Of a stretch of 64,000 nt of DNA, positions 1 through 64,000 are shown piece after piece. Numbering within the stretch: the stretch's first letter is position 1; each line of letters begins with the position of its first letter. The stretch covers positions 1,116,001-1,180,000 of the forward strand of contig NZ_CP081496.1 of NCBI RefSeq assembly GCF_019774615.1, in the 5' to 3' direction. A program made the translations under genes and the position numbers. The stretch comes from Streptomyces sp. BHT-5-2. GTDB lineage: Bacteria > Actinomycetota > Actinomycetes > Streptomycetales > Streptomycetaceae. The notes beneath the pieces were generated by a model. That model had not been told where the DNA came from, searched no databases, and saw only the letters and a list, made by a program, of their open reading frames with translations.

Positions 1-809
1 GCGGCCGGGCCGCCGCTCTTCGGGGTGAGGGTGAACTTCAGCGGGACGCCGTTGGCGGCGTCCACCGCGACCCGGATCGAACCGACCGTGGAGGCGGACT
101 GCTTCGGCTTGATGACGAGCTGGTACGCGTCCCGTCCGGCGACCCTGGCGGTGTCGCCGACGGTCACCGAGGTGGTGTCCCCGGCCGCCTTCAGGACCTC
201 CTTGGCCAGTTCCTGCGGGGTGGCGTTCTGCAGGCCCTGGGGCACTCCCTCGGGCGCGCCGCGGTGCGTGCCGCGGCGGGCGTCCTTGGGGGCGGTGTGG
301 TGCACGGCGCTGTTGCTGCCGCTGTCGTACGCCCAGACGTCCTTGCCGTTGTGGACGAGGGTGTAGTCGGCGGACTTGCCGACGATCGAGACCCGCTGCT
401 TGTCGGGGCCGTCGGCGGCGACCCGCAGGGTGTGCGTGCCGGCCGCCAGCTCGGTCAGCTTGCTCTGCGGCGACGCGGCGGCGCCCGCGCCGTCCCCGCC
501 CTGTCCGCCGCCGAAGGCTCCGGCGCCCGCGCCGCCCGGCAGGGCGGGCAGGCCGAGGTCGGTGGTGACCTGGACCGTGCCGGACAGCTGCTGGACGTCG
601 GACTTGGCGATCTTCGCTATCAGGTCCTGGGCGGAGATCTTCGGCAGGTCGGGAGAACCGGATCCGGCGAACGCCGGGACCAACCCGATCGTCGCGGCCG
701 TCACCCCCGCCACCGCGACCGGCACGGCGTACCGCACCGCCTTACGGCGCCGTGCGGTGCGCCCCCCGTCCCGCTCCTCGGTGACCTCGGTCGGTTCGTT
801 CCGTGGCAT
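1..809 (-). CDS. Secreted LolA/RseB-like protein, C-terminus cut by window edge
   Basis: About 269 residues are visible; the stop lies beyond the left edge. The N-terminus has an Arg/Lys cluster (TARRRKAVRY) and a hydrophobic stretch ending near VPAFA, i.e. a signal peptide or anchor. The rest is a beta-rich domain with repeated 'tVqvttDl', 'HTLRVAADGPDKQRVSIVG' and 'YTLVHNGKDVWAYD' strands, the pattern of the LolA/LppX/RseB fold that binds lipids or senses envelope state. A Gly-rich loop interrupts it near residues 90-110. Start: ATG at 809 preceded by GGAGGT seven bases away. Role inferred: extracytoplasmic lipid-binding or sensory protein; the family call is from pattern only. Confidence 0.65.
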   Translation of the reverse strand, partial: MPRNEPTEVTEERDGGRTARRRKAVRYAVPVAVAGVTAATIGLVPAFAGSGSPDLPKISAQDLIAKIAKSDVQQLSGTVQVTTDLGLPALPGGAGAGAFGGGQGGDGAGAAASPQSKLTELAAGTHTLRVAADGPDKQRVSIVGKSADYTLVHNGKDVWAYDSGSNSAVHHTAPKDARRGTHRGAPEGVPQGLQNATPQELAKEVLKAAGDTTSVTVGDTARVAGRDAYQLVIKPKQSASTVGSIRVAVDAANGVPLKFTLTPKSGGPA

Positions 810-1113
810 CTGGCCTACCTCCGTCGTGTGCGGCGGTCCTGCGTCGTCCACTTGTCCACCCGCCGGACCATCATGGCCCGCCCCGCCGCCTCGTGGTGCT
901 TTCCATCTCACCAAATGACGCGGCCTCCGGCGTCAACCCGCAGGGCCAACTCCGCGTACTGCTGAGGGATGACACCCCGCCGCGGATCGGCCGGACCCGT
1001 ACTCCGACGGTCGCACCGCCCCGAGGGGAAGCCCTAGGGCCTGTCGGGGAGACGTGGGGGAAACCCCGGGCCTCCGGCCCCGTCCTCGGCTTCGCCCCGG
1101 CCTCCGGCCCCGC
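810..1113. other. Intergenic region, promoter of the LolA-like gene
   Basis: Non-coding by appearance. It must carry the promoter of the leftward LolA-like gene and the 3' end of the polyprenyl synthase transcript. A short GC-rich element (core GGCCTCCGGCCCCG) occurs twice, near 1069-1082 and 1099-1112, just after the synthase stop; each copy contains a small GGCC/GGCC inverted repeat and could help transcript ending. No convincing promoter hexamers were identified. Confidence 0.4.
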
Positions 1114-2127
1114 TCAGCGTGCCCGGTGCACCACCGCGTCGCACAGCTCTTCCAGCGCCGTCTTCGCCATGCACGCCGGCAGCGGCGCCAGCGTCGCGCG
1201 GGCGTCCTCGGCGTAGCGCACGGTGTCCCGGCGGGCCTGCTCCAGCGCCGGGTGGGCGCGCAGCCCGGCGAGCGCCTCGGCGTGCCGGGCGTCGTCGGTG
1301 AGGTCGCCGGCCAGCAGCTCGCACAGGGCGCGGTCCTCGGCGGTGCCGGCGCTGCTCTCGGCGAGCGCGCGCAGCCGCAGCACGGGCAGCGTCGCGACAC
1401 CCTCGCGCAGGTCCGTGCCGGGCGTCTTGCCGGACTCGTGCGAGTCGCTGGCGATGTCCAGGACATCGTCGGCCAGCTGGAAGGCGGTGCCCAGCCGCTC
1501 GCCGTACTGGGTGAGGATGTTGACGGTGGTCTCGTCGGCGCCCGACATCATCGCGCCGAAGCGGCAGGCGACGGCCACCAGCGAACCGGTCTTGCCCGCG
1601 AGGACGTCGAGGTAGTGGTCGACGGGGTCGCGGCCGTCGCGCGGTCCGGCGGTCTCCAGGATCTGACCGGTCACCAGGCGCTCGAACGCCTCGGCCTGGA
1701 TCCGGACGGCCTCCGGCCCGAGGTCGGCGAGGATGTGCGAGGCGCGGGCGAAGAGGAAGTCACCGGTCAGCACCGCGACGGAGTTGCCCCAGCGGGCGTT
1801 GGCGCTGGCCACCCCGCGGCGCACACCGGCCTCGTCCATCACGTCGTCGTGGTAGAGCGTCGCCAGGTGCGTGAGCTCCACGACGACGGCCGAGGGCACC
1901 ACACCCGGGCTGTAGGGGTCGCCGAACTGGGCGGCCAGCATCACCAGCAGCGGCCGGAACCGCTTGCCCCCGGCACGCACCAGATGCTGCGCGGCCTCGG
2001 TGATGAACGGCACGTCGCTCTTGGTGGATTCCAGCAGGCCCTCCTCGACAGCCGCCAATCCGGCCTGGACATCGGCTTCGAGAGCCTTGTCCCGCACGCT
2101 CAGCCCAATGGGCCCGACGACGGTCAC
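1114..2127 (-). CDS. Long-chain polyprenyl diphosphate synthase
   Basis: Trans-isoprenyl diphosphate synthase of 337 residues. It condenses isopentenyl diphosphate onto allylic diphosphates; with the menaquinone genes nearby the product is probably the menaquinone tail (nonaprenyl diphosphate), an inference. Visible motifs: GGKRFRP (53-59), the first Asp-rich motif YHDDVMDE (D94,D95,D98), the conserved GD-FLFA stretch and the second Asp-rich motif FQLADDVLDI in the C-terminal half. Start: GTG at 2127 with AGGAG eight bases upstream; the frame stays open upstream to 2244 but has no comparable ribosome site. Length fits heptaprenyl-to-nonaprenyl synthases. Confidence 0.9.
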   Translation of the reverse strand: MTVVGPIGLSVRDKALEADVQAGLAAVEEGLLESTKSDVPFITEAAQHLVRAGGKRFRPLLVMLAAQFGDPYSPGVVPSAVVVELTHLATLYHDDVMDEAGVRRGVASANARWGNSVAVLTGDFLFARASHILADLGPEAVRIQAEAFERLVTGQILETAGPRDGRDPVDHYLDVLAGKTGSLVAVACRFGAMMSGADETTVNILTQYGERLGTAFQLADDVLDIASDSHESGKTPGTDLREGVATLPVLRLRALAESSAGTAEDRALCELLAGDLTDDARHAEALAGLRAHPALEQARRDTVRYAEDARATLAPLPACMAKTALEELCDAVVHRAR

Positions 2128-2759
2128 GAGGGGTACTCCTGTCTGCTGACGATCAAACCGAATGTCGATCTGTCGCTGTCTCCACCATTGGCCAGCGTAT
2201 CCGGTCACGGTTGGATCACCACGAGCGCCCGCCCCCCGAACCACTCGGCCAGCACAGAACCCGCCCCGAGGCCAGGTTCCCGCTCGCCGCCGGGCGCGGC
2301 TTTCCCTGAAAGCGGTGGGGCGGCAGTGACGTGAGATACCTCAAAAGACCCCTGGCGTCACAGCGGTGACCGGCGCGCCGCGCACCCGGCAGGGACTGCC
2401 GGGTTCCGTCGGTGAGACGGTGCCGTTCACGGGACGGTTCACTCTCCCCGGTGGACGAGCAGGCAACGCACCGTTCGACCGCGCCGCCCGACGCGCCCGC
2501 CGGGACCGAATTACGCGTTACGGCAAGGTATTTACCGTATGCGGCGGCCGGTGCGCCGCACGCCGCCGCCCCGCGCGGCGGCCTCCCGGCCCGGGGCCGC
2601 CCGTTCCGGCCGAGGACCGCCCCCCACGTGATCGCCGGCGGTCGTACCCTGATCGACGGACCCGCCGGCCCACGGCCCCCGCTCTCCACCCGGTCCGAGC
2701 AGGGGCGCTCCCCGTGGCCGGCCGCCCACCGGCGACGACGAACGCGAGGAGCAGTGTCC
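2128..2759. other. Divergent intergenic region between polyprenyl synthase and fahA
   Basis: 632 bases between divergent genes, so promoters for both are expected. One AT-richer island at 2510-2540 holds nested inverted repeats: TACGG (2519-2523) with CCGTA (2535-2539), and inside it GGTA-TT-TACC. This looks like an operator or -10 region for fahA. The fahA frame is open upstream through much of this stretch, but its composition and the good ribosome site at 2746 argue that it is not translated. No small gene was recognised. Confidence 0.4.
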
Positions 2760-3989
<1,230 letters not shown>

Positions 3990-4087
3990 CCCGGTCCGCG
4001 GCGGGCAGCGGGCCCCGCCGCCCGCCCCCGTCCGCCGCGGCCCGCTGCTAGCCTCGCGTCACCTGTCCCACAACGGAGGAGACGCAC

Positions 4088-4579
4088 GTGCGCAAGGCAG
4101 CGCAGTTCGCCGGGGCGGCCGCCGTCGCCGCGCTGCTGCTCAGCGGCTGCGGAAGCAGCGGCGGCAGCGGCGGCAAGGACGCGAGCACCCCCGGCAGGAC
4201 GCCGGAGGCCGCCCCGTCGACCGCGGGCGGCGGCGACGGCAAGGCCGCGGACCCCACCGCCGTGGAGGGCGCCTGGAAGGGCGGCACGACGGCCGCGCCG
4301 CTGGTCCTGGTGGTCGCCAAGGGCACCGTCGCGTTCAGCAACGGCCACCGGTCCGCCTGCATGGGCAAGGCCGAGAAGATGGCCGGCATGACCATGGCCG
4401 TCCTCAAGTGCACCGACGGCGACACCACCCGCACCATGGGCACCCTCAAGCCCGGCGCGGACGGCAGGACGCTGACCGTCGACTGGAAGAACGGCCCGAC
4501 CGAGAAGTACACCCGGACCGACGACGGCAGCATCAAGATCCCGGACCTGCCCAAGCTGCCGGACCTGCCCAAGAGCTGA
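4088..4579 (+). CDS. Small secreted lipoprotein of unknown function
   Basis: 163 residues. A lipoprotein signal peptide is clear: a short basic N-terminus, a hydrophobic core and the lipobox LLLSGC with Cys at residue 19, followed by a Gly/Ser-rich linker. The mature part (residues 55-163) is a small beta-rich domain with two conserved-looking cysteines (SACMGK, LKCTDGD) and a lysine/proline tail (LPKLPDLPKS). I do not recognise a named family; it resembles the extracellular domain of the kinase at 30948-32867 in style (a W-x-G-T-T opening and paired Cys), though homology is unproven. Start: GTG at 4088 with GGAGGA seven bases upstream. Confidence 0.75.
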   Translation: MRKAAQFAGAAAVAALLLSGCGSSGGSGGKDASTPGRTPEAAPSTAGGGDGKAADPTAVEGAWKGGTTAAPLVLVVAKGTVAFSNGHRSACMGKAEKMAGMTMAVLKCTDGDTTRTMGTLKPGADGRTLTVDWKNGPTEKYTRTDDGSIKIPDLPKLPDLPKS

Positions 4580-4591
4580 CCGCGCCGCGGA

Positions 4592-4648
4592 ACGCACGAC
4601 GGCCGCCGCCCGGCTCCCCCTCGGGGGCACCGGGCGGCGGCCGTGCGT
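4592..4648. terminator. Strong bidirectional terminator hairpin
   Basis: A 14-bp perfect stem (4600-4613 with 4630-4643) extended by ACGCA/TGCGT outside, with a loop that itself folds (CCCC-GGGG). It lies between the convergent ends of the lipoprotein gene and nuoN, so it can stop both transcripts. No long U-tract, as is usual in Streptomyces. Confidence 0.75.
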
Positions 4649-4666
4649 CGCGGCCGGGTCGGCCGG

Positions 4667-6319
4667 TCAGCGGATGAAGACCCCCGCGTGCCCGGCCAGA
4701 TCGAGGAAGTACTGCGGTGCCACGCCCAGCACCAGCGTGGCCGCGACGCCGACCGCGATGGCGGTGGACGTCAGGACGCTGGGCACCGCGACCGTCGGGC
4801 CGTCCGCCTTCGGCTCGCTGAAGAACATCAGCACGATCACCCGGATGTAGAAGAACGCCGCGATCGCCGAGGAGATCACACCGATCACCACCAGCCAGCC
4901 CGCGCCGCTCTCCGCCGCCGCCTTGAACACCGCGAACTTCCCGGCGAACCCGGACGTCAGCGGAATGCCCGCGAAGGCCAGCAGGAACACCGCGAAGACC
5001 GCGGCCACCAGGGGCGAACGCCGCCCGAGCCCGGCCCACTTGGACAGGTGGGTGGCCTCGCCGCCGGCGTCCCGGACCAGCGTCACCACGGCGAACGCGC
5101 CGAGCGTGACGAAGGAGTACGCCGCCAGATAGAAGAGCACCGAGGAGATGCCGTCCTCGCTGGTGGCGATGACACCGGCGAGGATGAAGCCGGCGTGCGC
5201 GATCGAGGAGTACGCCAGCAGCCGCTTGATGTCGGTCTGGGTGATGGCCAGCACCGCGCCACCCAGCATCGTCACGATCGCCACGCCCCACATCACCGGC
5301 CGCCAGTCCCAGCGCATCCCCGGCAGGACGACGTACAGCAGGCGCAGCAGCGCGCCGAACGCGGCGACCTTGGTGGCGGCCGCCATGAAGCCCGTCACCG
5401 GCGTCGGGGCGCCTTGGTAGACGTCCGGCGTCCACATGTGGAAGGGCACCGCGCCGACCTTGAACAGCAGGCCCATCAGCACCAGCGCCCCGCCGATCAG
5501 CAGCAGCGCGTCGTTGCCCATCGTGCCGGCCAGCGCCGGGTCGATCTGCCGGGCGCCGTCCGAGACGACCTCGGCGATCCCGGCGTAGCCCACGGTGCCG
5601 GCGTAGCCGTAGAGCAGGGCCACGCCGAACAGCAGGAAGGCCGAGGAGAAGGCGCCGAGGAGGAAGTACTTCACCGCGGCCTCCTGGGAGAGCAGCCGCT
5701 GGCGGCGGGCCAGCGCACACAGGAGGTACAGCGGGAGGGAGAAGACCTCCAGCGCGATGAAGAGCGTCAGCAGGTCGTTGGCGGCGGGGAAGACCAGCAT
5801 GCCGCCGACCGCGAAGAGCAGCACCGGGAAGACCTCGGTGGTGGTGAACCCGGCCTTGACCGCGGCCCGTTCGGCCTCGCCGCCGGGGACGGCCGCGGGC
5901 TGCGCGGCGAAGGAGTCCACGGGCTTCCCGTGGGCCGCCGGGTCCAGCCGGCGCTCGGCGAAGGTGAAGACCGCGATCAGCGACACCAGCAGGATCGTGC
6001 CCTGGAGGAACAGCGCCGGACCGTCCACCGCGATCGCGCCCATCGCGGCCACATGCGCCTTGGCCGAGCCGAAGCCGCCCGCCGCCAGGCCGATCACCGC
6101 GGCGAACGCGGCGGCCAGCGCCACCACCGTCAGCAGCAGCTGGGCGTAGTAGCGGCCGCGGCGCGGCAGGAACGCCTCGATCACGATGCCGACGACCGCG
6201 GCACCGAGGACGATGAGCGTCGGCGACAGCTGGACGTATTCGATCTTCGGGGCCGGGATCCTGCCCGGCGCCCCGGCCGCCGCCGTCCACAGGCTGTGGA
6301 CACTTGCCACGGAACTCAC
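4667..6319 (-). CDS. nuoN: NADH-quinone oxidoreductase subunit N
   Basis: Last gene of the complex I operon. One of three antiporter-like membrane subunits that pump protons while NADH is oxidised and menaquinone reduced. 550 residues, about 14 membrane helices; the key family segments are visible: the conserved Lys-bearing helix around FKVGAVPFHMWTPDVYQGAPTPVTGFMAAATK and the broken helix LLAYSSIAHAGFIL. Start: GTG at 6319 whose GTGA overlaps the nuoM stop by four bases, implying translational coupling. The short first residues (VSSVASVHSLW) look non-conserved, so a start a few codons later cannot be excluded. Followed directly by a strong terminator. Confidence 0.96.
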   Translation of the reverse strand: MSSVASVHSLWTAAAGAPGRIPAPKIEYVQLSPTLIVLGAAVVGIVIEAFLPRRGRYYAQLLLTVVALAAAFAAVIGLAAGGFGSAKAHVAAMGAIAVDGPALFLQGTILLVSLIAVFTFAERRLDPAAHGKPVDSFAAQPAAVPGGEAERAAVKAGFTTTEVFPVLLFAVGGMLVFPAANDLLTLFIALEVFSLPLYLLCALARRQRLLSQEAAVKYFLLGAFSSAFLLFGVALLYGYAGTVGYAGIAEVVSDGARQIDPALAGTMGNDALLLIGGALVLMGLLFKVGAVPFHMWTPDVYQGAPTPVTGFMAAATKVAAFGALLRLLYVVLPGMRWDWRPVMWGVAIVTMLGGAVLAITQTDIKRLLAYSSIAHAGFILAGVIATSEDGISSVLFYLAAYSFVTLGAFAVVTLVRDAGGEATHLSKWAGLGRRSPLVAAVFAVFLLAFAGIPLTSGFAGKFAVFKAAAESGAGWLVVIGVISSAIAAFFYIRVIVLMFFSEPKADGPTVAVPSVLTSTAIAVGVAATLVLGVAPQYFLDLAGHAGVFIR

Positions 6320-7974
6320 TTCGCGGCCTCCCCGTCTTGGGTCTGCGCGGTCCGGCCGTGCCGGCCTCCGCCGGGCACGGCGTCCACCCGCACGGTGGGC
6401 TTGGGATCCTGCTTGTCCACGACGGACATGGTGTGCCGGACCGCAGGGTTGACGATGTCGGTGAGCGGCTTGGGATACACCCCGAGGAAGATCAGCAGCG
6501 CGATCAGCGGGGCGACCACCACCAGCTCCCGCACCCTGAGGTCGGGCATCCCGGTGACCTCCGCCCTGACCGGGCCGGTCATCGTCCGCTGGTAGAGGAC
6601 GAGGACGTAGAGCGCGGCCAGCACGATGCCGACGGTGCCGATGATCCCGATCACCGGATAGCGGCTGAACGTGCCGACCAGGACCAGGAATTCACTGACG
6701 AAGGGGGCCAGGCCGGGCAGCGACAGGGTGGCCAGACCGCCGACGAGGAAGGTGCCGGCGAGCACCGGGGCGACCTTCTGCACCCCGCCGAAGTCCGCGA
6801 TCAGGCGCGAGCCGCGGCGGCTGATCAGGAAGCCGGCGACCAGCATCAGCGCGGCGGTGGAGATGCCGTGGTTGACCATGTAGAGCGTCGCGCCGCCCTG
6901 GCCCTGGGTCGTCATCGCGAAGATGCCCAGGATGATGAAGCCGAAGTGGGAGATCGAGGCGTAGGCGATCAGCCGCTTGATGTCCCGCTGGCCGACCGCG
7001 AGCAGCGCGCCGTAGACGATGCTGATCAGCGCCAGCACCAGGATGACCGGGGTGGCCCAGCTGCTGGCCTCCGGGAAGAGCTGGAGGCAGAAGCGCAGCA
7101 TCGCGAAGGTGCCGACCTTGTCGACGACCGCGGTGATCAGCACCGCGACCGGGGAGGTCGCCTCGCCCATGGCGTTGGGCAGCCAGGTGTGCAGCGGCCA
7201 CAGCGGCGCCTTCACCGCGAAGGCGAAGAAGAAGCCGAGGAAGAGCAGCCGCTCGGTGCCGGTGTCCAGGCGCAGCGCGCCGGATGCCCGGGCGTCGACG
7301 ATCTGCGTCAGCGAGAAGGTGCCGGTGCCCAGATGGTGCGCGGTGGCGGCGTACAGCCCGATCACCGCGGCCAGCATGATCAGGCCGCCGACGAGGTTGT
7401 AGAGCAGGAACTTCACCGCAGCGTACGACCGCTGGGCGGCGGCGTGCTGCTCGCCGCGGCCGCCGGCGCGGTCCCCGAAGCCGCCGATGAGGAAGTACAT
7501 CGGGATCAGCATGGCTTCGAAGAAGAGGTAGAAGAGGAAGACGTCGGTGGCCTCGAAGGAGAGCACCACCATCGCCTCGACGGCCAGGATCAGCGCGAAG
7601 AAGCCCTGGGTGGGGCGCCAGCGTCGGTTCGGCTCGGCCCCTTCCAGGGGGTCGGCGTCGTGCCAGCCCGCCAGGATGACGAACGGGATCAGCAGCGCGG
7701 TCAGGGCGATCAGCGCGACCGCGATGCCGTCCACACCGAGGTCGTACCGGACGCCGAAGTCCCGGATCCAGGCGTGGGATTCGGTGAGCTGGAACGGCCC
7801 CCGGGCACCCGGGTCGAAGCGCACCGCGACCAGCACCGCCAGCGCCAGGGTGGCCAGCGAGAACAGCAGCGCCAGCCACTTGGCGGCGGCGCGCCTGGCG
7901 GCGGGCACCGCGGCGGTGGCGACCGCACCGATCGCCGGCACCGCGGCGGTGGCCGTCAACAGGGGAAACGACAT
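6316..7974 (-). CDS. nuoM: NADH-quinone oxidoreductase subunit M
   Basis: Antiporter-like proton-pumping membrane subunit, 552 residues, about 14 helices. Diagnostic parts: VDGIAVALIALTALLIPFVILAGW, the conserved Glu/Lys helices in LFFEAMLIPMYFLIGGFG and KAPLWPLHTWLPNAMGEATSPVAVLI, and the broken helix RLIAYASISHFGFIILG. The C-terminus carries a hydrophilic tail of about 35 residues (VRVDAVPGGGRHGRTAQTQDG). ATG start three bases after the nuoL stop; ends inside the GTGA overlap with nuoN. Confidence 0.97.
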   Translation of the reverse strand: MSFPLLTATAAVPAIGAVATAAVPAARRAAAKWLALLFSLATLALAVLVAVRFDPGARGPFQLTESHAWIRDFGVRYDLGVDGIAVALIALTALLIPFVILAGWHDADPLEGAEPNRRWRPTQGFFALILAVEAMVVLSFEATDVFLFYLFFEAMLIPMYFLIGGFGDRAGGRGEQHAAAQRSYAAVKFLLYNLVGGLIMLAAVIGLYAATAHHLGTGTFSLTQIVDARASGALRLDTGTERLLFLGFFFAFAVKAPLWPLHTWLPNAMGEATSPVAVLITAVVDKVGTFAMLRFCLQLFPEASSWATPVILVLALISIVYGALLAVGQRDIKRLIAYASISHFGFIILGIFAMTTQGQGGATLYMVNHGISTAALMLVAGFLISRRGSRLIADFGGVQKVAPVLAGTFLVGGLATLSLPGLAPFVSEFLVLVGTFSRYPVIGIIGTVGIVLAALYVLVLYQRTMTGPVRAEVTGMPDLRVRELVVVAPLIALLIFLGVYPKPLTDIVNPAVRHTMSVVDKQDPKPTVRVDAVPGGGRHGRTAQTQDGEAAK

Positions 7975-7977
7975 GGC

Positions 7978-9861
7978 TCAGACACCCCTCATCAGCAGGG
8001 TCGCGGCGACGAGAACGGCGGCCCCGCCCAGCATCTGGACCGCGTACGAGCGGACGAAGCCGGTCTGCAACTGGCGCAGCCGGCGGGAGAGTCCGCCCAT
8101 CAGGGCCGCCGTGCCGTTGACCGCGCCGTCCACCAGGGAGTGGTCGAGATAGACCAGCGTGCGGGTCAGGTGCTCGCCGCCGCGCACCAGGACGACGTGG
8201 TTGAAGTCGTCCTGGAGCAGATCCCGGCGGGCGGCCCGGGTCAGCAGCGAACCGCGCGGGGCGGTGGCCGGGACCTCCCGGCGGCCGTACCTCAGCCAGG
8301 CGATGCCGACGCCGACGACCAGCACCACCATCGTGGCGGCGGTGACCACACCGGCGCTCACCGGGGAGTGGCCGTGCGCGAAGGAGGTGACGGGCTCCAG
8401 CCAGCCGACGAAGGCGTCCCCCACACTGAACAGCCCGCCCGCGAAGACCGAGCCGACGGCCAGCAGGATCATCGGGATCGTCATCACCTTCGGCGACTCG
8501 TGCGGACGGAACTCCGAGGGGTCCCACCGCTTCTCGCCGAAGAACGTCATCAGCATCACCCGCGTCATGTAGAACGCGGTGATCGCGGCGCCCAGCAGGG
8601 CCGCGCCGCCGAGGATCCAGCCCTCGGTGCCGCCGCGGGCGAACGCCGCCTCGATGATCTTGTCCTTGGAGAAGAAGCCGGACAGCCCGGGGAAGCCGAT
8701 GATGGCCAGATAGCCGAGCCCGAAGGTGACGAAGGTGACCGGCATGTACGTGCGCAGACCGCCGTAACGGCGCATGTCCACCTCGTCGTTCATCGCGTGC
8801 ATCACGGAACCGGCGCCGAGGAAGAGGCCCGCCTTGAAGAAGCCGTGGGTGACCAGGTGCATGATCGCGAAGGCGTAGCCGATCGGGCCCAGGCCGGCGG
8901 CCAGGACCATGTAGCCGATCTGCGACATCGTCGAACCGGCCAGCGCCTTCTTGATGTCGTCCTTGGCGCAACCGACGATCGCACCGAACAGCAGGGTGAC
9001 CGCGCCGACCGCGACCACGGCGGTCTGGGCGTCCGGTGCGGCGTTGAAGATCGCGCCGGAGCGGGTGATCAGATACACCCCGGCGGTGACCATGGTGGCG
9101 GCGTGGATCAGGGCCGAGACCGGGGTCGGGCCCTCCATGGCGTCGCCCAACCAGGACTGGAGCGGCACCTGCGCCGACTTGCCGCAGGCGGCCAGCAGCA
9201 GCAACAGGCCGATGGCGGTCAGCTTCCCCTCGGAAGCGCCGCCGGTCGCGGCGAGCACCGGCCCGAAGGCGAACGTACCGAACGTCGTGAACATCAGCAT
9301 GATCGCGATGGACAGGCCCATGTCGCCGACGCGGTTGACCAGGAACGCCTTCTTCGCGGCGGTGGCCGCACTGGGCTTGTGCTGCCAGAACCCGATGAGC
9401 AGGTACGACGCCAGGCCCACGCCCTCCCAACCGACGTACAGCAGGAGGTAGTTGTCCGCGAGGACCAGCAGCAGCATCGCCGCCAGGAAGAGGTTGAGGT
9501 AGCCGAAGAAGCGGCGGCGCCGCTCGTCGTGCTCCATGTAGCCGATCGAGTAGATGTGGATCAGCGAGCCGACCCCGGTGATCAGCAGGACGAAGGTCAT
9601 CGACAACTGGTCCAGCTGGAAGGCGACATCGGCCCGGAAGCCGCCGACCGGGATCCAGCTGAAGAGGTGCTGGTGCAGCGCCCGGTGCTCGGGGCTGCGG
9701 CCGAGCATGTCGACGAAGAGCACCACCCCGACGGCGAACGAGGCCACCGCCAGCAGCGAGCCGATCCAGTGGCCGGCGCGGTCCAGGCGTTTGCCGCCGC
9801 ACAGCAGCAGGGCCGCACCGACCAGCGGTGCCGCGACGAGCAGCGCGATCAAGTTCTCCAC
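7978..9861 (-). CDS. nuoL: NADH-quinone oxidoreductase subunit L
   Basis: Largest antiporter-like subunit, 627 residues, which in known complex I structures carries the long lateral helix running along the membrane arm. Visible signatures: [92 protein letters not shown] and [14 protein letters not shown] are each seen at the expected places. The last helix ([14 protein letters not shown]) would anchor the lateral helix. GTG start; 13 bases after the nuoK stop. Confidence 0.97.
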
Positions 9862-9874
9862 TTTGGGCGACCCC

Positions 9875-10174
9875 TTACAGCTTCATCAGGCTGGCGTCGT
9901 CGACCGAGGCCGAATGACGGGTACGGAAGATCGACACGATGATGGCCAGGCCGACCACGACCTCCGCCGCGGCGACGACCATCGTGAAGAAGGCGATGAT
10001 CTGGCCGTCGAGATTCCCGTGCATCCGCGAGAAGGTGACGAAGGCGAGGTTGCAGGCGTTCAGCATCAGTTCGATGCACATGAACACCACGATGGCGTTC
10101 CGCCTGATCAGCACGCCTGCCGCGCCGATGGTGAACAACAGGGCGGCGAGGTAGAGGTAGTAGACCGGATTCAT
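9875..10174 (-). CDS. nuoK: NADH-quinone oxidoreductase subunit K
   Basis: Small membrane subunit, 99 residues and three helices, part of the proton path near the quinone site. The two buried glutamates important in the family are visible in [15 protein letters not shown] and [16 protein letters not shown] start at 10174 overlaps the nuoJ stop by four bases (ATGA). The C-terminus is short and hydrophilic ([16 protein letters not shown]). Normal length for the family. Confidence 0.97.
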
Positions 10175-11085
10175 TTCTGGGCGCCCTCCTTCGGCTCCGC
10201 GGGGCCGGAACGCCGCTTCCCGTCCTTCCCGGACCGGTCGGGCGCCCGCCCCAGCCACTCCTCGGACCGCTGCTCCAGCGCCTTGAGTTCGGCCAGCGAC
10301 TGGCCCGAGACGTCCCGCACCTGGCCGCGCTCGCGCAGCGTCGGACTGACCGTCAGCTCGGAGGCGGTGCCGTCCGGGAGCAGACCGGGGATGTCGACTG
10401 CGTTGTGCCGGGCGTAGACACCCGGTGCGGGCGCCGGGGTCGGAAGGGGCCAGGCGGAGCCTGACGTCGAGGGGCGGTGGTCGGGCGACGGGCGGGCCTG
10501 CTTGCCCTCGCGGATCCGGGCCTCGGAGCGCTCCCGCTGGGTCCGGGCGCGCTCGGTGCGCTCCCGGTGGGTGAGCACCATCGCGCCGACCACCGCGGTG
10601 ATCAGCAGCGCGCCGGTGAGCTCGAAGGCGAAGACGTACTTGGTGAAGATGAGCGCGGCCAGGCCCTGGACGTTGCCGCCGGAGTTGGCGTCGCCCAGGC
10701 CGTTGAACTCCTTGAGCGAGGCGTTGCCGATGCCGGCGATCAGCAGGATGCCGAAGCCGAGGCCCAGCCCGGCGGCGAGCCAGCGCTGCCCCTTGAGGGT
10801 TTCCTTGAGGGAGTCCGCCGCGGTGACGCCGACCAGCATCACGACGAAGAGGAACAGCATCATGATCGCGCCGGTGTAGACCACGATCTGCACGATGCCG
10901 AGGAAGTACGCACCGTTGGCCAGATAGAAGACCGCCAGGACGATCATGGTCCCGGCGAGCGAGAGGGCGCTGTGCACGGCCCGCTTCATCAGGATCGTGC
11001 ACAGTGCGCCGGCGACGGCGACGATGCCCAGGAGCCAGAACTGCACGGCCTCCCCCGAGGAGGCCGCGGCGGCGAGATCCGTCAT
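10171..11085 (-). CDS. nuoJ: NADH-quinone oxidoreductase subunit J, long form
   Basis: Membrane subunit contributing the pi-bulge helix at the quinone/proton junction; the segment [31 protein letters not shown] is clear. 304 residues, against roughly 170-185 in enterobacterial NuoJ: after the fifth helix a cytosolic tail of about 115 residues follows, basic at first ([22 protein letters not shown]) then rich in Pro/Ser and ending in a short helical segment ([20 protein letters not shown]). Starts at ATG 11085, overlapping the nuoI stop by four bases. Confidence 0.95.
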
Positions 11086-11699
11086 GCGTGCGCCTCCTCG
11101 CCCGGGGCGTCCTGCTGCGCGGCCGGCGCGCCCGCGGCGTCCCCCGGCCGCTCGCCCTTGGAGACCGCGACCTGCCGGACCGTGCCCGGCGCGGCCTCCG
11201 TCACCAGCCCGTTGTAGTAGTCCCGTTCGGTCATCCCCGGGTGGATCGCGTGCGGGGAGTCGACCATCCCCTCCGACAGGCCCACCAGCAGCTCTTCCTT
11301 GGTGTAGATGAGCGAGGCGCGGGAGCGGTCGGCGAGTTCGTACTCGTTGGTCATGGTGAGCGCGCGGGTCGGGCACGCCTCCACGCACAGGCCGCACAGG
11401 ATGCAGCGGAGGTAGTTGATCTGGTAGACGGCGCCGTACCGCTCGCCCGGGGAGTAGCGCTCCTCGTCGGTGTTGTCGGCGCCCTCGACATAGATCGCGT
11501 CCGCCGGGCAGGCCCACGCGCACAGCTCGCAGCCGATGCATTTCTCCAGCCCGTCCGGATGGCGGTTGAGCTGGTGCCGGCCGTGGAAACGCGGCGCCGT
11601 CGGCTTCTTCTCCTCGGGATACTGCTCGGTCAGCCGCTTCTTGAACATGGCCTTGAAGGTCACGCCGAAGCCGGCCACCGGGTTCTGGAACTCAGGCAC
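11082..11699 (-). CDS. nuoI: NADH-quinone oxidoreductase subunit I (two 4Fe-4S ferredoxin)
   Basis: Peripheral-arm ferredoxin passing electrons through clusters N6a and N6b towards NuoB. Both cluster motifs are intact: [12 protein letters not shown] and [12 protein letters not shown]. 205 residues from the GTG at 11699, chosen because AAGGGGGG lies six bases upstream and the protein then begins [16 protein letters not shown] as in actinobacterial NuoI; ATGs at 11735 and 11726 in frame would add unmatched residues. The C-terminal 30 residues are Ala/Gly/Glu-rich and probably disordered. Overlaps the nuoH end by eight bases. Confidence 0.95.
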
Positions 11700-13074
11700 C
11701 GTCGCCCCCCTTTCCGTCGCTCTCATTTCCCTCACTCACAGTGTCCACCCGACCACTGACAATCAACTCCCCGTCACGGCGGGGGCGTCGGCGCGGCACC
11801 GGCGGCAGGGTCTGCCCGGGCAGCGGCGGGACGGGGAACCCGCCGGCCATCGGATCGAACGCGGCCGCGCCGTCGCCGTCCTCCGGCTCCACCCGCCGGA
11901 AGAAGTCCACGACCAGCGAGATCAGCAGCAGTGCCACCGCACCGCCGCCCACGTACAGCACGATCTGCGAGAAGTCGTAGCCCTCGTTCTTCAGCGCCCG
12001 GACGGTGGCGACGAGCAGCAGCCACACCATCGACACCGGGATGAGGACCTTCCAGCCCAGCCGCATCAGCTGGTCGTAGCGGACCCGGGGGAGGGTGCCG
12101 CGCAGCCAGATGAAGAAGAACAGCAGCAGCTGCACCTTGACGGTGAACCAGAGCATCGGCCACCAGCCGTGGTTCGCGCCCTCCCAGAACGTCGAGATCG
12201 GCCAGGGCGCCCGCCAGCCGCCCAGGAAGAGGGTGACCGCGACCGACGAGACGGTGACCATGTTGACGTACTCGGCGAGCATGAACATCGCGAACTTGAT
12301 CGACGAGTACTCGGTGTTGAAGCCGCCGACCAGATCGCCCTCGGACTCCGGCATGTCGAACGGCGCGCGGTTGGTCTCCCCCACCATCGTCACGATGTAG
12401 AGGAGGAACGACACCGGCAGCAGCAGCACGTACCACTTGTTCGTTTGCGACTCCACGATGGTCGACGTCGACATCGACCCGGAGTAGAGGAAGACCGACG
12501 CGAACGCCGCCCCCATCGCGATCTCGTACGAGATCATCTGCGCGCACGACCGCAGACCGCCCAGCAGCGGATACGTCGAACCGGACGACCAGCCCGCCAG
12601 CACGATGCCGTAGATGCCCACCGAGGCCGTGGCGAGGATGTAGAGGACGCCGATCGGGAGGTCGGTGAGCTGCATCGGGGTGCGGTGCCCGAAGATCGAG
12701 ATCTCGTTGCCCGCCGGGCCGAAGGGGATCACCGCGATCGCCATGAAGGCCGGGATCGCCGCCACCACGGGCGCGAGAACGTACACCGCCTTGTCGGCGC
12801 CCCGGACGACCAGGTCCTCCTTCAGCATCAGCTTGATGCCGTCGGCCAGGGACTGGAGCATTCCCCACGGCCCGTGCCGGTTGGGCCCGATCCGCAGCTG
12901 CATCCAGGCGACGACCTTGCGCTCCCAGACGATGGAGAACAGCACCGTCAGCATCAGGAACGCGAAGCAGAACACCGCCTTGATGACGACCAGCCACCAC
13001 GGGTCCCGCCCGAACATCGACAGGTCCTCCTGGGCGGCCAGCGCGGCCAGCGGAAAACCGGGACGGTGCATCAT
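11692..13074 (-). CDS. nuoH: NADH-quinone oxidoreductase subunit H
   Basis: Membrane subunit forming most of the quinone chamber. 460 residues, with eight expected helices and the conserved loops [67 protein letters not shown] and [18 protein letters not shown]. The C-terminal ~80 residues are a hydrophilic Pro-rich tail ([24 protein letters not shown]), common in actinobacterial NuoH but absent from E. coli. ATG start at 13074 directly overlapping the nuoG stop (ATGATG); the second Met is equally possible. Confidence 0.96.
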
Positions 13075-15614
13075 GCGTCCACCTCCTTGGCCGGCGCCGG
13101 CGTACCCGGGACCGCACTGACCTTCACCAGCTCACCGGGGTGCGCCCCGGCGTCGGCGGCGACGCCACCGCCCACGGAGTTCAACGGCAGCCACACCACC
13201 CGGTCGGGCATCGGCGTGACCCGCAGCGGCAGCCGCACCGAACCGGCCGGCCCGGTGACCTCCAGCAGCCCGCCGTCCTCGGCCCCCGCCTCCCGGGCGG
13301 TGGTCGCCGACAGCCGGGCCACCGCGGCGTGCCGGGTGCCGGCCAGCGCCTCGTCGCCCTCCTGCAACAACCCCTGGTCCAGCAGCAGCCGGTGCCCGGC
13401 CAGCACCGCCTCGCCGGCGCCCGGACGGGGCAGCGACCGCCCCGTCTCCCGCGGCTCCCCGGCGTACGGGCCGCGCCAGCCGCCGAGCCGGTCCAGCTCC
13501 CGGCGCACCGCGCGGACGTCCGGCAGGTCCAGGGCTCCCACGGCGGAACCGCCGTCGGTCCCCGTCATGGCGTCGGCGAGCATCTGCAGGACCCGCGCGT
13601 CCGGCAGGAGCTGCCGCCGGGTCATCTGGTCCGGCTTGAGCGCGGCCTCGAACGACCGGGCCCGGCCCTCCCAGTTGAGGAACGTCCCGGCCTTCTCGAC
13701 CACCGCCGCCACCGGAAGGACCACGTCCGCCCGCTCGGTGACCGCGGACGGCCGCAGCTCCAGGCTGACCAGGAAACCGACCTCGTCCAGAGCGGTCAAC
13801 GCCCGCGCCGGATCCGGCAGATCGGCCACCTCCACGCCCGCCACCAGCAGGGCGGCCAGCTCACCGGTGGCCGCGGCCTCGATCATCTGGCCGGTGTCCC
13901 GGCCGTGCCGGTGCGGCAGCGCGGCCACGCCCCAGGCGGCGGCGACCTCGTCCCGGGCCACCGGGTCGGTGGCCGGCCGGCCTCCGGGCAGCAGCCCGGG
14001 CAGCGCCCCGGCCTCCACCGCGCCCCGCTCGCCCGCCCGGCGCGGCATCCACACCAGACGGGCGCCGGTGGCGGCGGCCGTGCGGAGCGCCGCGGTCAGC
14101 GCCCCGGGGACCGTCGCCAGCCGCTCGCCGACGACGATCACCGCACCCGCCGCGCGCAGCGCCTCCGCGGCGGACCGCCCCTCACCGTCCAGCCCGGCCC
14201 CGCCCGCCAGCCCCTCCTGAGAGAGAGCTGTCAGCCACTCGGTCTCGGTGCCGGGCGCCGCCGGCAGCAGCCGCCCGCCGGCCTTGATCAGCCCACGGGT
14301 GGCGTGACTTGCCAGGCCCCAGGTGCGCTGGCCCCGCTTGCGGTGCGCCTTGCGCAGCCGCAGGAAGACGCCGGGCGCCTCCTCCTCCGCCTCGATCCCG
14401 GCCAGCAGGACCGCCGGCGCCTGCTCCAGCGAGGTGTACGTGACGCCTTCCCCCGCCAGGTCGCGGCCGCGGCCGGCGACCTGGGCGGCCAGGAAGTCGG
14501 CCTCCTCGGCGCTGTGCGGCCGGGCCCGGAAGTCGATGTCGTTGGTGTGCAGCGCGACCCGCGCGAACTTGGCGTAGGCGTAGGCGTCCTCGACGGTCAG
14601 CCGGCCGCCGGTCAGCACCCCGGCCCGGCCCCGGGCGGCGACCAGACCGCGGGCCGCGGCGTCCAGCGCGGCCGGCCAGCTCGCCGGCTCCAGCTCACCG
14701 GACTCGGCGTTGCGCACCAGAGGGTGCTCCAGCCGGTCCCGGGCCTGCGCGTACCGGAAGGCGAACCGCCCCTTGTCGCAGATCCACTCCTCGTTGACCT
14801 CGGGGTCGTCCGCCGCCAGCCGCCGCAGGACCTTGCCCCGGCGGTGGTCGGTCCGGGTCGCGCAGCCGCCCGCGCAGTGCTCGCACACCGACGGCGAGGA
14901 GACCAGGTCGAAGGGGCGGGAACGGAAGCGGTACGCGGCGGAGGTGAGCGCGCCCACCGGGCAGATCTGGATGGTGTTCCCGGAGAAGTACGACTCGAAG
15001 GGGTCGCCCTCGCCGGTGCCGACCTGTTGGAGGGCGCCCCGCTCGACCAGCTCGATCATCGGGTCGCCGGCGATCTGATTGCTGAAGCGGGTGCACCGTG
15101 CGCACAGCACGCACCGTTCGCGGTCCAGCAGCACCTGCGTGGAGATCGGCACCGGCTTCTCGTAGGTGCGCTTCTTCCCCTCGAAGCGGCTGTCGGGGTC
15201 GCCGACCTGCATCGCCTGGTTCTGTAGCGGACACTCGCCGCCCTTGTCGCACACCGGGCAGTCGAGCGGGTGGTTGATCAGCAGCAGCTCCATCACGCCG
15301 CGCTGCGCCTTCTCCGCCACCGGGGAGGTCAGTTGGGTGCGGACGACCATCCCGTCGGTGCAGGTGATGGTGCACGAGGCCATCGGCTTGCGCTGGCCCT
15401 CGACCTCGACGATGCACTGCCGGCAGGCCCCCGCCGGGTCCAGCAGCGGATGGTCGCAGAAGCGCGGGATCTCGATGCCGAGGAGTTCGGCGGCCCGGAT
15501 GACCAGCGTCCCCTTGGGGACGGAGATCTCGGTGCCGTCGATCGTCAGGGTGACGAGGTCCTCCGGTGGCACGGCCGCGGAGCCACTGCTCGACCCCGCT
15601 GTGGTGACGGTCAT
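13071..15614 (-). CDS. nuoG: NADH-quinone oxidoreductase subunit G
   Basis: Large iron-sulfur subunit of the NADH-oxidising module, 847 residues. N-terminal 2Fe-2S ferredoxin domain with C53, C64, C67 and C81; then the His/Cys-ligated 4Fe-4S motif [14 protein letters not shown], the N4-type motif CVLCARC with a distal ICPVGAL Cys, and the N7-type motif CEHCAGGC, as in subunits with an extra cluster. The rest is a molybdopterin-oxidoreductase-like domain that has lost catalysis in complex I. Start ATG at 15614 overlaps the nuoF stop by four bases. Confidence 0.96.
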
Positions 15615-16990
15615 GCGTTCACCCCCAGGTGAGCGTCGCGGTCGGCCCAGAGGGTCGACTTGGCGGGGTCGAACGGGCAGCCCCGGCCGGTGATGTGCTC
15701 CTCGTACTCCGCGCGGAAGTACTGGAGCGAGGAGAAGATCGGCGAGGCGGCGCCGTCGCCGAGGGCGCAGAAGGACTTGCCGTTGATGTTGTCGGCGATG
15801 TCGGCGAGCTTGTCGAGGTCCTCGGGCCGGCCCTTGCCCGCCTCGATGTCGCGCAGCAACTGCACCAGCCAGTAGGTCCCTTCACGGCACGGTGTGCACT
15901 TGCCGCAGGACTCGTGGGCGTAGAACTCCGTCCAGCGGGTCACCGCCCGCACGACGCAGGTGGTCTCGTCGAAGCACTGCAACGCCTTGGTACCGAGCAT
16001 CGAGCCGGCCGCGCCGACGTTCTCGTAGTCGAGCGGCACGTCGAGGTGCTCCTCGGTGAGCAGCGGCGTCGAGGAGCCGCCCGGCGTCCAGAACTTCAGC
16101 CGGTGGCCGGGGCGCATCCCCCCGCTGACGTCGAGGAGTTGGCGCAGTGTGATGCCCATCGGGCCCTCGTACTGGCCGGGGTTGGCGACGTGGCCGCTGA
16201 GCGAGTAGAGCGTGAAGCCCGGGGACTTCTCGCTGCCCATCGACCTGAACCACTCCTTGCCCTTGTTCAGGATCGCGGGAACCGAGGCGATGGATTCGAC
16301 GTTGTTCACCACAGTGGGACAGGCGTAGAGGCCGGCCACGGCCGGGAAGGGGGGACGCAGACGGGGCTGTCCGCGACGGCCCTCCAGGGAGTCCAGCAGC
16401 GCGGTCTCCTCTCCGCAGATGTACGCGCCGGCGCCGGCGTGCACCGTGACGTCCAGGTCGCGGCCCGAGCCGAGGACGCCCTTGCCGAGGTGGCCCGCCG
16501 CGTACGCCTCCCGCACGGCCTCGTGCAGCCGGCGCAGGACGGGCACGACCTCGCCGCGCAGATAGATGAAGGCATGGTTCGAACGGATCGCGTGAGCGGC
16601 GATCACGATCCCCTCGATGAGGGCGTGCGGATTGGCGAAGAGCAGCGGGATGTCCTTGCAGGTCCCGGGCTCGGACTCGTCGGCGTTGACGACGAGGTAG
16701 TGCGGTTTGCCGTCGCCCTGCGGGATGAACTGCCACTTCATCCCCGTCGGGAAGCCGGCGCCGCCACGGCCGCGGAGCCCGGAGTCCTTGACGTAGGCGA
16801 TGACGTCGTCCGGGTCCATGGCGAGGGCTCTGCGGGCCCCTTCGTAGCCGTCGTGGCGCAGATAGGTCTCCAGCGTCCAGGACTCGGGGGCGTCCCAGAA
16901 GGCGGAGAGCACGGGGGCGAGGACCTTCTCCGGGCTGGTCCCTCCGGTGTGCGGCCGGGAGGCGCCGCCGAATTCGGCTGCCACGGTCAT
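15611..16990 (-). CDS. nuoF: NADH-quinone oxidoreductase subunit F (NADH- and FMN-binding)
   Basis: Binds NADH and FMN and carries the N3 4Fe-4S cluster; the entry point for electrons. 459 residues. FMN/NADH site: [16 protein letters not shown] and [32 protein letters not shown]3 ligands [12 protein letters not shown] and a distal Cys in [14 protein letters not shown] start at 16990, whose first base is shared with the nuoE stop (TGATG). The N-terminal 25 residues ([15 protein letters not shown]) are variable. No anomalies. Confidence 0.97.
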
Positions 16991-17871
16991 CACTCCCCCT
17001 CCTCTGCGGCGGGCCCGGCCGGGAAGGCTTCGTCGGAGGCCGAGGTCTCGTGCGGGGCGTCGTGCGAACTGGGGTGTCCCGGCGGCGGCTGCTCGCCGGG
17101 CCGGCCGCCGGGCGGTTCCTCGGCGGGGGCGGCGGTCCGCGGGGCGATCACGTGGTCCGTGGTGCCCCCGGGCGCCTCGCCGCGGGCCAGCCGCAGCCCG
17201 GCCAGGGAGGCGGGGCCGGCGCCGCCGGTCGCCGCGACGGCACCGGGCCGGCCGTCGGGGAAGCCGGCGAGGATCCGCGCGGTCTCCTTGAACGAGCAGA
17301 GCGGGGCGCCGCGGGTGGGTTCGACGGTCCGGCCGGCCCGCAGGTCGTCGACGAGCTGCCGGGCCGAGCGCGGCGTCTGGTTGTCGAAGAACTCCCAGTT
17401 GACCATCACCACGGGGGCGAAGTCGCAGGCGGCGTTGCACTCGATGTGTTCGAGGGTGATCGCGCCGTCCTCGGTGGTCTCGCCGTTGCCGACGCCGAGG
17501 TGCTCCTTGAGGTCCTCGAAGATCGCGTCACCGCCCATCACCGCGCACAGGGTGTTGGTGCAGACCCCGACCTGGTAGTCGCCGCCGGCCCGGCGGCGGT
17601 ACATGGAGTAGAAGGTCGAGACGGCGGTGACCTCCGCGGTGGTAAGTCCGAGCTGCTCGGCGCAGAAGCGGATGCCGGTGCGGCTGACGTGGCCCTCCTC
17701 GGCCTGGACGAGGTGCAGCAGCGGCAGCAGCGCCGAACGGGAGTCGGGGTAGCGGGCGATCACCTCCTCGGCGTCCGCGGCGAGCCGGGCCTTGACGTCG
17801 GCCGGGTAGTCGGGGGCCGGAAGCCGGGGCATCCCCAGCTGGACGTCCTTGGGTGCCGGAGTGGCGTTCAC
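16990..17871 (-). CDS. nuoE: NADH-quinone oxidoreductase subunit E with C-terminal extension
   Basis: Thioredoxin-fold 2Fe-2S subunit (cluster N1a). Cluster ligands are visible in [13 protein letters not shown] and [11 protein letters not shown]. 293 residues: the family core ends near residue 200 ([18 protein letters not shown]), after which about 90 residues of Ala/Gly/Pro/Glu-rich sequence follow, probably disordered. Actinobacterial NuoE is often longer than the E. coli protein (166), and this fits. GTG start at 17871 overlaps the nuoD stop (GTGA). Confidence 0.95.
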
Positions 17872-19202
17872 CGGTCGACGCCTCCCATCACGGGGTCGAT
17901 GGACGCGACGGCGACGATGACGTCGGCGACCTGGCCGCCTTCACACATCGCTGCCATGGCCTGCAGGTTGGTGAAGGACGGGTCGCGGAAGTGCACCCGG
18001 TAGGGCCGGGTGCCGCCGTCGCTGACCACGTGCACGCCCAGCTCGCCCTTGGGCGACTCGACGGCGGCGTACGCCTGTCCCGGCGGGACCCGGAAGCCCT
18101 CCGTCACCAGCTTGAAGTGGTGGATCAGGGCCTCCATCGAGGTACCCATGATCTTCTTGATGTGGTCCAGGGAGTTGCCGAGGCCGTCGGGGCCGAGGGC
18201 GAGTTGGGCGGGCCAGGCGATCTTCTTGTCGGCGACCATCACCGGCCCCGGCTCCAGCCGGTCCAGGCACTGCTCGACGATCCGCAGCGACTGGCGCATC
18301 TCCTCCAGCCGGATCAGGAACCGGCCGTAGGCGTCGCAGGTGTCGGCCGTCGGCACCTCGAAGTCGTAGGTCTCGTACCCGCAGTACGGCTGCGCCTTGC
18401 GCAGGTCATGGGGCAGTCCGGCGGAGCGGACGAGCGGCCCGGTGGCACCGGTGGCCATGCAGCCGGCCAGGTCGAGGTAGCCGATGCCCTCCATGCGCGC
18501 CTTGAAGACCGGGTTGCCGGTGGCGAGCTTGTCGTACTCGACCATGTTCTTCTGCATCTTCTTGACGAAGGCGCGGATCTGGTCGACGGCGCCGGGCGGC
18601 AGGTCCTGGGCCAGGCCGCCGGGGCGGACGTAGGCGTGGTTCATCCGCAGGCCGGTGATCAGCTCGTAGATGTCCAGGATCAGTTCGCGGTCGCGGAAGC
18701 CGTAGATCATGATCGTGGTGGCGCCCAGCTCCATGCCGCCGGTGGCGATGCACACCAGGTGGGAGGAGAGCCGGTTGAGCTCCATCAGCAGCACCCGGAT
18801 GACGGTGGCGCGGTCCGGGACGTCGTCGGTGATGCCGAGCAGCTTCTCCACGGCCAGGCAGTACGCCGTCTCGTTGAAGAACGGCGTGAGGTAGTCCATC
18901 CGCGTCACGAAGGTGGTGCCCTGGGTCCACGTCCGGAATTCGAGGTTCTTCTCGATGCCGGTGTGGAGGTAGCCGATGCCGCAGCGGGCCTCGGTGACGG
19001 TCTCGCCGTCGATCTCCAGGATCAGCCGCAGCACGCCGTGCGTGGAGGGGTGCTGCGGCCCCATGTTGACGATGATCCGCTCGTCGTCGGACTTGGCGGC
19101 GGCCGCGGCGATCTCGTCCCAGTCGCCACCGGTGACGGTGTAGACGGGGCCCTCGGTGGTCTCGCGGGGAGTTGCGCGGGACGCCTCGCTGGGAGTGCTC
19201 AT
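17868..19202 (-). CDS. nuoD: NADH-quinone oxidoreductase subunit D
   Basis: 49-kDa-type subunit forming the quinone-binding pocket with NuoB. 444 residues. Family hallmarks: [22 protein letters not shown], the [12 protein letters not shown] and [23 protein letters not shown] segments, and [20 protein letters not shown] near the end with the conserved His and Asp/Glu network. ATG start at 19202, overlapping the nuoC stop by one base. N-terminal ~30 residues ([17 protein letters not shown]) are a variable leader. Confidence 0.97.
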
Positions 19203-19953
19203 CAGGTGTACGACCTCCGCTGGTCGGGAGCCGGGATCTGCGCGCCCTTGTACTCGACGGGAATGCCGCCGAGGGGGTAGTCCTTGCGCTGCGGGTAGCC
19301 CTGCCAGTCGTCCGGCATCATGATCCGCGTGAGCGCCGGGTGCCCGTCGAAGATCAGGCCGAAGAAGTCGTAGGTCTCGCGCTCGTGCCAGTCGTTGGTC
19401 GGGTAGACACCCACGATCGACGGCAGGTGCGGGTCGGCGTCGGGGACGGCGACCTCCAGCCGGATCAGCCGGTTGTGGGTGATCGACCGCAGGTGGTAGA
19501 CGGCGTGCAGCTCGCGGCCGGTCTCGCCGGGGTAGTGCACACCGCTGACGCCGGTGCACAGCTCGAAGCGGAGCGCGGGGTCGTCGCGCAGCGTCCGGGC
19601 GACCACCGGCAGGTACTCGCGCTCGACGTGGAAGGTGAGTTCGCCGCGGTCCACGACGGTCTTCTCGATGACGTTCTCCGGCACCAGACCCTGTTCTTCG
19701 AGGGCGCCCTCCAGCTCGTCGGCGATCTCGTCGAAGACGCCGGCGCCCTCGGTGCCGGCGGGCCCGCCATAGGGCCGGGTGCTGGCGCCCGGCAGCCGGA
19801 CGGTGCGGACCAGGCCGCCGTAACCGGAGGTGTCGCCGCCGTTGTTGGCGCCGAACATCCCGCGGCGGGTGCCGATCACCTCGCCGGTGTCCGCGCGCTG
19901 CGCCGGGACCGCCTCCTGTGGGGCGTCCGGGCCGTTGGGGTTGGTCGGCTCGC

Positions 19954-19957
<4 letters not shown>
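19202..19957 (-). CDS. nuoC: NADH-quinone oxidoreductase subunit C
   Basis: 30-kDa-type subunit of the peripheral arm, separate from NuoD here (they are fused in E. coli). 251 residues; the conserved core is [20 protein letters not shown] and [29 protein letters not shown], followed by [27 protein letters not shown] start at 19957 in a GTGA overlap with nuoB. About 60 N-terminal residues are variable. Confidence 0.96.
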
Positions 19958-20544
<587 letters not shown>

Positions 20545-20553
20545 GGGTGACCC

Positions 20554-20913
20554 CTAGTCCCATTCCAGGCCGCCGCGACGCCAGACGTAGGCGTAGGCGA
20601 CGAAGACGGTGAGCGCGAAGAGGAGCATCTCGACGAGCCCGAACATCCCCAGGGCGTCGAAGCTGACCGCCCAGGGATAGAGGAAGACGATCTCGATGTC
20701 GAAGACGATGAAGAGCATCGCCGTCAGGTAGTACTTGATCGGGAAGCGACCGCCACCGGACGGATGTGGCGTCGGCTCGATTCCGCATTCGTACGCTTCG
20801 AGCTTGGCCCGGTTGTAGCGCCTGGGGCCGATGAGCGTGGCCATGACCACGGAGAAGATCGCAAAGCCTGCCCCGAGGGCTCCCAGTACGAGGATGGGCG
20901 CATAGGCGTTCAC
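20554..20913 (-). CDS. nuoA: NADH-quinone oxidoreductase subunit A
   Basis: First gene of the 16-kb operon. Three-helix membrane subunit, 119 residues, with the flexible loop [41 protein letters not shown] that lines the quinone cavity. GTG start at 20913; AAGGGAGCGAGGA lies just upstream. The frame extends further upstream but that part matches the putative promoter and operator region and is not conserved-looking. All 14 nuo genes follow without a gap larger than 13 bases, so this upstream region controls the whole complex. Confidence 0.96.
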
Positions 20914-20993
20914 CGTCCTCGCTCCCTTCAGTCGACGATGACTGGATGGCGGTCCGCTCGGGCCCATCGGCCGCCCCACGGTGATCGTGCATA

Positions 20994-21009
20994 TGTGAGG
21001 CAGTTCACA
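20994..21009. promoter_or_regulatory. Rex operator (ROP) upstream of nuoA
   Basis: On the minus strand this reads TGTGAACTGCCTCACA; the Streptomyces Rex consensus is TGTGAACGNNTTCACA, so it differs at only two defined positions. Rex binds such sites when NADH/NAD+ is low and releases at high NADH; nuo and cyd operons are known Rex targets in Streptomyces coelicolor. It lies 81 bases before the nuoA start, just downstream of the candidate -10 box, a position suited to repression. Confidence 0.75.
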
Positions 21010-21023
21010 AGCCCGATGCCCGC

Positions 21024-21029
21024 ATCTTA
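21024..21029 (-). promoter_or_regulatory. Candidate -10 box of the nuo promoter
   Basis: TAAGAT on the minus strand, about 110 bases upstream of the nuoA start. The hexamer 17 bases upstream (CGCAGA) is far from a good -35, which would fit an activator-dependent promoter. A start near 21017 would place the Rex site at about +8 to +23. Assignment is by inspection only. Confidence 0.4.
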
Positions 21030-21042
21030 TGCCCGTCGGTCT

Positions 21043-21056
21043 GTGATCTGCGACAC
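21043..21056. promoter_or_regulatory. Crp-like site overlapping the nuo -35 region
   Basis: GTGATCTGCGACAC fits the reported Streptomyces Crp motif GTG-N6-GNCAC exactly. It covers the position where the -35 box of the nuo promoter should lie. Inference from motif match; the motif is short and chance matches occur. Confidence 0.4.
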
Positions 21057-21075
21057 GGGTCCGGACAACGGCTTT

Positions 21076-21089
21076 GTGATCTTCACCAC
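21076..21089. promoter_or_regulatory. Second Crp-like site, 33 bases upstream of the first
   Basis: GTGATCTTCACCAC differs from GTG-N6-GNCAC by one base. It begins exactly 33 bases from the first site, about three helical turns, so bound dimers would be on the same face of the DNA. Confidence 0.3.
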
Positions 21090-21678
21090 CTGACGAAGGA
21101 TCATGAAGCCGGATGACCGGTGATCTCTGCACACGAAGCAGGCGAGTGATCACGAGAGGTGATATTCGTCGGGGTTACCGCTGGTCAGCGAGGTTGTTTC
21201 ATTATCAAGAGGCAGCCACTGCAAGCAAATTGGCGCTGGATACCGGCCAACTGCTATATGCGCGACGGCCGTAGACGTGATGCGCTCGTGACCCCGCCGT
21301 GATCGTCGGCGCGTGCTCCCGTTCACGAGCGGGGGGCGGATTCGCGGAACTCGGGGGCGGCGCACGGCCGACCGACGGCCGACCATCGGTCACGGGAACA
21401 TAACGGACACTCACGAGTGACCTATCCCACGCGATTTGGAGTCATGAGACCTTGACGCCCGGGAAGCCTTGGCGTGGCGGATCAGTAAGTGATAAGCGCG
21501 CCCGGAGGCCGCGCCGGCCATCAAATGCCGTGCGTAGGAACATGATCGCGAAATTCGGACATCGCGTCAGGGCGCCGCCGCCTGACGAAAAGTCCGTTTT
21601 ATTCGTCGCGTACACGTCAAGTGTGGCGCACCCCACCTTTGTTGGCAGCAACCTGCGGCTCCTGATAGCCGTGGTGCC

Positions 21679-22488
21679 ATGTCCCCGAACGCACTCATAC
21701 CCAGCCACCGGAAGCCCCGCCGCTCCGCGTCCTCGCGGGCCCTGCGTGCGGGCGTGACCGGTGGCTTCCTCACCCTCGCGGTGACCGGCGCGACCGTGCC
21801 GGCGAACGCCGTCGAGAAGCCCGTCTCCGAAACCCAGGAGATGCCCACCATCACCACGGCGCTGGCCACCAGCGCCGCCAAGAGCGCCGACGCCGCCCAG
21901 CAGGCCGCGTTCAACTACGAGCGGCAGGCGCTCCAGGACGCGGCGGCCGCCAAGGCCGACAAGGCCGCGAACAAGGCCAAGGAAGCCGCCGAGAAGAAGG
22001 CCAAGGCCGAGGCCGAGGCGAAGAAGGCCGCCGAAGAGGCCGCCAAGGCCAAGGAGGCCGCGCAGACCCGCGCCTCCCGCTCCGACGCGCGCAGCACCCT
22101 CTCCGCCGTCTCCGACGCCCCCTCCACCGGCAGCGGCAGCGTCGCCACCCTCGTCTCCTTCCTGAAGGCGCAGCTCGGCAAGGCGTACGTGCTCGGCTCC
22201 AGCGGCCCGTCCTCCTACGACTGCTCCGGCCTGACCCAGGCCGCGTTCGCGCAGATCGGCATCGACCTGCCGCGCGTCTCGCAGAGCCAGTCGACCACCG
22301 GCTCCCAGGTCGGCCTCGGCAACCTCCAGGTCGGCGACATCCTCTACTGGGGCAGCGCGGGCAGCGCCTACCACGTCGCCGTCTACGTCGGGAACGGCAA
22401 CTTCATCGGCGCCCAGAACCCGAGCACCGGCATCGTCGAGCGCCCCCTCAGCTACGACATGCCCACCGGCGCGGTGCGCGTCCTCTGA
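21679..22488 (+). CDS. Secreted NlpC/P60 peptidoglycan endopeptidase
   Basis: 269 residues. Signal peptide (basic RKPRRSASSRALR, hydrophobic GFLTLAVTGATV, cleavage near ANA at 44), then a long Ala/Lys/Glu-rich coiled coil (about 66-130), then an NlpC/P60 domain (about 155-269) with catalytic C182 in YDCSGLTQAAF and H232 in YHVAVYVGNG. It should cut peptide cross-links in the wall outside the cell. The ATG at 21679 has no clear ribosome site; either the transcript is nearly leaderless or the hairpin-bearing leader matters. A 16-bp terminator follows. Divergent from nuo. Confidence 0.92.
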   Translation: MSPNALIPSHRKPRRSASSRALRAGVTGGFLTLAVTGATVPANAVEKPVSETQEMPTITTALATSAAKSADAAQQAAFNYERQALQDAAAAKADKAANKAKEAAEKKAKAEAEAKKAAEEAAKAKEAAQTRASRSDARSTLSAVSDAPSTGSGSVATLVSFLKAQLGKAYVLGSSGPSSYDCSGLTQAAFAQIGIDLPRVSQSQSTTGSQVGLGNLQVGDILYWGSAGSAYHVAVYVGNGNFIGAQNPSTGIVERPLSYDMPTGAVRVL

Positions 22489-22514
22489 CGACCGGCGCAC
22501 CCCGGCCCGTTCGA

Positions 22515-22552
22515 CGGAACCGCCCCTTCCCCGCTCGGAAGGGGCGGTTCCG
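22515..22552. terminator. Bidirectional terminator, 16-bp perfect stem
   Basis: CGGAACCGCCCCTTCC (22515-22530) pairs perfectly with 22537-22552 across a six-base loop. It separates the convergent NlpC/P60 and alpha/beta-hydrolase genes. Confidence 0.85.
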
Positions 22553-22569
22553 CATTTCCCGGGCCCCCG

Positions 22570-23385
22570 TCAGCTCTTGAGGAACTCCAGCAGGTCCTCG
22601 TTGAGCCGTGCATGGTGGCTGGCGTAGAGGCCGTGGCCGGCGTCCGGGTACTCCTTGTAGACGGCCCCCGGGATCAGCTCGGCGGTCCGCCGGCCGGTGA
22701 CGTCGATCGGCGCCGAGCAGTCGGCTGTGCCGTGCACCACCAGCGTCGGGACGTCGATCTCGCGCAGCCCCGCCCGGTGGTCGGTGTGGAAGACCGCGTG
22801 CTGCACCCGCAGCGTCGCGTACGGCGCGCACGACAGCGCCTGCCGGAGGGTGAGGTCGATCATGAGGGGGTGGATGTCGGTGCCCAGGTGGGTGGCGAAG
22901 AAGACCTGCGCCTGCTGGGCCAGCCACCGCGGCCGGTCGCTCCGCAGCAGCGCCATCGACTTCTCGAAGGCGGCCTCCGGCAGCCCCTCGGGATTGTCCT
23001 CCGTCCGCTTCATGAACGGCAGGGTCGCCGCGACGAACGCGGCCCGGCGGACCCGCCCGGAACCGTGCCGGGCCAGATAACGGGCGACCTCCGCACCGCC
23101 CAGCGAGTGCCCGATCAGGGTCACCCCGGTCAGGTCGAGACGGTCCAGCAGGGCGGCCAGGTCGTCCGAGGTCGAGTCGGTGTCGTAGCCGCCGGCCGGC
23201 CGGTCCGAGCGGCCGTGCCCGCGCCGGTCGAACGTGATGCAGCGGTGGCCCCGCTCCACGAAGTAGGGGATCTGGTACTCCCACATGTCGGTGGGCAGCA
23301 TCGCGCTCGACACGAACACCAGCGGCTCGCCCCGGCCGTACTCCTCGTACCAGAGGCGGGTCCCGTCGTGGCCCTCGAAGAACAT
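22570..23385 (-). CDS. Alpha/beta hydrolase (haloperoxidase/esterase type)
   Basis: 271 residues, cytosolic. Nucleophile elbow GHSLGG with Ser near residue 100, oxyanion region FVSSAMLPTDMW, RRGHGRSDRP motif typical of the cofactor-free haloperoxidase/esterase group, acid in VVHGTADCSAPI and His in DAGHGLYASH. Substrate unknown. Start: ATG at 23385 with GGAGGAGAC three bases upstream, a strong if close site. Not in an operon with its neighbours; a terminator lies at its 3' end. Confidence 0.85.
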   Translation of the reverse strand: MFFEGHDGTRLWYEEYGRGEPLVFVSSAMLPTDMWEYQIPYFVERGHRCITFDRRGHGRSDRPAGGYDTDSTSDDLAALLDRLDLTGVTLIGHSLGGAEVARYLARHGSGRVRRAAFVAATLPFMKRTEDNPEGLPEAAFEKSMALLRSDRPRWLAQQAQVFFATHLGTDIHPLMIDLTLRQALSCAPYATLRVQHAVFHTDHRAGLREIDVPTLVVHGTADCSAPIDVTGRRTAELIPGAVYKEYPDAGHGLYASHHARLNEDLLEFLKS

Positions 23386-23604
23386 GGCGTCTCCTCCCGT
23401 TGTGGCGCTGTCCGCCGCACCGCACTGCGTTTCGCCGTATTTCGCCGCGTTTAGCTGCGTTGCATTGCGTCCCGCTGCGTTTCCTTGCGACGGGCACCAC
23501 GATGCCCGGGCCGGAGGAGTGGCTCAATTACCTCGGTGGTCATGGGAGTTGGACGGGCCGGGCCGGCCGGCGCGGGCGGGCCGGCGCCGGCCGCGGCCCG
23601 TGGC

Positions 23605-24075
23605 TCACCAGCCCGCGCCCGCCGGCTGCCGGGTGGTGGCGTTGAGCCGGTTGAAGAGGTTGGTCAGCCCGATCGTCAGGACGATCGCCGCCAGCTGCTT
23701 CTCGTCGAAGTGGTCGGCGGCGGCATCCCAGACCGCGTCCGGCACCGGGTCGGAACTGTCCGCGAGCCGGGTCGCGGCCTCGGTGAGGGCCAGCGCGGCC
23801 CGCTCCTCGTCACTGAAGTACGGCGCCTCCCGCCAGGCGGCCACCGCGAACAGCTTGTCGTCGCCGACCCCCGCCCTGCGGGCGTTCTTGACCCCGCCGT
23901 CCACACAGAAGCTGCACCCGTTGATCTGGCTGGCCCGCAGGTGCACCAGCTCCAGCGTCTCCTCCGACACCCCGCCCGTGCGGGTCGCCTTGGCCACGGC
24001 CAGCAGCGGCTGCATGGCCTCCGGGAGGACCACCGCGGGGTTCTGCATACGCGCTTCCGGCACTCGTGCGTCCAT
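23605..24075 (-). CDS. AhpD-like carboxymuconolactone-decarboxylase-family protein
   Basis: 156 residues. All-helical CMD domain with the redox pair CSFC in the context LVHLRASQINGCSFCVDGG, which is the AhpD-type peroxidase signature (Glu/His relay upstream, CxxC, downstream hydrophobic residues). Likely an alkylhydroperoxidase or disulfide-reducing protein. Start: ATG at 24075 with GGAG about ten bases upstream; the longer open frame begins in the upstream terminator region and is rejected. Confidence 0.85.
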   Translation of the reverse strand: MDARVPEARMQNPAVVLPEAMQPLLAVAKATRTGGVSEETLELVHLRASQINGCSFCVDGGVKNARRAGVGDDKLFAVAAWREAPYFSDEERAALALTEAATRLADSSDPVPDAVWDAAADHFDEKQLAAIVLTIGLTNLFNRLNATTRQPAGAGW

Positions 24076-24156
24076 CACTGCTCTCCTCGCATCTCGTCCG
24101 GCGCCTCGGCCAGGCGCCCTCACCGCATCGACGGATCCCGCGCGGAGAACGTGACA

Positions 24157-24191
24157 GCGGGCCGGCCCCTTTTTTTCCGGAGCCGGCCCGC
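24157..24191 (-). terminator. Candidate terminator after the reductase gene
   Basis: GCGGGCCGGC (24157-24166) pairs with GCCGGCCCGC (24182-24191), ten perfect pairs with a 15-base loop holding a run of seven T on the plus strand. It lies between the stop of the reductase (24266) and the start of the AhpD-like gene. Confidence 0.5.
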
Positions 24192-24265
24192 GACGGCAAC
24201 GCACCTGGTCGGCAGCGGTTCGACGGCCGTTCGACGACGGTTCGAGGAGTGCTGCCCGGCGGGGC

Positions 24266-25585
24266 TCACGCCTTCGGCGCGACCTTGCTCAGACCGTTGA
24301 TGATCCGGTCCATGGCGTCGCCGCCCGTCGGATCGGTGAGGTTGGCGAGCATCTTGAGCGTGAAGCGCATCAACAGCGGGTGGGTCAGACCGCGCTGGGT
24401 GGCGATCCGCATCACCTTGGGGTTGCCGATGAGCTTCACGAACGCCCGGCCCAGGGAGTAGTAGCCGCCGTAGGTGTCCTTGAGGACCTTCGGGTAGCGG
24501 TGCAGCGCCAGCTCGCGCTGGGCGTACGTGGCGCGCGCGTGCGCCTGGACGATCACCTCGGCCGCGATCGCGCCGGACTCCATCGCGTAGGCGATGCCCT
24601 CGCCGTTGAACGGGTTCACCAGCCCGCCCGCGTCACCGACCAGGAGGAGGCCCTTGGTGTAGTGCGGCTGGCGGTTGAAGGCCATCGGCAGGGCCGCGCC
24701 GCGGATCGGACCGGTCATGTTCTCCGGGGTGTAGCCCCAGTCCTCCGGCATGGACGCGCACCACGCCTTGAGGACCTCACGCCAGTCCAGCTCCCGGAAG
24801 GCGGAGCTGGAGTTGAGGATCCCGAGGCCGACGTTGCTCGTGCCGTCGCCCATGCCGAAGATCCAGCCGTAGCCCGGCAGCAACCGGTCCTGCGCCCCCC
24901 GGCGGTCCCACAGCTCCAGCCAGGACTCCAGGTAGTCGTCGTCGTGCCGCGGCGAGGTGAAGTACGTCCGCACCGCGACGCCCATCGGCCGGTCCTCGCG
25001 CCGGTGCAGCCCCATCGCCAGCGACAGCCGGGTGGAGTTGCCGTCGGCGGCCACCACGACCGGGGCGTGGAAGGTCACCGGCGTCTTCTCTTCGCCGAGC
25101 CTGGCGTGCACGCCGGTGATGTGCCCGGTCAGCTCGTCCACGATCGGGGCGCCCACGTTGCACTGCTCGTGGAGCCGGGCCCCGGCCTTCTGCGCCTGGC
25201 GGGCCAGCTGCTCGTCGAAGTCGTCGCGCCTGCGGACCAGCCCGTAGTCCGGGAAGGAGGCCAGATCCGGCCAGTCCAGCTGGAGCCGGGAGCCGCCGCC
25301 GATGATGCGCAGGCCCTTGTTGCGCAGCCAGCCGGCCTCCTCGGAGATGTCGATGCCCATCGCCACCAGCTGCTTGACGGCCCGCGGGGTGAGCCCGTCG
25401 CCGCAGACCTTCTCGCGCGGGAACGCGGTCTTCTCCAGGAGCAGCACGTCCAGACCGGACTTGGCGAGGTGGTACGCGGTGGTCGCGCCGGCCGGCCCGG
25501 CACCGACGACGATCACATCCGCGCTGCGCTCCGATCGGGGCGCGTTCACGGGCTCGGTCACGGATGCGGACGCGGACTCGGTCAC
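24266..25585 (-). CDS. Geranylgeranyl-reductase-family flavoprotein, probable menaquinone side-chain reductase
   Basis: 439 residues. FAD-binding Rossmann motif VIVVGAGPAGATTAYHLAKSG near residues 24-44, CGDGLTPRAVKQL, and the second FAD motif LLLVGDAGGLVNPFNGEGIAYAMESG, all typical of the family that hydrogenates isoprenoid chains. In mycobacteria the related MenJ reduces one isoprene of menaquinone, and Streptomyces make partly saturated MK-9. With nuo, menG and mqnC close by, that is the likely role here; archaeal-lipid or chlorophyll-type substrates are not expected. Start: GTG at 25585 with GGGAG nine bases upstream. Last residues KVAPKA. Confidence 0.85.
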   Translation of the reverse strand: MTESASASVTEPVNAPRSERSADVIVVGAGPAGATTAYHLAKSGLDVLLLEKTAFPREKVCGDGLTPRAVKQLVAMGIDISEEAGWLRNKGLRIIGGGSRLQLDWPDLASFPDYGLVRRRDDFDEQLARQAQKAGARLHEQCNVGAPIVDELTGHITGVHARLGEEKTPVTFHAPVVVAADGNSTRLSLAMGLHRREDRPMGVAVRTYFTSPRHDDDYLESWLELWDRRGAQDRLLPGYGWIFGMGDGTSNVGLGILNSSSAFRELDWREVLKAWCASMPEDWGYTPENMTGPIRGAALPMAFNRQPHYTKGLLLVGDAGGLVNPFNGEGIAYAMESGAIAAEVIVQAHARATYAQRELALHRYPKVLKDTYGGYYSLGRAFVKLIGNPKVMRIATQRGLTHPLLMRFTLKMLANLTDPTGGDAMDRIINGLSKVAPKA

Positions 25586-26075
25586 GGCATTGTCTCCCGG
25601 AAGTCGATATCGGGATATCCGCTGTGGATATCTGGGTGCCGACCGGCACTGGGCAAGTGCAGTCTATGGGGGCCGTGATGATCGGAAACTGAAGGGTTGT
25701 CCCCTGCCGTCCGGACCCGCACCACGGCCCGCGCGCCCACCGAACCTCGGTCCCCCCGCCGAACTCCCGGTCTACGGGGAACTCGCCTTCCCCGGACTCT
25801 CGACTTCGTTCGGCACGGGGGTCCCCCTGTTCAGGCCACGGGGGTCCCCTTGTTCAGGCGCAGCCGAGAACTCGGGAGCGGCTCGGCCGGGCTTACTGGG
25901 GCAAGGGGTACCCACGAGGAGGCGTGAGGGGGATGGGGCTGACCCCGGATTTGACCGAAAGAAGAGCGCCTCCCATGCATCCATTGCCGTACCCAGGATG
26001 TCTCAAGTGGCAGCGGCACTCTCAGGTGACCGCAGCTGCATGTGACCGCACTGCAGGGGTATTTGGAGCATCCAC
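25586..26075. other. Intergenic region with promoters of reductase and carboxypeptidase
   Basis: 490 bases between divergent genes. No gene is convincing. The reductase promoter should lie at the left end, which includes an AT-rich inverted element (GATATC-GGGATATC near 25606-25618). The middle carries the tandem repeat at 25814-25859. The right end gives the carboxypeptidase ribosome site GGAG at 26065-26068. Confidence 0.4.
25814..25859. repeat. Tandem duplication, 2 x 23 nt
   Basis: Two adjacent 23-base units (25814-25836 and 25837-25859), each starting CACGGGGGTCCCC and ending GTTCAGGC, with one C/T difference. Each unit contains a small GGGG-CCCC inverted repeat. Confidence 0.9.
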
Positions 26076-26987
26076 TTGAACATTGGCATCAAAGGCATCA
26101 GGCGCATCAAGGGCATTCGGCGCGCATCGGCCGTGGCCCTCACCACCGGAGCCGTCCTGACCGCCGGGGCGTTCGGCTCCCAGGCGCAGGCCGCCGCCCT
26201 CCCGACGCCCAGCATCACCGCCGCCGGCGGCTTCGTGATGAACAACGGCAGCGGGGCGACGCTCTACGGCAAGGCCGCGGACACCCGCCGGTCCACCGGC
26301 TCCACCACCAAGATCATGACGGCCCGGGTGGTGCTGGCCCAGAAGAACCTCAACCTGGATTCCAAGGTCACGATCCAGAAGGCGTACAGCGACTACATCG
26401 TCAACAACAACTGGGCCTCGTCGGCCCACCTGATCGTCGGCGACAAGGTGACGGTCCGTCAGCTGCTCTACGGGCTGATGCTCCCGTCCGGCTGCGACGC
26501 GGCCTACGCGCTGGCCGACACGTTCGGCAGCGGCTCGACCCGGGACGCCCGGGTGAAGTCGTTCATCGGCCAGATGAACGCCACCGCCAAGAGCCTGGGC
26601 ATGAAGAACACCCACTTCGACTCGTTCGACGGAATAGGGCGTGGTACGAACTACTCGACCCCGCGCGACCTGACCAAGCTCGCCAGCAACGCGATGAAGT
26701 TCTCCACCTTCCGCACGGTCGTGGGGACGAAGTCCACCAAGCAGAAGGTCACCACGCAGAACGGCGGCTACCGCTACATGTCGTGGACCAACACCAACAA
26801 CCTGCTCGGCAGCTACCAGGGCACCATCGGCGTGAAGACCGGCTCGGGCCCGGAGGCCAAGTACTGCCTGGTCTTCGCCGCCACCCGCGGCGGCAAGACC
26901 GTCATCGGCACGGTCCTGGCCTCCTCGTCCCTGAACAACCGGACCGCGGACGCCAAAAAGCTGCTGGACTACGCCTTCAAGAAGTAA
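26076..26987 (+). CDS. D-alanyl-D-alanine carboxypeptidase (penicillin-binding protein, S11 type)
   Basis: Trims the terminal D-Ala of peptidoglycan stem peptides outside the membrane. 303 residues: signal peptide cleaved near AQA-A (about residue 39), then the serine-protease fold with S76-TT-K79, the second motif as S138-G-C140, and K254-T-G256. SGC is the variant often seen in actinobacterial members instead of SGN. No C-terminal anchor helix is visible, so it may be soluble or wall-held. Start: TTG at 26076; the ribosome site GGAG at 26065 is seven bases away and no ATG/GTG fits better, so this is a genuine TTG start. Confidence 0.9.
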   Translation: MNIGIKGIRRIKGIRRASAVALTTGAVLTAGAFGSQAQAAALPTPSITAAGGFVMNNGSGATLYGKAADTRRSTGSTTKIMTARVVLAQKNLNLDSKVTIQKAYSDYIVNNNWASSAHLIVGDKVTVRQLLYGLMLPSGCDAAYALADTFGSGSTRDARVKSFIGQMNATAKSLGMKNTHFDSFDGIGRGTNYSTPRDLTKLASNAMKFSTFRTVVGTKSTKQKVTTQNGGYRYMSWTNTNNLLGSYQGTIGVKTGSGPEAKYCLVFAATRGGKTVIGTVLASSSLNNRTADAKKLLDYAFKK

Positions 26988-27267
26988 CCCGGCCACCGGA
27001 CACGACGGCAACGACCAGCACCCGGCGAACGGACCTGCTGGACGGCCTGGGTGGACGGACCTGGTGGACCTGGTGAAGGGACCTGGGCAGACGGACCCGG
27101 TGAGGGGACCTGGTGAGAGGTCCAGCAGTCGGGCCCGCTGAACAGGCTCGGCAACGGCTCCGCGAGTCGGACCCCGGTGAACGGGCCCGGGGCCACTAAA
27201 GGCCCCGGGCCCCGCCACCGGGCCACCGCTGAGCCACCGCCGACCCACCACACCACCCGGCACAAAC

Positions 27268-27312
27268 AAGGGCCCGCCCCCGACGGCAACAACCCGACGG
27301 GAGCGGGCCCTT
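27268..27312 (+). terminator. Terminator after the carboxypeptidase gene
   Basis: AAGGGCCCGC (27268-27277) pairs with GCGGGCCCTT (27303-27312). The loop contains a smaller CCGAC-GGC / CCCGACGG region. It is nearly 300 bases past the stop, so an earlier signal (for example CCCGGGGCC-GGCCCCGGG at 27188-27212) may act first. Confidence 0.55.
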
Positions 27313-27350
27313 CACGTACTACCGGGACTCCTTCACGTACTACCGGGACT
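27310..27350. repeat. Tandem duplication, 2 x 21 nt
   Basis: Units at 27310-27329 and 27331-27350 are identical over 20 bases (CTTCACGTAC then TACCGGGACT), spaced one base apart. Confidence 0.9.
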
Positions 27351-27508
27351 ACCGGGGCCTACGGGACTACCGGGGCCGGACCGGGCCGCGGGCGCCGGCC
27401 CGCAACTCCCAAACACTGAAACCCTGAGCCCCGGGCCCCCGAGCCCCCGAGCCCCCGGGCCCCCGGACCCAGGGAACGCCGGCCGGCGCGGCGCCTCCCG
27501 GCCCCGGC

Positions 27509-28237
27509 TCAGCCCTCGATGCCCTCCACGCCCTCGACGCCCTCAACCGGCTTGGTACCCCGGTGCAGCGCCACGGCCCCACCGGACAGGTTGCGCCAGG
27601 CGACCTCGGTCCAGCCCACGCCCTGGAGCCGGGCGGCCAGCTCGGGCTGGTTGGGCCAGGTCCGGATGGACTCCGCGAGGTAGACGTACGCCTCCGGGTT
27701 GCTGCTGACCACGCGCGCGACCGCCGGCAGCGCCCGCATCAGGTACTCGGTGTAGACGGTCCGGAACGGCTCCCAGGTCGGCTCGCTGAACTCGCAGATC
27801 ACCACCCGCCCACCGGGCCTGGTGACCCGGTACAGCTCGGCGAGCGCGGCATCCGTGTCCTGGATGTTCCGCAGCCCGAAGGAGATGGTGACGGCGTCGA
27901 ACACCCCGTCCGCGAACGGCAGCCGCATCCCGTCCCCGGCCGCGAACGGCAGCCACGGGTGCCGCTTCTTGCCCTCCCGCAGCATCCCGACCGAGAAGTC
28001 GCACGGCACCACGTACGCCCCGGTCCGCGCGAACGGCAGCGAGGACGTGCCGGTCCCGGCCGCGAGGTCGAGCACCCGCTCGGCGGGCCGCGCGGCCACC
28101 GCTCGGTCCACCGCCTTGCGCCAGAGCCGCGCCTGGCCCAGGGAGAGCACGTCGTTGGTGAGGTCGTACCGGGCCGCCACGTCGTCGAACATCGCGGCGA
28201 CTTCGTTCGGCTGCTTGTCCAGGGATGCTCGGGTCAC
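27509..28237 (-). CDS. menG: Demethylmenaquinone methyltransferase
   Basis: Methylates demethylmenaquinone with S-adenosylmethionine, the last step to menaquinone. 242 residues. UbiE/MenG family features: [24 protein letters not shown] at the N-terminus, SAM motif [26 protein letters not shown], and [21 protein letters not shown]. The C-terminus has an odd tail, [10 protein letters not shown], encoded by a 9-base tandem repeat and absent from the family core. Start: GTG at 28237 with GGAG nine bases upstream, giving [19 protein letters not shown]; the open frame upstream is not conserved-looking. Confidence 0.93.
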
Positions 28238-28826
28238 CCGGCCATTCTCCACCGTGCCCCACCGAACCCGGGCACCGGGCATCGAGCACCGAGCGGCCCG
28301 AGCCCAGCCGGACGAAGCGGGGGCAGGCTACGGCGAGACGGGGGGCCGGAGGGGGCGAGGCGGGGAGTCGGAGGGGGGCCGAGGCGGGGGGGCTGCGGCA
28401 AGGCGGGACGCGACCGGGTGAGGCGTTCGCCGGGGGCGACTCGTTCAAGCGCCGCGCGGCGACTCGTTCGCCGCGCGGCGAGGCTTTGGTCGGGGACGGC
28501 CGTCATGCCCCCCTCTGACATTCCGGCGGTTGGGCGGTGCGTAACGCATCGTGAGCGGCCGGGCGACGGCCATCCCCGCAACCAAGATCCTGCCGGGCTG
28601 AATCCGTGCTTCCGGTTCCGTTGACACTGCCCTGACGTGCAGCCGAGGGGCCTTGACGAGTCCTTAACGAGAGGGCGCAGGTGTCGCCTTGTCCGCCTTG
28701 AGCCCGCCCGCCTCCTTCCTTCTTTTACGGCAACGATTACGGAGCGTGAGAAATTCCGACTTCGTTACGGAGTGTAGTTGGGAAGGAGGGATGCTGTCAG
28801 TGGGAAGGAGGGATGCTGTCAGGGGG
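28238..28826. other. Long intergenic region upstream of menG
   Basis: 589 bases, no convincing gene. 28450-28482 has two copies of the palindrome-rich element CGCCGCGCGGCG next to ACTCGTTC direct repeats. 28725-28780 is AT-richer, with three TTACGG boxes (28734, 28737-area and 28766) whose complement CCGTAA faces menG; a promoter there would give a very long menG leader. TTGACA-like hexamers occur at 28621 and 28652 on the plus strand, but no rightward gene follows. Confidence 0.4.
28779..28822. repeat. Perfect tandem duplication, 2 x 22 nt
   Basis: 28779-28800 and 28801-28822 are identical (start TGGGAAGGAGGG, end ATGCTGTCAG). They abut the stop codon of the amidohydrolase-like gene (28827-28829) on its 3' side. 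Confidence 0.95.
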
Positions 28827-29483
28827 TCAGCGGCGGCGGTGGACGAGGCGGCCGGAGAGGACGGTGACCAGGCAGGTGCCGTCCGGGGCGAAGACGGCGA
28901 AGTCGGCCGGGGCGCCGGGCGCGAGGGCCGGGGAGGTGGACGGGGGCGGCTCGGCGCCTTCGCCTTCCGGGGCGTTGGTCCGGCGGAGGCCGGAGCGCTG
29001 GACGGCGGTGCGGACCGCGGGGTGGGTGAACGTGCCCGCCAGGGTGGTGGTGCCGACGGCCAGGAGGCGTTGGAGGCCGCGACGGGCGCTGGCGCCCCAG
29101 CGGGTCTCGGTCATCGGCAGGGCGGCCAGCGCCGCGCCGGTCAGCGGCTCCGTGCCCAGCTCGGCGGCCTCGCGCGGGTCGGGGTGGTAGGCGGCCTCCA
29201 GCAGTGCCGCGCCGTTCGGTTCGTGGCGGCCGGGCGTCAGGACCCCGTCCCACTCCCGGACGCGGACGCCGCCCGGGACGCCCGGCCGCGCCCCCGGCCG
29301 TTCCGCACCGGCAGGCGAGGCGCCCGCCCCATGGACGCCGGTGCCGTAGGTCGCCAGGAGTTGCTCGTAGGGGCCGATGGCGGCCACGCGGTCGCCGTCG
29401 ACGAGGACCGCATAGCCGGGGAGCAGCTCGGCGTCCTCGGTGCGGGTGAGCCGGACGGCCCGGACCCGATGGAGCGTCAGCAT
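28827..29483 (-). CDS. Imidazolonepropionase-like (amidohydrolase composite-domain) protein lacking the barrel
   Basis: 218 residues. N-terminus MLTLHRVRAVRLTRTEDAELLPGYAVLVDGDRVAAIGP and C-terminus APGAPADFAVFAPDGTCLVTVLSGRLVHRRR match the beta-sandwich (composite) halves that flank the TIM barrel in amidohydrolases. The metal-binding barrel, with its HxH and further His/Asp ligands, is missing; in its place is about 100 residues with EPNGAALLEAAYHPDPREAAELG. So it is probably not a hydrolase in the usual sense. It sits 34 bases downstream of mqnC on the same strand, probably co-transcribed, so a link to menaquinone synthesis is possible. ATG start at 29483. Confidence 0.6.
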   Translation of the reverse strand: MLTLHRVRAVRLTRTEDAELLPGYAVLVDGDRVAAIGPYEQLLATYGTGVHGAGASPAGAERPGARPGVPGGVRVREWDGVLTPGRHEPNGAALLEAAYHPDPREAAELGTEPLTGAALAALPMTETRWGASARRGLQRLLAVGTTTLAGTFTHPAVRTAVQRSGLRRTNAPEGEGAEPPPSTSPALAPGAPADFAVFAPDGTCLVTVLSGRLVHRRR

Positions 29484-29495
29484 CCGTGTGCCGGT

Positions 29496-29530
29496 GGTCA
29501 GTTGGCCTCGCCGGCGGTCAGTTGGCCTCG
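29496..29530. repeat. Partial tandem duplication across the mqnC stop codon
   Basis: GGTCAGTTGGCCTCG occurs at 29496-29510 and again at 29516-29530 (20-base period). The second copy holds the last codons and stop of mqnC; the first is a duplicate just after the stop, so the stop and preceding codons appear twice. Confidence 0.9.
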
Positions 29531-30717
29531 ACGAAGGTCAGCTCGGGGTGGGCGGTGCCGCCCTCGATGGCCGTCGAGGAGAGGTGCGAGACGACGCGGT
29601 CGTCGACCGGGTCGTCGGCCGGGTCGTCGTGCACGACCAGGTGCTCGTACGTCGTGGCGCGCTGCGCCGGGACCCGGCCCGCCTTGCGGATGAGGTCGAT
29701 GATCTCCAGGCGGTTGGAGCGGTGCTTGGCGCCGGCGGAGGAGACGACGTTCTCCTCCAGCATGATCGAGCCGAGGTCGTCGGCGCCGTAGTGCAGCGAC
29801 AGCTGGCCGATCTCCTTGCCGGTGGTCAGCCAGGAGCCCTGGATGTGGGCGACGTTGTCGAGGAAGATGCGCGCGACGGCGATCATGCGCAGGTACTCGA
29901 AGATGGTGGCCTGCGTGCGGCCCTTCAGGTGGTTGTTCTCCGGCTGGTAGGTGTACGGGATGAAGGCGCGGAAGCCGCCCGTACGGTCCTGGACGTCGCG
30001 GATCATGCGCAGGTGCTCGATGCGCTCGGCGTTGGTCTCGCCGGTGCCCATCAGCATCGTGGACGTCGACTCCACGCCCAGCTTGTGCGCGGCCTCCATG
30101 ATTTCCAGCCAGCGCTCGCCGGACTCCTTCAGCGGCGCGATGGCCTTGCGGGGCCGGGCGGGGAGCAGCTCGGCGCCGGCGCCGGCGAAGGAGTCCAGGC
30201 CGGCGGCGTGGATGCGCGAGATCGCCTCCTCGACGGACACCTTGGAGATCCGGGCCATGTGCTCGATCTCGGACGCGCCGAGGGAGTGGATGACCAGCTG
30301 GGGGAATTCCTTCTTGATGGCCGAGAAGTGCTTCTCGTAGTACTCGACGCCGTAGTCCGGGTGGTGGCCGCCCTGGAACATGATCTGGGTGCCGCCCAGC
30401 TCGACGGTCTCCGCGCAGCGCCGCAGGATGTCGTCGAGGTCGCGGGTCCAGCCCTTCGCGGTGTCCTTGGGTGCGGCGTAGAAGGCGCAGAACTTGCAGG
30501 CCGTCACGCAGACGTTGGTGTAGTTGATGTTGCGCTCGATGATGTACGTCGCGATGTGCTCGGTGCCGGCGTAGCGTCGGCGGCGGACGGCGTCGGCGGC
30601 CTGGCCCAGCGCGTGCAGCGGCGCGGAACGGTAGAGGTCGAGCGCCTCCTCCGGCGTGATGCGGCCGCCCTGCGCGGCGCGGTCGAGTACGGACTGGAGG
30701 TCGGCGTTCTCGGTCAC
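29518..30717 (-). CDS. mqnC: Cyclic dehypoxanthinyl futalosine synthase (radical SAM)
   Basis: Radical-SAM enzyme that cyclises dehypoxanthine futalosine in the futalosine menaquinone pathway. 399 residues. The 4Fe-4S motif is C70-VTA-C74-KF-C77; family segments TEHIATYIIERNINYTNVC, GGTQIMFQGGHHPDYGVEYYE, GAGAELLPARPRKAIAPLK and SIMLEENVVSSAGAKHRSN are intact. It pairs with MqnE (43008-44183), the paralogous radical-SAM enzyme. Start: GTG at 30717 with AAGGGA seven bases upstream. Upstream of the amidohydrolase-like gene in the same direction. Confidence 0.95.
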   Translation of the reverse strand: MTENADLQSVLDRAAQGGRITPEEALDLYRSAPLHALGQAADAVRRRRYAGTEHIATYIIERNINYTNVCVTACKFCAFYAAPKDTAKGWTRDLDDILRRCAETVELGGTQIMFQGGHHPDYGVEYYEKHFSAIKKEFPQLVIHSLGASEIEHMARISKVSVEEAISRIHAAGLDSFAGAGAELLPARPRKAIAPLKESGERWLEIMEAAHKLGVESTSTMLMGTGETNAERIEHLRMIRDVQDRTGGFRAFIPYTYQPENNHLKGRTQATIFEYLRMIAVARIFLDNVAHIQGSWLTTGKEIGQLSLHYGADDLGSIMLEENVVSSAGAKHRSNRLEIIDLIRKAGRVPAQRATTYEHLVVHDDPADDPVDDRVVSHLSSTAIEGGTAHPELTFVEAN

Positions 30718-30802
30718 CGGGGCGTCCCTTTCGGAGGCGGACAAACAGCAAGCGCACGGAGCACTCAAGGACTCAACCAGCCTACGCCAGGGGTCCGACA
30801 GC

Positions 30803-30870
30803 GTCGGTGGGGGCCGGTCGGTGGGCGAACGGCCGGTCCGTCCGCCCTGTCCGTCCACCGGCCCACCGAC
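30803..30870 (-). terminator. Candidate terminator after the kinase gene
   Basis: GTCGGTGGG (from 30803) with GGCCGGT pairs with ACCGGCCCACCGAC (30857-30870), apart from two extra G. Located between the kinase stop (30948) and the mqnC start (30717). Confidence 0.35.
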
Positions 30871-30947
30871 CCATCGGCTCGTCCGTCGGCCTCTGCTCCG
30901 GACCGCCGGTCCCGTCGCTCCGGTCCGCGGGCCCTCGCGGCCCGGCC

Positions 30948-32867
30948 TCAGCCGCCGCTTCTCGTCAGGGTCGCCTTCGGGGTGCCGCCCCGTTTGTCGT
31001 CCGAGGCGAAGGTGAGCGTGCCGTCCTTGCCGAGGGTGTAGGTCACCGTGGAGGTGTTGCCGGTGCAGGCCGGCCCCTGTTTGCCGTCGGGGGTCTCCTG
31101 GAGGACGAGGGCGTCGCCGGTGACCGACAGCAGCTTCGCCTTGGCCTGGCAGCGCAGCAGCACCACGTCGTAGGTGGTCCGCACCACGACGTCGCCCTTG
31201 TCGCCGGCCTTGATGACGCTGGTCATGGTGCCGTTGGGGATCCCGTTGGCCATCGTGACGGTGCCGTTCCAGGTGCCGAGGAAGCCCTTCGGGACGTGGT
31301 TGCCGGCGGCCGGGTCGGTCGATCCGGCGGGCGGGGTGTGCCCGGACGGCGGCTTGGCGGTGCTGCCGCCGCCCTCCGGCCCGTTGAGGGCGGCGAAGAA
31401 CACCGCGGTGGTGGTGGCCACCGCCAGCGCGCCCGCGACGGAGAGCACCAGCGTGCAGCTCATCCTCCGGGGGCGCTCCTTGCCGCCGAGCACGCCGGAG
31501 AGGGCGATGCGCCGTTCCTTGGGGGCGTGACCGTCGGCCGGGGGAGGCGCTCCGGGCGGGGCTGTCCCCGCAGCGGACGGGGTCCCCGGGGCCGCGGCCG
31601 CGTCGGTCGGCAGGTCGGCGAGGCCGGAGGCGGACGCGGCCCCGGATCTGGCCCCGGACCTGGCCCCGGGCCCGGGGTGCGGAGCACCGGCCACCGGCCA
31701 GGTGGCCGGGGCGGCCGCGCCCGCGCCGGCCACCGCGCCCGCCCCGGTGCCCACGTCCGTACCGGCAGCGCCCCCGCCCGCGCCCGGCCCCGTCTCCGTA
31801 GCGGGCCCCACGCTCTGCGCCGGCGTGTCGAACGGGATCAGCCCGGACCCTGCCGCGTACGACGGCTCCGGCGCCCCGAACGCCCCACCGGTCCCGGTCC
31901 CCGGTGCCACCCCGCCCACGCCCCCGCCACCAGGGCCGGCGACGCCCCCGCCACCGTCCCCCTCCGCGTCCAGGTTCAGCAGCGCCACCGCCTGGCGGCT
32001 GACCTGTTCGACGAGGGGGCCCGGCAGCCAGCCGGCGCGGACCAGGCCGGCCGCGCCGCCGCCGTCCCCGGCGAGCCGCGCCGCGACCTCCTCCGGGGCG
32101 GGCCGCCGCGCCGGGTCCTTGGCCAGGCAGGCGGCCGCCAACTCCCGTAGTTCGCCGGTGAGTTCCGGGCCCAGTTCGGGTTCCTCGTGCACCACCTTGT
32201 AGAGCAGCGCGGCGGAGGAGTCCCCGGTGAAGGGCGCGGCGCCCGTTGCCGCGAACGCCAGGACCGCGCCCAGGGAGAAGACGTCGGCGGCCGCCTCCGC
32301 CCCCTTGCCGAGGATCTGCTCGGGCGCCATGTAGCCGGGCGAGCCGACCGAGACCCCGGTGGAGGTCAGCGAGGCGGTGCCGTCGGTGGCCCGCGCGATC
32401 CCGAAGTCGATCAGCAGTGGCCCGTCCAGTGTCAGCAGCACGTTGGAGGGTTTGACGTCCCGGTGGACGAGGCCCAGCGCGTGCACCGCGAGGAGCGCCT
32501 CGGCCAGTCCGGCGCCCAGGGCCCGCACGGAGTGGTCGGCGAGCGGGCCGTGGTCGGTGATCGCGCGGGAGAGGGCGGGGCCGGCGACGTAGCCGGTGGC
32601 GACCCAGGGGACGGGAGCGTCGGGGTCGGCGTCCAGGACGGGGGCGGTCCAGGCGCCGCCGACCCGTCGTGCCGAGGCGACCTCGCGGCGGAAACGGGCC
32701 CGGAACTGGTCGTCGGCGGCGTACTGGGCGTGTACCGCCTTGACCGCCACGGTCCGCCCGCCGGCGCTGCGCCCCAGGTAGACGCGGCCCATGCCGCCCG
32801 CTCCCAGGCGGCCGAGCAGCCGGTACCCGCCCAGGGTCCGCGGGTCCTCGTCGGTCAGCGGTTCCAT
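30948..32867 (-). CDS. Receptor-like serine/threonine protein kinase
   Basis: 639 residues. N-terminal PknB-type kinase domain (about 15-275): Gly loop LGAGGMGRVYLG (22-32), K43, HRD with D137 (VHRDVKPSN), DFG with D154, activation loop with TSTGVSVGSPGYMAPEQ. A Gly/Ala/Pro-rich juxtamembrane linker (about 310-460) follows, then one transmembrane helix (CTLVLSVAGALAVATTTAVFFAAL) and an extracellular domain of about 140 residues, beta-rich with a Cys pair (LLRCQA, GPACTG). No PASTA repeats. The outer domain (GTWNGTVTMANG...) may sense an unknown ligand. Start: ATG at 32867 with GGAGGGGGAGG upstream. Confidence 0.92.
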   Translation of the reverse strand: MEPLTDEDPRTLGGYRLLGRLGAGGMGRVYLGRSAGGRTVAVKAVHAQYAADDQFRARFRREVASARRVGGAWTAPVLDADPDAPVPWVATGYVAGPALSRAITDHGPLADHSVRALGAGLAEALLAVHALGLVHRDVKPSNVLLTLDGPLLIDFGIARATDGTASLTSTGVSVGSPGYMAPEQILGKGAEAAADVFSLGAVLAFAATGAAPFTGDSSAALLYKVVHEEPELGPELTGELRELAAACLAKDPARRPAPEEVAARLAGDGGGAAGLVRAGWLPGPLVEQVSRQAVALLNLDAEGDGGGGVAGPGGGGVGGVAPGTGTGGAFGAPEPSYAAGSGLIPFDTPAQSVGPATETGPGAGGGAAGTDVGTGAGAVAGAGAAAPATWPVAGAPHPGPGARSGARSGAASASGLADLPTDAAAAPGTPSAAGTAPPGAPPPADGHAPKERRIALSGVLGGKERPRRMSCTLVLSVAGALAVATTTAVFFAALNGPEGGGSTAKPPSGHTPPAGSTDPAAGNHVPKGFLGTWNGTVTMANGIPNGTMTSVIKAGDKGDVVVRTTYDVVLLRCQAKAKLLSVTGDALVLQETPDGKQGPACTGNTSTVTYTLGKDGTLTFASDDKRGGTPKATLTRSGG

Positions 32868-32901
32868 GGCGCCCTCCCCCTCCTGACGGCGGCCCCAGCT
32901 T

Positions 32902-32915
32902 ATGACCCAGGTCAT
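32902..32915. promoter_or_regulatory. Palindrome between kinase and esterase genes
   Basis: ATGACC-CA-GGTCAT, a perfect inverted repeat of six-base arms in the 156-base divergent gap. It lies 35 bases upstream of the kinase start and about 110 upstream of the esterase start, so it could be an operator for either gene. The binding protein is not known. Confidence 0.4.
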
Positions 32916-33023
32916 GCCGTGTTCCCGAAACCCGGGGCCCCGCTTTCCTCATCAAACAGGGCGTAAGCCCACCATCCGCCCCCATGGCCACCGGCCCAGG
33001 GCCCGTCCATCGGGAGAACGCCC

Positions 33024-34190
33024 GTGCCTCACGCCCCCGGGGACCGCCCGTACGACCCGTGCCAGGAGGCCCGGGGCGGCCGCCGCGGTCTGCGAAGCCG
33101 CGCCCGCCTCCTGGGACGCGGCCGTTCCGCCCGGCGCACACGGGAGCACGGGCCGGCCGGCCGTCCCCGGTGGCGGATGTCCTTCCTCACCGGCCTGGTG
33201 GCCTTGGCCGGCCTCTGCGCCTATCCGGCCGTCAAGTACCTGGACGTGCTGAACGACGTCGGGGAACCGATGTCGTTCAGCCGGGCGCTGCCGGACGGTG
33301 CCGCGGACCCGGCGCACGCGTCCGCGGCCGATCCCGCGGTCCGGATGCCGACCGGCCCGCAGGCCGCGTTCCGTACGGCGGCCACGCTCGACGACGGCAC
33401 GAAGATCGGTGTCACCACCCTGCACGGCAGGAAGTCCGGCTTCACGGGCAAGGTGTGGATCTGGGCGCCGAAGGAGTACTACGAGGAGCGCTACCGGAAC
33501 AGCGCCTTCCCGGTCCTGATCGCCCTGCCGGGCAGCTACGGCTACCCGTCCAACTACTGGGCGGCCACCGGCCACAAGCTCCAGCGGACCGTCACCGACC
33601 TGGTGGCGCTGGGCCGCAGCCGGCCGTTCATCGTCGTGATGCCGGTCCTGAACGCCGGTAAGCGCTACTACGACGGCAGCGACATCCCCGGACAGCCCAG
33701 GATGGGCACCTGGATGTCCGACGACGTCCCGGATCTGGTCAAGGCCAACTTCCGGACGTTCACCAGTCGCGACGGCTGGGCGTTCATGGGGTCCTCGTCC
33801 GGTGGTTTCGTGGCCCTGAAGCAGGTCCTGAAGCACCCGGACCGGTTCAAGGCGGTGATCGCCAGCGGTCCGGACACCCGCCCGGACTCGCCGCTGTGGC
33901 GCGGCCACCGGGCGGAGATGCGGGCCAACGACCCGGAGCGGCTGGCGCAGCGCCTGGCCGCCACCCCTGGTTCCCCCGACGTCTACGTGCAGTTCCAGAT
34001 CGGGACGCGGGAGGGCGGCCGGGCCAACCTGGAGCGCTTCGTCCAGCGGTACGCCAAGGGGCCGGTGCATGCCCGGCTGCATGTCATCGAGGACGGCGGC
34101 CACAACGCCCGCAGCTATCTCCGCGGGATGCGGGACGTGAGCCTGGAGGCCCTCAGCAAGGTCCTCCGCGGCCCGACGCCGGCGCCGTAA
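33024..34190 (+). CDS. Membrane-anchored Ag85/esterase-D-like hydrolase
   Basis: 388 residues. An unusually long Arg-rich cytosolic N-terminus (residues 1-51) precedes one hydrophobic segment (MSFLTGLVALAGLCAYPAVKYL), so the enzyme faces outward. The catalytic domain has the nucleophile motif GSSSGG (WAFMGSSSGGFVALKQ), FPVLIALPGSYGYPSNYW near the oxyanion hole and DGGHNARSYLRG carrying the His; this is the esterase family that includes corynebacterial mycolyltransferases, but Streptomyces lack mycolates, so the substrate is unknown. Start: GTG at 33024 with CGGGAGA upstream. Divergent from the kinase. Confidence 0.82.
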   Translation: MPHAPGDRPYDPCQEARGGRRGLRSRARLLGRGRSARRTREHGPAGRPRWRMSFLTGLVALAGLCAYPAVKYLDVLNDVGEPMSFSRALPDGAADPAHASAADPAVRMPTGPQAAFRTAATLDDGTKIGVTTLHGRKSGFTGKVWIWAPKEYYEERYRNSAFPVLIALPGSYGYPSNYWAATGHKLQRTVTDLVALGRSRPFIVVMPVLNAGKRYYDGSDIPGQPRMGTWMSDDVPDLVKANFRTFTSRDGWAFMGSSSGGFVALKQVLKHPDRFKAVIASGPDTRPDSPLWRGHRAEMRANDPERLAQRLAATPGSPDVYVQFQIGTREGGRANLERFVQRYAKGPVHARLHVIEDGGHNARSYLRGMRDVSLEALSKVLRGPTPAP

Positions 34191-34214
34191 GGCCCGTAGC
34201 GGCCCGGGGGCCCG

Positions 34215-34234
34215 GCCGCCGTCCGTGCGGCGGC
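34215..34234. terminator. Short hairpin between esterase and mqnA
   Basis: GCCGCCG-TCCGTG-CGGCGGC, a 7-bp perfect stem between the convergent stops at 34190 and 34236. No T-run. Confidence 0.55.
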
Positions 34235-34235
34235 G

Positions 34236-35153
<918 letters not shown>

Positions 35154-35258
35154 CTAGACCCGCCGCTTCCGACGTCGTACGCCGGGGGCCCGCCGGGGAC
35201 TTTCCCGCTGCCCGCCAAACGTGATCTTTAGCTCTTCCACCTTCGGAGCACACCATGC

Positions 35259-35340
35259 TAGGCTCAAGCCAAGTTGCAGTTTGGTTTCCCTTGCAGTACA
35301 GAGCCTGCGGAGCATGTGACCCGCAGGCTTTTGTAGTTTT
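35259..35340 (+). promoter_or_regulatory. Cold-shock gene promoter and leader with terminator-like hairpin
   Basis: A candidate extended -10 box (TGCTAGGCT, hexamer at 35259-35264) begins a leader of about 125 bases. Inside it GCCTGCGG (35303-35310) pairs perfectly with CCGCAGGC (35321-35328), directly followed by TTTTGTAGTTTT, the layout of an intrinsic terminator placed before the coding region. It may control read-through, possibly by temperature or by cold-shock protein itself. Confidence 0.55.
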
Positions 35341-35394
35341 CAGACTTCTTTGCAGGTTCTGGAGCAGGGCGACCCTTTGGCCCAAGGAGGGCTC

Positions 35395-35598
35395 ATGGCT
35401 ACCGGAACCGTCAAGTGGTTCAACGCTGAAAAGGGCTTCGGCTTCATCGCCCAGGACGGCGGCGGCCCGGATGTCTTCGTCCACTACTCCGCGATCAACG
35501 CCAGCGGTTTCCGCTCGCTCGAGGAGAACCAGCAGGTTAACTTCGACGTCACGCAGGGCCCGAAGGGCCCGCAGGCGGAGAACGTCACCCCTGTCTGA
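35395..35598 (+). CDS. Cold-shock domain protein
   Basis: 67 residues, a single OB-fold cold-shock domain that binds single-stranded RNA and DNA. RNP1 is KGFGFI and RNP2 is VFVHY, in the family opening [34 protein letters not shown]. Start: ATG at 35395 with AAGGAGG four bases upstream, a very strong site; the frame is open upstream but that is the leader. Ends in a strong T-tailed terminator. Confidence 0.97.
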
Positions 35599-35643
35599 GT
35601 CACCCGCTCCGGTCTTTCTCATCTGATCGACCCGTAGCACCCA

Positions 35644-35691
35644 AGGAGCCCCCCTCCGCCTTCGGGCGGAGAGCGGGGCTCCTGCCTTTTT
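35644..35691 (+). terminator. Strong intrinsic terminator of the cold-shock gene
   Basis: AGGAGCCCC with GGGGCTCCT outside, CTCCGCC-TTCG-GGCGGAG inside, then GCCTTTTT. The UUCG tetraloop and T-run make this a textbook terminator. Confidence 0.9.
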
Positions 35692-36257
35692 GTACAGCCT
35701 TTCGTACAGCCGGCGGCTCGGCCGCATTTCCGCCGGCCCGCGGCCCGGGAAAATGAATACCAGGTGAATACCCCTTCGGTTCCCGGCCGTTGGGCGGCGC
35801 ACGGCGCCGGGTCGCCCGCCACCCGGCGCCGCCCCCTTCCGGCCAGGGCGGCCGCCCGGGGCTCCGGACGAACGGCCGGCGCCGGGAACGGCGCGGGTAA
35901 TTCCCGTACCGGCGATGCCCCGGAAATCCGCGGAGATCCGCGGGAAGACCAGGAAGAGGGAAGAAGGATTCCCGGGCATTGGCGCGATTCGCCGGCCCGG
36001 AAAATCCCGGCCAATTCACGGCGGGCCCACTCCCGCGGGCGCCGGGCGGGGCCTTGGCACCGCGCTGGCCTGCGGACTCCCCGCGCCGCACGGCCCGCCG
36101 GGCCCCGGAACCGGCATCCGCCCGGCGAATTCGGACGCGGCCGGAAAAACCGGACCAGGACGCAAAGCCGGAAGGCTCTGCACGATGCGGACGAAGTCCC
36201 GGGCCTGATCACGGAAAGTGGTCGCATGGCCACATGACAGGTTCTACCGTGGGCACA
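35692..36257. other. Gene-poor region with recurrent CCGGAAA-like motifs
   Basis: About 565 bases in which I see no convincing gene on either strand; open frames read as Arg/Pro/Gly-rich nonsense. It is richer in A-runs than its surroundings and CCGGAAA or CCCGGAAA/CCGGGAAA recurs (about 35746, 35918, 35995, 36139, plus GGAAAG near 36213). Direct repeats GTACAGCC (35692, 35704) and ATCCGCGG (35927-area) and a hairpin GCAAAGCC/GGCTCTGC (36161-36180) are also present. It must contain the promoter for the two small CxxC genes. Confidence 0.4.
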
Positions 36258-36395
36258 ATGAGCGAGAGCATGCCTCCGCAGAAGCCCTGTCCGGACTGCG
36301 GCGGCGCGGGGACCGTCGAGTGGGAGACCCCCGGCGGCCACAAGGTCACCACGCAGTGCTCCGGCTGCGCCGGCACCGGAACCGTCCTGGCATAG
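36258..36395 (+). CDS. Small DnaJ-type zinc-finger protein
   Basis: 45 residues from the ATG at 36258. Two CxxCxGxG-type repeats, CPDCGGAGTVEW and CSGCAGTGTV, spaced as in the zinc-binding hairpins of DnaJ and of tryptophan-attenuation antiprotein AT; together they should bind one zinc. In-frame starts further up (GTG at 36249, ATG at 36234, giving MTGSTVGT) are possible, and no start has a strong ribosome site. It lies 18 bases before a second CxxC protein and is probably co-transcribed. Function unknown; protein or RNA binding is plausible. Confidence 0.75.
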   Translation: MSESMPPQKPCPDCGGAGTVEWETPGGHKVTTQCSGCAGTGTVLA

Positions 36396-36413
36396 AGGAG
36401 GCGGACGCAGACC

Positions 36414-36725
36414 ATGGCGGCCTTCAGCGCAAGCGGCAAGCCGGTGGGCCTGGACGCGCAGTACGTCGGCAGACTCCCGTGTGCCGTCTGCGGGTTGCGG
36501 CCGATGAAGCTGCCGGGCCGGGAGGGCGGCGTGTGCATTCCCTGTTATGCGGAGGAGCGGGCGGCGGCGGGGCGGCGGGCCGCGACGGCCGGGGCGTGGG
36601 TGGCGGCGAGCTTCGTCGGCGATCCGTGTCTGGCGTGCGGTTCGCGGTCCGTGGACGCCAACGGGTGGGCGTTCTGGTGCAACTCCTGCCATATGCAGAC
36701 GGCGGTGGCGCTGCCGCCCCGGTGA
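36414..36725 (+). CDS. Small protein with four CxxC motifs
   Basis: 103 residues. Zinc-ribbon-like pairs CAVC, CIPC, CLAC and CNSC (around residues 23-26, 41-44, 72-75 and 89-92) suggest two treble-clef or ribbon domains separated by an Ala-rich helix (AEERAAAGRRAATAGAWVA). I do not recognise a named family. ATG at 36414, with GAGGAGG about twelve bases upstream overlapping the preceding stop, so translation is probably coupled to the small zinc-finger gene. Confidence 0.75.
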   Translation: MAAFSASGKPVGLDAQYVGRLPCAVCGLRPMKLPGREGGVCIPCYAEERAAAGRRAATAGAWVAASFVGDPCLACGSRSVDANGWAFWCNSCHMQTAVALPPR

Positions 36726-36783
36726 TCCCGGGCGGCGGCCCCGCCCCGGGCGCCCGCGAGGCGGCGGGGCAGGGCAGGAAGGC

Positions 36784-36858
36784 CCCGTGCCACCTCCCCC
36801 ACAGAGGTGACACGGGGGTTCCAGTTTGGCGTGCGGAGGGCCCCGGCTCCAGAGCCGG
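36784..36858. terminator. Two hairpins between convergent genes
   Basis: CCCCGTGCCACCT (36784-36796) pairs with AGGTGACACGGGG (one mismatch, ending 36817); a second hairpin CCGGCTC-CA-GAGCCGG lies at 36843-36858, two bases from the ligase stop at 36861. The first serves the rightward CxxC genes, the second the leftward ligase. Confidence 0.65.
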
Positions 36859-36860
36859 AT

Positions 36861-38777
36861 TCACTGCCTTTCGTAAAGCCGCGCGATCTCCTGGGCGAAG
36901 TCGCGGGCGACGGCGGCCCGGCGGAGTTTGAGGGACGGCGTGAGGTGGCCGCTCTGCTCGGTGAACTCGGCGGGCAGGACGGCGAAGCGGCGGATGGACT
37001 CGGCGCGGGAGACCAGCTTGTTGGCGTCGTCGACGGCGTGCTGGAGGTCGGCGAGCAGGCGCTCGTCGTGGACGAGCGCGGTGAGCGGGACGTCGCCCTT
37101 CTTGGTCATCTGGCGCCAGTGGGCGAGGCCGTCGGGTTCCAGGGTGAGCAGGGCGGTGACGTAGGGGCGGTTGTCGCCGACGACCATGCACTGGCCTATG
37201 AGGGGGTGGGCGCGGAGGCGGTCCTCCAGGGGCGCGGGGGCGACGTTCTTGCCGCCGCTGGTCACGATGATCTCCTTCTTGCGGCCGGTGATGGTGAGGT
37301 AGCCGTCGGCGTCGAGGGCGCCGAGGTCGCCGGTGGCCAGCCAGCCGTCCGGACCGGCGGCGGGGCGGACGGTGCCGGCGGCGGCGTCCCAGTAGCCGGA
37401 GAAGACGTGCGGGCCGCGGAGCAGGATCTCGCCGTCGTCGGCGATCCGGACGGCGCTGCCGGGGAGCGGCCAGCCGACCGTGCCGATGCGGGGGCGCAGG
37501 GGCGGGGTGACGGTGGACGCGGCGGTGGTCTCGGTCAGGCCGTAGCCCTCGAAGATCTCGATGCCGGCGCCGGAGTAGAAGGCGGCCAGGCGGTGGCCGA
37601 GCGGGGAGCCGCCGCAGATCGCGTAGCGGACGCGGCCGCCGAGGGCGGCGCGGATCCGGCGGTAGACGAGCGGGTCGTAGAGCTTGCGGGCGGCCTTGAG
37701 GGCGACGCCGGGGCCGGGGCCCGTCCCGTGTTCGCGGGCCTCGACGGCCTCCCCGTAGGAGCGGGCGATGCGGACGGCGCGGTCGAAGGAGGCGGCCCGG
37801 CCCATCTTCTCGGCGGTGGCGCGGGCGGTGTTGAAGACCTTCTCCAGGACGTAGGGGATGGCGAGGAGGAAGGTGGGCCGGAAGGCGGCGAGGTCGGCGA
37901 GGAGGTCGTCGGTCCCGATGCCGGGGGCGTGGCCGAGGCGGACCCGGGCGCGCAGGCAGCCGATGGCGACCATGCGGCCGAAGACGTGCGAGAGGGGCAG
38001 GAAGAGGAGGGTGGCGGCGGGCTCCTCGGTTACCGAGGTGAAGACGGGGTGGAGGAGGGCGATGGCGTTGTCGATCTCGGCGAAGAAGTTGGCGTGTGTG
38101 AGGGCGCAGCCCTTGGGGTCGCCGGTGGTGCCGGAGGTGTAGACGAGGGTGGCCAGGACGTGCGGGGTGAGGGTGGCGCGGCGTTCGTCGACGATCTCGT
38201 CGGGGAGGTCCCGGCCGGCGTCGACGAGTTGGGCGACGGCGCCGGTGCTGAACTGCCAGAGGTGGTCGAGGGCGGGCAGCGCGCCGCGGATCTGGCTGAT
38301 CAGGCGGGCCTCGTCGACACCCTCGACGGCGCAGGCGCGGGTCGTCGAGTCGTGCAGGATCCACTGCGCCTGGTGGGCGGAGGAGGTCGGGTAGAGGGGG
38401 ACGGTGACCAGGCCGGCGGCCCAGGCGGCGAAGTCGAGGAGGGTCCACTCGTAGGTCGTACGGGCCATGATGGCGAGCCGGTCGCCCGGGCGGAGGCCGT
38501 GTGCGATCAGGCCCTTGGCGACGGCGCGGACCTCGGCGGCGAACTCGGCGGCGGTGAGGTCGCGCCAGGTGCCGTCGGGGCGCTTGCGGGAGAGAACGGT
38601 CTCGTGCGGGGCCTCGGCGGCGTTGGTGAAGGGGATGTCGCCCAGGGAGCCGGTGCGGACGGGTGGGGCGAGCGGGGGGAGGGAGACCTCGCGGACGGTG
38701 CCGTCGGTCAACGTCCTGAGGGGTTCGGTGAGTTGGGGGGCGGGGGTGGGTGGGGGTGCGCTGGGCTGGTTGGGCAC
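36861..38777 (-). CDS. Long-chain fatty-acid-CoA ligase (AMP-forming)
   Basis: 638 residues, a FadD15-like ligase that activates fatty acids to acyl-CoA through an acyl-AMP. Motifs: P-loop LVYTSGTTGDPKGCALTHANF, the linker GYGLTETTAASTV, the adenylate motif WLATGDLGALDADGYLTITGRKKEIIVTSGGKNVAP with the hinge Asp and the catalytic Lys region near the C-terminus (LTPSLKLRRAAVARDFA). Start: GTG at 38777 with AAGGAG six bases upstream. A TetR-type regulator is encoded 386 bases upstream on the same strand, and may control it. Confidence 0.93.
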   Translation of the reverse strand: MPNQPSAPPPTPAPQLTEPLRTLTDGTVREVSLPPLAPPVRTGSLGDIPFTNAAEAPHETVLSRKRPDGTWRDLTAAEFAAEVRAVAKGLIAHGLRPGDRLAIMARTTYEWTLLDFAAWAAGLVTVPLYPTSSAHQAQWILHDSTTRACAVEGVDEARLISQIRGALPALDHLWQFSTGAVAQLVDAGRDLPDEIVDERRATLTPHVLATLVYTSGTTGDPKGCALTHANFFAEIDNAIALLHPVFTSVTEEPAATLLFLPLSHVFGRMVAIGCLRARVRLGHAPGIGTDDLLADLAAFRPTFLLAIPYVLEKVFNTARATAEKMGRAASFDRAVRIARSYGEAVEAREHGTGPGPGVALKAARKLYDPLVYRRIRAALGGRVRYAICGGSPLGHRLAAFYSGAGIEIFEGYGLTETTAASTVTPPLRPRIGTVGWPLPGSAVRIADDGEILLRGPHVFSGYWDAAAGTVRPAAGPDGWLATGDLGALDADGYLTITGRKKEIIVTSGGKNVAPAPLEDRLRAHPLIGQCMVVGDNRPYVTALLTLEPDGLAHWRQMTKKGDVPLTALVHDERLLADLQHAVDDANKLVSRAESIRRFAVLPAEFTEQSGHLTPSLKLRRAAVARDFAQEIARLYERQ

Positions 38778-39163
38778 GAGCGGCTCCTTGGTGTCGGGCG
38801 CGCGTGGTGGTTGGGTTTTTGCGGGCTTCCCACCTTGTGGTTGCGGTGGGTTCTTTGTTCCGCCGGGCCCGGTAGGTGGGGGTTGCTCACCGTGGCGGCG
38901 GGGGGGGGTGTTGGTGGGCGCCCCGTGTTGTCGGGTGCCTGTGCCGTGGTGGCTGGGCTGGCCTCGCCTGCGGCTGGTGGTGGGGTCGGCACGCGGCTTC
39001 CCCGCCGTCTCGGCGGCGGGGCACGGTGGATGCGGCAAGGTGCCGGCCCCTTTCGGCGCTGACCCGACGGTAACCTTACTGCGCGGTAAATGTACGCGCC
39101 GGTGCGGGAGCAGCCAATGGTCCTGCACGGCATTCGTCGGTGGGCGGGGAATTTTGACGGGCC
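38778..39163. other. G/T-rich intergenic region upstream of the ligase
   Basis: 386 bases without a gene. The left half is a G/T-rich tract on the plus strand (GGTTGGGTTTTTG, ten consecutive G near 38903-38912), strikingly strand-asymmetric. The right end contains the palindrome at 39076-39089 and is AT-richer (39066-39095), a likely promoter for the leftward ligase with a leader of nearly 300 bases. Confidence 0.45.
39076..39089. promoter_or_regulatory. Candidate TetR-family operator ahead of the ligase gene
   Basis: TTACTGCGCGGTAA, an inverted repeat (TTAC/GTAA arms, one mismatch at the next pair), directly after GGTAACC. It shares the GCGGTAA/TTACCGC core with the palindrome upstream of the TetR gene at 39868-39891. 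Confidence 0.4.
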
Positions 39164-39841
39164 CTAGGGGGTCCAGCGTTCGCCGCGCATGCGGTGGCCC
39201 AGCCCGGACCAGGCGAAGTTCATCAGGGTGGCGGCGGCTTCCCCGGCCGGCGTCTGCTCGCCGTCGCCGGCGGGTCCGGGGGGCGAAGTGCCGTCGGTTT
39301 CGCTGACGTTGGCCCAGTCGGCGAGTGATTCGGCGGCGCCTACGAGGGCGTGCGCCAGGCCCGCGACCTCCCGGTCGGCCAGTTCGCCGGCGCAGCCCGC
39401 CTCCTTCGCGGCGGCGGCGATCAGGGCGGTGACGAAACCGACGATCTCCGCCCGCATCGCCGCCACTTCGGACGCGAACGACTCCCCCTGGGACCGCGCC
39501 TGCTGGTGCAACACCGCCCAGGCGTCGGGGTGTTCGGAGGTGTGCGCGAAGAAGCCGGTCAGGCCGCTCCAGAGTTGGCGGTCGGCGGGGGCGCCCTTCT
39601 CCACGGCCGCGGTGACGGCCGCCACCAGGGCCGCGGACTCCCGCCGGATGACCGCGCTGAAGAGGTCCTCCTTGGAGTTGAGGTAGAGGTAGACCAGCGG
39701 CTTGGAGACGCCGGCCAGTTCGGCGATCTCGTCCATGGAGGCCGCCCGGTATCCGCGCCGTGCGAAGGTCCGCACCGCGGCGTCCATCATCTGCTGCTCC
39801 CGGACCGCCCGCGGCACCCGTTTGCTCTTGGCAGCACCCAC
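39164..39841 (-). CDS. TetR-family transcriptional regulator
   Basis: 225 residues. N-terminal TetR helix-turn-helix (about 10-60): REQQMMDAAVRTFARRGYRAASMDEIAELAGVSKPLVYLYLNSKEDLF. The C-terminal ligand domain (70-225) is not diagnostic. Next to an acyl-CoA ligase, a fatty-acid or acyl-CoA sensor is a reasonable guess. Start: GTG at 39841 with GGAGGGGG about ten bases upstream. A palindrome lies 27 bases upstream, suggesting autorepression. Confidence 0.92.
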   Translation of the reverse strand: MGAAKSKRVPRAVREQQMMDAAVRTFARRGYRAASMDEIAELAGVSKPLVYLYLNSKEDLFSAVIRRESAALVAAVTAAVEKGAPADRQLWSGLTGFFAHTSEHPDAWAVLHQQARSQGESFASEVAAMRAEIVGFVTALIAAAAKEAGCAGELADREVAGLAHALVGAAESLADWANVSETDGTSPPGPAGDGEQTPAGEAAATLMNFAWSGLGHRMRGERWTP

Positions 39842-39867
39842 CCTGAAGCCCCCTCCAGCGCCCCACC

Positions 39868-39891
39868 CCTTTGCGGCGGTTACCGCAAAGG
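39868..39891. promoter_or_regulatory. Inverted repeat upstream of the TetR gene (probable operator)
   Basis: CCTTTGCGG (39868-39876) and CCGCAAAGG (39883-39891) with six bases between; the centre also forms GCGG-TTA-CCGC. Located just upstream of the TetR start, the usual place for a self-regulatory operator. Confidence 0.6.
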
Positions 39892-40211
39892 AAGTTTACG
39901 ATCTTCGGCCTCCCGGGCCGGCCGCTTGACGTGATGCGCGCACATGACGGGACGACGCGGATGCGGTTCGTTGCGCCTGGATGGTGGGCACCGCCCACGG
40001 GCGTGCCGACGACGGCGGGATACTGCGCACCGCGGAGCCGGCGCGCAACGAGGTGCCCGCGCCGGTCGAGATCCCGGGGCCGGGGCATGCGCTGCCGCCG
40101 GCTGAGCCGCGCCGGCATGCGGGGGCCGGGCGCACAGCGCGGCGCCCCCGCGGCCTCGTACGGGCCGCGGGGCGCCGCGGTGCGCTGCGGGGGCGGGCCC
40201 CGGTGGTGGCG
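39892..40211. other. Intergenic region between TetR and symporter genes
   Basis: 320 bases upstream of the leftward TetR gene and downstream of the leftward symporter. It holds the TetR promoter at its left end and the symporter terminator at 40139-40178. No gene recognised in the middle, which is GC-rich with several GGGCAC/GTGCCC repeats. Confidence 0.4.
40139..40178 (-). terminator. Terminator of the symporter gene
   Basis: GCGGCGCCCCCGCGGCC pairs with GGCCGCGGGGCGCCGC, 16 pairs with one bulged C and a short loop, 33 bases past the symporter stop. Confidence 0.7.
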
Positions 40212-41582
40212 TCAGGCCGCGGCCGGGGCCGGCTCGCGGTCGGCGGCGGGCTGCACGGCGTCGGCGGTGGTCTCCGTCTCGCCGATGCGGATGCTGGTGG
40301 CGCGGGCGTAGGCGTCGCGGTCCAGGATCTTCTCGCGGGCCGAGACCAGGATCGGGATGACCGCCTGGCCGGCGACGTTGGTGGCGGTGCGCATCATGTC
40401 GAGGATCGGGTCGATGGCCATCAGCAGGCCGACGCCCTCCAGCGGGAGGCCCAGCGTCGAGAGGGTCAGGGTCAGCATGACCGTGGCGCCGGTGAGGCCG
40501 GCGGTGGCGGCGGAGCCGATGACCGAGACGAAGGCGATCAGGACGTAGTCGGCGACGCTCAGGTGGACGCCGAAGATCTGGGCGATGAAGATCGCGGCGA
40601 TCGCCGGGTAGATGGAGGCGCAGCCGTCCATCTTGGTCGTCGAGCCGAACGGCACCGCGAAGGAGGCGTACTCCTTCGGCACGCCGAGGCGCTCGGTGAC
40701 CTTCTGGGTGACCGGCATGGTGCCGACCGAGGAGCGGGAGACGAAGGCCAGCTGGATGGCGGGCCAGGCGCCGCGGAAGAACTGGAGCGGGTTGACCTTG
40801 GCGACGGTGGAGAGCAGGAGCGGGTAGACGCCGAAGAGGACCAGTGCGCAGCCGATGTAGATGTCGACGGTGAAGGTCGCGTACTTGCCGATGAGGTTCC
40901 AGCCGTAGGTGGCGATGGCGTTGCCGATGAGGCCGACGGTGCCGATCGGGGCGAGCCGGATGACCCACCACAGGGCCTTCTGGAGCAGTTCCAGGGCGGC
41001 GCGGCTGATCTTGAGGACCGGCTCGGCCTTCTCGCCGAGCTGGAGCGCGGCGATGCCGGCGACGGCCGCGATGAAGACGATCTGCAGGACGTTGAGCTCG
41101 GTGAACGGCGTGATGACGTCCTTGGGGACGATGCCGGTGAGGAAGTCGATCCAGGAGCCGGTGTGCTGGGGGAGCTTGCCGTCCTTGGGGGTCAGGCCGG
41201 TGCCCGCGCCGGGGTTGCTCAGCAGGCCGATGGCCAGGCCGATGGCCACCGCGACGAGCGAGGTGACCATGAACCACAGCAGGGTGCGGGTGGCCAGCCG
41301 GGCGGCGTTGTTGACCTGCCGCAGGTTGGTGATCGAGACCAGGATCGCGAAGAAGACCAGGGGGGCGACGGCCAGCTTCAGCAGCTGGACGAAGAGGTCG
41401 CCGATGTGCTCCAGGGTGGAGCCGAGCCAGCCGACGTCACCGCTCTTGGCGACCCAGCCGAGCAGCACGCCGAGGACGAGGCCGGCCAGGATCTGCACCC
41501 AGAACGGGATCTTGGGTATTCGGGAGGACTTCGGGGACTTCGGCGCCGTCGCGGGCGCGGGGGTCTGGGCGGGCGTGGACAA
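40212..41582 (-). CDS. DAACS-family sodium:dicarboxylate/amino-acid symporter (possible cystine importer)
   Basis: 456 residues, about eight helices plus two re-entrant hairpins. Family signatures: LFVQLLKLAVAPLVFFAILVSI, the SRSSVGTMPV re-entrant loop, and the cation/substrate motif as KMDGCASIYPA where glutamate and C4-dicarboxylate members usually have NMDGT. The family covers glutamate, C4-dicarboxylate and cystine (TcyP) carriers; the cysteine-rich leader ORF upstream points to cystine, which is inference. Start: TTG at 41582 preferred, since GGAG lies eight bases upstream; the GTG at 41591 would leave only one base between. A terminator follows. Confidence 0.85.
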   Translation of the reverse strand: MSTPAQTPAPATAPKSPKSSRIPKIPFWVQILAGLVLGVLLGWVAKSGDVGWLGSTLEHIGDLFVQLLKLAVAPLVFFAILVSITNLRQVNNAARLATRTLLWFMVTSLVAVAIGLAIGLLSNPGAGTGLTPKDGKLPQHTGSWIDFLTGIVPKDVITPFTELNVLQIVFIAAVAGIAALQLGEKAEPVLKISRAALELLQKALWWVIRLAPIGTVGLIGNAIATYGWNLIGKYATFTVDIYIGCALVLFGVYPLLLSTVAKVNPLQFFRGAWPAIQLAFVSRSSVGTMPVTQKVTERLGVPKEYASFAVPFGSTTKMDGCASIYPAIAAIFIAQIFGVHLSVADYVLIAFVSVIGSAATAGLTGATVMLTLTLSTLGLPLEGVGLLMAIDPILDMMRTATNVAGQAVIPILVSAREKILDRDAYARATSIRIGETETTADAVQPAADREPAPAAA

Positions 41583-41696
41583 CGGACACACTCCGGGAAC
41601 GGTGAAGGCGTGGGGACGCGGGGCGTCGGGGACGGCGTGACAGGGCGCCAGGAGGTCCGTACGTACAGGCAGGATCTCCGGCCGCTGGGGGACGTG
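41583..41696 (-). promoter_or_regulatory. Leader mRNA between Cys-rich peptide and symporter
   Basis: 114 bases. On the minus strand GGAGATCC (41679-41672) can pair with GGACCTCC (41658-41651), one mismatch, around a TGTACGTAC loop; this hairpin starts 18 bases after the peptide stop and could be part of an attenuator or sequester RNA near it. The ribosome site GGAG for the symporter is at 41591-41594. Confidence 0.35.
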
Positions 41697-41801
41697 TCAG
41701 CGGCGGCAACAGGCCGCGGACATACAGCGGCAAAGATCGACGTGCAGGCGCACCACGAGCGGGACGCTCATGGGGGTCGAGGGCGCAGCTGCGGTCTTCA
41801 T
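41697..41801 (-). CDS. Cysteine-rich regulatory leader peptide
   Basis: A short ORF of 34 residues from ATG 41801 (MKTAAAPSTPMSVPL...) or 24 from ATG 41771. Its end, HVDLCRCMSAACCRR, has four Cys in nine residues and matches the actinobacterial leader-peptide pattern (R)RHxDLxRxxSAxC found before sulfur and cysteine genes. In mycobacteria, leaderless poly-Cys short ORFs of this kind attenuate downstream genes according to cysteinyl-tRNA supply. A GTTAAC -10-like box at 41811-41816 would start RNA within a few bases of the 41801 ATG, so the longer form could be leaderless. Neither ATG has a ribosome site. Confidence 0.65.
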   Translation of the reverse strand: MKTAAAPSTPMSVPLVVRLHVDLCRCMSAACCRR

Positions 41802-41832
41802 GACATGCACGTTAACACTTGAACTTTGAGGA

Positions 41833-41853
41833 ACCCAAAGAAAATCTTTGGGT
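41833..41853. promoter_or_regulatory. Perfect palindrome over the leader promoter
   Basis: ACCCAAAGA and TCTTTGGGT arms, nine perfect pairs around AAA. The arm nearer the leader ORF contains TTGGGT, placed 16 bases from the GTTAAC -10-like box, so a bound protein would cover the -35. Candidate operator for an unknown repressor. Confidence 0.6.
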
Positions 41854-41905
41854 AGGGGACAGGGCCGGCGAACCGCCATGGAAGCGGCGCGGGCGCACAA
41901 AAAGG

Positions 41906-41943
41906 CGCCCGGTCCGGGGAGTTGGGACTCCGCGGACCGGGCG
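41906..41943 (-). terminator. Intrinsic terminator of the DUF4229 gene
   Basis: CGCCCGGTCCG pairs with CGGACCGGGCG, with GGAGT/ACTCC inside; on the minus strand it is followed by CCTTTTTGTG. Well-formed, with a T-run. Confidence 0.85.
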
Positions 41944-42060
41944 TCGGTCGAGGTGGGGGTGCGGGCGGCGCGTCGACGTGACGCGTCTTACAGCCCTGGG
42001 AACGGGCGGAAGCAGACCAGAAGCGGGCGGCGGACCCCGGAGGGGCGCCGGCCGGGGTCT

Positions 42061-42348
42061 CTAGAGCCCGTCCTCCATGCGCTGGTTGGCGGCCAGGCGC
42101 TCCTTCTGGCGGTCCACCTTGGCCACGATCTGCTCGGACATCGCGTCCCGCTGCTTGCGCAGCAGTACGAAGCTGAGCGGCGCGGAGATGACGATGGCGA
42201 GGAGCAGCATCCAGACGGTGTTGGAGTCGCCGACGCCGAGCGGGATGATCCGGAAGTACGCCAGCACCCACACCACGGCGAAGCAGACGGCGAACAGGCC
42301 GATGCGAAGGGCGGTGTAGCGGAGCGAGGCGAACTTGGGGCTACTCAC
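42061..42348 (-). CDS. DUF4229 small membrane protein
   Basis: 95 residues, two transmembrane helices (LRIGLFAVCFAVVWVLAYF and TVWMLLLAIVISAPLSFVLL) followed by a charged cytosolic helix (RKQRDAMSEQIVAKVDRQKERLAANQRMEDGL). The pattern matches the DUF4229 family of actinobacteria, function unknown. Start: GTG at 42348 with AGAAGG upstream. In other actinobacteria it is found near menaquinone genes; here the futalosine genes lie just to the right, separated by a GNAT gene. Confidence 0.75.
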   Translation of the reverse strand: MSSPKFASLRYTALRIGLFAVCFAVVWVLAYFRIIPLGVGDSNTVWMLLLAIVISAPLSFVLLRKQRDAMSEQIVAKVDRQKERLAANQRMEDGL

Positions 42349-42442
42349 GGTCGGGACCTTCTTCTCAACGGCAACCGAAAGGGTCCCGTCCAGTCAAGCA
42401 CAGGAGGCTGGGCGATCTTCCGGGCCCCCGGCACGGGGGGCG

Positions 42443-42967
42443 TCAGGCCAGGTCCAGCCACATGGTGATGTCGTCGCGGAAGTCGTCGTCGGCGAGCTTG
42501 ATCGCGCGGGGGGCGCGGCCGATCTCGTGGTAGCCGCAGCTCTCGTAGAAGCGGTGCAGGCCGGTGCCGCCGCGGCAGGTGAGGCGGAGGCCGATGATGC
42601 CGTCGAGGGAGCGGGCGGCACCGGCGACCGCGGCCATCAGCTCCCGGCCGACGCCGCGGCCCTGGAGGGCGGGGTGGACCATGACCGTGTAGACCCACAG
42701 CCAGTGGGTGTACATACGGTGCCGGTTGAGGGTGAGGAACGCGGTGGCCACGATCCGGCCGTCGGCGTCCCGGCCGACGAGCAGCCGCTCGCGGCCCTCG
42801 GCGAGCGCCGCGAGATGGCGGACGAGGGCGGGGCGGATGTCCTCGGAGGTCACGGGCGGGACGAAGCCGACCGCGCCGCCCGCGTTGGAGACGTCCACCC
42901 ACAACGCGCAGATCCCGTCGCGGACTTCCGGGGTGACGGCAGGGTCCAGCTCGAAGCGCGCGCTCAT
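42443..42967 (-). CDS. GNAT-family N-acetyltransferase
   Basis: 174 residues. Acetyl-CoA pyrophosphate-binding signature VHPALQGRGVGRELMAAVAG (motif A, Q/RxxGxG/A) near residues 97-116, with the upstream beta strand THWLWVYTVMV and motif B HRFYESCGYHEIGR. Substrate not deducible. ATG start at 42967. Same strand as mqnE but 40 bases downstream of its stop, so it may be co-transcribed. Confidence 0.9.
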   Translation of the reverse strand: MSARFELDPAVTPEVRDGICALWVDVSNAGGAVGFVPPVTSEDIRPALVRHLAALAEGRERLLVGRDADGRIVATAFLTLNRHRMYTHWLWVYTVMVHPALQGRGVGRELMAAVAGAARSLDGIIGLRLTCRGGTGLHRFYESCGYHEIGRAPRAIKLADDDFRDDITMWLDLA

Positions 42968-43007
42968 GGAGCGGACCCTACCGGGGCCCCCGGGGGCGGG
43001 GTCGTCG

Positions 43008-44183
43008 TCAGATCCGCATCGGCTGCGGGGACTCGCGGCGCTCGGAGTCCGGGCCGGGGTACTCGCGGATGTTCTCGTAGCGGGTGTTGCGCTCGACGGG
43101 GCGGAAGCCGGCGTCGCGGATCAGCTCCAGCAGGTCGTCGCGGGTGAGCTTGTTCGGCGTGCCGTAGTTGTCGGCGTCGTGCGTGATCTTGTACTCGACG
43201 ACCGAGCCGTCCATGTCGTCGGCGCCGTGCTGGAGGGCCAGCTGAGCGGTCTGCACGCCGTGCATCACCCAGAACACCTTGACGTGCGGGATGTTGTCGA
43301 AGAGCAGCCGGGAGACCGCGAAGGTCTTCAGGGCCTCGGCGCCGGTGGCCATCGTGGTCCGCGCCTGGAGCTTGTTGCGGACCTTGCCGTCCTGCATGTC
43401 CACGAAGTCGTGCTGGTAGCGCAGCGGGATGAAGACCTGGAAGCCGCCGGTCTCGTCCTGGAGCTCGCGCAGCCGCAGGACGTGGTCGACGCGGTGGCGG
43501 GGCTCCTCGATGTGCCCGTAGAGCATGGTGCAGGGCGTCTTGAGGCCCTTCTCGTGGGCGAGGCGGTGGATCCGCGACCAGTCTTCCCAGTGGGTGCGGT
43601 GGTCGACGATGTGCTGCCGGACCTCCCAGTCGAAGATCTCGGCGCCGCCGCCGGTCAGCGACTCCAGGCCGGCGTCGATCAGCTCGTCGAGGATCTCGGA
43701 GGCGGACAGGCCGGAGATGGTCTCGAAGTGGTGGATCTCGGTGGCGGTGAACGCCTTGAGCGAGACGTTCGGCAGCGCCTTCTTCAACTCCCGCAGCGAG
43801 CGCGGGTAGTAGCGCCACGGCAGGGTCGGGTGGAGGCCGTTGACGATGTGCAGCTCGGTGAGGTTGTCGTTCTCCATCGCCTTGGCGAGGCGGACGGCCT
43901 CCTCGATGCGCATGGTGTACGCGTCCTTCTCGCCCGGCTTGCGCTGGAACGAGCAGTACGCGCAGGACGCGGTGCACACGTTCGTCATGTTGAGGTGGCG
44001 GTTGACGTTGAAGTGGACGGCGTCGCCGTTCTTCCGCGTGCGGACCTCGTGGGCGAGGCCGCCCAGCCAGGCCAGGTCGTCGGACTCGTAGAGGGCGATT
44101 CCGTCCTCGCGGGTCAGCCGTTCGCCGGCGTGGACCTTCGCCTCCAGCTCGCGCTTGAGGCCGGCATCCATCGACGCAGCCAT
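43008..44183 (-). CDS. mqnE: Aminodeoxyfutalosine synthase (radical SAM)
   Basis: Joins 3-enolpyruvylbenzoate (from MqnA) to S-adenosylmethionine's adenosyl group to give aminofutalosine. 391 residues. Radical-SAM motif C70-TAS-C74-AY-C77; family segments VHFNVNRHLNMTNVC, HIVNGLHPTLPWRYYP, GLESLTGGGAEIFDWEVRQ and TPCTMLYGHIEEPRHRVDH are present. Start: ATG at 44183, with GGGAGG seven bases upstream; the ATG at 44201 is in frame but lies before that ribosome site. A parS element lies 36 bases upstream of the start. Confidence 0.95.
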   Translation of the reverse strand: MAASMDAGLKRELEAKVHAGERLTREDGIALYESDDLAWLGGLAHEVRTRKNGDAVHFNVNRHLNMTNVCTASCAYCSFQRKPGEKDAYTMRIEEAVRLAKAMENDNLTELHIVNGLHPTLPWRYYPRSLRELKKALPNVSLKAFTATEIHHFETISGLSASEILDELIDAGLESLTGGGAEIFDWEVRQHIVDHRTHWEDWSRIHRLAHEKGLKTPCTMLYGHIEEPRHRVDHVLRLRELQDETGGFQVFIPLRYQHDFVDMQDGKVRNKLQARTTMATGAEALKTFAVSRLLFDNIPHVKVFWVMHGVQTAQLALQHGADDMDGSVVEYKITHDADNYGTPNKLTRDDLLELIRDAGFRPVERNTRYENIREYPGPDSERRESPQPMRI

Positions 44184-44219
44184 CGGGTCGCCTCCCACCA
44201 TCTCTGTCTGTCACCGGCC

Positions 44220-44233
44220 GTTTCACGTGAAAC
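44220..44233. other. parS: parS chromosome-partitioning site
   Basis: GTTTCACGTGAAAC, an exact match to the 14-base core bound by ParB in Streptomyces. Adjacent, at 44241-44254, is GTTTCGTGCGAAAA, a degenerate copy (10 of 14) preceded by the same GGCC. ParB would nucleate here. The site lies between mqnE and the Lrp-type gene, in non-coding DNA. Confidence 0.9.
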
Positions 44234-44288
44234 GCTGGCCGTTTCGTGCGAAAAACGGGCTTCGCCGAGCCTACTCCCCCGGTTCCGC

Positions 44289-44333
44289 GGCGGACGGAGG
44301 CCCCTTGGGAGCGGGCCCGGGCCGCCGTCCGCC
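44289..44333 (-). terminator. Candidate terminator of the Lrp/AsnC gene
   Basis: GGCGGACGG (44289-44297) pairs with CCGTCCGCC (44325-44333); the loop has further GGCCC/GGGCC pairing. 30 bases past the stop of the regulator at 44363. Confidence 0.5.
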
Positions 44334-44362
44334 CTCGGTGTGCGCCCGTGTCCGGGCCCGGT

Positions 44363-44821
44363 TCAGTCGACCTCGTCGGGGAGTTCGCCGACGCGGTTCT
44401 CCCACTTGGTGGAGAGCACGATCGTGGTCCGCGTACGGGAGACGCCCTTGGTGCCGGACAGTCGCCGGATGGTGCGCTCAAGCCCGTCCACGTCGCCGAC
44501 CCGGACCTTGAGCATGTACGAGTCGTCGCCGGCGATGAACCAGCAGTCCTCGATCTCGGCGAGGTCCTTGAGCCGGCGGGCGACGTCCTCGTGGTCGGCG
44601 GCGTCCGACAGGGAGATGCCGACCAGGGCGGTGACGCCGAGCCCGAGCGAGGCGGCGTCGACCGTCGCCCGGTAGCCGGTGATCACGCCGGCCGCCTCCA
44701 GGCGGTTGATCCGGTCCGTGACGCTGGGACCGGAGAGGCCGACGAGGCGGCCGAGCTCCGCATAGGAGGCCCTGCCGTTCTCACGAAGTGCCTGGATGAG
44801 CTGCCTATCCACCGCGTCCAT
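44363..44821 (-). CDS. Lrp/AsnC-family transcriptional regulator
   Basis: 152 residues. N-terminal AsnC-type helix-turn-helix (DAVDRQLIQALRENGRASYAELGRLVGLSGPSVTDRINRLEAAGVI) and a C-terminal RAM effector domain (ALVGISLSDAADHEDVARRLKDL...CWFIAGDDSYMLKVRV). Probably senses an amino acid; its targets may include the divergent 44-residue gene and itself, since both share a 125-base gap with an AT-rich centre (44855-44930). ATG start at 44821. Confidence 0.92.
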   Translation of the reverse strand: MDAVDRQLIQALRENGRASYAELGRLVGLSGPSVTDRINRLEAAGVITGYRATVDAASLGLGVTALVGISLSDAADHEDVARRLKDLAEIEDCWFIAGDDSYMLKVRVGDVDGLERTIRRLSGTKGVSRTRTTIVLSTKWENRVGELPDEVD

Positions 44822-44946
44822 GCCCTCAAGCCTTCCAATCTTTCCGCGTTTCTGCGTTCTGCATGTAGAATCTAAGGCATACAGGGCTTCGACCCTGTGA
44901 TTCAGTCAGAATGATCAAGGACGATCTTTCAACAGGAGTTGTCACC

Positions 44947-45081
44947 GTGTACTCGATCGAGATGGCCTACGCCCGCATGCGTGAGATGCAGGACCAGGCC
45001 AATCGTTCTCGTGCCGCCCAGCAGCCCGCCACCTCGCGGGCCCGGCGCCGCCTGGGCCGCGCCGCCGCCAAGAAGCGCTAA
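44947..45081 (+). CDS. Small basic protein, 44 residues
   Basis: Sequence starts VYSIEMAYARMREMQDQANRSRAAQQ and ends RARRRLGRAAAKKR: an amphipathic helix then a strongly basic tail. A good ribosome site, AGGAG at 44934-44938, is eight bases before the GTG at 44947, and a -10-like TAGAAT lies near 44876, so it is very likely a real gene. Function unknown; nucleic-acid or membrane association is possible. It converges on mqnM, and the two stop codons overlap (CTAA, 45078-45081). Confidence 0.75.
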   Translation: MYSIEMAYARMREMQDQANRSRAAQQPATSRARRRLGRAAAKKR

Positions 45082-45800
45082 CGAGCCTTCGGGGCCTCCC
45101 CCTTGGAGCCGCCCCCGAGCTCCCCTTCCCACCGCCGGTACAGCCCGTGCGGCACGCCCGCCGCATCGAGCACCCGGCCCGCGACGAAGTCCACCAGATC
45201 CTGGATGTGCGTCGCACCCGCGTAGAACGCCGGAGAGGCGGGCAGCACCACGGCGCCCGCCTCGTCCAGCGCCACCAGATGCTTCAGCGTCGGCCCGTTC
45301 AGCGGGGTCTCCCGCACCGCGACGACCAGTGGCCGCCGCTCCTTGAGCGTCACGCTCGCCACCCGCTGCAGCAGGTCCTTCGACAGCCCGAGCGCCACCC
45401 CGGCCACACACGCCGTGCTCGCCGGGACGATCAGCATCCCCTTCACCGGATACGAACCCGACGACGGGCCCGCCGCCAGATCCCCGGCCGGCCAGTGCCG
45501 GACCGCCGCCAGCGCCTCCTCGCCCACCCGGAAGGTGTCCGGCTTGCCGTCCGCGCCGCGCGCCAGCCACTCCCTGAGGTCGCTGCGCCAGTGCGCGTCC
45601 CGGAAGGCGATCCCCGTCTCGTCCAGGAGGGTCAGCCGCGAGGCCCGGCTGACGATGAGATCCACCGCCTCCCCGGCCGCGAGCAACCCGCGCACCACGG
45701 ACGCGGCATACGGCGTCCCGGACGCGCCGGAGATCCCCACGACCCACGGGCGGCGCCCCGGGTCCTGCTTGCTGGTGTCGTTGTTGTGCGGCGGCTCCAC
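45078..45800 (-). CDS. mqnM: UbiX-like flavin prenyltransferase of the menaquinone pathway
   Basis: Makes the prenylated FMN cofactor used by the UbiD-type decarboxylase (here MqnL at 47612-49066). 240 residues; N-terminal RPWVVGISGASGTPYAASVVRGL is the FMN-phosphate-binding opening, followed by MLIVPASTACVAGVALGLSKDLLQRVASVTLKERRPLVVAVRETPLN, the family signature. Naming follows the futalosine late gene; a general UbiX role is equally consistent. Start: GTG at 45800, ribosome site unclear. Confidence 0.88.
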   Translation of the reverse strand: MEPPHNNDTSKQDPGRRPWVVGISGASGTPYAASVVRGLLAAGEAVDLIVSRASRLTLLDETGIAFRDAHWRSDLREWLARGADGKPDTFRVGEEALAAVRHWPAGDLAAGPSSGSYPVKGMLIVPASTACVAGVALGLSKDLLQRVASVTLKERRPLVVAVRETPLNGPTLKHLVALDEAGAVVLPASPAFYAGATHIQDLVDFVAGRVLDAAGVPHGLYRRWEGELGGGSKGEAPKAR

Positions 45801-45911
45801 GGATCGAGCCTATCCGGCGGAACCGGCGGGGCCGTCACGACCGTTACTACCTGTGCGCCGGTGTGATGCCGGGAGCGGGACCGCGGACGCCGACGACGAG
45901 GGGGCCTTCAG

Positions 45912-46517
45912 ATGACACCACGCACCGCACGGGCCCGGCCCGCGCTGATGTTGATGCTGGGCTGGGTGGCGCTGCTGTGGGTCCTGGAGGGCGTCGACAC
46001 CCTCAGCGGCCACGCCCTGGACGCCTTCGGCATCCAACCCCGCGATCCCGCCGAGCTGGTCGACGTGGTGCCCGCCGCCTTCCTGCACTTCGGCTTCGGC
46101 CACCTGGCGGCCAACACCCTCCCGCTGCTGGTGCTGGGCTTCGTCGCCGCGCTGCGCAGCGGGATCCGCCGGTTCCTCGCCGCCGTGCTGACGATCATCG
46201 TCGTCAGCGGGCTGGGCGTCTGGCTGACCGCCCCGCCGCACAGCAACACCGCGGGCGCCTCCGGCGTCGTCTTCGGGCTCTTCGGATACCTGCTGGTCCG
46301 CGGCTTCATCGAGCGCAAGCTGCTGGACATCGGGATAGGGCTGGGCGTCGGCCTGGTCTACGGCTCGATCCTGTGGGGCGCGCTGCCCACGGAGAGCGGG
46401 ATCAGCTGGCAGGCCCATCTGTTCGGGCTGGTCGGCGGGGTGCTGGCGGCGTTCGTACTGCGCGAGCGGAGGCGGGCGGTGCGGGCGGCCGGCGCCGTTG
46501 TCGGGCCCGTCCCGTAA
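45912..46517 (+). CDS. Rhomboid-family intramembrane serine protease
   Basis: 201 residues, six predicted helices. Active-site motif GASGVVFG with S117, catalytic H169 (WQAHLFGLVGG) and the conserved H64xxxN68 (HLAANTLPLL) of the oxyanion helix. Cleaves within the membrane; substrates unknown. ATG at 45912 with GAGGGGG about ten bases upstream. Transcribed alone between leftward mqnM and mqnP. Confidence 0.92.
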   Translation: MTPRTARARPALMLMLGWVALLWVLEGVDTLSGHALDAFGIQPRDPAELVDVVPAAFLHFGFGHLAANTLPLLVLGFVAALRSGIRRFLAAVLTIIVVSGLGVWLTAPPHSNTAGASGVVFGLFGYLLVRGFIERKLLDIGIGLGVGLVYGSILWGALPTESGISWQAHLFGLVGGVLAAFVLRERRRAVRAAGAVVGPVP

Positions 46518-46558
46518 TCGCGAAGGCCCGCGGGTACGGGCGATGGGGTGGAGAAGCA

Positions 46559-46592
46559 GTCCGTGTCCTGGACCTCAACGCCTGACACGGAC
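46559..46592. terminator. Bidirectional terminator candidate
   Basis: GTCCGTGTC (46559-46567) pairs perfectly with GACACGGAC (46584-46592) between the convergent rhomboid and mqnP genes. Confidence 0.65.
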
Positions 46593-46635
46593 CACGGCGG
46601 GCGGAGCCGTCCGGCCCCGCCCGGCCGTCGGAGCG

Positions 46636-47538
46636 TCAGGGCGTCAGGCCGCGGACGAAGAGATCGAGCAGCGCGCAGACGAACAGCGCGATGCCGATGA
46701 AGCTGTTGACCTGGAAGAACGCCCGGTTGAGCCGCGAGGTGTCGTGCGGCCGCACGATCGCGTGCTCGTAGCAGAAGGCCACCGCCACGATCACCAGCCC
46801 GGCCCAGAAGAAGACCCCGGCGCCGATGGCGACGCCGTACCACGCCAGCAGCGCGGTGGTCACGACATGGCACCAGCGGGCGCCCCACAGCGCGCCCGGC
46901 ACACCGAAGCGGGCCGGGACGGACAGCACGCCGTTCTCGCGGTCCGCCTCGACGTCCTGGCAGGCGTAGATCAGGTCGAAGCCGCCGATCCAGATGCCGA
47001 CCGCCAGGCCGAGGATCACCGACTCCCAGGACCAGGCGCCGGTGATCGCGATCCAGGCGCCGACCGGGGCCATCGCCTGGGCCAGGCCGAGGATCGCGTG
47101 CGGGAAGTTGGTGAAGCGCTTGCCGTAGGGGTAGACCACCATCGGCACGACGGCGACCGGCGCCAGCGCCAGGCACAGCGGGTTGAGCAGCGCGGCCGCG
47201 CCCAGGAAGACCACCACGGCGACCAGCGCGCCGGTCCAGGCGGACCGGACCGACACCGCGCCGGTGACCAGCTCGCGGCCGGCCGTGCGCGGGTTACGGG
47301 CGTCGATCTCCCGGTCGATGATGCGGTTGACGGCCATCGCGAAGGTGCGCAGGCCGACCATCGCGACGGTGACGAGCAGCAGCCGGAGCCAGTGGACGTG
47401 CCGGTCCAGCTGGTGCATCGCGGTGAAGGCCGCGATGTAGGCGAAGGGCAGCGCGAAGACCGAGTGCTCGATGACGACGAGCCGGAGAAAGGCCCGCGTC
47501 CGTCCCGGCTGCGGTACCGCGGCGGCAGTTGCGCTCAT
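46636..47538 (-). CDS. mqnP: UbiA-like prenyltransferase of the menaquinone pathway
   Basis: Attaches the polyprenyl tail to 1,4-dihydroxy-6-naphthoate in the futalosine route. 300 residues, about nine membrane helices. Both Asp-rich motifs for Mg-diphosphate are visible: NRIIDREIDARNPRTAGREL and DLIYACQDVEADRENG. Start: ATG at 47538 with GAGG nine bases upstream; the open frame above it overlaps the gap to mqnL. Lies 73 bases downstream of mqnL on the same strand, a probable operon. Confidence 0.92.
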   Translation of the reverse strand: MSATAAAVPQPGRTRAFLRLVVIEHSVFALPFAYIAAFTAMHQLDRHVHWLRLLLVTVAMVGLRTFAMAVNRIIDREIDARNPRTAGRELVTGAVSVRSAWTGALVAVVVFLGAAALLNPLCLALAPVAVVPMVVYPYGKRFTNFPHAILGLAQAMAPVGAWIAITGAWSWESVILGLAVGIWIGGFDLIYACQDVEADRENGVLSVPARFGVPGALWGARWCHVVTTALLAWYGVAIGAGVFFWAGLVIVAVAFCYEHAIVRPHDTSRLNRAFFQVNSFIGIALFVCALLDLFVRGLTP

Positions 47539-47611
47539 GCCGAAACCTCGCCGCGCTCGGCCCCGCATGCGCGCGGCGCGCACCTCTTGATGGTTCGCTC
47601 GCCAGGCTCGC

Positions 47612-49066
47612 TCACAGCCCGTACTCCTTCCAGCGGCGGTCGACCAGCGCCGCGGTCCTCGGGTCCGACTCGACCATGTCCGGCCAGCCGCCGTCGCGGG
47701 TGTAGCCCTCCTCGGGCCACTTCCGGGTGGCGTCGATGCCCGCCTTGCCGCCCCAGAACTGCTGGTAGGAGGCGTGGTCGAGGTGGTCGACGGGGCCTTC
47801 GACGACGGTCAGGTCGCGGGCGTAGTCGGTGTTGCCCAGCGCCCGCCAGGAGACCTCGTGGAGGTCGTGCACGTCGCAGTCCGCGTCGACCACCACGATC
47901 AGCTTGGTCAGCGACATCATGTGGGCGCCCCAGATGGCGTGCATCACCTTCTGGGCGTGCTTGGGGTACTTCTTGTCGATCGAGACGATCGCGCAGTTGT
48001 GGAAGCCGCCGGACTCGGGGAGGTGGTAGTCCACGATGTCCGGCACGATGATCTTGAGGAGCGGGAGGAAGAACCGCTCGGTGGCCCGGCCCAGCGGCCC
48101 GTCCTCGGTCGGCGGGCGGCCCACCACGATCGACTGGAGCAGCGGGCGCTTCCGCATCGTCACACAGTCGATCTTCAGCGCCGGGAAGGGCTCCTGCGGC
48201 GTGTAGAAGCCGGTGTGGTCGCCGAACGGCCCCTCCGGCAGCATCTCGCCGGGTTCCAGCCAGCCCTCGATGACGACCTCGGCGTGGGCCGGGACCTGGA
48301 GCGGGACGGTCTTGCAGTCCACCATCTCGATCCGCTTGCCCTGGAGGAAGCCGGCGAAGAGGTACTCGTCGATGTCGCCGGGCAGCGGGGCGGTCGAGGC
48401 GTAGGTGACGGCCGGCGGGCAGCCGAAGGCGATGGCGACCGGCAGTCGCTCGCCGCGCCGGGCGGCGACCTGGTAGTGGTTGCGGCTGTCCTTGTGGATC
48501 TGCCAGTGCATCCCGATGGTGCGCGCGTCGTGGCGCTGGAGGCGGTAGAGGCCGAGGTTGCGGACGCCGGTCTCGGGGTGCTTGGTGTGGGTCAGGCCGA
48601 GGTTGAAGAAGGAGCCGCCGTCCTTGGGCCAGGTGAACAGCGCGGGCAGCTTCTCCAGGTCGACGTCGTCGCCGGTGAGCACGACCTCCTGGACGGGCGC
48701 GTCGCCCTTGACCCTCTTCGGCGGGACGTGCGTCATGTTCGCGAGCTTGCCGAACGCCTCGCGGACGCCGACGAAGCCGTGCGGCAGCTCGGGCCTGAGC
48801 AGCCCGCCGATCTTCTCGCTGATCTCCCCGTACGACGTGAGGCCGAGGGCCTTCAGCAGCCGGCGGTCGGTGCCGTAGACGTTCATCGCCAGCGGCATCG
48901 AGGAGCCCTTGACGTTCTCGAAGAGCAGCGCCGGACCGCCGGCCTTCTGCACCCGGTCCACGATCTCGCCGACCTCCAGATACGGGTCGACCTCGGCCTT
49001 GATGCGCGTCAGGTCGCCCTCGCGCTCCAGGGCCCGCAGCAGGGAGCGAAGATCGTCGTAAGCCAT
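47612..49066 (-). CDS. mqnL: UbiD-like decarboxylase of the menaquinone pathway
   Basis: Prenyl-FMN-dependent decarboxylase removing the carboxyl group after prenylation, so it needs the cofactor from MqnM. 484 residues. Family regions: PALLFENVKG, NLGLYRLQRHDARTIGMHWQIHKDSRNHY with the E/R/E-type site elements, EGPFGDHTGFYTPQEPFPALKIDCVTMRKRPLLQSIVVG, and DADCDVHDLHEVSWRALGN. ATG start at 49066. First gene of the leftward mqnL-mqnP pair. Confidence 0.93.
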   Translation of the reverse strand: MAYDDLRSLLRALEREGDLTRIKAEVDPYLEVGEIVDRVQKAGGPALLFENVKGSSMPLAMNVYGTDRRLLKALGLTSYGEISEKIGGLLRPELPHGFVGVREAFGKLANMTHVPPKRVKGDAPVQEVVLTGDDVDLEKLPALFTWPKDGGSFFNLGLTHTKHPETGVRNLGLYRLQRHDARTIGMHWQIHKDSRNHYQVAARRGERLPVAIAFGCPPAVTYASTAPLPGDIDEYLFAGFLQGKRIEMVDCKTVPLQVPAHAEVVIEGWLEPGEMLPEGPFGDHTGFYTPQEPFPALKIDCVTMRKRPLLQSIVVGRPPTEDGPLGRATERFFLPLLKIIVPDIVDYHLPESGGFHNCAIVSIDKKYPKHAQKVMHAIWGAHMMSLTKLIVVVDADCDVHDLHEVSWRALGNTDYARDLTVVEGPVDHLDHASYQQFWGGKAGIDATRKWPEEGYTRDGGWPDMVESDPRTAALVDRRWKEYGL

Positions 49067-49153
49067 ACGCCCCAGTATCCGGTACGCACTACCCTGTACG
49101 GGTCACGGGGCCCGCCGAAGGGCCCGCCCATGCGTGCAGGGGGACCATCCGCA

Positions 49154-49579
49154 ATGCTCAGGTATCTGCCGTTCCTACTGGTGCTGGCACTGTGGATCTA
49201 CGCCTTCGTCGACTGCGTCAACACCCCCGAGTCGCAGGTCCGCGGCCTGCCCAAAGTGGTCTGGGTGCTGATCATCCTGCTCTTCGGCGAGGTGCTGATC
49301 GGGCCGGTCGCCTGGCTGGTGGCGGGCAAGGAACGCCACCGGGTGGCGGGCGGCCGGGGCAGCACGCCCTCCGAGTGGCACCGCAACCACGGCGCGAAGC
49401 CCCGGGCGGCATGGGTGGCGCCGGACGACAATCCGGAGTTCCTGCGGTCGCTGCGCGAGGAGAACAAGAAGGACGAGGCGCTGCTGAAGGACTGGGAGGC
49501 CGATCTGCGGCGCCGCGAGGAGGAGCTGCGCCGCCGGGAGGCCGAGGGGCCCGAGGACACCCCGCCCACCGCTTCCTGA
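49154..49579 (+). CDS. PLDc_N-domain membrane protein
   Basis: 141 residues. Two transmembrane helices, RYLPFLLVLALWIYAFVDC and LPKVVWVLIILLFGEVLIGPVAWLV, form the PLD-nuclease N-terminal domain; no phospholipase HKD domain follows. The cytosolic rest ends in a charged coiled coil (REENKKDEALLKDWEADLRRREEELRRREAEG). Small proteins of this kind are common in actinobacteria, function unknown. Start: ATG at 49154, GGGGGA upstream. Divergent from mqnL. Confidence 0.85.
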   Translation: MLRYLPFLLVLALWIYAFVDCVNTPESQVRGLPKVVWVLIILLFGEVLIGPVAWLVAGKERHRVAGGRGSTPSEWHRNHGAKPRAAWVAPDDNPEFLRSLREENKKDEALLKDWEADLRRREEELRRREAEGPEDTPPTAS

Positions 49580-49646
49580 TCCACCGTCAGGCCCGTCCGG
49601 CCCAGCCCCCGTTGCCGGTCCCCGGCCGGGCGGGAAGAGTACCGGC

Positions 49647-50222
49647 ATGGACCAGGCACCGGATCGGGCACCGGATCAGGACCGGACGCGGGCGTGGGGG
49701 CGGGACCGCGACGCCGTCCGCGGCTACGGCCGCGTGGACGGCCGTCACGACGCCTCCGGCGACCCCGCACACCTCCAGGAGCAGGCCCGCGCCATGCTCG
49801 CCGCCGCCGTCGAGGAGGCGCGGGCGGGGCTGGCCGAGGGCGGCATCCCCATCGGGGCGGCGCTCTACGGGCCGGACGGCACGCTGTGGGGGCGCGGGCG
49901 CAACCGCCGCGTCCAGGACGGCGATCCCGCGCTGCACGCCGAGATCGCGGCGTTCCGGGCGGCCGGGCGGCAGCGCGACTACCGCGGCACGACGATGGTC
50001 ACCACGCTCTCGCCGTGCTGGCTGTGCAGCGGACTGGTGCGCCAGTTCGGTATCTCCCGGGTGGTGATCGGCGAGTCCCGGACGTTCCACGGCGGCCACG
50101 ACTGGCTGGCCCGGCACGGCGTGCGGATCGTGCTGCTGGACGATCCGGCGTGCGCGGCGATGATGCGCGACTTCATCGGGGCGCGGCCGGAACTGTGGCA
50201 GGAGGACATCGGCGGGCTCTGA
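49647..50222 (+). CDS. Fcy1-type cytosine/nucleoside deaminase
   Basis: 191 residues. Zinc deaminase motifs: H97-A-E99 and P-C124-WL-C127. The context TTLSPCWLCSGLVRQFGISRVVIGE, and the tail FIGARPELWQEDIG, match the fungal cytosine deaminase Fcy1 (TLSPC-MC, FIDERP-W-EDIG) much better than tRNA or cytidine deaminases, so free cytosine, or a close analogue, is a likely substrate. The N-terminal ~42 residues are charged and disordered, and a start further in is possible. ATG at 49647; the ribosome site is weak (GGGAAGAG). Confidence 0.85.
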   Translation: MDQAPDRAPDQDRTRAWGRDRDAVRGYGRVDGRHDASGDPAHLQEQARAMLAAAVEEARAGLAEGGIPIGAALYGPDGTLWGRGRNRRVQDGDPALHAEIAAFRAAGRQRDYRGTTMVTTLSPCWLCSGLVRQFGISRVVIGESRTFHGGHDWLARHGVRIVLLDDPACAAMMRDFIGARPELWQEDIGGL

Positions 50223-50330
50223 GACCGGGCCGGCCGCCGCCCGGCCCGCCCGCCCGCCTGCCCGCCGCAGCTCGCGGCGGCGGGTAATCCGGTGGCCGGC
50301 GGCGCCCGGCCGGGGGCAGGATGGGCCGCC

Positions 50331-50945
50331 ATGAGCACCGGCACCACCACCGCCGCCCCCGAGCCGCCCCGCCGCATCCGGGCGCTGCACACCGCGGACA
50401 CCGTCACCGTCTATCAGGCGTACGCGCCGTCGCTGGGCCTGCCCGCCGCGCGGGACGGCCACTTCCCCGCCGCCTGGAAGCGCGACCGGATGACGTGGAT
50501 CAAGCCGTCGTTCCTGTGGATGATGTACCGCTGCGGCTGGGCCGCCAAGGCCGACCAGGAGACGGTCCTGGCCGTCGAGATCAGCCGCGAGGGCTTCGAC
50601 CGGGCGCTGCGCCGGGCCTGCCTGTCGCACTACGTCCCCGGGCTGCACCCGGACCGCGACGCCTGGCAGCGCGCGCTGCGGCACTCCCCGGCCCGGGTCC
50701 AGTGGGACCCCGAGCGCGATCTGCACCTCCGGCCGCTCCCCCACCGCTCCCTCCAGCTCGGCCTGTCCGGCGACCTGGCGCGGGCCTACGCGGACGAGTG
50801 GACGGTCGCCATCCGCGATGTGACGCCGCTGGCCCGGCAGATCCACGCCCTGGTCCGCGCCGGCGACGACGCCGCCGCCCGGGCCCTGCTCCCCGACGAG
50901 CGCCCCTACCCCGCCCCGGAGGAGGCCCTGGCACAGCTGTGCTGA
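50331..50945 (+). CDS. DUF4291-family protein
   Basis: 204 residues. The sequence IRALHTADTVTVYQAYAPSLGLPAARDGHFPAAWKRDRMTWIKPSFLWMMYRCGWAAKADQETVLAVEISREGFD is characteristic of DUF4291, and RVQWDPERDLHLRPLPHRSLQLGLSGDLARAYADEW follows. Conserved Trp/Lys/Arg residues suggest a nucleic-acid or nucleotide function, unproven. Start: ATG at 50331; an in-frame GTG at 50292 is possible. Confidence 0.85.
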   Translation: MSTGTTTAAPEPPRRIRALHTADTVTVYQAYAPSLGLPAARDGHFPAAWKRDRMTWIKPSFLWMMYRCGWAAKADQETVLAVEISREGFDRALRRACLSHYVPGLHPDRDAWQRALRHSPARVQWDPERDLHLRPLPHRSLQLGLSGDLARAYADEWTVAIRDVTPLARQIHALVRAGDDAAARALLPDERPYPAPEEALAQLC

Positions 50946-51367
50946 GCCGGCGGGGTTGCGGCGGCTTCCGGCCATCCCGCCCGGGCCCGGCCGCTGTTGA
51001 GGCGCGCCATGGGGGTCCGCTACCGTGCGGCGGAACCGGCGGGCGGGGGCCCGCCGCCGGGCGAAGTGCGCCATGGGAGTGGCCGCCCCCGGCGCCGCCC
51101 GGCGCCCGTGCCCGGCACCCGGGGGAACTCCCGGACGTAAGCGGCGTGTCCCCGTCAATCGCCACAAAGGCGTAGCCGGGGTCGTGATCGGCCGGTCGGG
51201 CGCTGCCGCAGGCGACGTACGGAACGTAGGACCGGTCGGCCAACTCTGGTCTGTTCACGGCCATTTGACTCAGCGTTCAGCAACCTCCCCCTGCCCGGGA
51301 AACTGCCCCGCCGCCACAGTCGGGACGGCCCACCGAGGCCGCACGCGACTCAGGGAGAGTGGCATTC
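50946..51367. other. Intergenic region upstream of the phospholipase
   Basis: 422 bases. Left part: end of the DUF4291 transcript, with a GC-rich imperfect hairpin (CCGGCGGGC / GCCCGCCGCCGG, 51036-51060) and the decamer GCGCCATGGG twice (51004, 51068). Right part: the promoter of the phospholipase gene with a PHO-box-like repeat (listed) and a region of lower GC (51160-51290). No gene recognised. Confidence 0.45.
51253..51285 (+). promoter_or_regulatory. PHO-box-like direct repeats
   Basis: Three 11-base units: GTTCACGGCCA, TTTGACTCAGC and GTTCAGCAACC. The first and third fit the Streptomyces PhoP repeat (GTTCA at the start) at the right 11-base phase; the middle one is weak. 83 bases before the phospholipase start. 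A secreted phospholipase is a sensible member of the phosphate-starvation response. Confidence 0.5.
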
Positions 51368-52795
51368 ATGCCGGATATGACCCGACGCAGACTCCTCGGC
51401 TCGGCGGCCGGGGCGATCGGTGGCACGGCCGCGCTGTCGTTGCTGCCGCCCAGCGTCCAGAAGGCCGTCGCCGCCGGTCCCCCGCGTCACGGCTCACTGC
51501 GCGACATCGAGCACGTCGTCCTGCTGATGCAGGAGAACCGTTCTTTCGATCACTACTTCGGCACCCTGCGCGGCGTCCGCGGCTTCGCCGACCCGGACGC
51601 GCTCACCCTCTCCACCGGGCGGTCCGTCTTCTACCAGCCGGACCCGGAGAACCCCGACGGCTATCTGCTGCCGTTCCGTCTGAACACCCACACCTCCAGC
51701 GCCCAGGCCATCCCCTCCACCAGCCACGCCTGGTCGGTCCAGCACGAGGCGTGGCACGGCGGCAAGATGGACCGCTGGCTGCCCGCGCACCGCAAGGCCG
51801 ACGGCGTCAACGGCCCGTACGTGATGGGCTACCACACCCGCGAGGACATCCCCTTCCAGTTCGCCCTCGCCGAGGCGTTCACCCTCTGCGACAACTACTT
51901 CTGCTCGGTCTTCGGGCCGACCTGGCCCAACCGGCTGTACTGGATGACCGGCACCCTCGACCCGGGCGGCACCCACGGCGGCCCGGTCCTGAACAACACC
52001 GCGCCCAAGCCGTACCGCTGGACGACGTACGCGGAGCGGCTCCAGGCGGCCGGCATCAGCTGGAAGGTGTACCAGGAGGAGGACGACTACGGCTGCAACC
52101 TGCTGGAGCAGTTCCAGACGTTCCGGGACGCCAAGCCGGGCAGCCCGCTGTACGAGAGGGGGGTGCGGCCGGGGCCGGCCGACGCCTTCGAGGAGGACGC
52201 CCGCAACGACCGGCTGCCGGCGGTCTCCTGGATCATCCCCACCAGCTACCAGTCGGAGCACCCGGACTACCTGCCGGCGGCCGGCGCCGACTTCGTGGCC
52301 AAGAAGATCGAGGCGATCGCCGCGAACCCGAAGGTGTGGGCCAAGACCGCCTTCATCCTGAACTACGACGAGAACGACGGCCTCTTCGACCATGTGCCGC
52401 CGCCGGTGGCACCGGCCGGGACGCGGAACGAGTTCGTCGGCGGCCTGCCGATCGGGGCCGGCTTCCGGGTCCCCTGCCTGATCGTCTCTCCCTGGACGGT
52501 GGGCGGCTGGGCGGCCGGCGACGCCTTCGACCACACCTCGGTGCTGCAGTTCCTGGAGCGCTTCACGGGCGTGACCGAGCCCAACATCAGCGACTGGCGG
52601 CGGGCGACGTTCGGCGACCTGACGTCGGCGTTCGGCTTCCGGTCGCCGGCGCACCGCCCGCCGCGGCTGCCGCGGAACACCGCCGAGCAGCTGGCCGAGG
52701 CGCGGTGGGAGGTGGCGCACCTGAAGAAGCCGACGCTGCCGGGGGCGGCCCAGAAGCCGCCGCACCAGGAGCCCGGCCGGCGCAGGCGGCGCTGA
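51368..52795 (+). CDS. Secreted phospholipase C (phosphoesterase family, Tat-exported)
   Basis: 475 residues. N-terminal twin-arginine signal MTRRRLLGSAAGAIGGTAALSLLPP, then the phosphoesterase (PF04185) domain: HVVLLMQENRSFDHYFGTL with the metal ligands E56 and N57, the substrate-pocket region NYFCSVFGPTWPNRLYWMTG, and DENDGLFDHVPPPVAP toward the end. The C-terminal ~45 residues are basic (GRRRRR). Releases phosphorylated head groups from phospholipids outside the cell. Start: ATG at 51368 with GGGAG about ten bases upstream; GTG at 51359 would bury that site. Confidence 0.93.
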   Translation: MPDMTRRRLLGSAAGAIGGTAALSLLPPSVQKAVAAGPPRHGSLRDIEHVVLLMQENRSFDHYFGTLRGVRGFADPDALTLSTGRSVFYQPDPENPDGYLLPFRLNTHTSSAQAIPSTSHAWSVQHEAWHGGKMDRWLPAHRKADGVNGPYVMGYHTREDIPFQFALAEAFTLCDNYFCSVFGPTWPNRLYWMTGTLDPGGTHGGPVLNNTAPKPYRWTTYAERLQAAGISWKVYQEEDDYGCNLLEQFQTFRDAKPGSPLYERGVRPGPADAFEEDARNDRLPAVSWIIPTSYQSEHPDYLPAAGADFVAKKIEAIAANPKVWAKTAFILNYDENDGLFDHVPPPVAPAGTRNEFVGGLPIGAGFRVPCLIVSPWTVGGWAAGDAFDHTSVLQFLERFTGVTEPNISDWRRATFGDLTSAFGFRSPAHRPPRLPRNTAEQLAEARWEVAHLKKPTLPGAAQKPPHQEPGRRRRR

Positions 52796-52812
52796 GGCGG
52801 GGCGGCTCCCGT

Positions 52813-52876
52813 ACACACGACGGTGCCGTACGGACCGGCCTCGTTCATGAGGCCGGTGCGTACGGCACCGGTGTGT
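52813..52876. terminator. Very long bidirectional terminator hairpin
   Basis: ACACAC, CGGTGCCGTACG and CCGGCCTC on the left pair in order with GAGGCCGG, CGTACGGCACCG and GTGTGT on the right, 26 pairs with two small interior loops and a GTTCAT loop. It separates the convergent phospholipase and ccsB genes. Confidence 0.85.
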
Positions 52877-52892
52877 TGCGGGTCGGGCGGGC

Positions 52893-53980
52893 TCAGACGC
52901 CGGCGTAGGAGTGCAGGCCGGTGACGAAGATGTTCACGATGAAGTAGTTGAAGAGGTAGCAGACGAAGGCGATCACACCCAGCCAGGCGGCCTTGCGGCC
53001 CTTCCAGCCGACGGTGGCCCGGGCGTGCAGGTAGCAGGCGTAGGCGACCCAGGTGATGAAGGACCAGACCTCCTTGGGGTCCCAGCCCCAGTAGCGGCCC
53101 CAGGCGGCCTCGGCCCAGATGGCGCCCGCGATGATGGTGAACGTCCACAGCGGGAAGACGGTGGCGTTGACGCGGTAGGCGAACTTGTCGAGCGAGGCGG
53201 CCGAGGGCAGCCGGGTGAGGACCGAGGTGGCGAAGGCGCCGGGCTGCTTGCCGTCCGGGTCGGCGAGCTTGGCCTCGTGGCGGTCGCGGAAGAGGAAGAG
53301 CACGCTCGCGACCGCGCCGAGGTAGAGCACCGCGCCGGAGAGGATCGCGCAGGAGACGTGGATCCACAGCCAGTACGAGTGCAGCGCCGGCACCAGCTGG
53401 TCGCTGGCGGTGTACAGGACGCTGACGGCCAGGCCCAGGTCGAGCAGGACGGTGGTGACCAGCGGCAGGCCGAGCCAGCGGACGTTCTTCTTGAGCAGCA
53501 GCAGGACGAGGTAGGCCGTCACCGCGGCCCCGCCCAGGGTCGTGGAGAACTCGTACATGTTGCCCCAGGGGGCACGCTGCACCGACACGGCGCGGGTGAC
53601 GATGCCGCCGACGTGCAGCGCCCAGGCCAGGACGGTCAGCGAGATCGCGATCCGGCCGTAGAGGTCGCCCTTCTCGGTGCCGCCGTGCGCGCCGGGGCCG
53701 TCGGGGACGTCAGGGCCGCCGGCCACGGACCGGGTGACGACCTTGGGGCGCTCCAGGACGGCGGTGCCGGTGCCGCCGGCGGCCGCGGTCCGGACGGGGG
53801 CCGCGGCGGCCGCGCCGCCCGCGGTGGTCAGGGCGGCCGAGGTCCGGCCGACCTTGCTGCGGCTGCCGAACACCCACTCGGCCATGTGGGCGATGAAGGC
53901 GAGGGTGTAGACGGCCATCGCCGAGTAGACCAGCACGTTGCTGTAGTGGGCCAGTGTCTCGTTGGCTGCGGCAGCGAGAT

Positions 53981-53984
<4 letters not shown>
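52893..53984 (-). CDS. ccsB: System II cytochrome c biogenesis protein CcsB (CcsA/ResC type)
   Basis: 363 residues, about eight helices. Haem-handling motif WGRYWGWDPKEVWSFITWVAYACYLHAR with conserved Trp and flanking His (SYWLWIHVSCAILS, HVGGIVTR) is that of the CcsA/ResC haem exporter-ligase, which with ResB attaches haem to apocytochromes outside the membrane. Residues 40-105 are an Ala/Gly/Pro-rich insert between helices 1 and 2. GTG start at 53984 with AAGGAG five bases upstream, overlapping the resB stop by four bases. Confidence 0.92.
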
Positions 53985-55810
<1,826 letters not shown>

Positions 55811-55813
55811 CAA

Positions 55814-56578
55814 TCAGATCCCAACGGTGATGCTTTGCGTCCAGCTCTGCAGCTGGGACATCAGGATGTCCCAGACACCTGTGAGGAGAAGGACGCCGAG
55901 GGCGATCATCATGCCCCCGCCGGCCCTCATCACCCAGACGTAGTGCCGCTTGACCCAGCCGAAGGCGCCGAGCATCCGGCGGAAGGCGAGCGCCACCGCG
56001 ATGAACGGCAGCCCCAGGCCCAGGCAGTACGCGACGGTGAGCAGCGCGCCGCGGCCGGCGCTGGCGTCGTAGAAGGAGAGGGTGTTGACGGCGGTGAGGG
56101 TGGGGCCGAGGCAGGGCGTCCAGCCGACACCGAAGAGCACGCCGAGCACCGGCGCGCCGGCCAGCCCCATCGCGGGCTTCTTGTGGAACCGCACTTCGCG
56201 CTGGCCGAACCGCTTCAGGACGCCGGCGAAGGCCAGCCCGAGCAGGATCATCAGCACGCCCAGGACGCGCGAGATGACGTCCTTGTAGTCCTGGAGGGTC
56301 TTGCCGAAGAAGCCGAAGAGGGCGCCGCCGGAGACGAAGACGGCGGTGAAGCCGAGGACGAAGAGGCCGGCGCCGGCCAGCATCCGGCCGCGCCGGGCGT
56401 CGGCGAGGTCGGTGCCGGTGACGCCGGTGACGTAGGACATGTAGCCGGGGACGAGGGGCAGGACGCAGGGCGAGAAGAACGAGACCAGGCCGGCGAAGAG
56501 GGCCACCGGGACGGCCGCGATCAGGGCGCCGCTGAGGACGGTCTGGTTCTCCGCTGCGGTGGCGGCGAGCGCGATCAC
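55814..56578 (-). CDS. ccdA: CcdA thiol-disulfide transporter
   Basis: 254 residues, six helices. The two redox Cys lie in the family motifs FFSPCVLPLVPGY (C38) and GWTPCLGPTLTAV (C156). It passes reducing electrons from cytosolic thioredoxin to the outer thioredoxin-like protein encoded just upstream (56583-57197), which keeps apocytochrome c Cys reduced. GTG start at 56578, four bases after the tlpA stop. Confidence 0.93.
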   Translation of the reverse strand: MIALAATAAENQTVLSGALIAAVPVALFAGLVSFFSPCVLPLVPGYMSYVTGVTGTDLADARRGRMLAGAGLFVLGFTAVFVSGGALFGFFGKTLQDYKDVISRVLGVLMILLGLAFAGVLKRFGQREVRFHKKPAMGLAGAPVLGVLFGVGWTPCLGPTLTAVNTLSFYDASAGRGALLTVAYCLGLGLPFIAVALAFRRMLGAFGWVKRHYVWVMRAGGGMMIALGVLLLTGVWDILMSQLQSWTQSITVGI

Positions 56579-56582
56579 GCGA

Positions 56583-57197
56583 TCACTTCTCGGCGATCAG
56601 CGGGTCGACCATCTTGCGCAGGTCGTCCTCGGCGAGCGGGCCGATCGACCGTGCGGCGATCCGGCCCTGCCGGTCGATGGCGATGGTGGAGGGGATCGAC
56701 TGCGGGTTGAGGCTGCCCTTGGGGAAGCGCAGCATCAGCTTGCCGGTGGGGTCGAACAGGCTCGGGTAGGGCACCTTGTGCTCCGACTCGAACTCGGTGG
56801 CCTGCGACTTCTCGGCGTCACGGGTGTTGATCCCGACGAACTGGACGCCCTTGTCCTTGACCTCGTTCGCGACCTTGGCGAAGTTGGGGGCCTCGGCGAT
56901 GCAGGGGCCGCACCACGATCCCCAGACGTTGACGACGACGACCTTGCCCTTGTAGGCGGCGACGTCCAGGTGCTTGCCGGTGGTGGTCTCGCCGGACAGT
57001 TCGGGCGCCGGCTGCCGCTCGTCGGGCTTGACGGTGTCGACACCGTTCTTGCCCTGGACGAAGCGGGTCTGCGCCGAGCCTCCGGCGGCACCGTCGCCGC
57101 AGGCGCTCAGCGTCAGCGAGGCGGCCGCCGCTCCCGCGGCGTACAGGGCGAGACGGCGGCGACTGGTGAGGCGGCGGAGGGCGCGGCTGTCACTCAT
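56583..57197 (-). CDS. TlpA/ResA-like thioredoxin lipoprotein
   Basis: 204 residues. Lipoprotein signal with lipobox LSAC (C33), a short linker, then a thioredoxin-like domain with active site W95-C-G-P-C99 in NVWGSWCGPCIAEAPNFAKV and the cis-Pro in SIPSTIAIDRQG. Like ResA, it should reduce haem-binding Cys of apocytochrome c on the outer face, receiving electrons from CcdA. Start: ATG at 57197, ribosome site not obvious. Confidence 0.9.
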   Translation of the reverse strand: MSDSRALRRLTSRRRLALYAAGAAAASLTLSACGDGAAGGSAQTRFVQGKNGVDTVKPDERQPAPELSGETTTGKHLDVAAYKGKVVVVNVWGSWCGPCIAEAPNFAKVANEVKDKGVQFVGINTRDAEKSQATEFESEHKVPYPSLFDPTGKLMLRFPKGSLNPQSIPSTIAIDRQGRIAARSIGPLAEDDLRKMVDPLIAEK

Positions 57198-57334
57198 GTG
57201 AAAAGTTTCGCATGGGCCGATTACGGATCTTCCGCGCCCCCCTCGCCCCGTCGCGCCCCGGACGAAGGTGCATGTCAGGCCCTGCGGAACGGTATCTTCC
57301 GGTGCGCCCCGCGGGCCTTGGGGGTGCCCGGCGG

Positions 57335-58570
57335 TCAGACCTGGGAGAGGAATCCCTGCCAGCCGCCGGCCGGCCGCTGGCCGACGCCCATCCCCTGCAG
57401 CTTGCGGACGATCCGCGGGTCCTGGGCGTCGAGCCAGTCGGTGAACTGCCGGAAGGAGACCAGCCGGACGTCCTTGCGCTTGTCGTCGGCGATGTGCTTG
57501 AGGGCCTCCTCGACGGCGTCCATGTAGATGCCGCCGTTCCACTGCTCGAAGTGGTTGCCGATGAAGAACGGCGCGCGGTTGGTCTCGTAGGCCCGCCGGA
57601 AGCCGGATATGTACGCCTCGCTGGCCTGCTTGCGCCAGCCCGGGTAGTTGGCCGGCGGCGCCTTGGTGGAGTTCTTGGACTGGTTGGCCAGGATGTTGTA
57701 GTCCATCGAGAGCACCTCGAAGGAGTGGCCGGGGAACGGTATCTGCTGGAGCGGGTAGTCCCAGATGCCGTTCTTCTTGCGGGGCCACACCTGGCGGCCG
57801 CCGGGCGAGCTGGCGTCGTAGCGCCAGCCCAGCTTGCGGGCGGTGGGCAGCAGGTTGTCCTGGCCGAGCAGGCAGGGGGTGCGGCCGCCGACGAGTTCCT
57901 TGCGGTAGTCGAACGGCAGCGGTTCGGCGTCCCGGAAGCCGGTGTTGGTGCGCCACTTGGTGACGAAGGCCATGGCCTGGTCTATCTCGGACTGCCACTG
58001 CGCGGGCGTCCAGTGCTTGACGCTGCCGCGGCCGGTGCAGAAGTGGCCGTTGAAGTGGGTGCCTATCTCGTGCCCGTCGAGCCACGCCTGGCGGACGTTG
58101 TTGAGGGTTGCGCGTATGTGCCCGTCGCTGAGGTAGCCGATGTCGGAGGCGCCGGGCTTGTTGTTCGGCGGGAGGTAGAGGTGCTTCTTCGCCTCGGGCA
58201 GCAGGTACAGCCCGGAGAGGAAGAAGGTCATCGCCGCGCCGTGGTCCTTGGCGAGCTTGCGGAAGCGCGGGAAGAGGCCGTTGCCGACCTCTCCCGCCCC
58301 GTCCCAGGAGAAGATCACGAACTGCGGCGGGGTCTGCCCCGGCTCCAGCCGCTCGGGCGCGCCGGGCTGGTGCGGCTGCTTGCCGGAGTCGGCGGTCGAG
58401 CCGTCGCCTATGGGCTTGGGGTGGGCCGGCGCCGCGTCCTCGACCCGCCGGCCCCCCGCACCGTCCTGCTTGGAGGAGGCACACCCGGCGACGCCCAGGG
58501 CGGCGGCCGCCCCCACTCCCATCCCCAGCAGACCCCGCCGACTGATCGCGCCCATGACGTCGTTCCCCAT
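57335..58570 (-). CDS. Polysaccharide-deacetylase-like secreted lipoprotein
   Basis: 411 residues. Signal sequence with SRRG motif and lipobox VAGC (Cys near residue 30). The catalytic-fold region has FVIFSWDGAGEVGNG (Asp at the usual first metal ligand place), HEIGTHFNGHF with two His, and late AFFIGNHFEQWNGG; this resembles family 4 carbohydrate esterases (NodB fold), acting on wall or exopolysaccharide. Whether all metal ligands are kept is unclear. ATG at 58570 or 58555 (the latter has GGGGA upstream). Neighbours are cytochrome c genes but no functional tie is evident. Confidence 0.75.
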   Translation of the reverse strand: MGNDVMGAISRRGLLGMGVGAAAALGVAGCASSKQDGAGGRRVEDAAPAHPKPIGDGSTADSGKQPHQPGAPERLEPGQTPPQFVIFSWDGAGEVGNGLFPRFRKLAKDHGAAMTFFLSGLYLLPEAKKHLYLPPNNKPGASDIGYLSDGHIRATLNNVRQAWLDGHEIGTHFNGHFCTGRGSVKHWTPAQWQSEIDQAMAFVTKWRTNTGFRDAEPLPFDYRKELVGGRTPCLLGQDNLLPTARKLGWRYDASSPGGRQVWPRKKNGIWDYPLQQIPFPGHSFEVLSMDYNILANQSKNSTKAPPANYPGWRKQASEAYISGFRRAYETNRAPFFIGNHFEQWNGGIYMDAVEEALKHIADDKRKDVRLVSFRQFTDWLDAQDPRIVRKLQGMGVGQRPAGGWQGFLSQV

Positions 58571-58699
58571 CCGTACTCGAACTCGATATCCATAAATTCG
58601 GACATCTTCGAAGAGGGAGTGTCGGACGGCGTGGTTCCGTGCTATAGGCCCGAATTTTTCATTTCCGGCGAATTTGACATTTCGCCACCTGACACCTCG

Positions 58700-59395
58700 T
58701 CAGGCCCCGAATGCCTTGGACTTCCCCTTGGCCGGCTTGGCGCCGGCCAGCAGGTGGGCGGGGACCAGGTCACGCGCCGGTTCGCTGTACCCCACCGAGA
58801 TGATCTTGTCGCCGTGGAAGGTGAACGACGTCAGCGAGGCCAGGGTGCACTGCCGCTTCCGCGGGTCGTGCCACAGCCGCCGCCGCTCGGCGAAGCTGCG
58901 CACGATCCAGATCGGCAGCTGGTGGCTGACCGCCACCGCCTCGTGGCCGCGGGCCGCGTCCCGGGCCGCGCCGAGCGCCGCCATCATCCGCACGACCTGC
59001 TCGATGTACGGCTCGCCCCACGAGGGCCGGAACGGGTTGGTCAGGTACTTCCAGTTCCCCGGCTTCTTCAGCGCACCGTCGCCCACCCCGAAGGTCTTGC
59101 CCTCGAAGACGTTGGCCGCCTCGATCAGCCGCTCGTCGGTGGCGATCTCCAGGCCGTGCGCCCCGGCGATCGGCGCCGCGGTCTCCTGCGCACGCTCCAG
59201 CGGCGAGGCCACCACATGCGTGATGTCCCGGTCCGCGAGGTGCTCGGCGACCTGGTCGGCCATCTTCCGGCCCAGGTCGGAGAGGTGGTAACCGGGTCGG
59301 CGCCCGTAGAGCACACCCTCGGGGTTGTGCACCTCGCCGTGCCGCATCAGATGGACGACGGTGATCTCGTCACCACCGGTCCCGCCACTGCTCAT
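58700..59395 (-). CDS. Histidine-phosphatase (phosphoglycerate-mutase) family protein
   Basis: 231 residues. Catalytic RHG in VVHLMRHGEVHNPEGVLYGR, phosphate-binding Arg/Glu in VVASPLERAQETAAPIA, and the second His in EAVAVSHQLPIWIV. Broad phosphatase family; not clearly a glycolytic mutase, since the fold motifs differ. Start: ATG at 59395, GGAGG nine bases upstream. An alternative ATG at 59434 overlaps the hemL stop by four bases (ATGA), which would add 13 residues. Confidence 0.85.
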   Translation of the reverse strand: MSSGGTGGDEITVVHLMRHGEVHNPEGVLYGRRPGYHLSDLGRKMADQVAEHLADRDITHVVASPLERAQETAAPIAGAHGLEIATDERLIEAANVFEGKTFGVGDGALKKPGNWKYLTNPFRPSWGEPYIEQVVRMMAALGAARDAARGHEAVAVSHQLPIWIVRSFAERRRLWHDPRKRQCTLASLTSFTFHGDKIISVGYSEPARDLVPAHLLAGAKPAKGKSKAFGA

Positions 59396-59430
59396 CTCGC
59401 CCGTCCTCCGCTCCGTGGCACCGCTACCGC

Positions 59431-60738
59431 TCATGCCGTCGCCTCCGCGGCGGCCCGGGCGGCGGCCGGCAGCGCGGCGGCGATCCGCTCGACGGCCGCG
59501 TCGTCGTGCGCGGTCGAGACGAACCACGACTCGAACGCGGACGGCGGGAGGTAGACGCCCTGCGCCAGCATCGAGTGGAAGAAGGCGGTGAAGCGGAACG
59601 ACTCCTGCGCCTTGGCCGCCTCGTAGTCCGTCACCTCGGCGTCCGTGAAGAACACCGAGAACATGTTCCCGGCGACCTGGAGCCGGTGCGCCACGCCCTC
59701 CTTGGCCAGCGCCGCGGTGACCAGCCCGCGGATCTCGGCGGAGACCGCGTCGACCTTCTCGTAGGCGGCGTCGTCCAGCAGCCGCAGCTGTGCGACACCG
59801 GCGGCGGTGGCGATCGGGTTCCCCGACAGCGTGCCCGCCTGGTACACCGGCCCGGCCGGGGCGAGGTGCGCCATGACGTCGGCCCGGCCGCCGAAGGCCG
59901 CCGCCGGGAAGCCGCCGCCCATGACCTTGCCGAACGTCATCAGGTCCGGGCGGACCCCGTCGATGCCGTACCAGCCGGCCCGGCTGACCCGGAAGCCGGT
60001 CATGACCTCGTCGGAGACGTAGAGCGCGCCGTTCTCCCGGCAGAGGTCCGCCAGGCCCTGGTTGAAGCCGGGCAGCGGCGGGACGACGCCCATGTTGCCC
60101 GGTGACGCCTCGGTGATCACGCAGGCGATCTCGCCCTCGTGCGCGGCGAACGCGGCACGGACGGCGGCCAGGTCGTTGTACGGCAGCACGAGGGTGTCGC
60201 CGGCCTGCGCACCCGTCACCCCGGGGGTGTCCGGCAGCCCGAACGTCGCCACGCCCGAACCGGCCGCGGCCAGCAGCGCGTCCACGTGCCCGTGGTAGCA
60301 GCCGGCGAACTTGACCACCTTGGCCCGGCCGGTGAACCCGCGCGCCAGCCGGATCGCCGACATCGTCGCCTCGGTGCCGGACGAGACCAGGCGCACCTGC
60401 TCGACGGGCGCGATCCGGGCCACGATCTCCTCGGCCAGCTCGACCTCGCCGGCACCGGGCGTCCCGAAGGACGTCCCGCGGGCGACCGCCTCCTGGACCG
60501 CGGCGATCACCTCGGGGTGCGAGTGGCCGAGAATCATCGGTCCCCACGAACACACCAGGTCGACGTACTCGCGGCCATCGGCATCGGTGAGGTACGGACC
60601 GGTGCCGGACACCATGAACCGGGGCGTACCGCCCACGGCGCGGAACGCCCGCACCGGAGAGTTCACGCCGCCGGGCGTCACCACGGACGCGCGGTCGAAC
60701 AGCGACTGCGAAACAGGGGCTTCATAAGGAAAAGACAC
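59431..60738 (-). CDS. hemL: Glutamate-1-semialdehyde 2,1-aminomutase
   Basis: Makes 5-aminolevulinate for haem, the C5 pathway. 435 residues. PLP-type fold with the Lys of the Schiff base in [19 protein letters not shown], and family segments [37 protein letters not shown] and [10 protein letters not shown]. Start: GTG at 60738 ([17 protein letters not shown]), AGGA seven bases upstream; the open frame upstream is not conserved-looking. Fits next to the cytochrome c biogenesis genes. Confidence 0.95.
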
Positions 60739-61231
60739 GGGGATCCTGACCTGCGTATACGGGGGAGGAGGGCGGCGGCGCGCGGACACGGCCCGGCTGA
60801 CAGCGGTGCGGGAATCGCCCCGCGGACCACCCGGCCCGCCCGTGCGATTCCCCTTCATTCCCTCTTGGTTTCTTTTTCGTTCCTCTCGCTCGCGACCGGG
60901 CGTCAGCCCCCGCGCGTCTGCGAAACTGGGGCGTCGTACGAGTAAGTCACGCAAGCAATGGTCTCAGAGGCGCACGGGGGCGTGCGGCCGGGCGTTTCAC
61001 GCGCCGGTGACGGGGGAGGTCTCTGAGACGATGATCGGGTTGCGCGGCTGAGGCTGCGAGTGGTCGGGTGGAGATATGCATCGCGGTGGCGAACTGGGCG
61101 AGGGAACCAATGACCGGGGTCCCGAGCGCGCCCAGCGCGGCCGTCACCGGCGCGAGGGAGCGGAGAACCTCGGCGACGACCGGCGCAAGGGCACCGAGAG
61201 CATTACGGGCGGGGAAAACAGGGGCGGCCGC
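60739..61231. other. Divergent region upstream of hemL and the hypothetical gene
   Basis: 493 bases. Left part upstream of hemL is AT-richer (60855-60890, TTCATTCCC-TCTTGGTTTCTTTTT) and should hold its promoter. The structured element at 60961-61029 is listed separately. The right part 61076-61231 could be translated as an Arg/Gly-rich N-terminus of the next gene but looks non-conserved; GGAG at 61069 is close to an ATG at 61076. Confidence 0.4.
60961..61029. ncRNA. Candidate structured RNA: three-way junction
   Basis: GTCTCAGAG (60961-60969) pairs perfectly with CTCTGAGAC (61021-61029). Between them are two hairpins: CGCACG-GGGG-CGTGCG (60971-60986) and CCGGGCG-TTTCA-CGC-G-CCGG (60988-61007, one bulge). 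Closed outer stem with two inner stems gives a 69-base three-way junction. Expression and strand are unknown; it lies 222 bases upstream of hemL and 202 before the hypothetical gene. Confidence 0.3.
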
Positions 61232-61669
61232 ATGGGGGTGACGTACAAGTACTTCGGTGCGCCCAACGGTGCCACTGCCGCCCGGGTCCCGATCTCGATG
61301 CGCCCCGAGGAACTCGGCGGCGACGAGCTCGGCATGGGCGGCATGTTCACCAAGATCAAGCCGGAGACCATGGCCGCCATGGTCCTCACCGGTATAGAGG
61401 GCATACCGCTGCACAAGGTCCCCCCGCTGGAGCTGGTCGTCCTCCACCCCGACTACGCCGTCGTCAAGCTCCCCATGACCGTGGTCGACCCGCTGCGCGG
61501 CGTAGGCGAGGAGTCCGTCGGCGCGGCCGCCTTCATCTGGTCCACCGTCCCCGACCGCGGCGGCCCCCGCGACGCCTTCAGCGTCTACCAGCTCCTCCAC
61601 GAGTGGCAGGACTTCTCCCACCGCCTCCACGAGGCGGGACACCAGGCTTACTGCCTGGTGTGGCCGTAA
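61232..61669 (+). CDS. Conserved hypothetical protein, about 145 residues
   Basis: Sequence MGVTYKYFGAPNGATAARVPISMRPEELGGDELGMGGMFTKIKPETMAAMVLTGIEGIPLHKVPPLELVVLHPDYAVVKLPMTVVDPLRGVG... reads as a globular alpha/beta protein ending QAYCLVWP. No family is recognised. Start: ATG at 61232; the frame remains open to an ATG at 61076 that would add 52 Gly/Arg/Glu-rich residues, which I consider untranslated or disordered. Codon use is like its neighbours. Confidence 0.7.
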   Translation: MGVTYKYFGAPNGATAARVPISMRPEELGGDELGMGGMFTKIKPETMAAMVLTGIEGIPLHKVPPLELVVLHPDYAVVKLPMTVVDPLRGVGEESVGAAAFIWSTVPDRGGPRDAFSVYQLLHEWQDFSHRLHEAGHQAYCLVWP

Positions 61670-61795
61670 CGGCCGGGGAGCAGGGGAGCCGAGGGGCAAC
61701 CGGGCAAGGCGGGGCGGTGCGTTCGTCGGCGGCTGCCTGGTGGGCCGACTCCGGCTCGTCGGGCCGGGGAACGACCGGCTGGGCCTACGGTCCGC

Positions 61796-61831
61796 TCGGT
61801 TCGGGTCGGGGTTCGATCGGTTCGGGTCGGG
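61796..61831. repeat. Tandem direct repeat, 15 of 21 nt
   Basis: TCGGTTCGGGTCGGG at 61796-61810 and 61817-61831, a 21-base period, in the gap between the hypothetical gene and the SDR gene. Confidence 0.85.
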
Positions 61832-61872
61832 CGGGGTGATCAGGCAGGCGAGGTCGGCGGCGGGGGCGCGGC

Positions 61873-63141
61873 TCACCATGTCGGGCGGGCCGAGACCCCG
61901 CCGTCGACGACGAGATCGTGGCCGGTGATCCAGGAGGCCATCGGCGAGGCGAGGAAGACGCAGGCGTCGCCGATGTCCTCGGGGCGCCCCAACCGGCCGG
62001 TGGGCGCCGCCCGTTGCCAGCGGGCCACCCCCTCCGGCCAGTCCTCGGCCAGGCCGGGCCGGGCGATCAGTCCCGGCGAGACGCTGTTGACGCGGATCCC
62101 GTACGGCCCGTACTCCAGGGCCGCCGCTCGGGCGTGCATCACCACCGCCGCCTTGGACGCGCAGTAGTGGGCGTGCCGCGGCGCCGGGCGGTCCGCCTCG
62201 ATCGAGGCGACATGGGTCACCGATCCGCCGCCGGCCTCGCGCAGCACCGGCACCGCGGCCTGGGTGCAGGCGAAGACGCTGTGCACGTTGGGGTCGGCGA
62301 CGGCCCGCCAGTCGGCGAGCGACATCCCGGCCAGCTCCTGGGTGGGCTGCACGCCCGCGTTGTTGACCAGTGCGGTCAGCCGGCCGCGCCAGGCGGCCGC
62401 CTCCGCCACCAGCCGGTGGCACTCCTCCTCCACGGCGAGGTCGGCGCGCAGCGCGAGGGCGCTCCCGCCGCCCTGCCCGAGTTCCCCGATCTGCTCGATC
62501 TCCTCGACCAGCGCCCGCGCGGCCGCGGCCCCGGACCGGTAGTGCACCACCACGTCCGCGCCGGCCGCGGCGAACCGCAACGCGATCCCCCGCCCGATCC
62601 CACCCGACGCCCCGGTGACCAGCACCACCTGCCCGGAAAGATCGGGGAGCTGAGGGTGGGAGGAAGCGACGGGGCGGGTGACAGCCGCCACGGACCGCCC
62701 GGGTGCGTCCCTGTCTCGACCGTCTCGACCGTCTCGGTTGTCTCGACTGCCTCGGCTGACTCCCCCGCCTGTTCCGTCGCCCCCGCCTGTCACGGCGATA
62801 CCAGCTCTCCCGTCGATCTCGGCGCTCCCGTCGATCCCGCGTCCGCCGCCTCCCCCAGCTCCACGGTGTCCTTGGCCCGCCCCCTCTTCTCGGTCTTCTC
62901 GGTCTTCTCGGTCTTCTCCCTCTTCTCTGCCTTGCCCGTCTCCCCTGTCTCCCTCGTCTCCTCTGCCTCCCGCGCCTTCCCGCTCCCCTCCGGTTTCCCG
63001 GCCTCCCCGGTTTGCGGGGTCGGTGTGCGCCGACCCGGTTGGAGGGGCGGTCTGGCCGAATCCGCCCTGCTCACCGTCCCGTTCGGAAGTACCGCCCACT
63101 TCCCCACCGTTCGGCTCATGAGGGGTCCGCACCACTGTCAT
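61873..63141 (-). CDS. Short-chain dehydrogenase/reductase with long disordered N-terminus
   Basis: 422 residues. Classical SDR domain (about 168-422): cofactor motif VTGASGGIGRGIAL, NNAG (ALVNNAGVQ), catalytic YCASK (with HVAS upstream) and the SPGLIARPGLAED loop; ends ARPTW. The first ~160 residues are Gly/Arg/Asp/Glu-rich repeats (EDREDREDREE, RDNRDGRDGRDRD). ATG at 63141 overlaps the cupin stop by four bases (ATGA), so translation should start there and include the disordered part; no better internal start has a ribosome site. Substrate unknown. Confidence 0.8.
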   Translation of the reverse strand: MTVVRTPHEPNGGEVGGTSERDGEQGGFGQTAPPTGSAHTDPANRGGRETGGEREGAGGRGDEGDRGDGQGREEGEDREDREDREEGAGQGHRGAGGGGGRGIDGSAEIDGRAGIAVTGGGDGTGGGVSRGSRDNRDGRDGRDRDAPGRSVAAVTRPVASSHPQLPDLSGQVVLVTGASGGIGRGIALRFAAAGADVVVHYRSGAAAARALVEEIEQIGELGQGGGSALALRADLAVEEECHRLVAEAAAWRGRLTALVNNAGVQPTQELAGMSLADWRAVADPNVHSVFACTQAAVPVLREAGGGSVTHVASIEADRPAPRHAHYCASKAAVVMHARAAALEYGPYGIRVNSVSPGLIARPGLAEDWPEGVARWQRAAPTGRLGRPEDIGDACVFLASPMASWITGHDLVVDGGVSARPTW

Positions 63142-63692
63142 GCCCGGCTCAGCGCCCCGATCCGCGCCGCCTCCCGCGGGAACCGCGCGGCCAGCCGCCC
63201 CGCCTCCCCGTGCTCGTAGTCCTCGAAGGTGAAGCCGGGCGCCATCGTGCAGCCGAAGAGCGTCCAGGAACCGCCGGCGGCGACCTCGGCGGCCATCCAG
63301 GTGCCGGCCGGCACCGTGAACTGCACATGCTGGCCGGCCAGGACGTCCGGGCCGAGGACGGCCGTACGGGCGGCCCCGGCGCCGGCCGTGTCACCCGCGC
63401 CGGTCCCGCCACCCGCGTCACCGGCCTCGGTGAGCAGGAACAGGGTGAGCGGATCGCCCCGGTAGAAGTGCCAGATCTCGTCGGTCGGCAACCGGTGCAG
63501 CGCGGAGAAGACGCCCGGCTCGGCGGTCAGCAGCATCACGATCGCCGAGCCCTCCGGCCGCCCGTCCGGCCGTTCCGGCCCGGCCCAGGTAGGCCGGTAC
63601 CAGCCGCCTTCACGGGGCAGCCGGGTCAGTCCGTAGAAGGCGATCAGCTCCTGCGGGAACCGGTCCCGGGGCATCGCGGGGTGCTCGTCCAT
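63138..63692 (-). CDS. DUF985 cupin-like protein
   Basis: 184 residues from ATG at 63692. Cupin beta-barrel of the DUF985 family: ELIAFYGLTRLPREGGWYRPTW, SALHRLPTDEIWHFYRGDPLTLFLL, QFTVPAGTWMAAEVAAGGSWTLFGCTMAPGFTFEDYEHG. Function unknown in this family. A Gly/Ala insertion (DAGGGTGAGDTAGAGAAR) lies mid-domain. Upstream in-frame GTG 63788 gives an Arg-rich extension without support. Same strand as the SDR gene, four-base overlap, so likely a two-gene operon. Confidence 0.8.
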   Translation of the reverse strand: MDEHPAMPRDRFPQELIAFYGLTRLPREGGWYRPTWAGPERPDGRPEGSAIVMLLTAEPGVFSALHRLPTDEIWHFYRGDPLTLFLLTEAGDAGGGTGAGDTAGAGAARTAVLGPDVLAGQHVQFTVPAGTWMAAEVAAGGSWTLFGCTMAPGFTFEDYEHGEAGRLAARFPREAARIGALSRA

Positions 63693-63838
63693 CCGTCTGG
63701 CCGCCTTCCGCTCGTCCGCCGTGCCGTGGGGCGGTCCGCCGGTCCACCGGCCGGGCGGCTGCCGCCTGTTGGCCGGTTGCCGCCTCACCCTAGGGGCGGG
63801 AGAGGCCCAGAACGCGGAACGAGCGGCAGAATCGGGCC

Positions 63839-64000
63839 ATGTCCGATCCCGACACCGCCTCCCCGGTTACCGCCACGTCCGCCAACTCCCCTGCTTTTCC
63901 CGGCCCTTCGCCCGCCTCTCCTACTGACACGGCCCCCTGGGACACCATCGACGTGCTCGTCGGCTGGCTCGACCGGGAGAGCGTGCTCCCGGCGGAGCAG
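63839..64000 (+). CDS. Start of a MazG-like gene, cut by window edge
   Basis: Only 54 residues are visible: MSDPDTASPVTATSANSPAF... followed by APWDTIDVLVGWLDRESVLPAEQ. The WDTIxxLVxWLDRxSxLPxEQ pattern is typical of the N-terminus of small MazG-like nucleotide pyrophosphohydrolases in actinobacteria. The catalytic EExxE region would lie beyond the edge. ATG at 63839; ribosome site weak. Confidence 0.5.
   Translation, partial: MSDPDTASPVTATSANSPAFPGPSPASPTDTAPWDTIDVLVGWLDRESVLPAEQ

What the first reader, a model, noticed from the sequence alone, without database searches (positions are those of the whole stretch)
41582..41853. Cysteine-rich leader ORF and palindromic operator upstream of a DAACS symporter
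Seen: an ORF ending HVDLCRCMSAACCRR (four Cys in nine residues), a -10-like GTTAAC placing the start of RNA almost at its ATG, a perfect 9-bp palindrome over the -35, and a GGAGATCC/GGACCTCC hairpin before the symporter start. Known: leaderless poly-Cys short ORFs attenuate cysteine genes in mycobacteria; leader peptides with RxHxDLxRxxSAxC are found before sulfur genes in actinobacteria; DAACS includes the cystine carrier TcyP. Inference: this symporter is a cystine importer controlled by cysteinyl-tRNA supply, and by a separate repressor acting at the palindrome. The symporter's MDGC in place of NMDGT also hints at a different substrate.
Basis: partly seen in the sequence, partly recalled or inferred. 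Interest (0 to 1): 0.75.

Follow-up and report, generated by a model that had tools for sequence, protein, structure and literature searches.

The report
Cysteine-sensing leader before predicted cystine importer
In Streptomyces a short cysteine-rich reading frame, with a conserved promoter of its own, stands in front of a membrane transporter gene; it likely raises the transporter when cysteine runs short, and the transporter is predicted to import cystine or cysteine, so this would be a two-layer control of sulfur uptake that nobody has tested here.

Summary
The 34-codon ORF (41801-41697, minus strand) precedes the symporter in 121 of 126 Streptomyces-group loci. RLHVDL has dN/dS 0.04. The -10 TAACGT ends 7 nt before its ATG, so RNA likely starts there; in three loci that lost the ORF the symporter's ATG takes that place. 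The palindrome is part of CAAAG-N5-CTTTG-N7-CAAAG: all 79 exact sites in 150 Streptomyces genomes lie just upstream of this symporter. Leader-like ORFs precede the orthologue in 27 of 33 loci of other genera. In the window, Cys codons can pair with a downstream element; modelling a ribosome there frees the Shine-Dalgarno from a rival helix, though mean accessibility hardly changes. The symporter keeps MDGCA..YP in 139 of 139, like E. coli TcyP, but lies outside the TcyP clade. One leader cysteine is UGU in every leader checked against 11% background, unexplained. Cysteine response, cystine transport and the palindrome's regulator are inferred. The leader is a known kind; target, switch, operator and UGU look new.

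The parts
41824..41850 (-). CAAAG-N5-CTTTG-N7-CAAAG, likely operator: half-sites 41850-41846, 41840-41836, 41828-41824
   Evidence: 104 of 122 promoters; once per genome in 79 of 150 genomes, always upstream of the symporter
41833..41853 (-). perfect 9-bp palindrome that contains the first two half-sites
   Evidence: sequence; full 9-bp form in close relatives only
41833..41838 (-). -35 hexamer TTGGGT
   Evidence: TTG-type hexamer 18 nt before the -10 in most loci; not mapped
41809..41814 (-). -10 hexamer TAACGT (TAnnnT)
   Evidence: TAACGT in 78 of 126 loci, other TAnnnT forms in 44
41697..41801 (-). leader ORF, 34 codons, predicted to be translated from a leaderless RNA
41709..41711 (-). UGU codon of the conserved SAxC cysteine (Cys14 of the RLHVDL block)
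   Evidence: UGU in 57 of 57 unique blocks
41725..41738 (-). region 1, GAUCUUUGCCGCUG, Asp-Leu-Cys-Arg-Cys codons
   Evidence: pairs with region 2 in the free fold; 98.7% of cells paired in 22 sequences
41673..41687 (-). region 2, CAGCGGC-C-GGAGAUC
41648..41660 (-). region 3, ACGGACCUCCUGG, predicted to mask the Shine-Dalgarno or to pair with region 2
41582..41594 (-). region 4, Shine-Dalgarno GGAG (41594-41591) and spacer up to the TTG start
40212..41582 (-). DAACS (SDF) symporter, TTG start
   Evidence: PF00375 355.8 bits; MDGCASIYPA

Best explanation
In Streptomyces this symporter gene is preceded by a conserved promoter and a conserved cysteine-rich short ORF that likely senses cysteinyl-tRNA: when cysteine is short, a ribosome would stall on its Cys codons, which would uncover the symporter's Shine-Dalgarno and raise a predicted cystine or cysteine importer. 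Shown by sequence: the ORF and its purifying selection, the fixed 7-nt spacing from -10 to start codon, the triple CAAAG element over the -35, and the existence of alternative helices. Inferred: with enough cysteine, region 1 (the first Cys codons) pairs with region 2, and region 3 then pairs with and masks the Shine-Dalgarno; a ribosome held on the first Cys codons covers region 1, region 2 takes region 3, and the symporter can be translated. Inferred: a separate, unidentified DNA-binding protein at the CAAAG element represses transcription. Inferred: the cargo is cystine or cysteine.
For: Leader motif in 121 of 126 Streptomyces-group loci and leader-like ORFs in 27 of 33 loci of other genera. 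RLHVDL dN/dS 0.039. In-frame start 7 nt after the -10 in 112 of 122 promoters; the symporter's own ATG at that place where the leader is lost. RNA: 2:3 pairing rises in 20 of 24 and 3:4 falls in 17 of 24 sequences of the window's clade when a ribosome is modelled on the first Cys codon; cost of opening the start site falls by over 1 kcal/mol in 11, rises in 1. Hairpin covariation in a second clade, 14 double-changed cells, 0 of 500 shuffles. Cys codons pair with a downstream element in 96.4% of cells there, and in a third clade the pairing partner moves to the terminal Cys cluster. Other leaders of the family in the same genome stand before sulfur genes. Symporter shares GCA..YPA and one extra residue with TcyP.
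Against: No expression, uptake or start-site data. Mean Shine-Dalgarno accessibility hardly changes (0.10 to 0.12 in the window's clade). Leader-spacer duplex energies are not special (12 of 113 with z below -2); the longest gapless pairing beats shuffles at p <= 0.05 in 46 of 78, 1 of 24 and 0 of 11 sequences of the three clades. A ribosome on the last Cys codon does not flip the fold, so the invariant UGU is not explained. Helix 3:4 never varies, so it is not tested by covariation. Some clades lack the pairing element.
Confidence: 0.58

Rival explanations
1. The leader governs Rho-dependent termination rather than translation: after release at the stop codon Rho would load on the C-rich spacer and stop transcription, and a ribosome stalled near the end of the ORF would shield it.
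For: Spacer between leader stop and Shine-Dalgarno has C above G in 112 of 112 unique sequences, C/G 1.93, against 1.07 upstream of the promoter. No intrinsic terminator. Seliverstov et al. proposed Rho for mycobacterial cys leaders (PMC1262725, passages). It would give the last Cys codons, UGU among them, a part to play.
Against: Covarying hairpins and the Shine-Dalgarno-masking helix are not needed for it. C-richness is only a hint of a Rho site.
Confidence: 0.25
2. The leader is a nascent-chain arrest peptide: RxHVDL in the exit tunnel would sense cysteine or another sulfur metabolite, the Cys codons being secondary.
For: RLHVDL is the most constrained part, dN/dS 0.039 against 0.404 for the Cys-bearing part, and is shared by leaders before different genes, some with a single Cys.
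Against: Cys at position 14 is as constant as RLHVDL (57 of 57), and Streptomyces leaders here keep two to five Cys. No stalling data.
Confidence: 0.15
3. The symporter carries acidic amino acids or C4-dicarboxylates; the leader merely ties it to cysteine supply.
For: DctA and GltP models score 215 and 174 bits and no cystine model appeared; best solved relatives are aspartate transporters; the RTATN arginine, which binds the side-chain carboxylate in GltPh (recalled), is kept.
Against: All four models are far below their cut-offs; DctA, GltP and Streptomyces paralogues form a group that excludes it (100/99); GCA..YPA with one extra residue is shared only with TcyP among the four E. coli proteins aligned.
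Confidence: 0.3
4. The ORF only delivers ribosomes from a leaderless RNA to the symporter and senses nothing.
For: Leaderless architecture; lineages without the ORF survive.
Against: Peptide-level selection, fixed Cys14 and its fixed UGU codon need more than ribosome delivery.
Confidence: 0.07

Closest known systems
NCBIfam NF042934 cis_reg_atten, putative leader peptide
   Same: RxHVDLxRxxSAxC motif; orthologous symporter leaders of other genera pass the cut-off; all 19 symporter leaders scanned match at E <= 0.01
   Different: The window's leader scores 20.6 against a cut-off of 27; extra Cys at positions 7, 9 and 15; a DAACS symporter as target
Cys-rich leaderless ORFs of mycobacteria (NCBIfam Ms4527A and Ms5788A; Canestrari et al. 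2020, title only seen; PMC4633059 and PMC9094748, passages)
   Same: Leaderless, Cys codons near the stop codon, before sulfur genes; weak profile matches
   Different: Below those models' cut-offs (12.5 against 45); here a transporter target, a palindromic element over the -35 and pairing of the Cys codons with the spacer
uORFC-8-2 before cysS in Rhodobacterales (PMC8632094, passages)
   Same: Tandem Cys codons in a short ORF, Cys codons inside a stem
   Different: That one ends in an intrinsic terminator and mostly uses UGC; here no terminator and UGU at one fixed place
E. coli TcyP (YdjN), DAACS cystine symporter
   Same: DAACS family, GCA..YPA with one extra residue, 32% identity
   Different: Separate clade; MDG in place of QNG

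Membership tests
NF042934 putative leader peptide | score at or above the curated cut-off of 27 bits | tested here: not met
   window leader 20.6 bits, 17.7 in the genome search; leaders of the orthologue in other genera 32.2, 36.6, 38.7 and 28.8, one 26.1
NF042934 putative leader peptide | RxHVDLxRxxSAxC motif near the end of a short ORF | tested here: met
Mycobacterial Cys-rich attenuator ORFs (Ms4527A) | score at or above the curated cut-off of 45 bits | tested here: not met
   12.5 bits
Mycobacterial Cys-rich attenuator ORFs (Ms4527A) | translated from a leaderless RNA | tested here: inconclusive
   -10 to start codon 7 nt in 112 of 122 promoters; no start-site mapping
Mycobacterial Cys-rich attenuator ORFs (Ms4527A) | downstream expression answers to cysteine | not testable with these tools
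   needs a reporter
Classical transcription attenuator | GC-rich hairpin followed by a U-run | tested here: not met
   none found in 41560-41960
Rfam RNA element | match to a described family | tested here: not met
   no match in 40000-43000 up to E 1, none in L003, L016, L040 at gathering scores
DAACS (Pfam SDF) | PF00375 above gathering score | tested here: met
   355.8 bits against 27.9
TcyP cystine symporters | GCA..YPA with one extra residue at the NMDGT site | tested here: met
TcyP cystine symporters | placement inside the TcyP clade | tested here: not met
   own clade 97/99 beside TcyP 100/99; long branches, separating branch 87/59
TcyP cystine symporters | transports cystine | not testable with these tools
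   needs uptake assay

The most novel reading that the evidence does not exclude
A cysteine sensor that reads codon identity: across this actinobacterial leader family one cysteine codon is fixed as the rare, wobble-read UGU while its neighbour in the same peptide is UGC, so the decoding speed of UGU by tRNA-Cys, together with the RxHVDL nascent chain, sets the switch. At this symporter it is joined to a single-target operator of three CAAAG half-sites, giving cystine import two independent locks.
Probability: 0.3. Interest if true: 0.78.

Novelty: new variant of a known kind. Interest (0 to 1): 0.6.

Why it matters
If true, it gives Streptomyces a cystine or cysteine importer and shows how it is governed; no report of this symporter, its leader or its operator appeared in the paper searches made here (open-licence papers only). 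It makes a cysteine attenuator testable outside mycobacteria, with natural controls: lineages that lost the ORF but kept promoter and operator. The fixed UGU poses a sharp question: why would genomes that prefer UGC keep UGU at one place in one peptide family? The single-site operator is a clean bait for its regulator.

Tried and rejected
Regulon search with the palindrome: the triple element has one site in the window's genome (the reversed control with the same loose gaps gave 6), and a relaxed dyad with one mismatch gave three other places (control 1 on each strand), not followed beyond a glance at L185. So this did not name a regulator. Intrinsic terminator and Rfam element: none. Duplex-energy test of leader against spacer: inconclusive, high G+C swamps it. 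Mean Shine-Dalgarno accessibility: no clear change. The helix-specific probabilities and opening cost were computed after that first measure failed, so they weigh less than a planned test. DctA or GltP membership: rejected by score and tree. The GTG 41591 start of the ORF list: rejected, since GGAG, spacer and start are conserved at TTG 41582. No structure was predicted: the fold is not in doubt and would not settle the cargo.

Rows and choices behind the counts: L001, L113 and L123 are copies of the window locus and were left out. The 126 loci are the window (L082), 80 named (L002-L081) and 45 unnamed of the same genus (L083-L111, L136-L151); species overlap between named and unnamed was not removed, and two named ones bear other names (L059 Streptomycetaceae bacterium, L073 Streptosporangium nondiastaticum). 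RNA tests used 113 unique leader-to-start sequences; alignments A1 and A2 hold 22 of 24 and 42 of 78 sequences of two clades, chosen by hand; the third clade (11) was not aligned. Leaders outside the genus were recognised by eye in translations. One search examined 39 loci, 19 matched the motif expression; its printed tally was 15 UGU and 3 UGC because in three leaders it took an earlier Cys (position 12), while position 14 is UGU in all 19 rows.

Full report
What is there. On the minus strand, 219 nt before a DAACS symporter (TTG 41582 to 40212), begins a 34-codon ORF, 41801-41697, ending RLHVDLCRCMSAACCRR. Its promoter reads TTGGGT-N18-TAACGT, and 7 nt separate the -10 from the ATG. S. lividans start-site mapping gives TAnnnT as -10, 5-7 nt to the start in 88.7% of cases, and 17% leaderless transcripts (PMC8079986, passages). 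The RNA therefore likely begins at the ATG. A perfect 9-bp palindrome covers the -35.

Conservation in Streptomyces. Loci of the orthologous symporter came from named genomes and unnamed ones. Of 150 same-genus genomes, 102 have the orthologue. In 126 loci the leader motif is found in 121 and the promoter string in 122; of those 122, 112 have an in-frame start codon 7 nt after the -10 (104 ATG, 8 GTG) and 5 have GTG at 6 nt. In 57 unique 14-codon blocks RLHVDL has dN/dS 0.039, the following eight codons 0.404; codons 2-8 at the N-terminus have 0.713. This is a translated peptide under selection. Exceptions inform: L045, L066 and L075 have lost the ORF, and the symporter's own ATG now stands 7 nt after the same -10. 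L036 has a leader broken after DLC and L096 has lost HVDL but is still Cys-rich; L140 lacks the leader; L025 and L151 do not match the promoter string, and L046 is cut by its contig end.

Conservation beyond Streptomyces. Leader-like ORFs stand before the orthologue in 12 of 13 (not L163) and 15 of 20 (not L169, L180, L181, L182, L184) loci of other genera and families, read by eye from translations. The NCBIfam model NF042934 finds such a leader above its cut-off just upstream of the symporter in two genomes of one other genus (G188, G205). All 19 symporter leaders scanned match it at E <= 0.01. The window's leader scores 20.6 against a cut-off of 27, so annotation by that model would pass it over.

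Company. In the window's genome the same model hits seven places above cut-off, with the window's leader below it. The genes after eight other leaders (L114-L120 and L122; L121 had no suitable ORF) are cysteine dioxygenase with a rhodanese, a flavin reductase, a sulfite or nitrite reductase, a ThiS protein with a PALP enzyme (CysO and CysM by recall), a rhodanese, an ABC permease, a GST-like protein and an arylsulfotransferase. Most are sulfur genes; the permease, the flavin reductase and the GST-like protein are not so by domain alone.

The palindrome. Aligned, it is CAAAG-N5-CTTTG-N7-CAAAG in 104 of 122 promoters, always with these spacings when complete. In 150 Streptomyces genomes the exact element occurs 79 times, once in each of 79 genomes, reversed control 0. 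All 79 lie 19-370 nt upstream of the symporter hit on its strand; 79 of the 102 genomes with the symporter have it, none of the 48 without. It is kept where the leader is lost. It overlaps the -35 and the spacer, so a repressor is likely; none was identified. A TetR gene downstream lies within the fetched flank in 52 of 80 named loci and is only a candidate.

RNA. In the window's free minimum-energy fold GAUCUUUGCCGCUG (Asp-Leu-Cys-Arg-Cys codons) pairs with CAGCGGC-C-GGAGAUC, and ACGGACCUCC pairs with GGAG and GUCCGU around the symporter's start; with a ribosome masked onto the first Cys codon, the GGAGAUCC stretch pairs with GGACCUCC instead. Over 24 sequences of this clade, expected pairs go from 11.9 to 0 (1:2, by construction of the mask), 0.85 to 5.3 (2:3) and 3.6 to 0.2 (3:4); 2:3 gains in 20, 3:4 falls in 17; the cost of opening the start site falls by more than 1 kcal/mol in 11 and rises by that much in 1. 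Alignment counts: 1:2 98.7% paired with one double change, 57 of 500 shuffles as high; 3:4 98.7% paired but invariant. In a larger clade (42 sequences aligned) the hairpin after the leader covaries: 93.2% paired, 14 double-changed cells, 0 of 500 shuffles as high; the Cys codons pair with CAUGCAGCGGCG in 96.4% of cells, without double changes. In a third clade the pairing partner moves to the terminal Cys cluster, CUGUUGCUGU with ACAGCAGCGG. Against: mean Shine-Dalgarno accessibility hardly moves, energy and pairing tests are mixed, a ribosome on the last Cys codon does not flip the fold, and some clades lack the pairing element.

Rival at the RNA level. There is no intrinsic terminator, and the spacer has C above G in 112 of 112 unique sequences, as a Rho site would. 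I commit to translation control for the window's clade and hold Rho as the main rival; both would use the Cys codons.

The symporter. SDF family, 355.8 bits. MDGCA[AS][IV]YP[AS] in 139 of 139 orthologues. E. coli TcyP reads NGCAGLYPA at this place, with the same extra residue that GltP, DctA and SstT lack. In the tree it is a lineage of its own, apart from DctA, GltP and Streptomyces paralogues (100/99) and not inside TcyP; SstT and TcyP sit on long branches. TcyP/YdjN is a cystine symporter (PMC4383340, PMC8015009, abstract starts in a search listing). Cystine or cysteine is the likeliest cargo (about 0.6), unproven.

UGU. The SAxC cysteine is UGU in 57 of 57 unique blocks while Cys7 is UGC in 54 of 57; UGU in 27 of 27 leaders outside Streptomyces, where Cys7, if present, is UGC in 14 of 14; and UGU at that position in all 19 leaders of the family matched among 39 loci examined. 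In 26 long ORFs of the window UGU is 12 of 105 Cys codons. Shared descent makes these counts dependent, but leaders before different genes argue for selection on the codon. One tRNA-Cys reads both codons (recalled, not checked in this genome), so selective charging would not explain it; slow wobble decoding might. The switch as modelled depends on Cys7 and Cys9, so it does not explain UGU at 14.

Known or new. Cys-codon leaders are known in mycobacteria (PMC4633059 and PMC9094748, passages; Canestrari et al. 2020, title in reference lists, paper not held) and were proposed by Seliverstov et al. 2005 for Mycobacterium, Propionibacterium and Bifidobacterium (PMC1262725, passages). The S. lividans survey lists eight attenuator leaders, none for cysteine by its naming (PMC8079986, passages). 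The paper searches listed no report of this symporter, operator or UGU rule; subscription papers are not covered. I file it as a new variant of a known kind.

Noticed in passing
window 41709-41711; L114-L122, L152-L184, L188-L217: The conserved SAxC cysteine of this leader family is UGU in every leader checked, although UGC is the preferred codon and Cys7 of the same peptide is UGC.
   Followed up: partly
L045, L066, L075 upstream of the symporter; G008 and G018 perhaps alike: Natural deletions of the leader that leave promoter and operator and put the symporter's own ATG 7 nt after the -10; in G008 and G018 the operator lies only 56 and 19 nt before the symporter hit, sequence not examined.
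   Followed up: partly
L165, L166, L171, L173, L175, L177, L178 upstream of the leader: Outside Streptomyces the leader has a different upstream sequence, GGAAT or GGAATA with, in several, TATTnT 8 nt before a GTG start; a promoter of another type is possible.
   Followed up: no
window 39164-39841: TetR-family regulator (PF00440) on the same strand downstream of the symporter, near it in 52 of 80 named loci; a candidate for the CAAAG element.
   Followed up: partly
window 42061-44201: DUF4229 protein, GNAT acetyltransferase and radical-SAM (CofH/MqnC C-terminal) genes upstream on the same strand; DUF4229 in 77, the radical-SAM gene in 73 of 80 named loci.
   Followed up: no
genus sample: 48 of 150 Streptomyces genomes lack the symporter; none of them has the CAAAG element.
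   Followed up: no
L052 upstream of the leader: Inverted copy of the leader region next to an N, which looks like an assembly join rather than biology.
   Followed up: no
spacer 41696-41595 and its counterparts: C above G in 112 of 112 unique spacers, twice as much C as G on average, as in Rho loading sites.
   Followed up: partly
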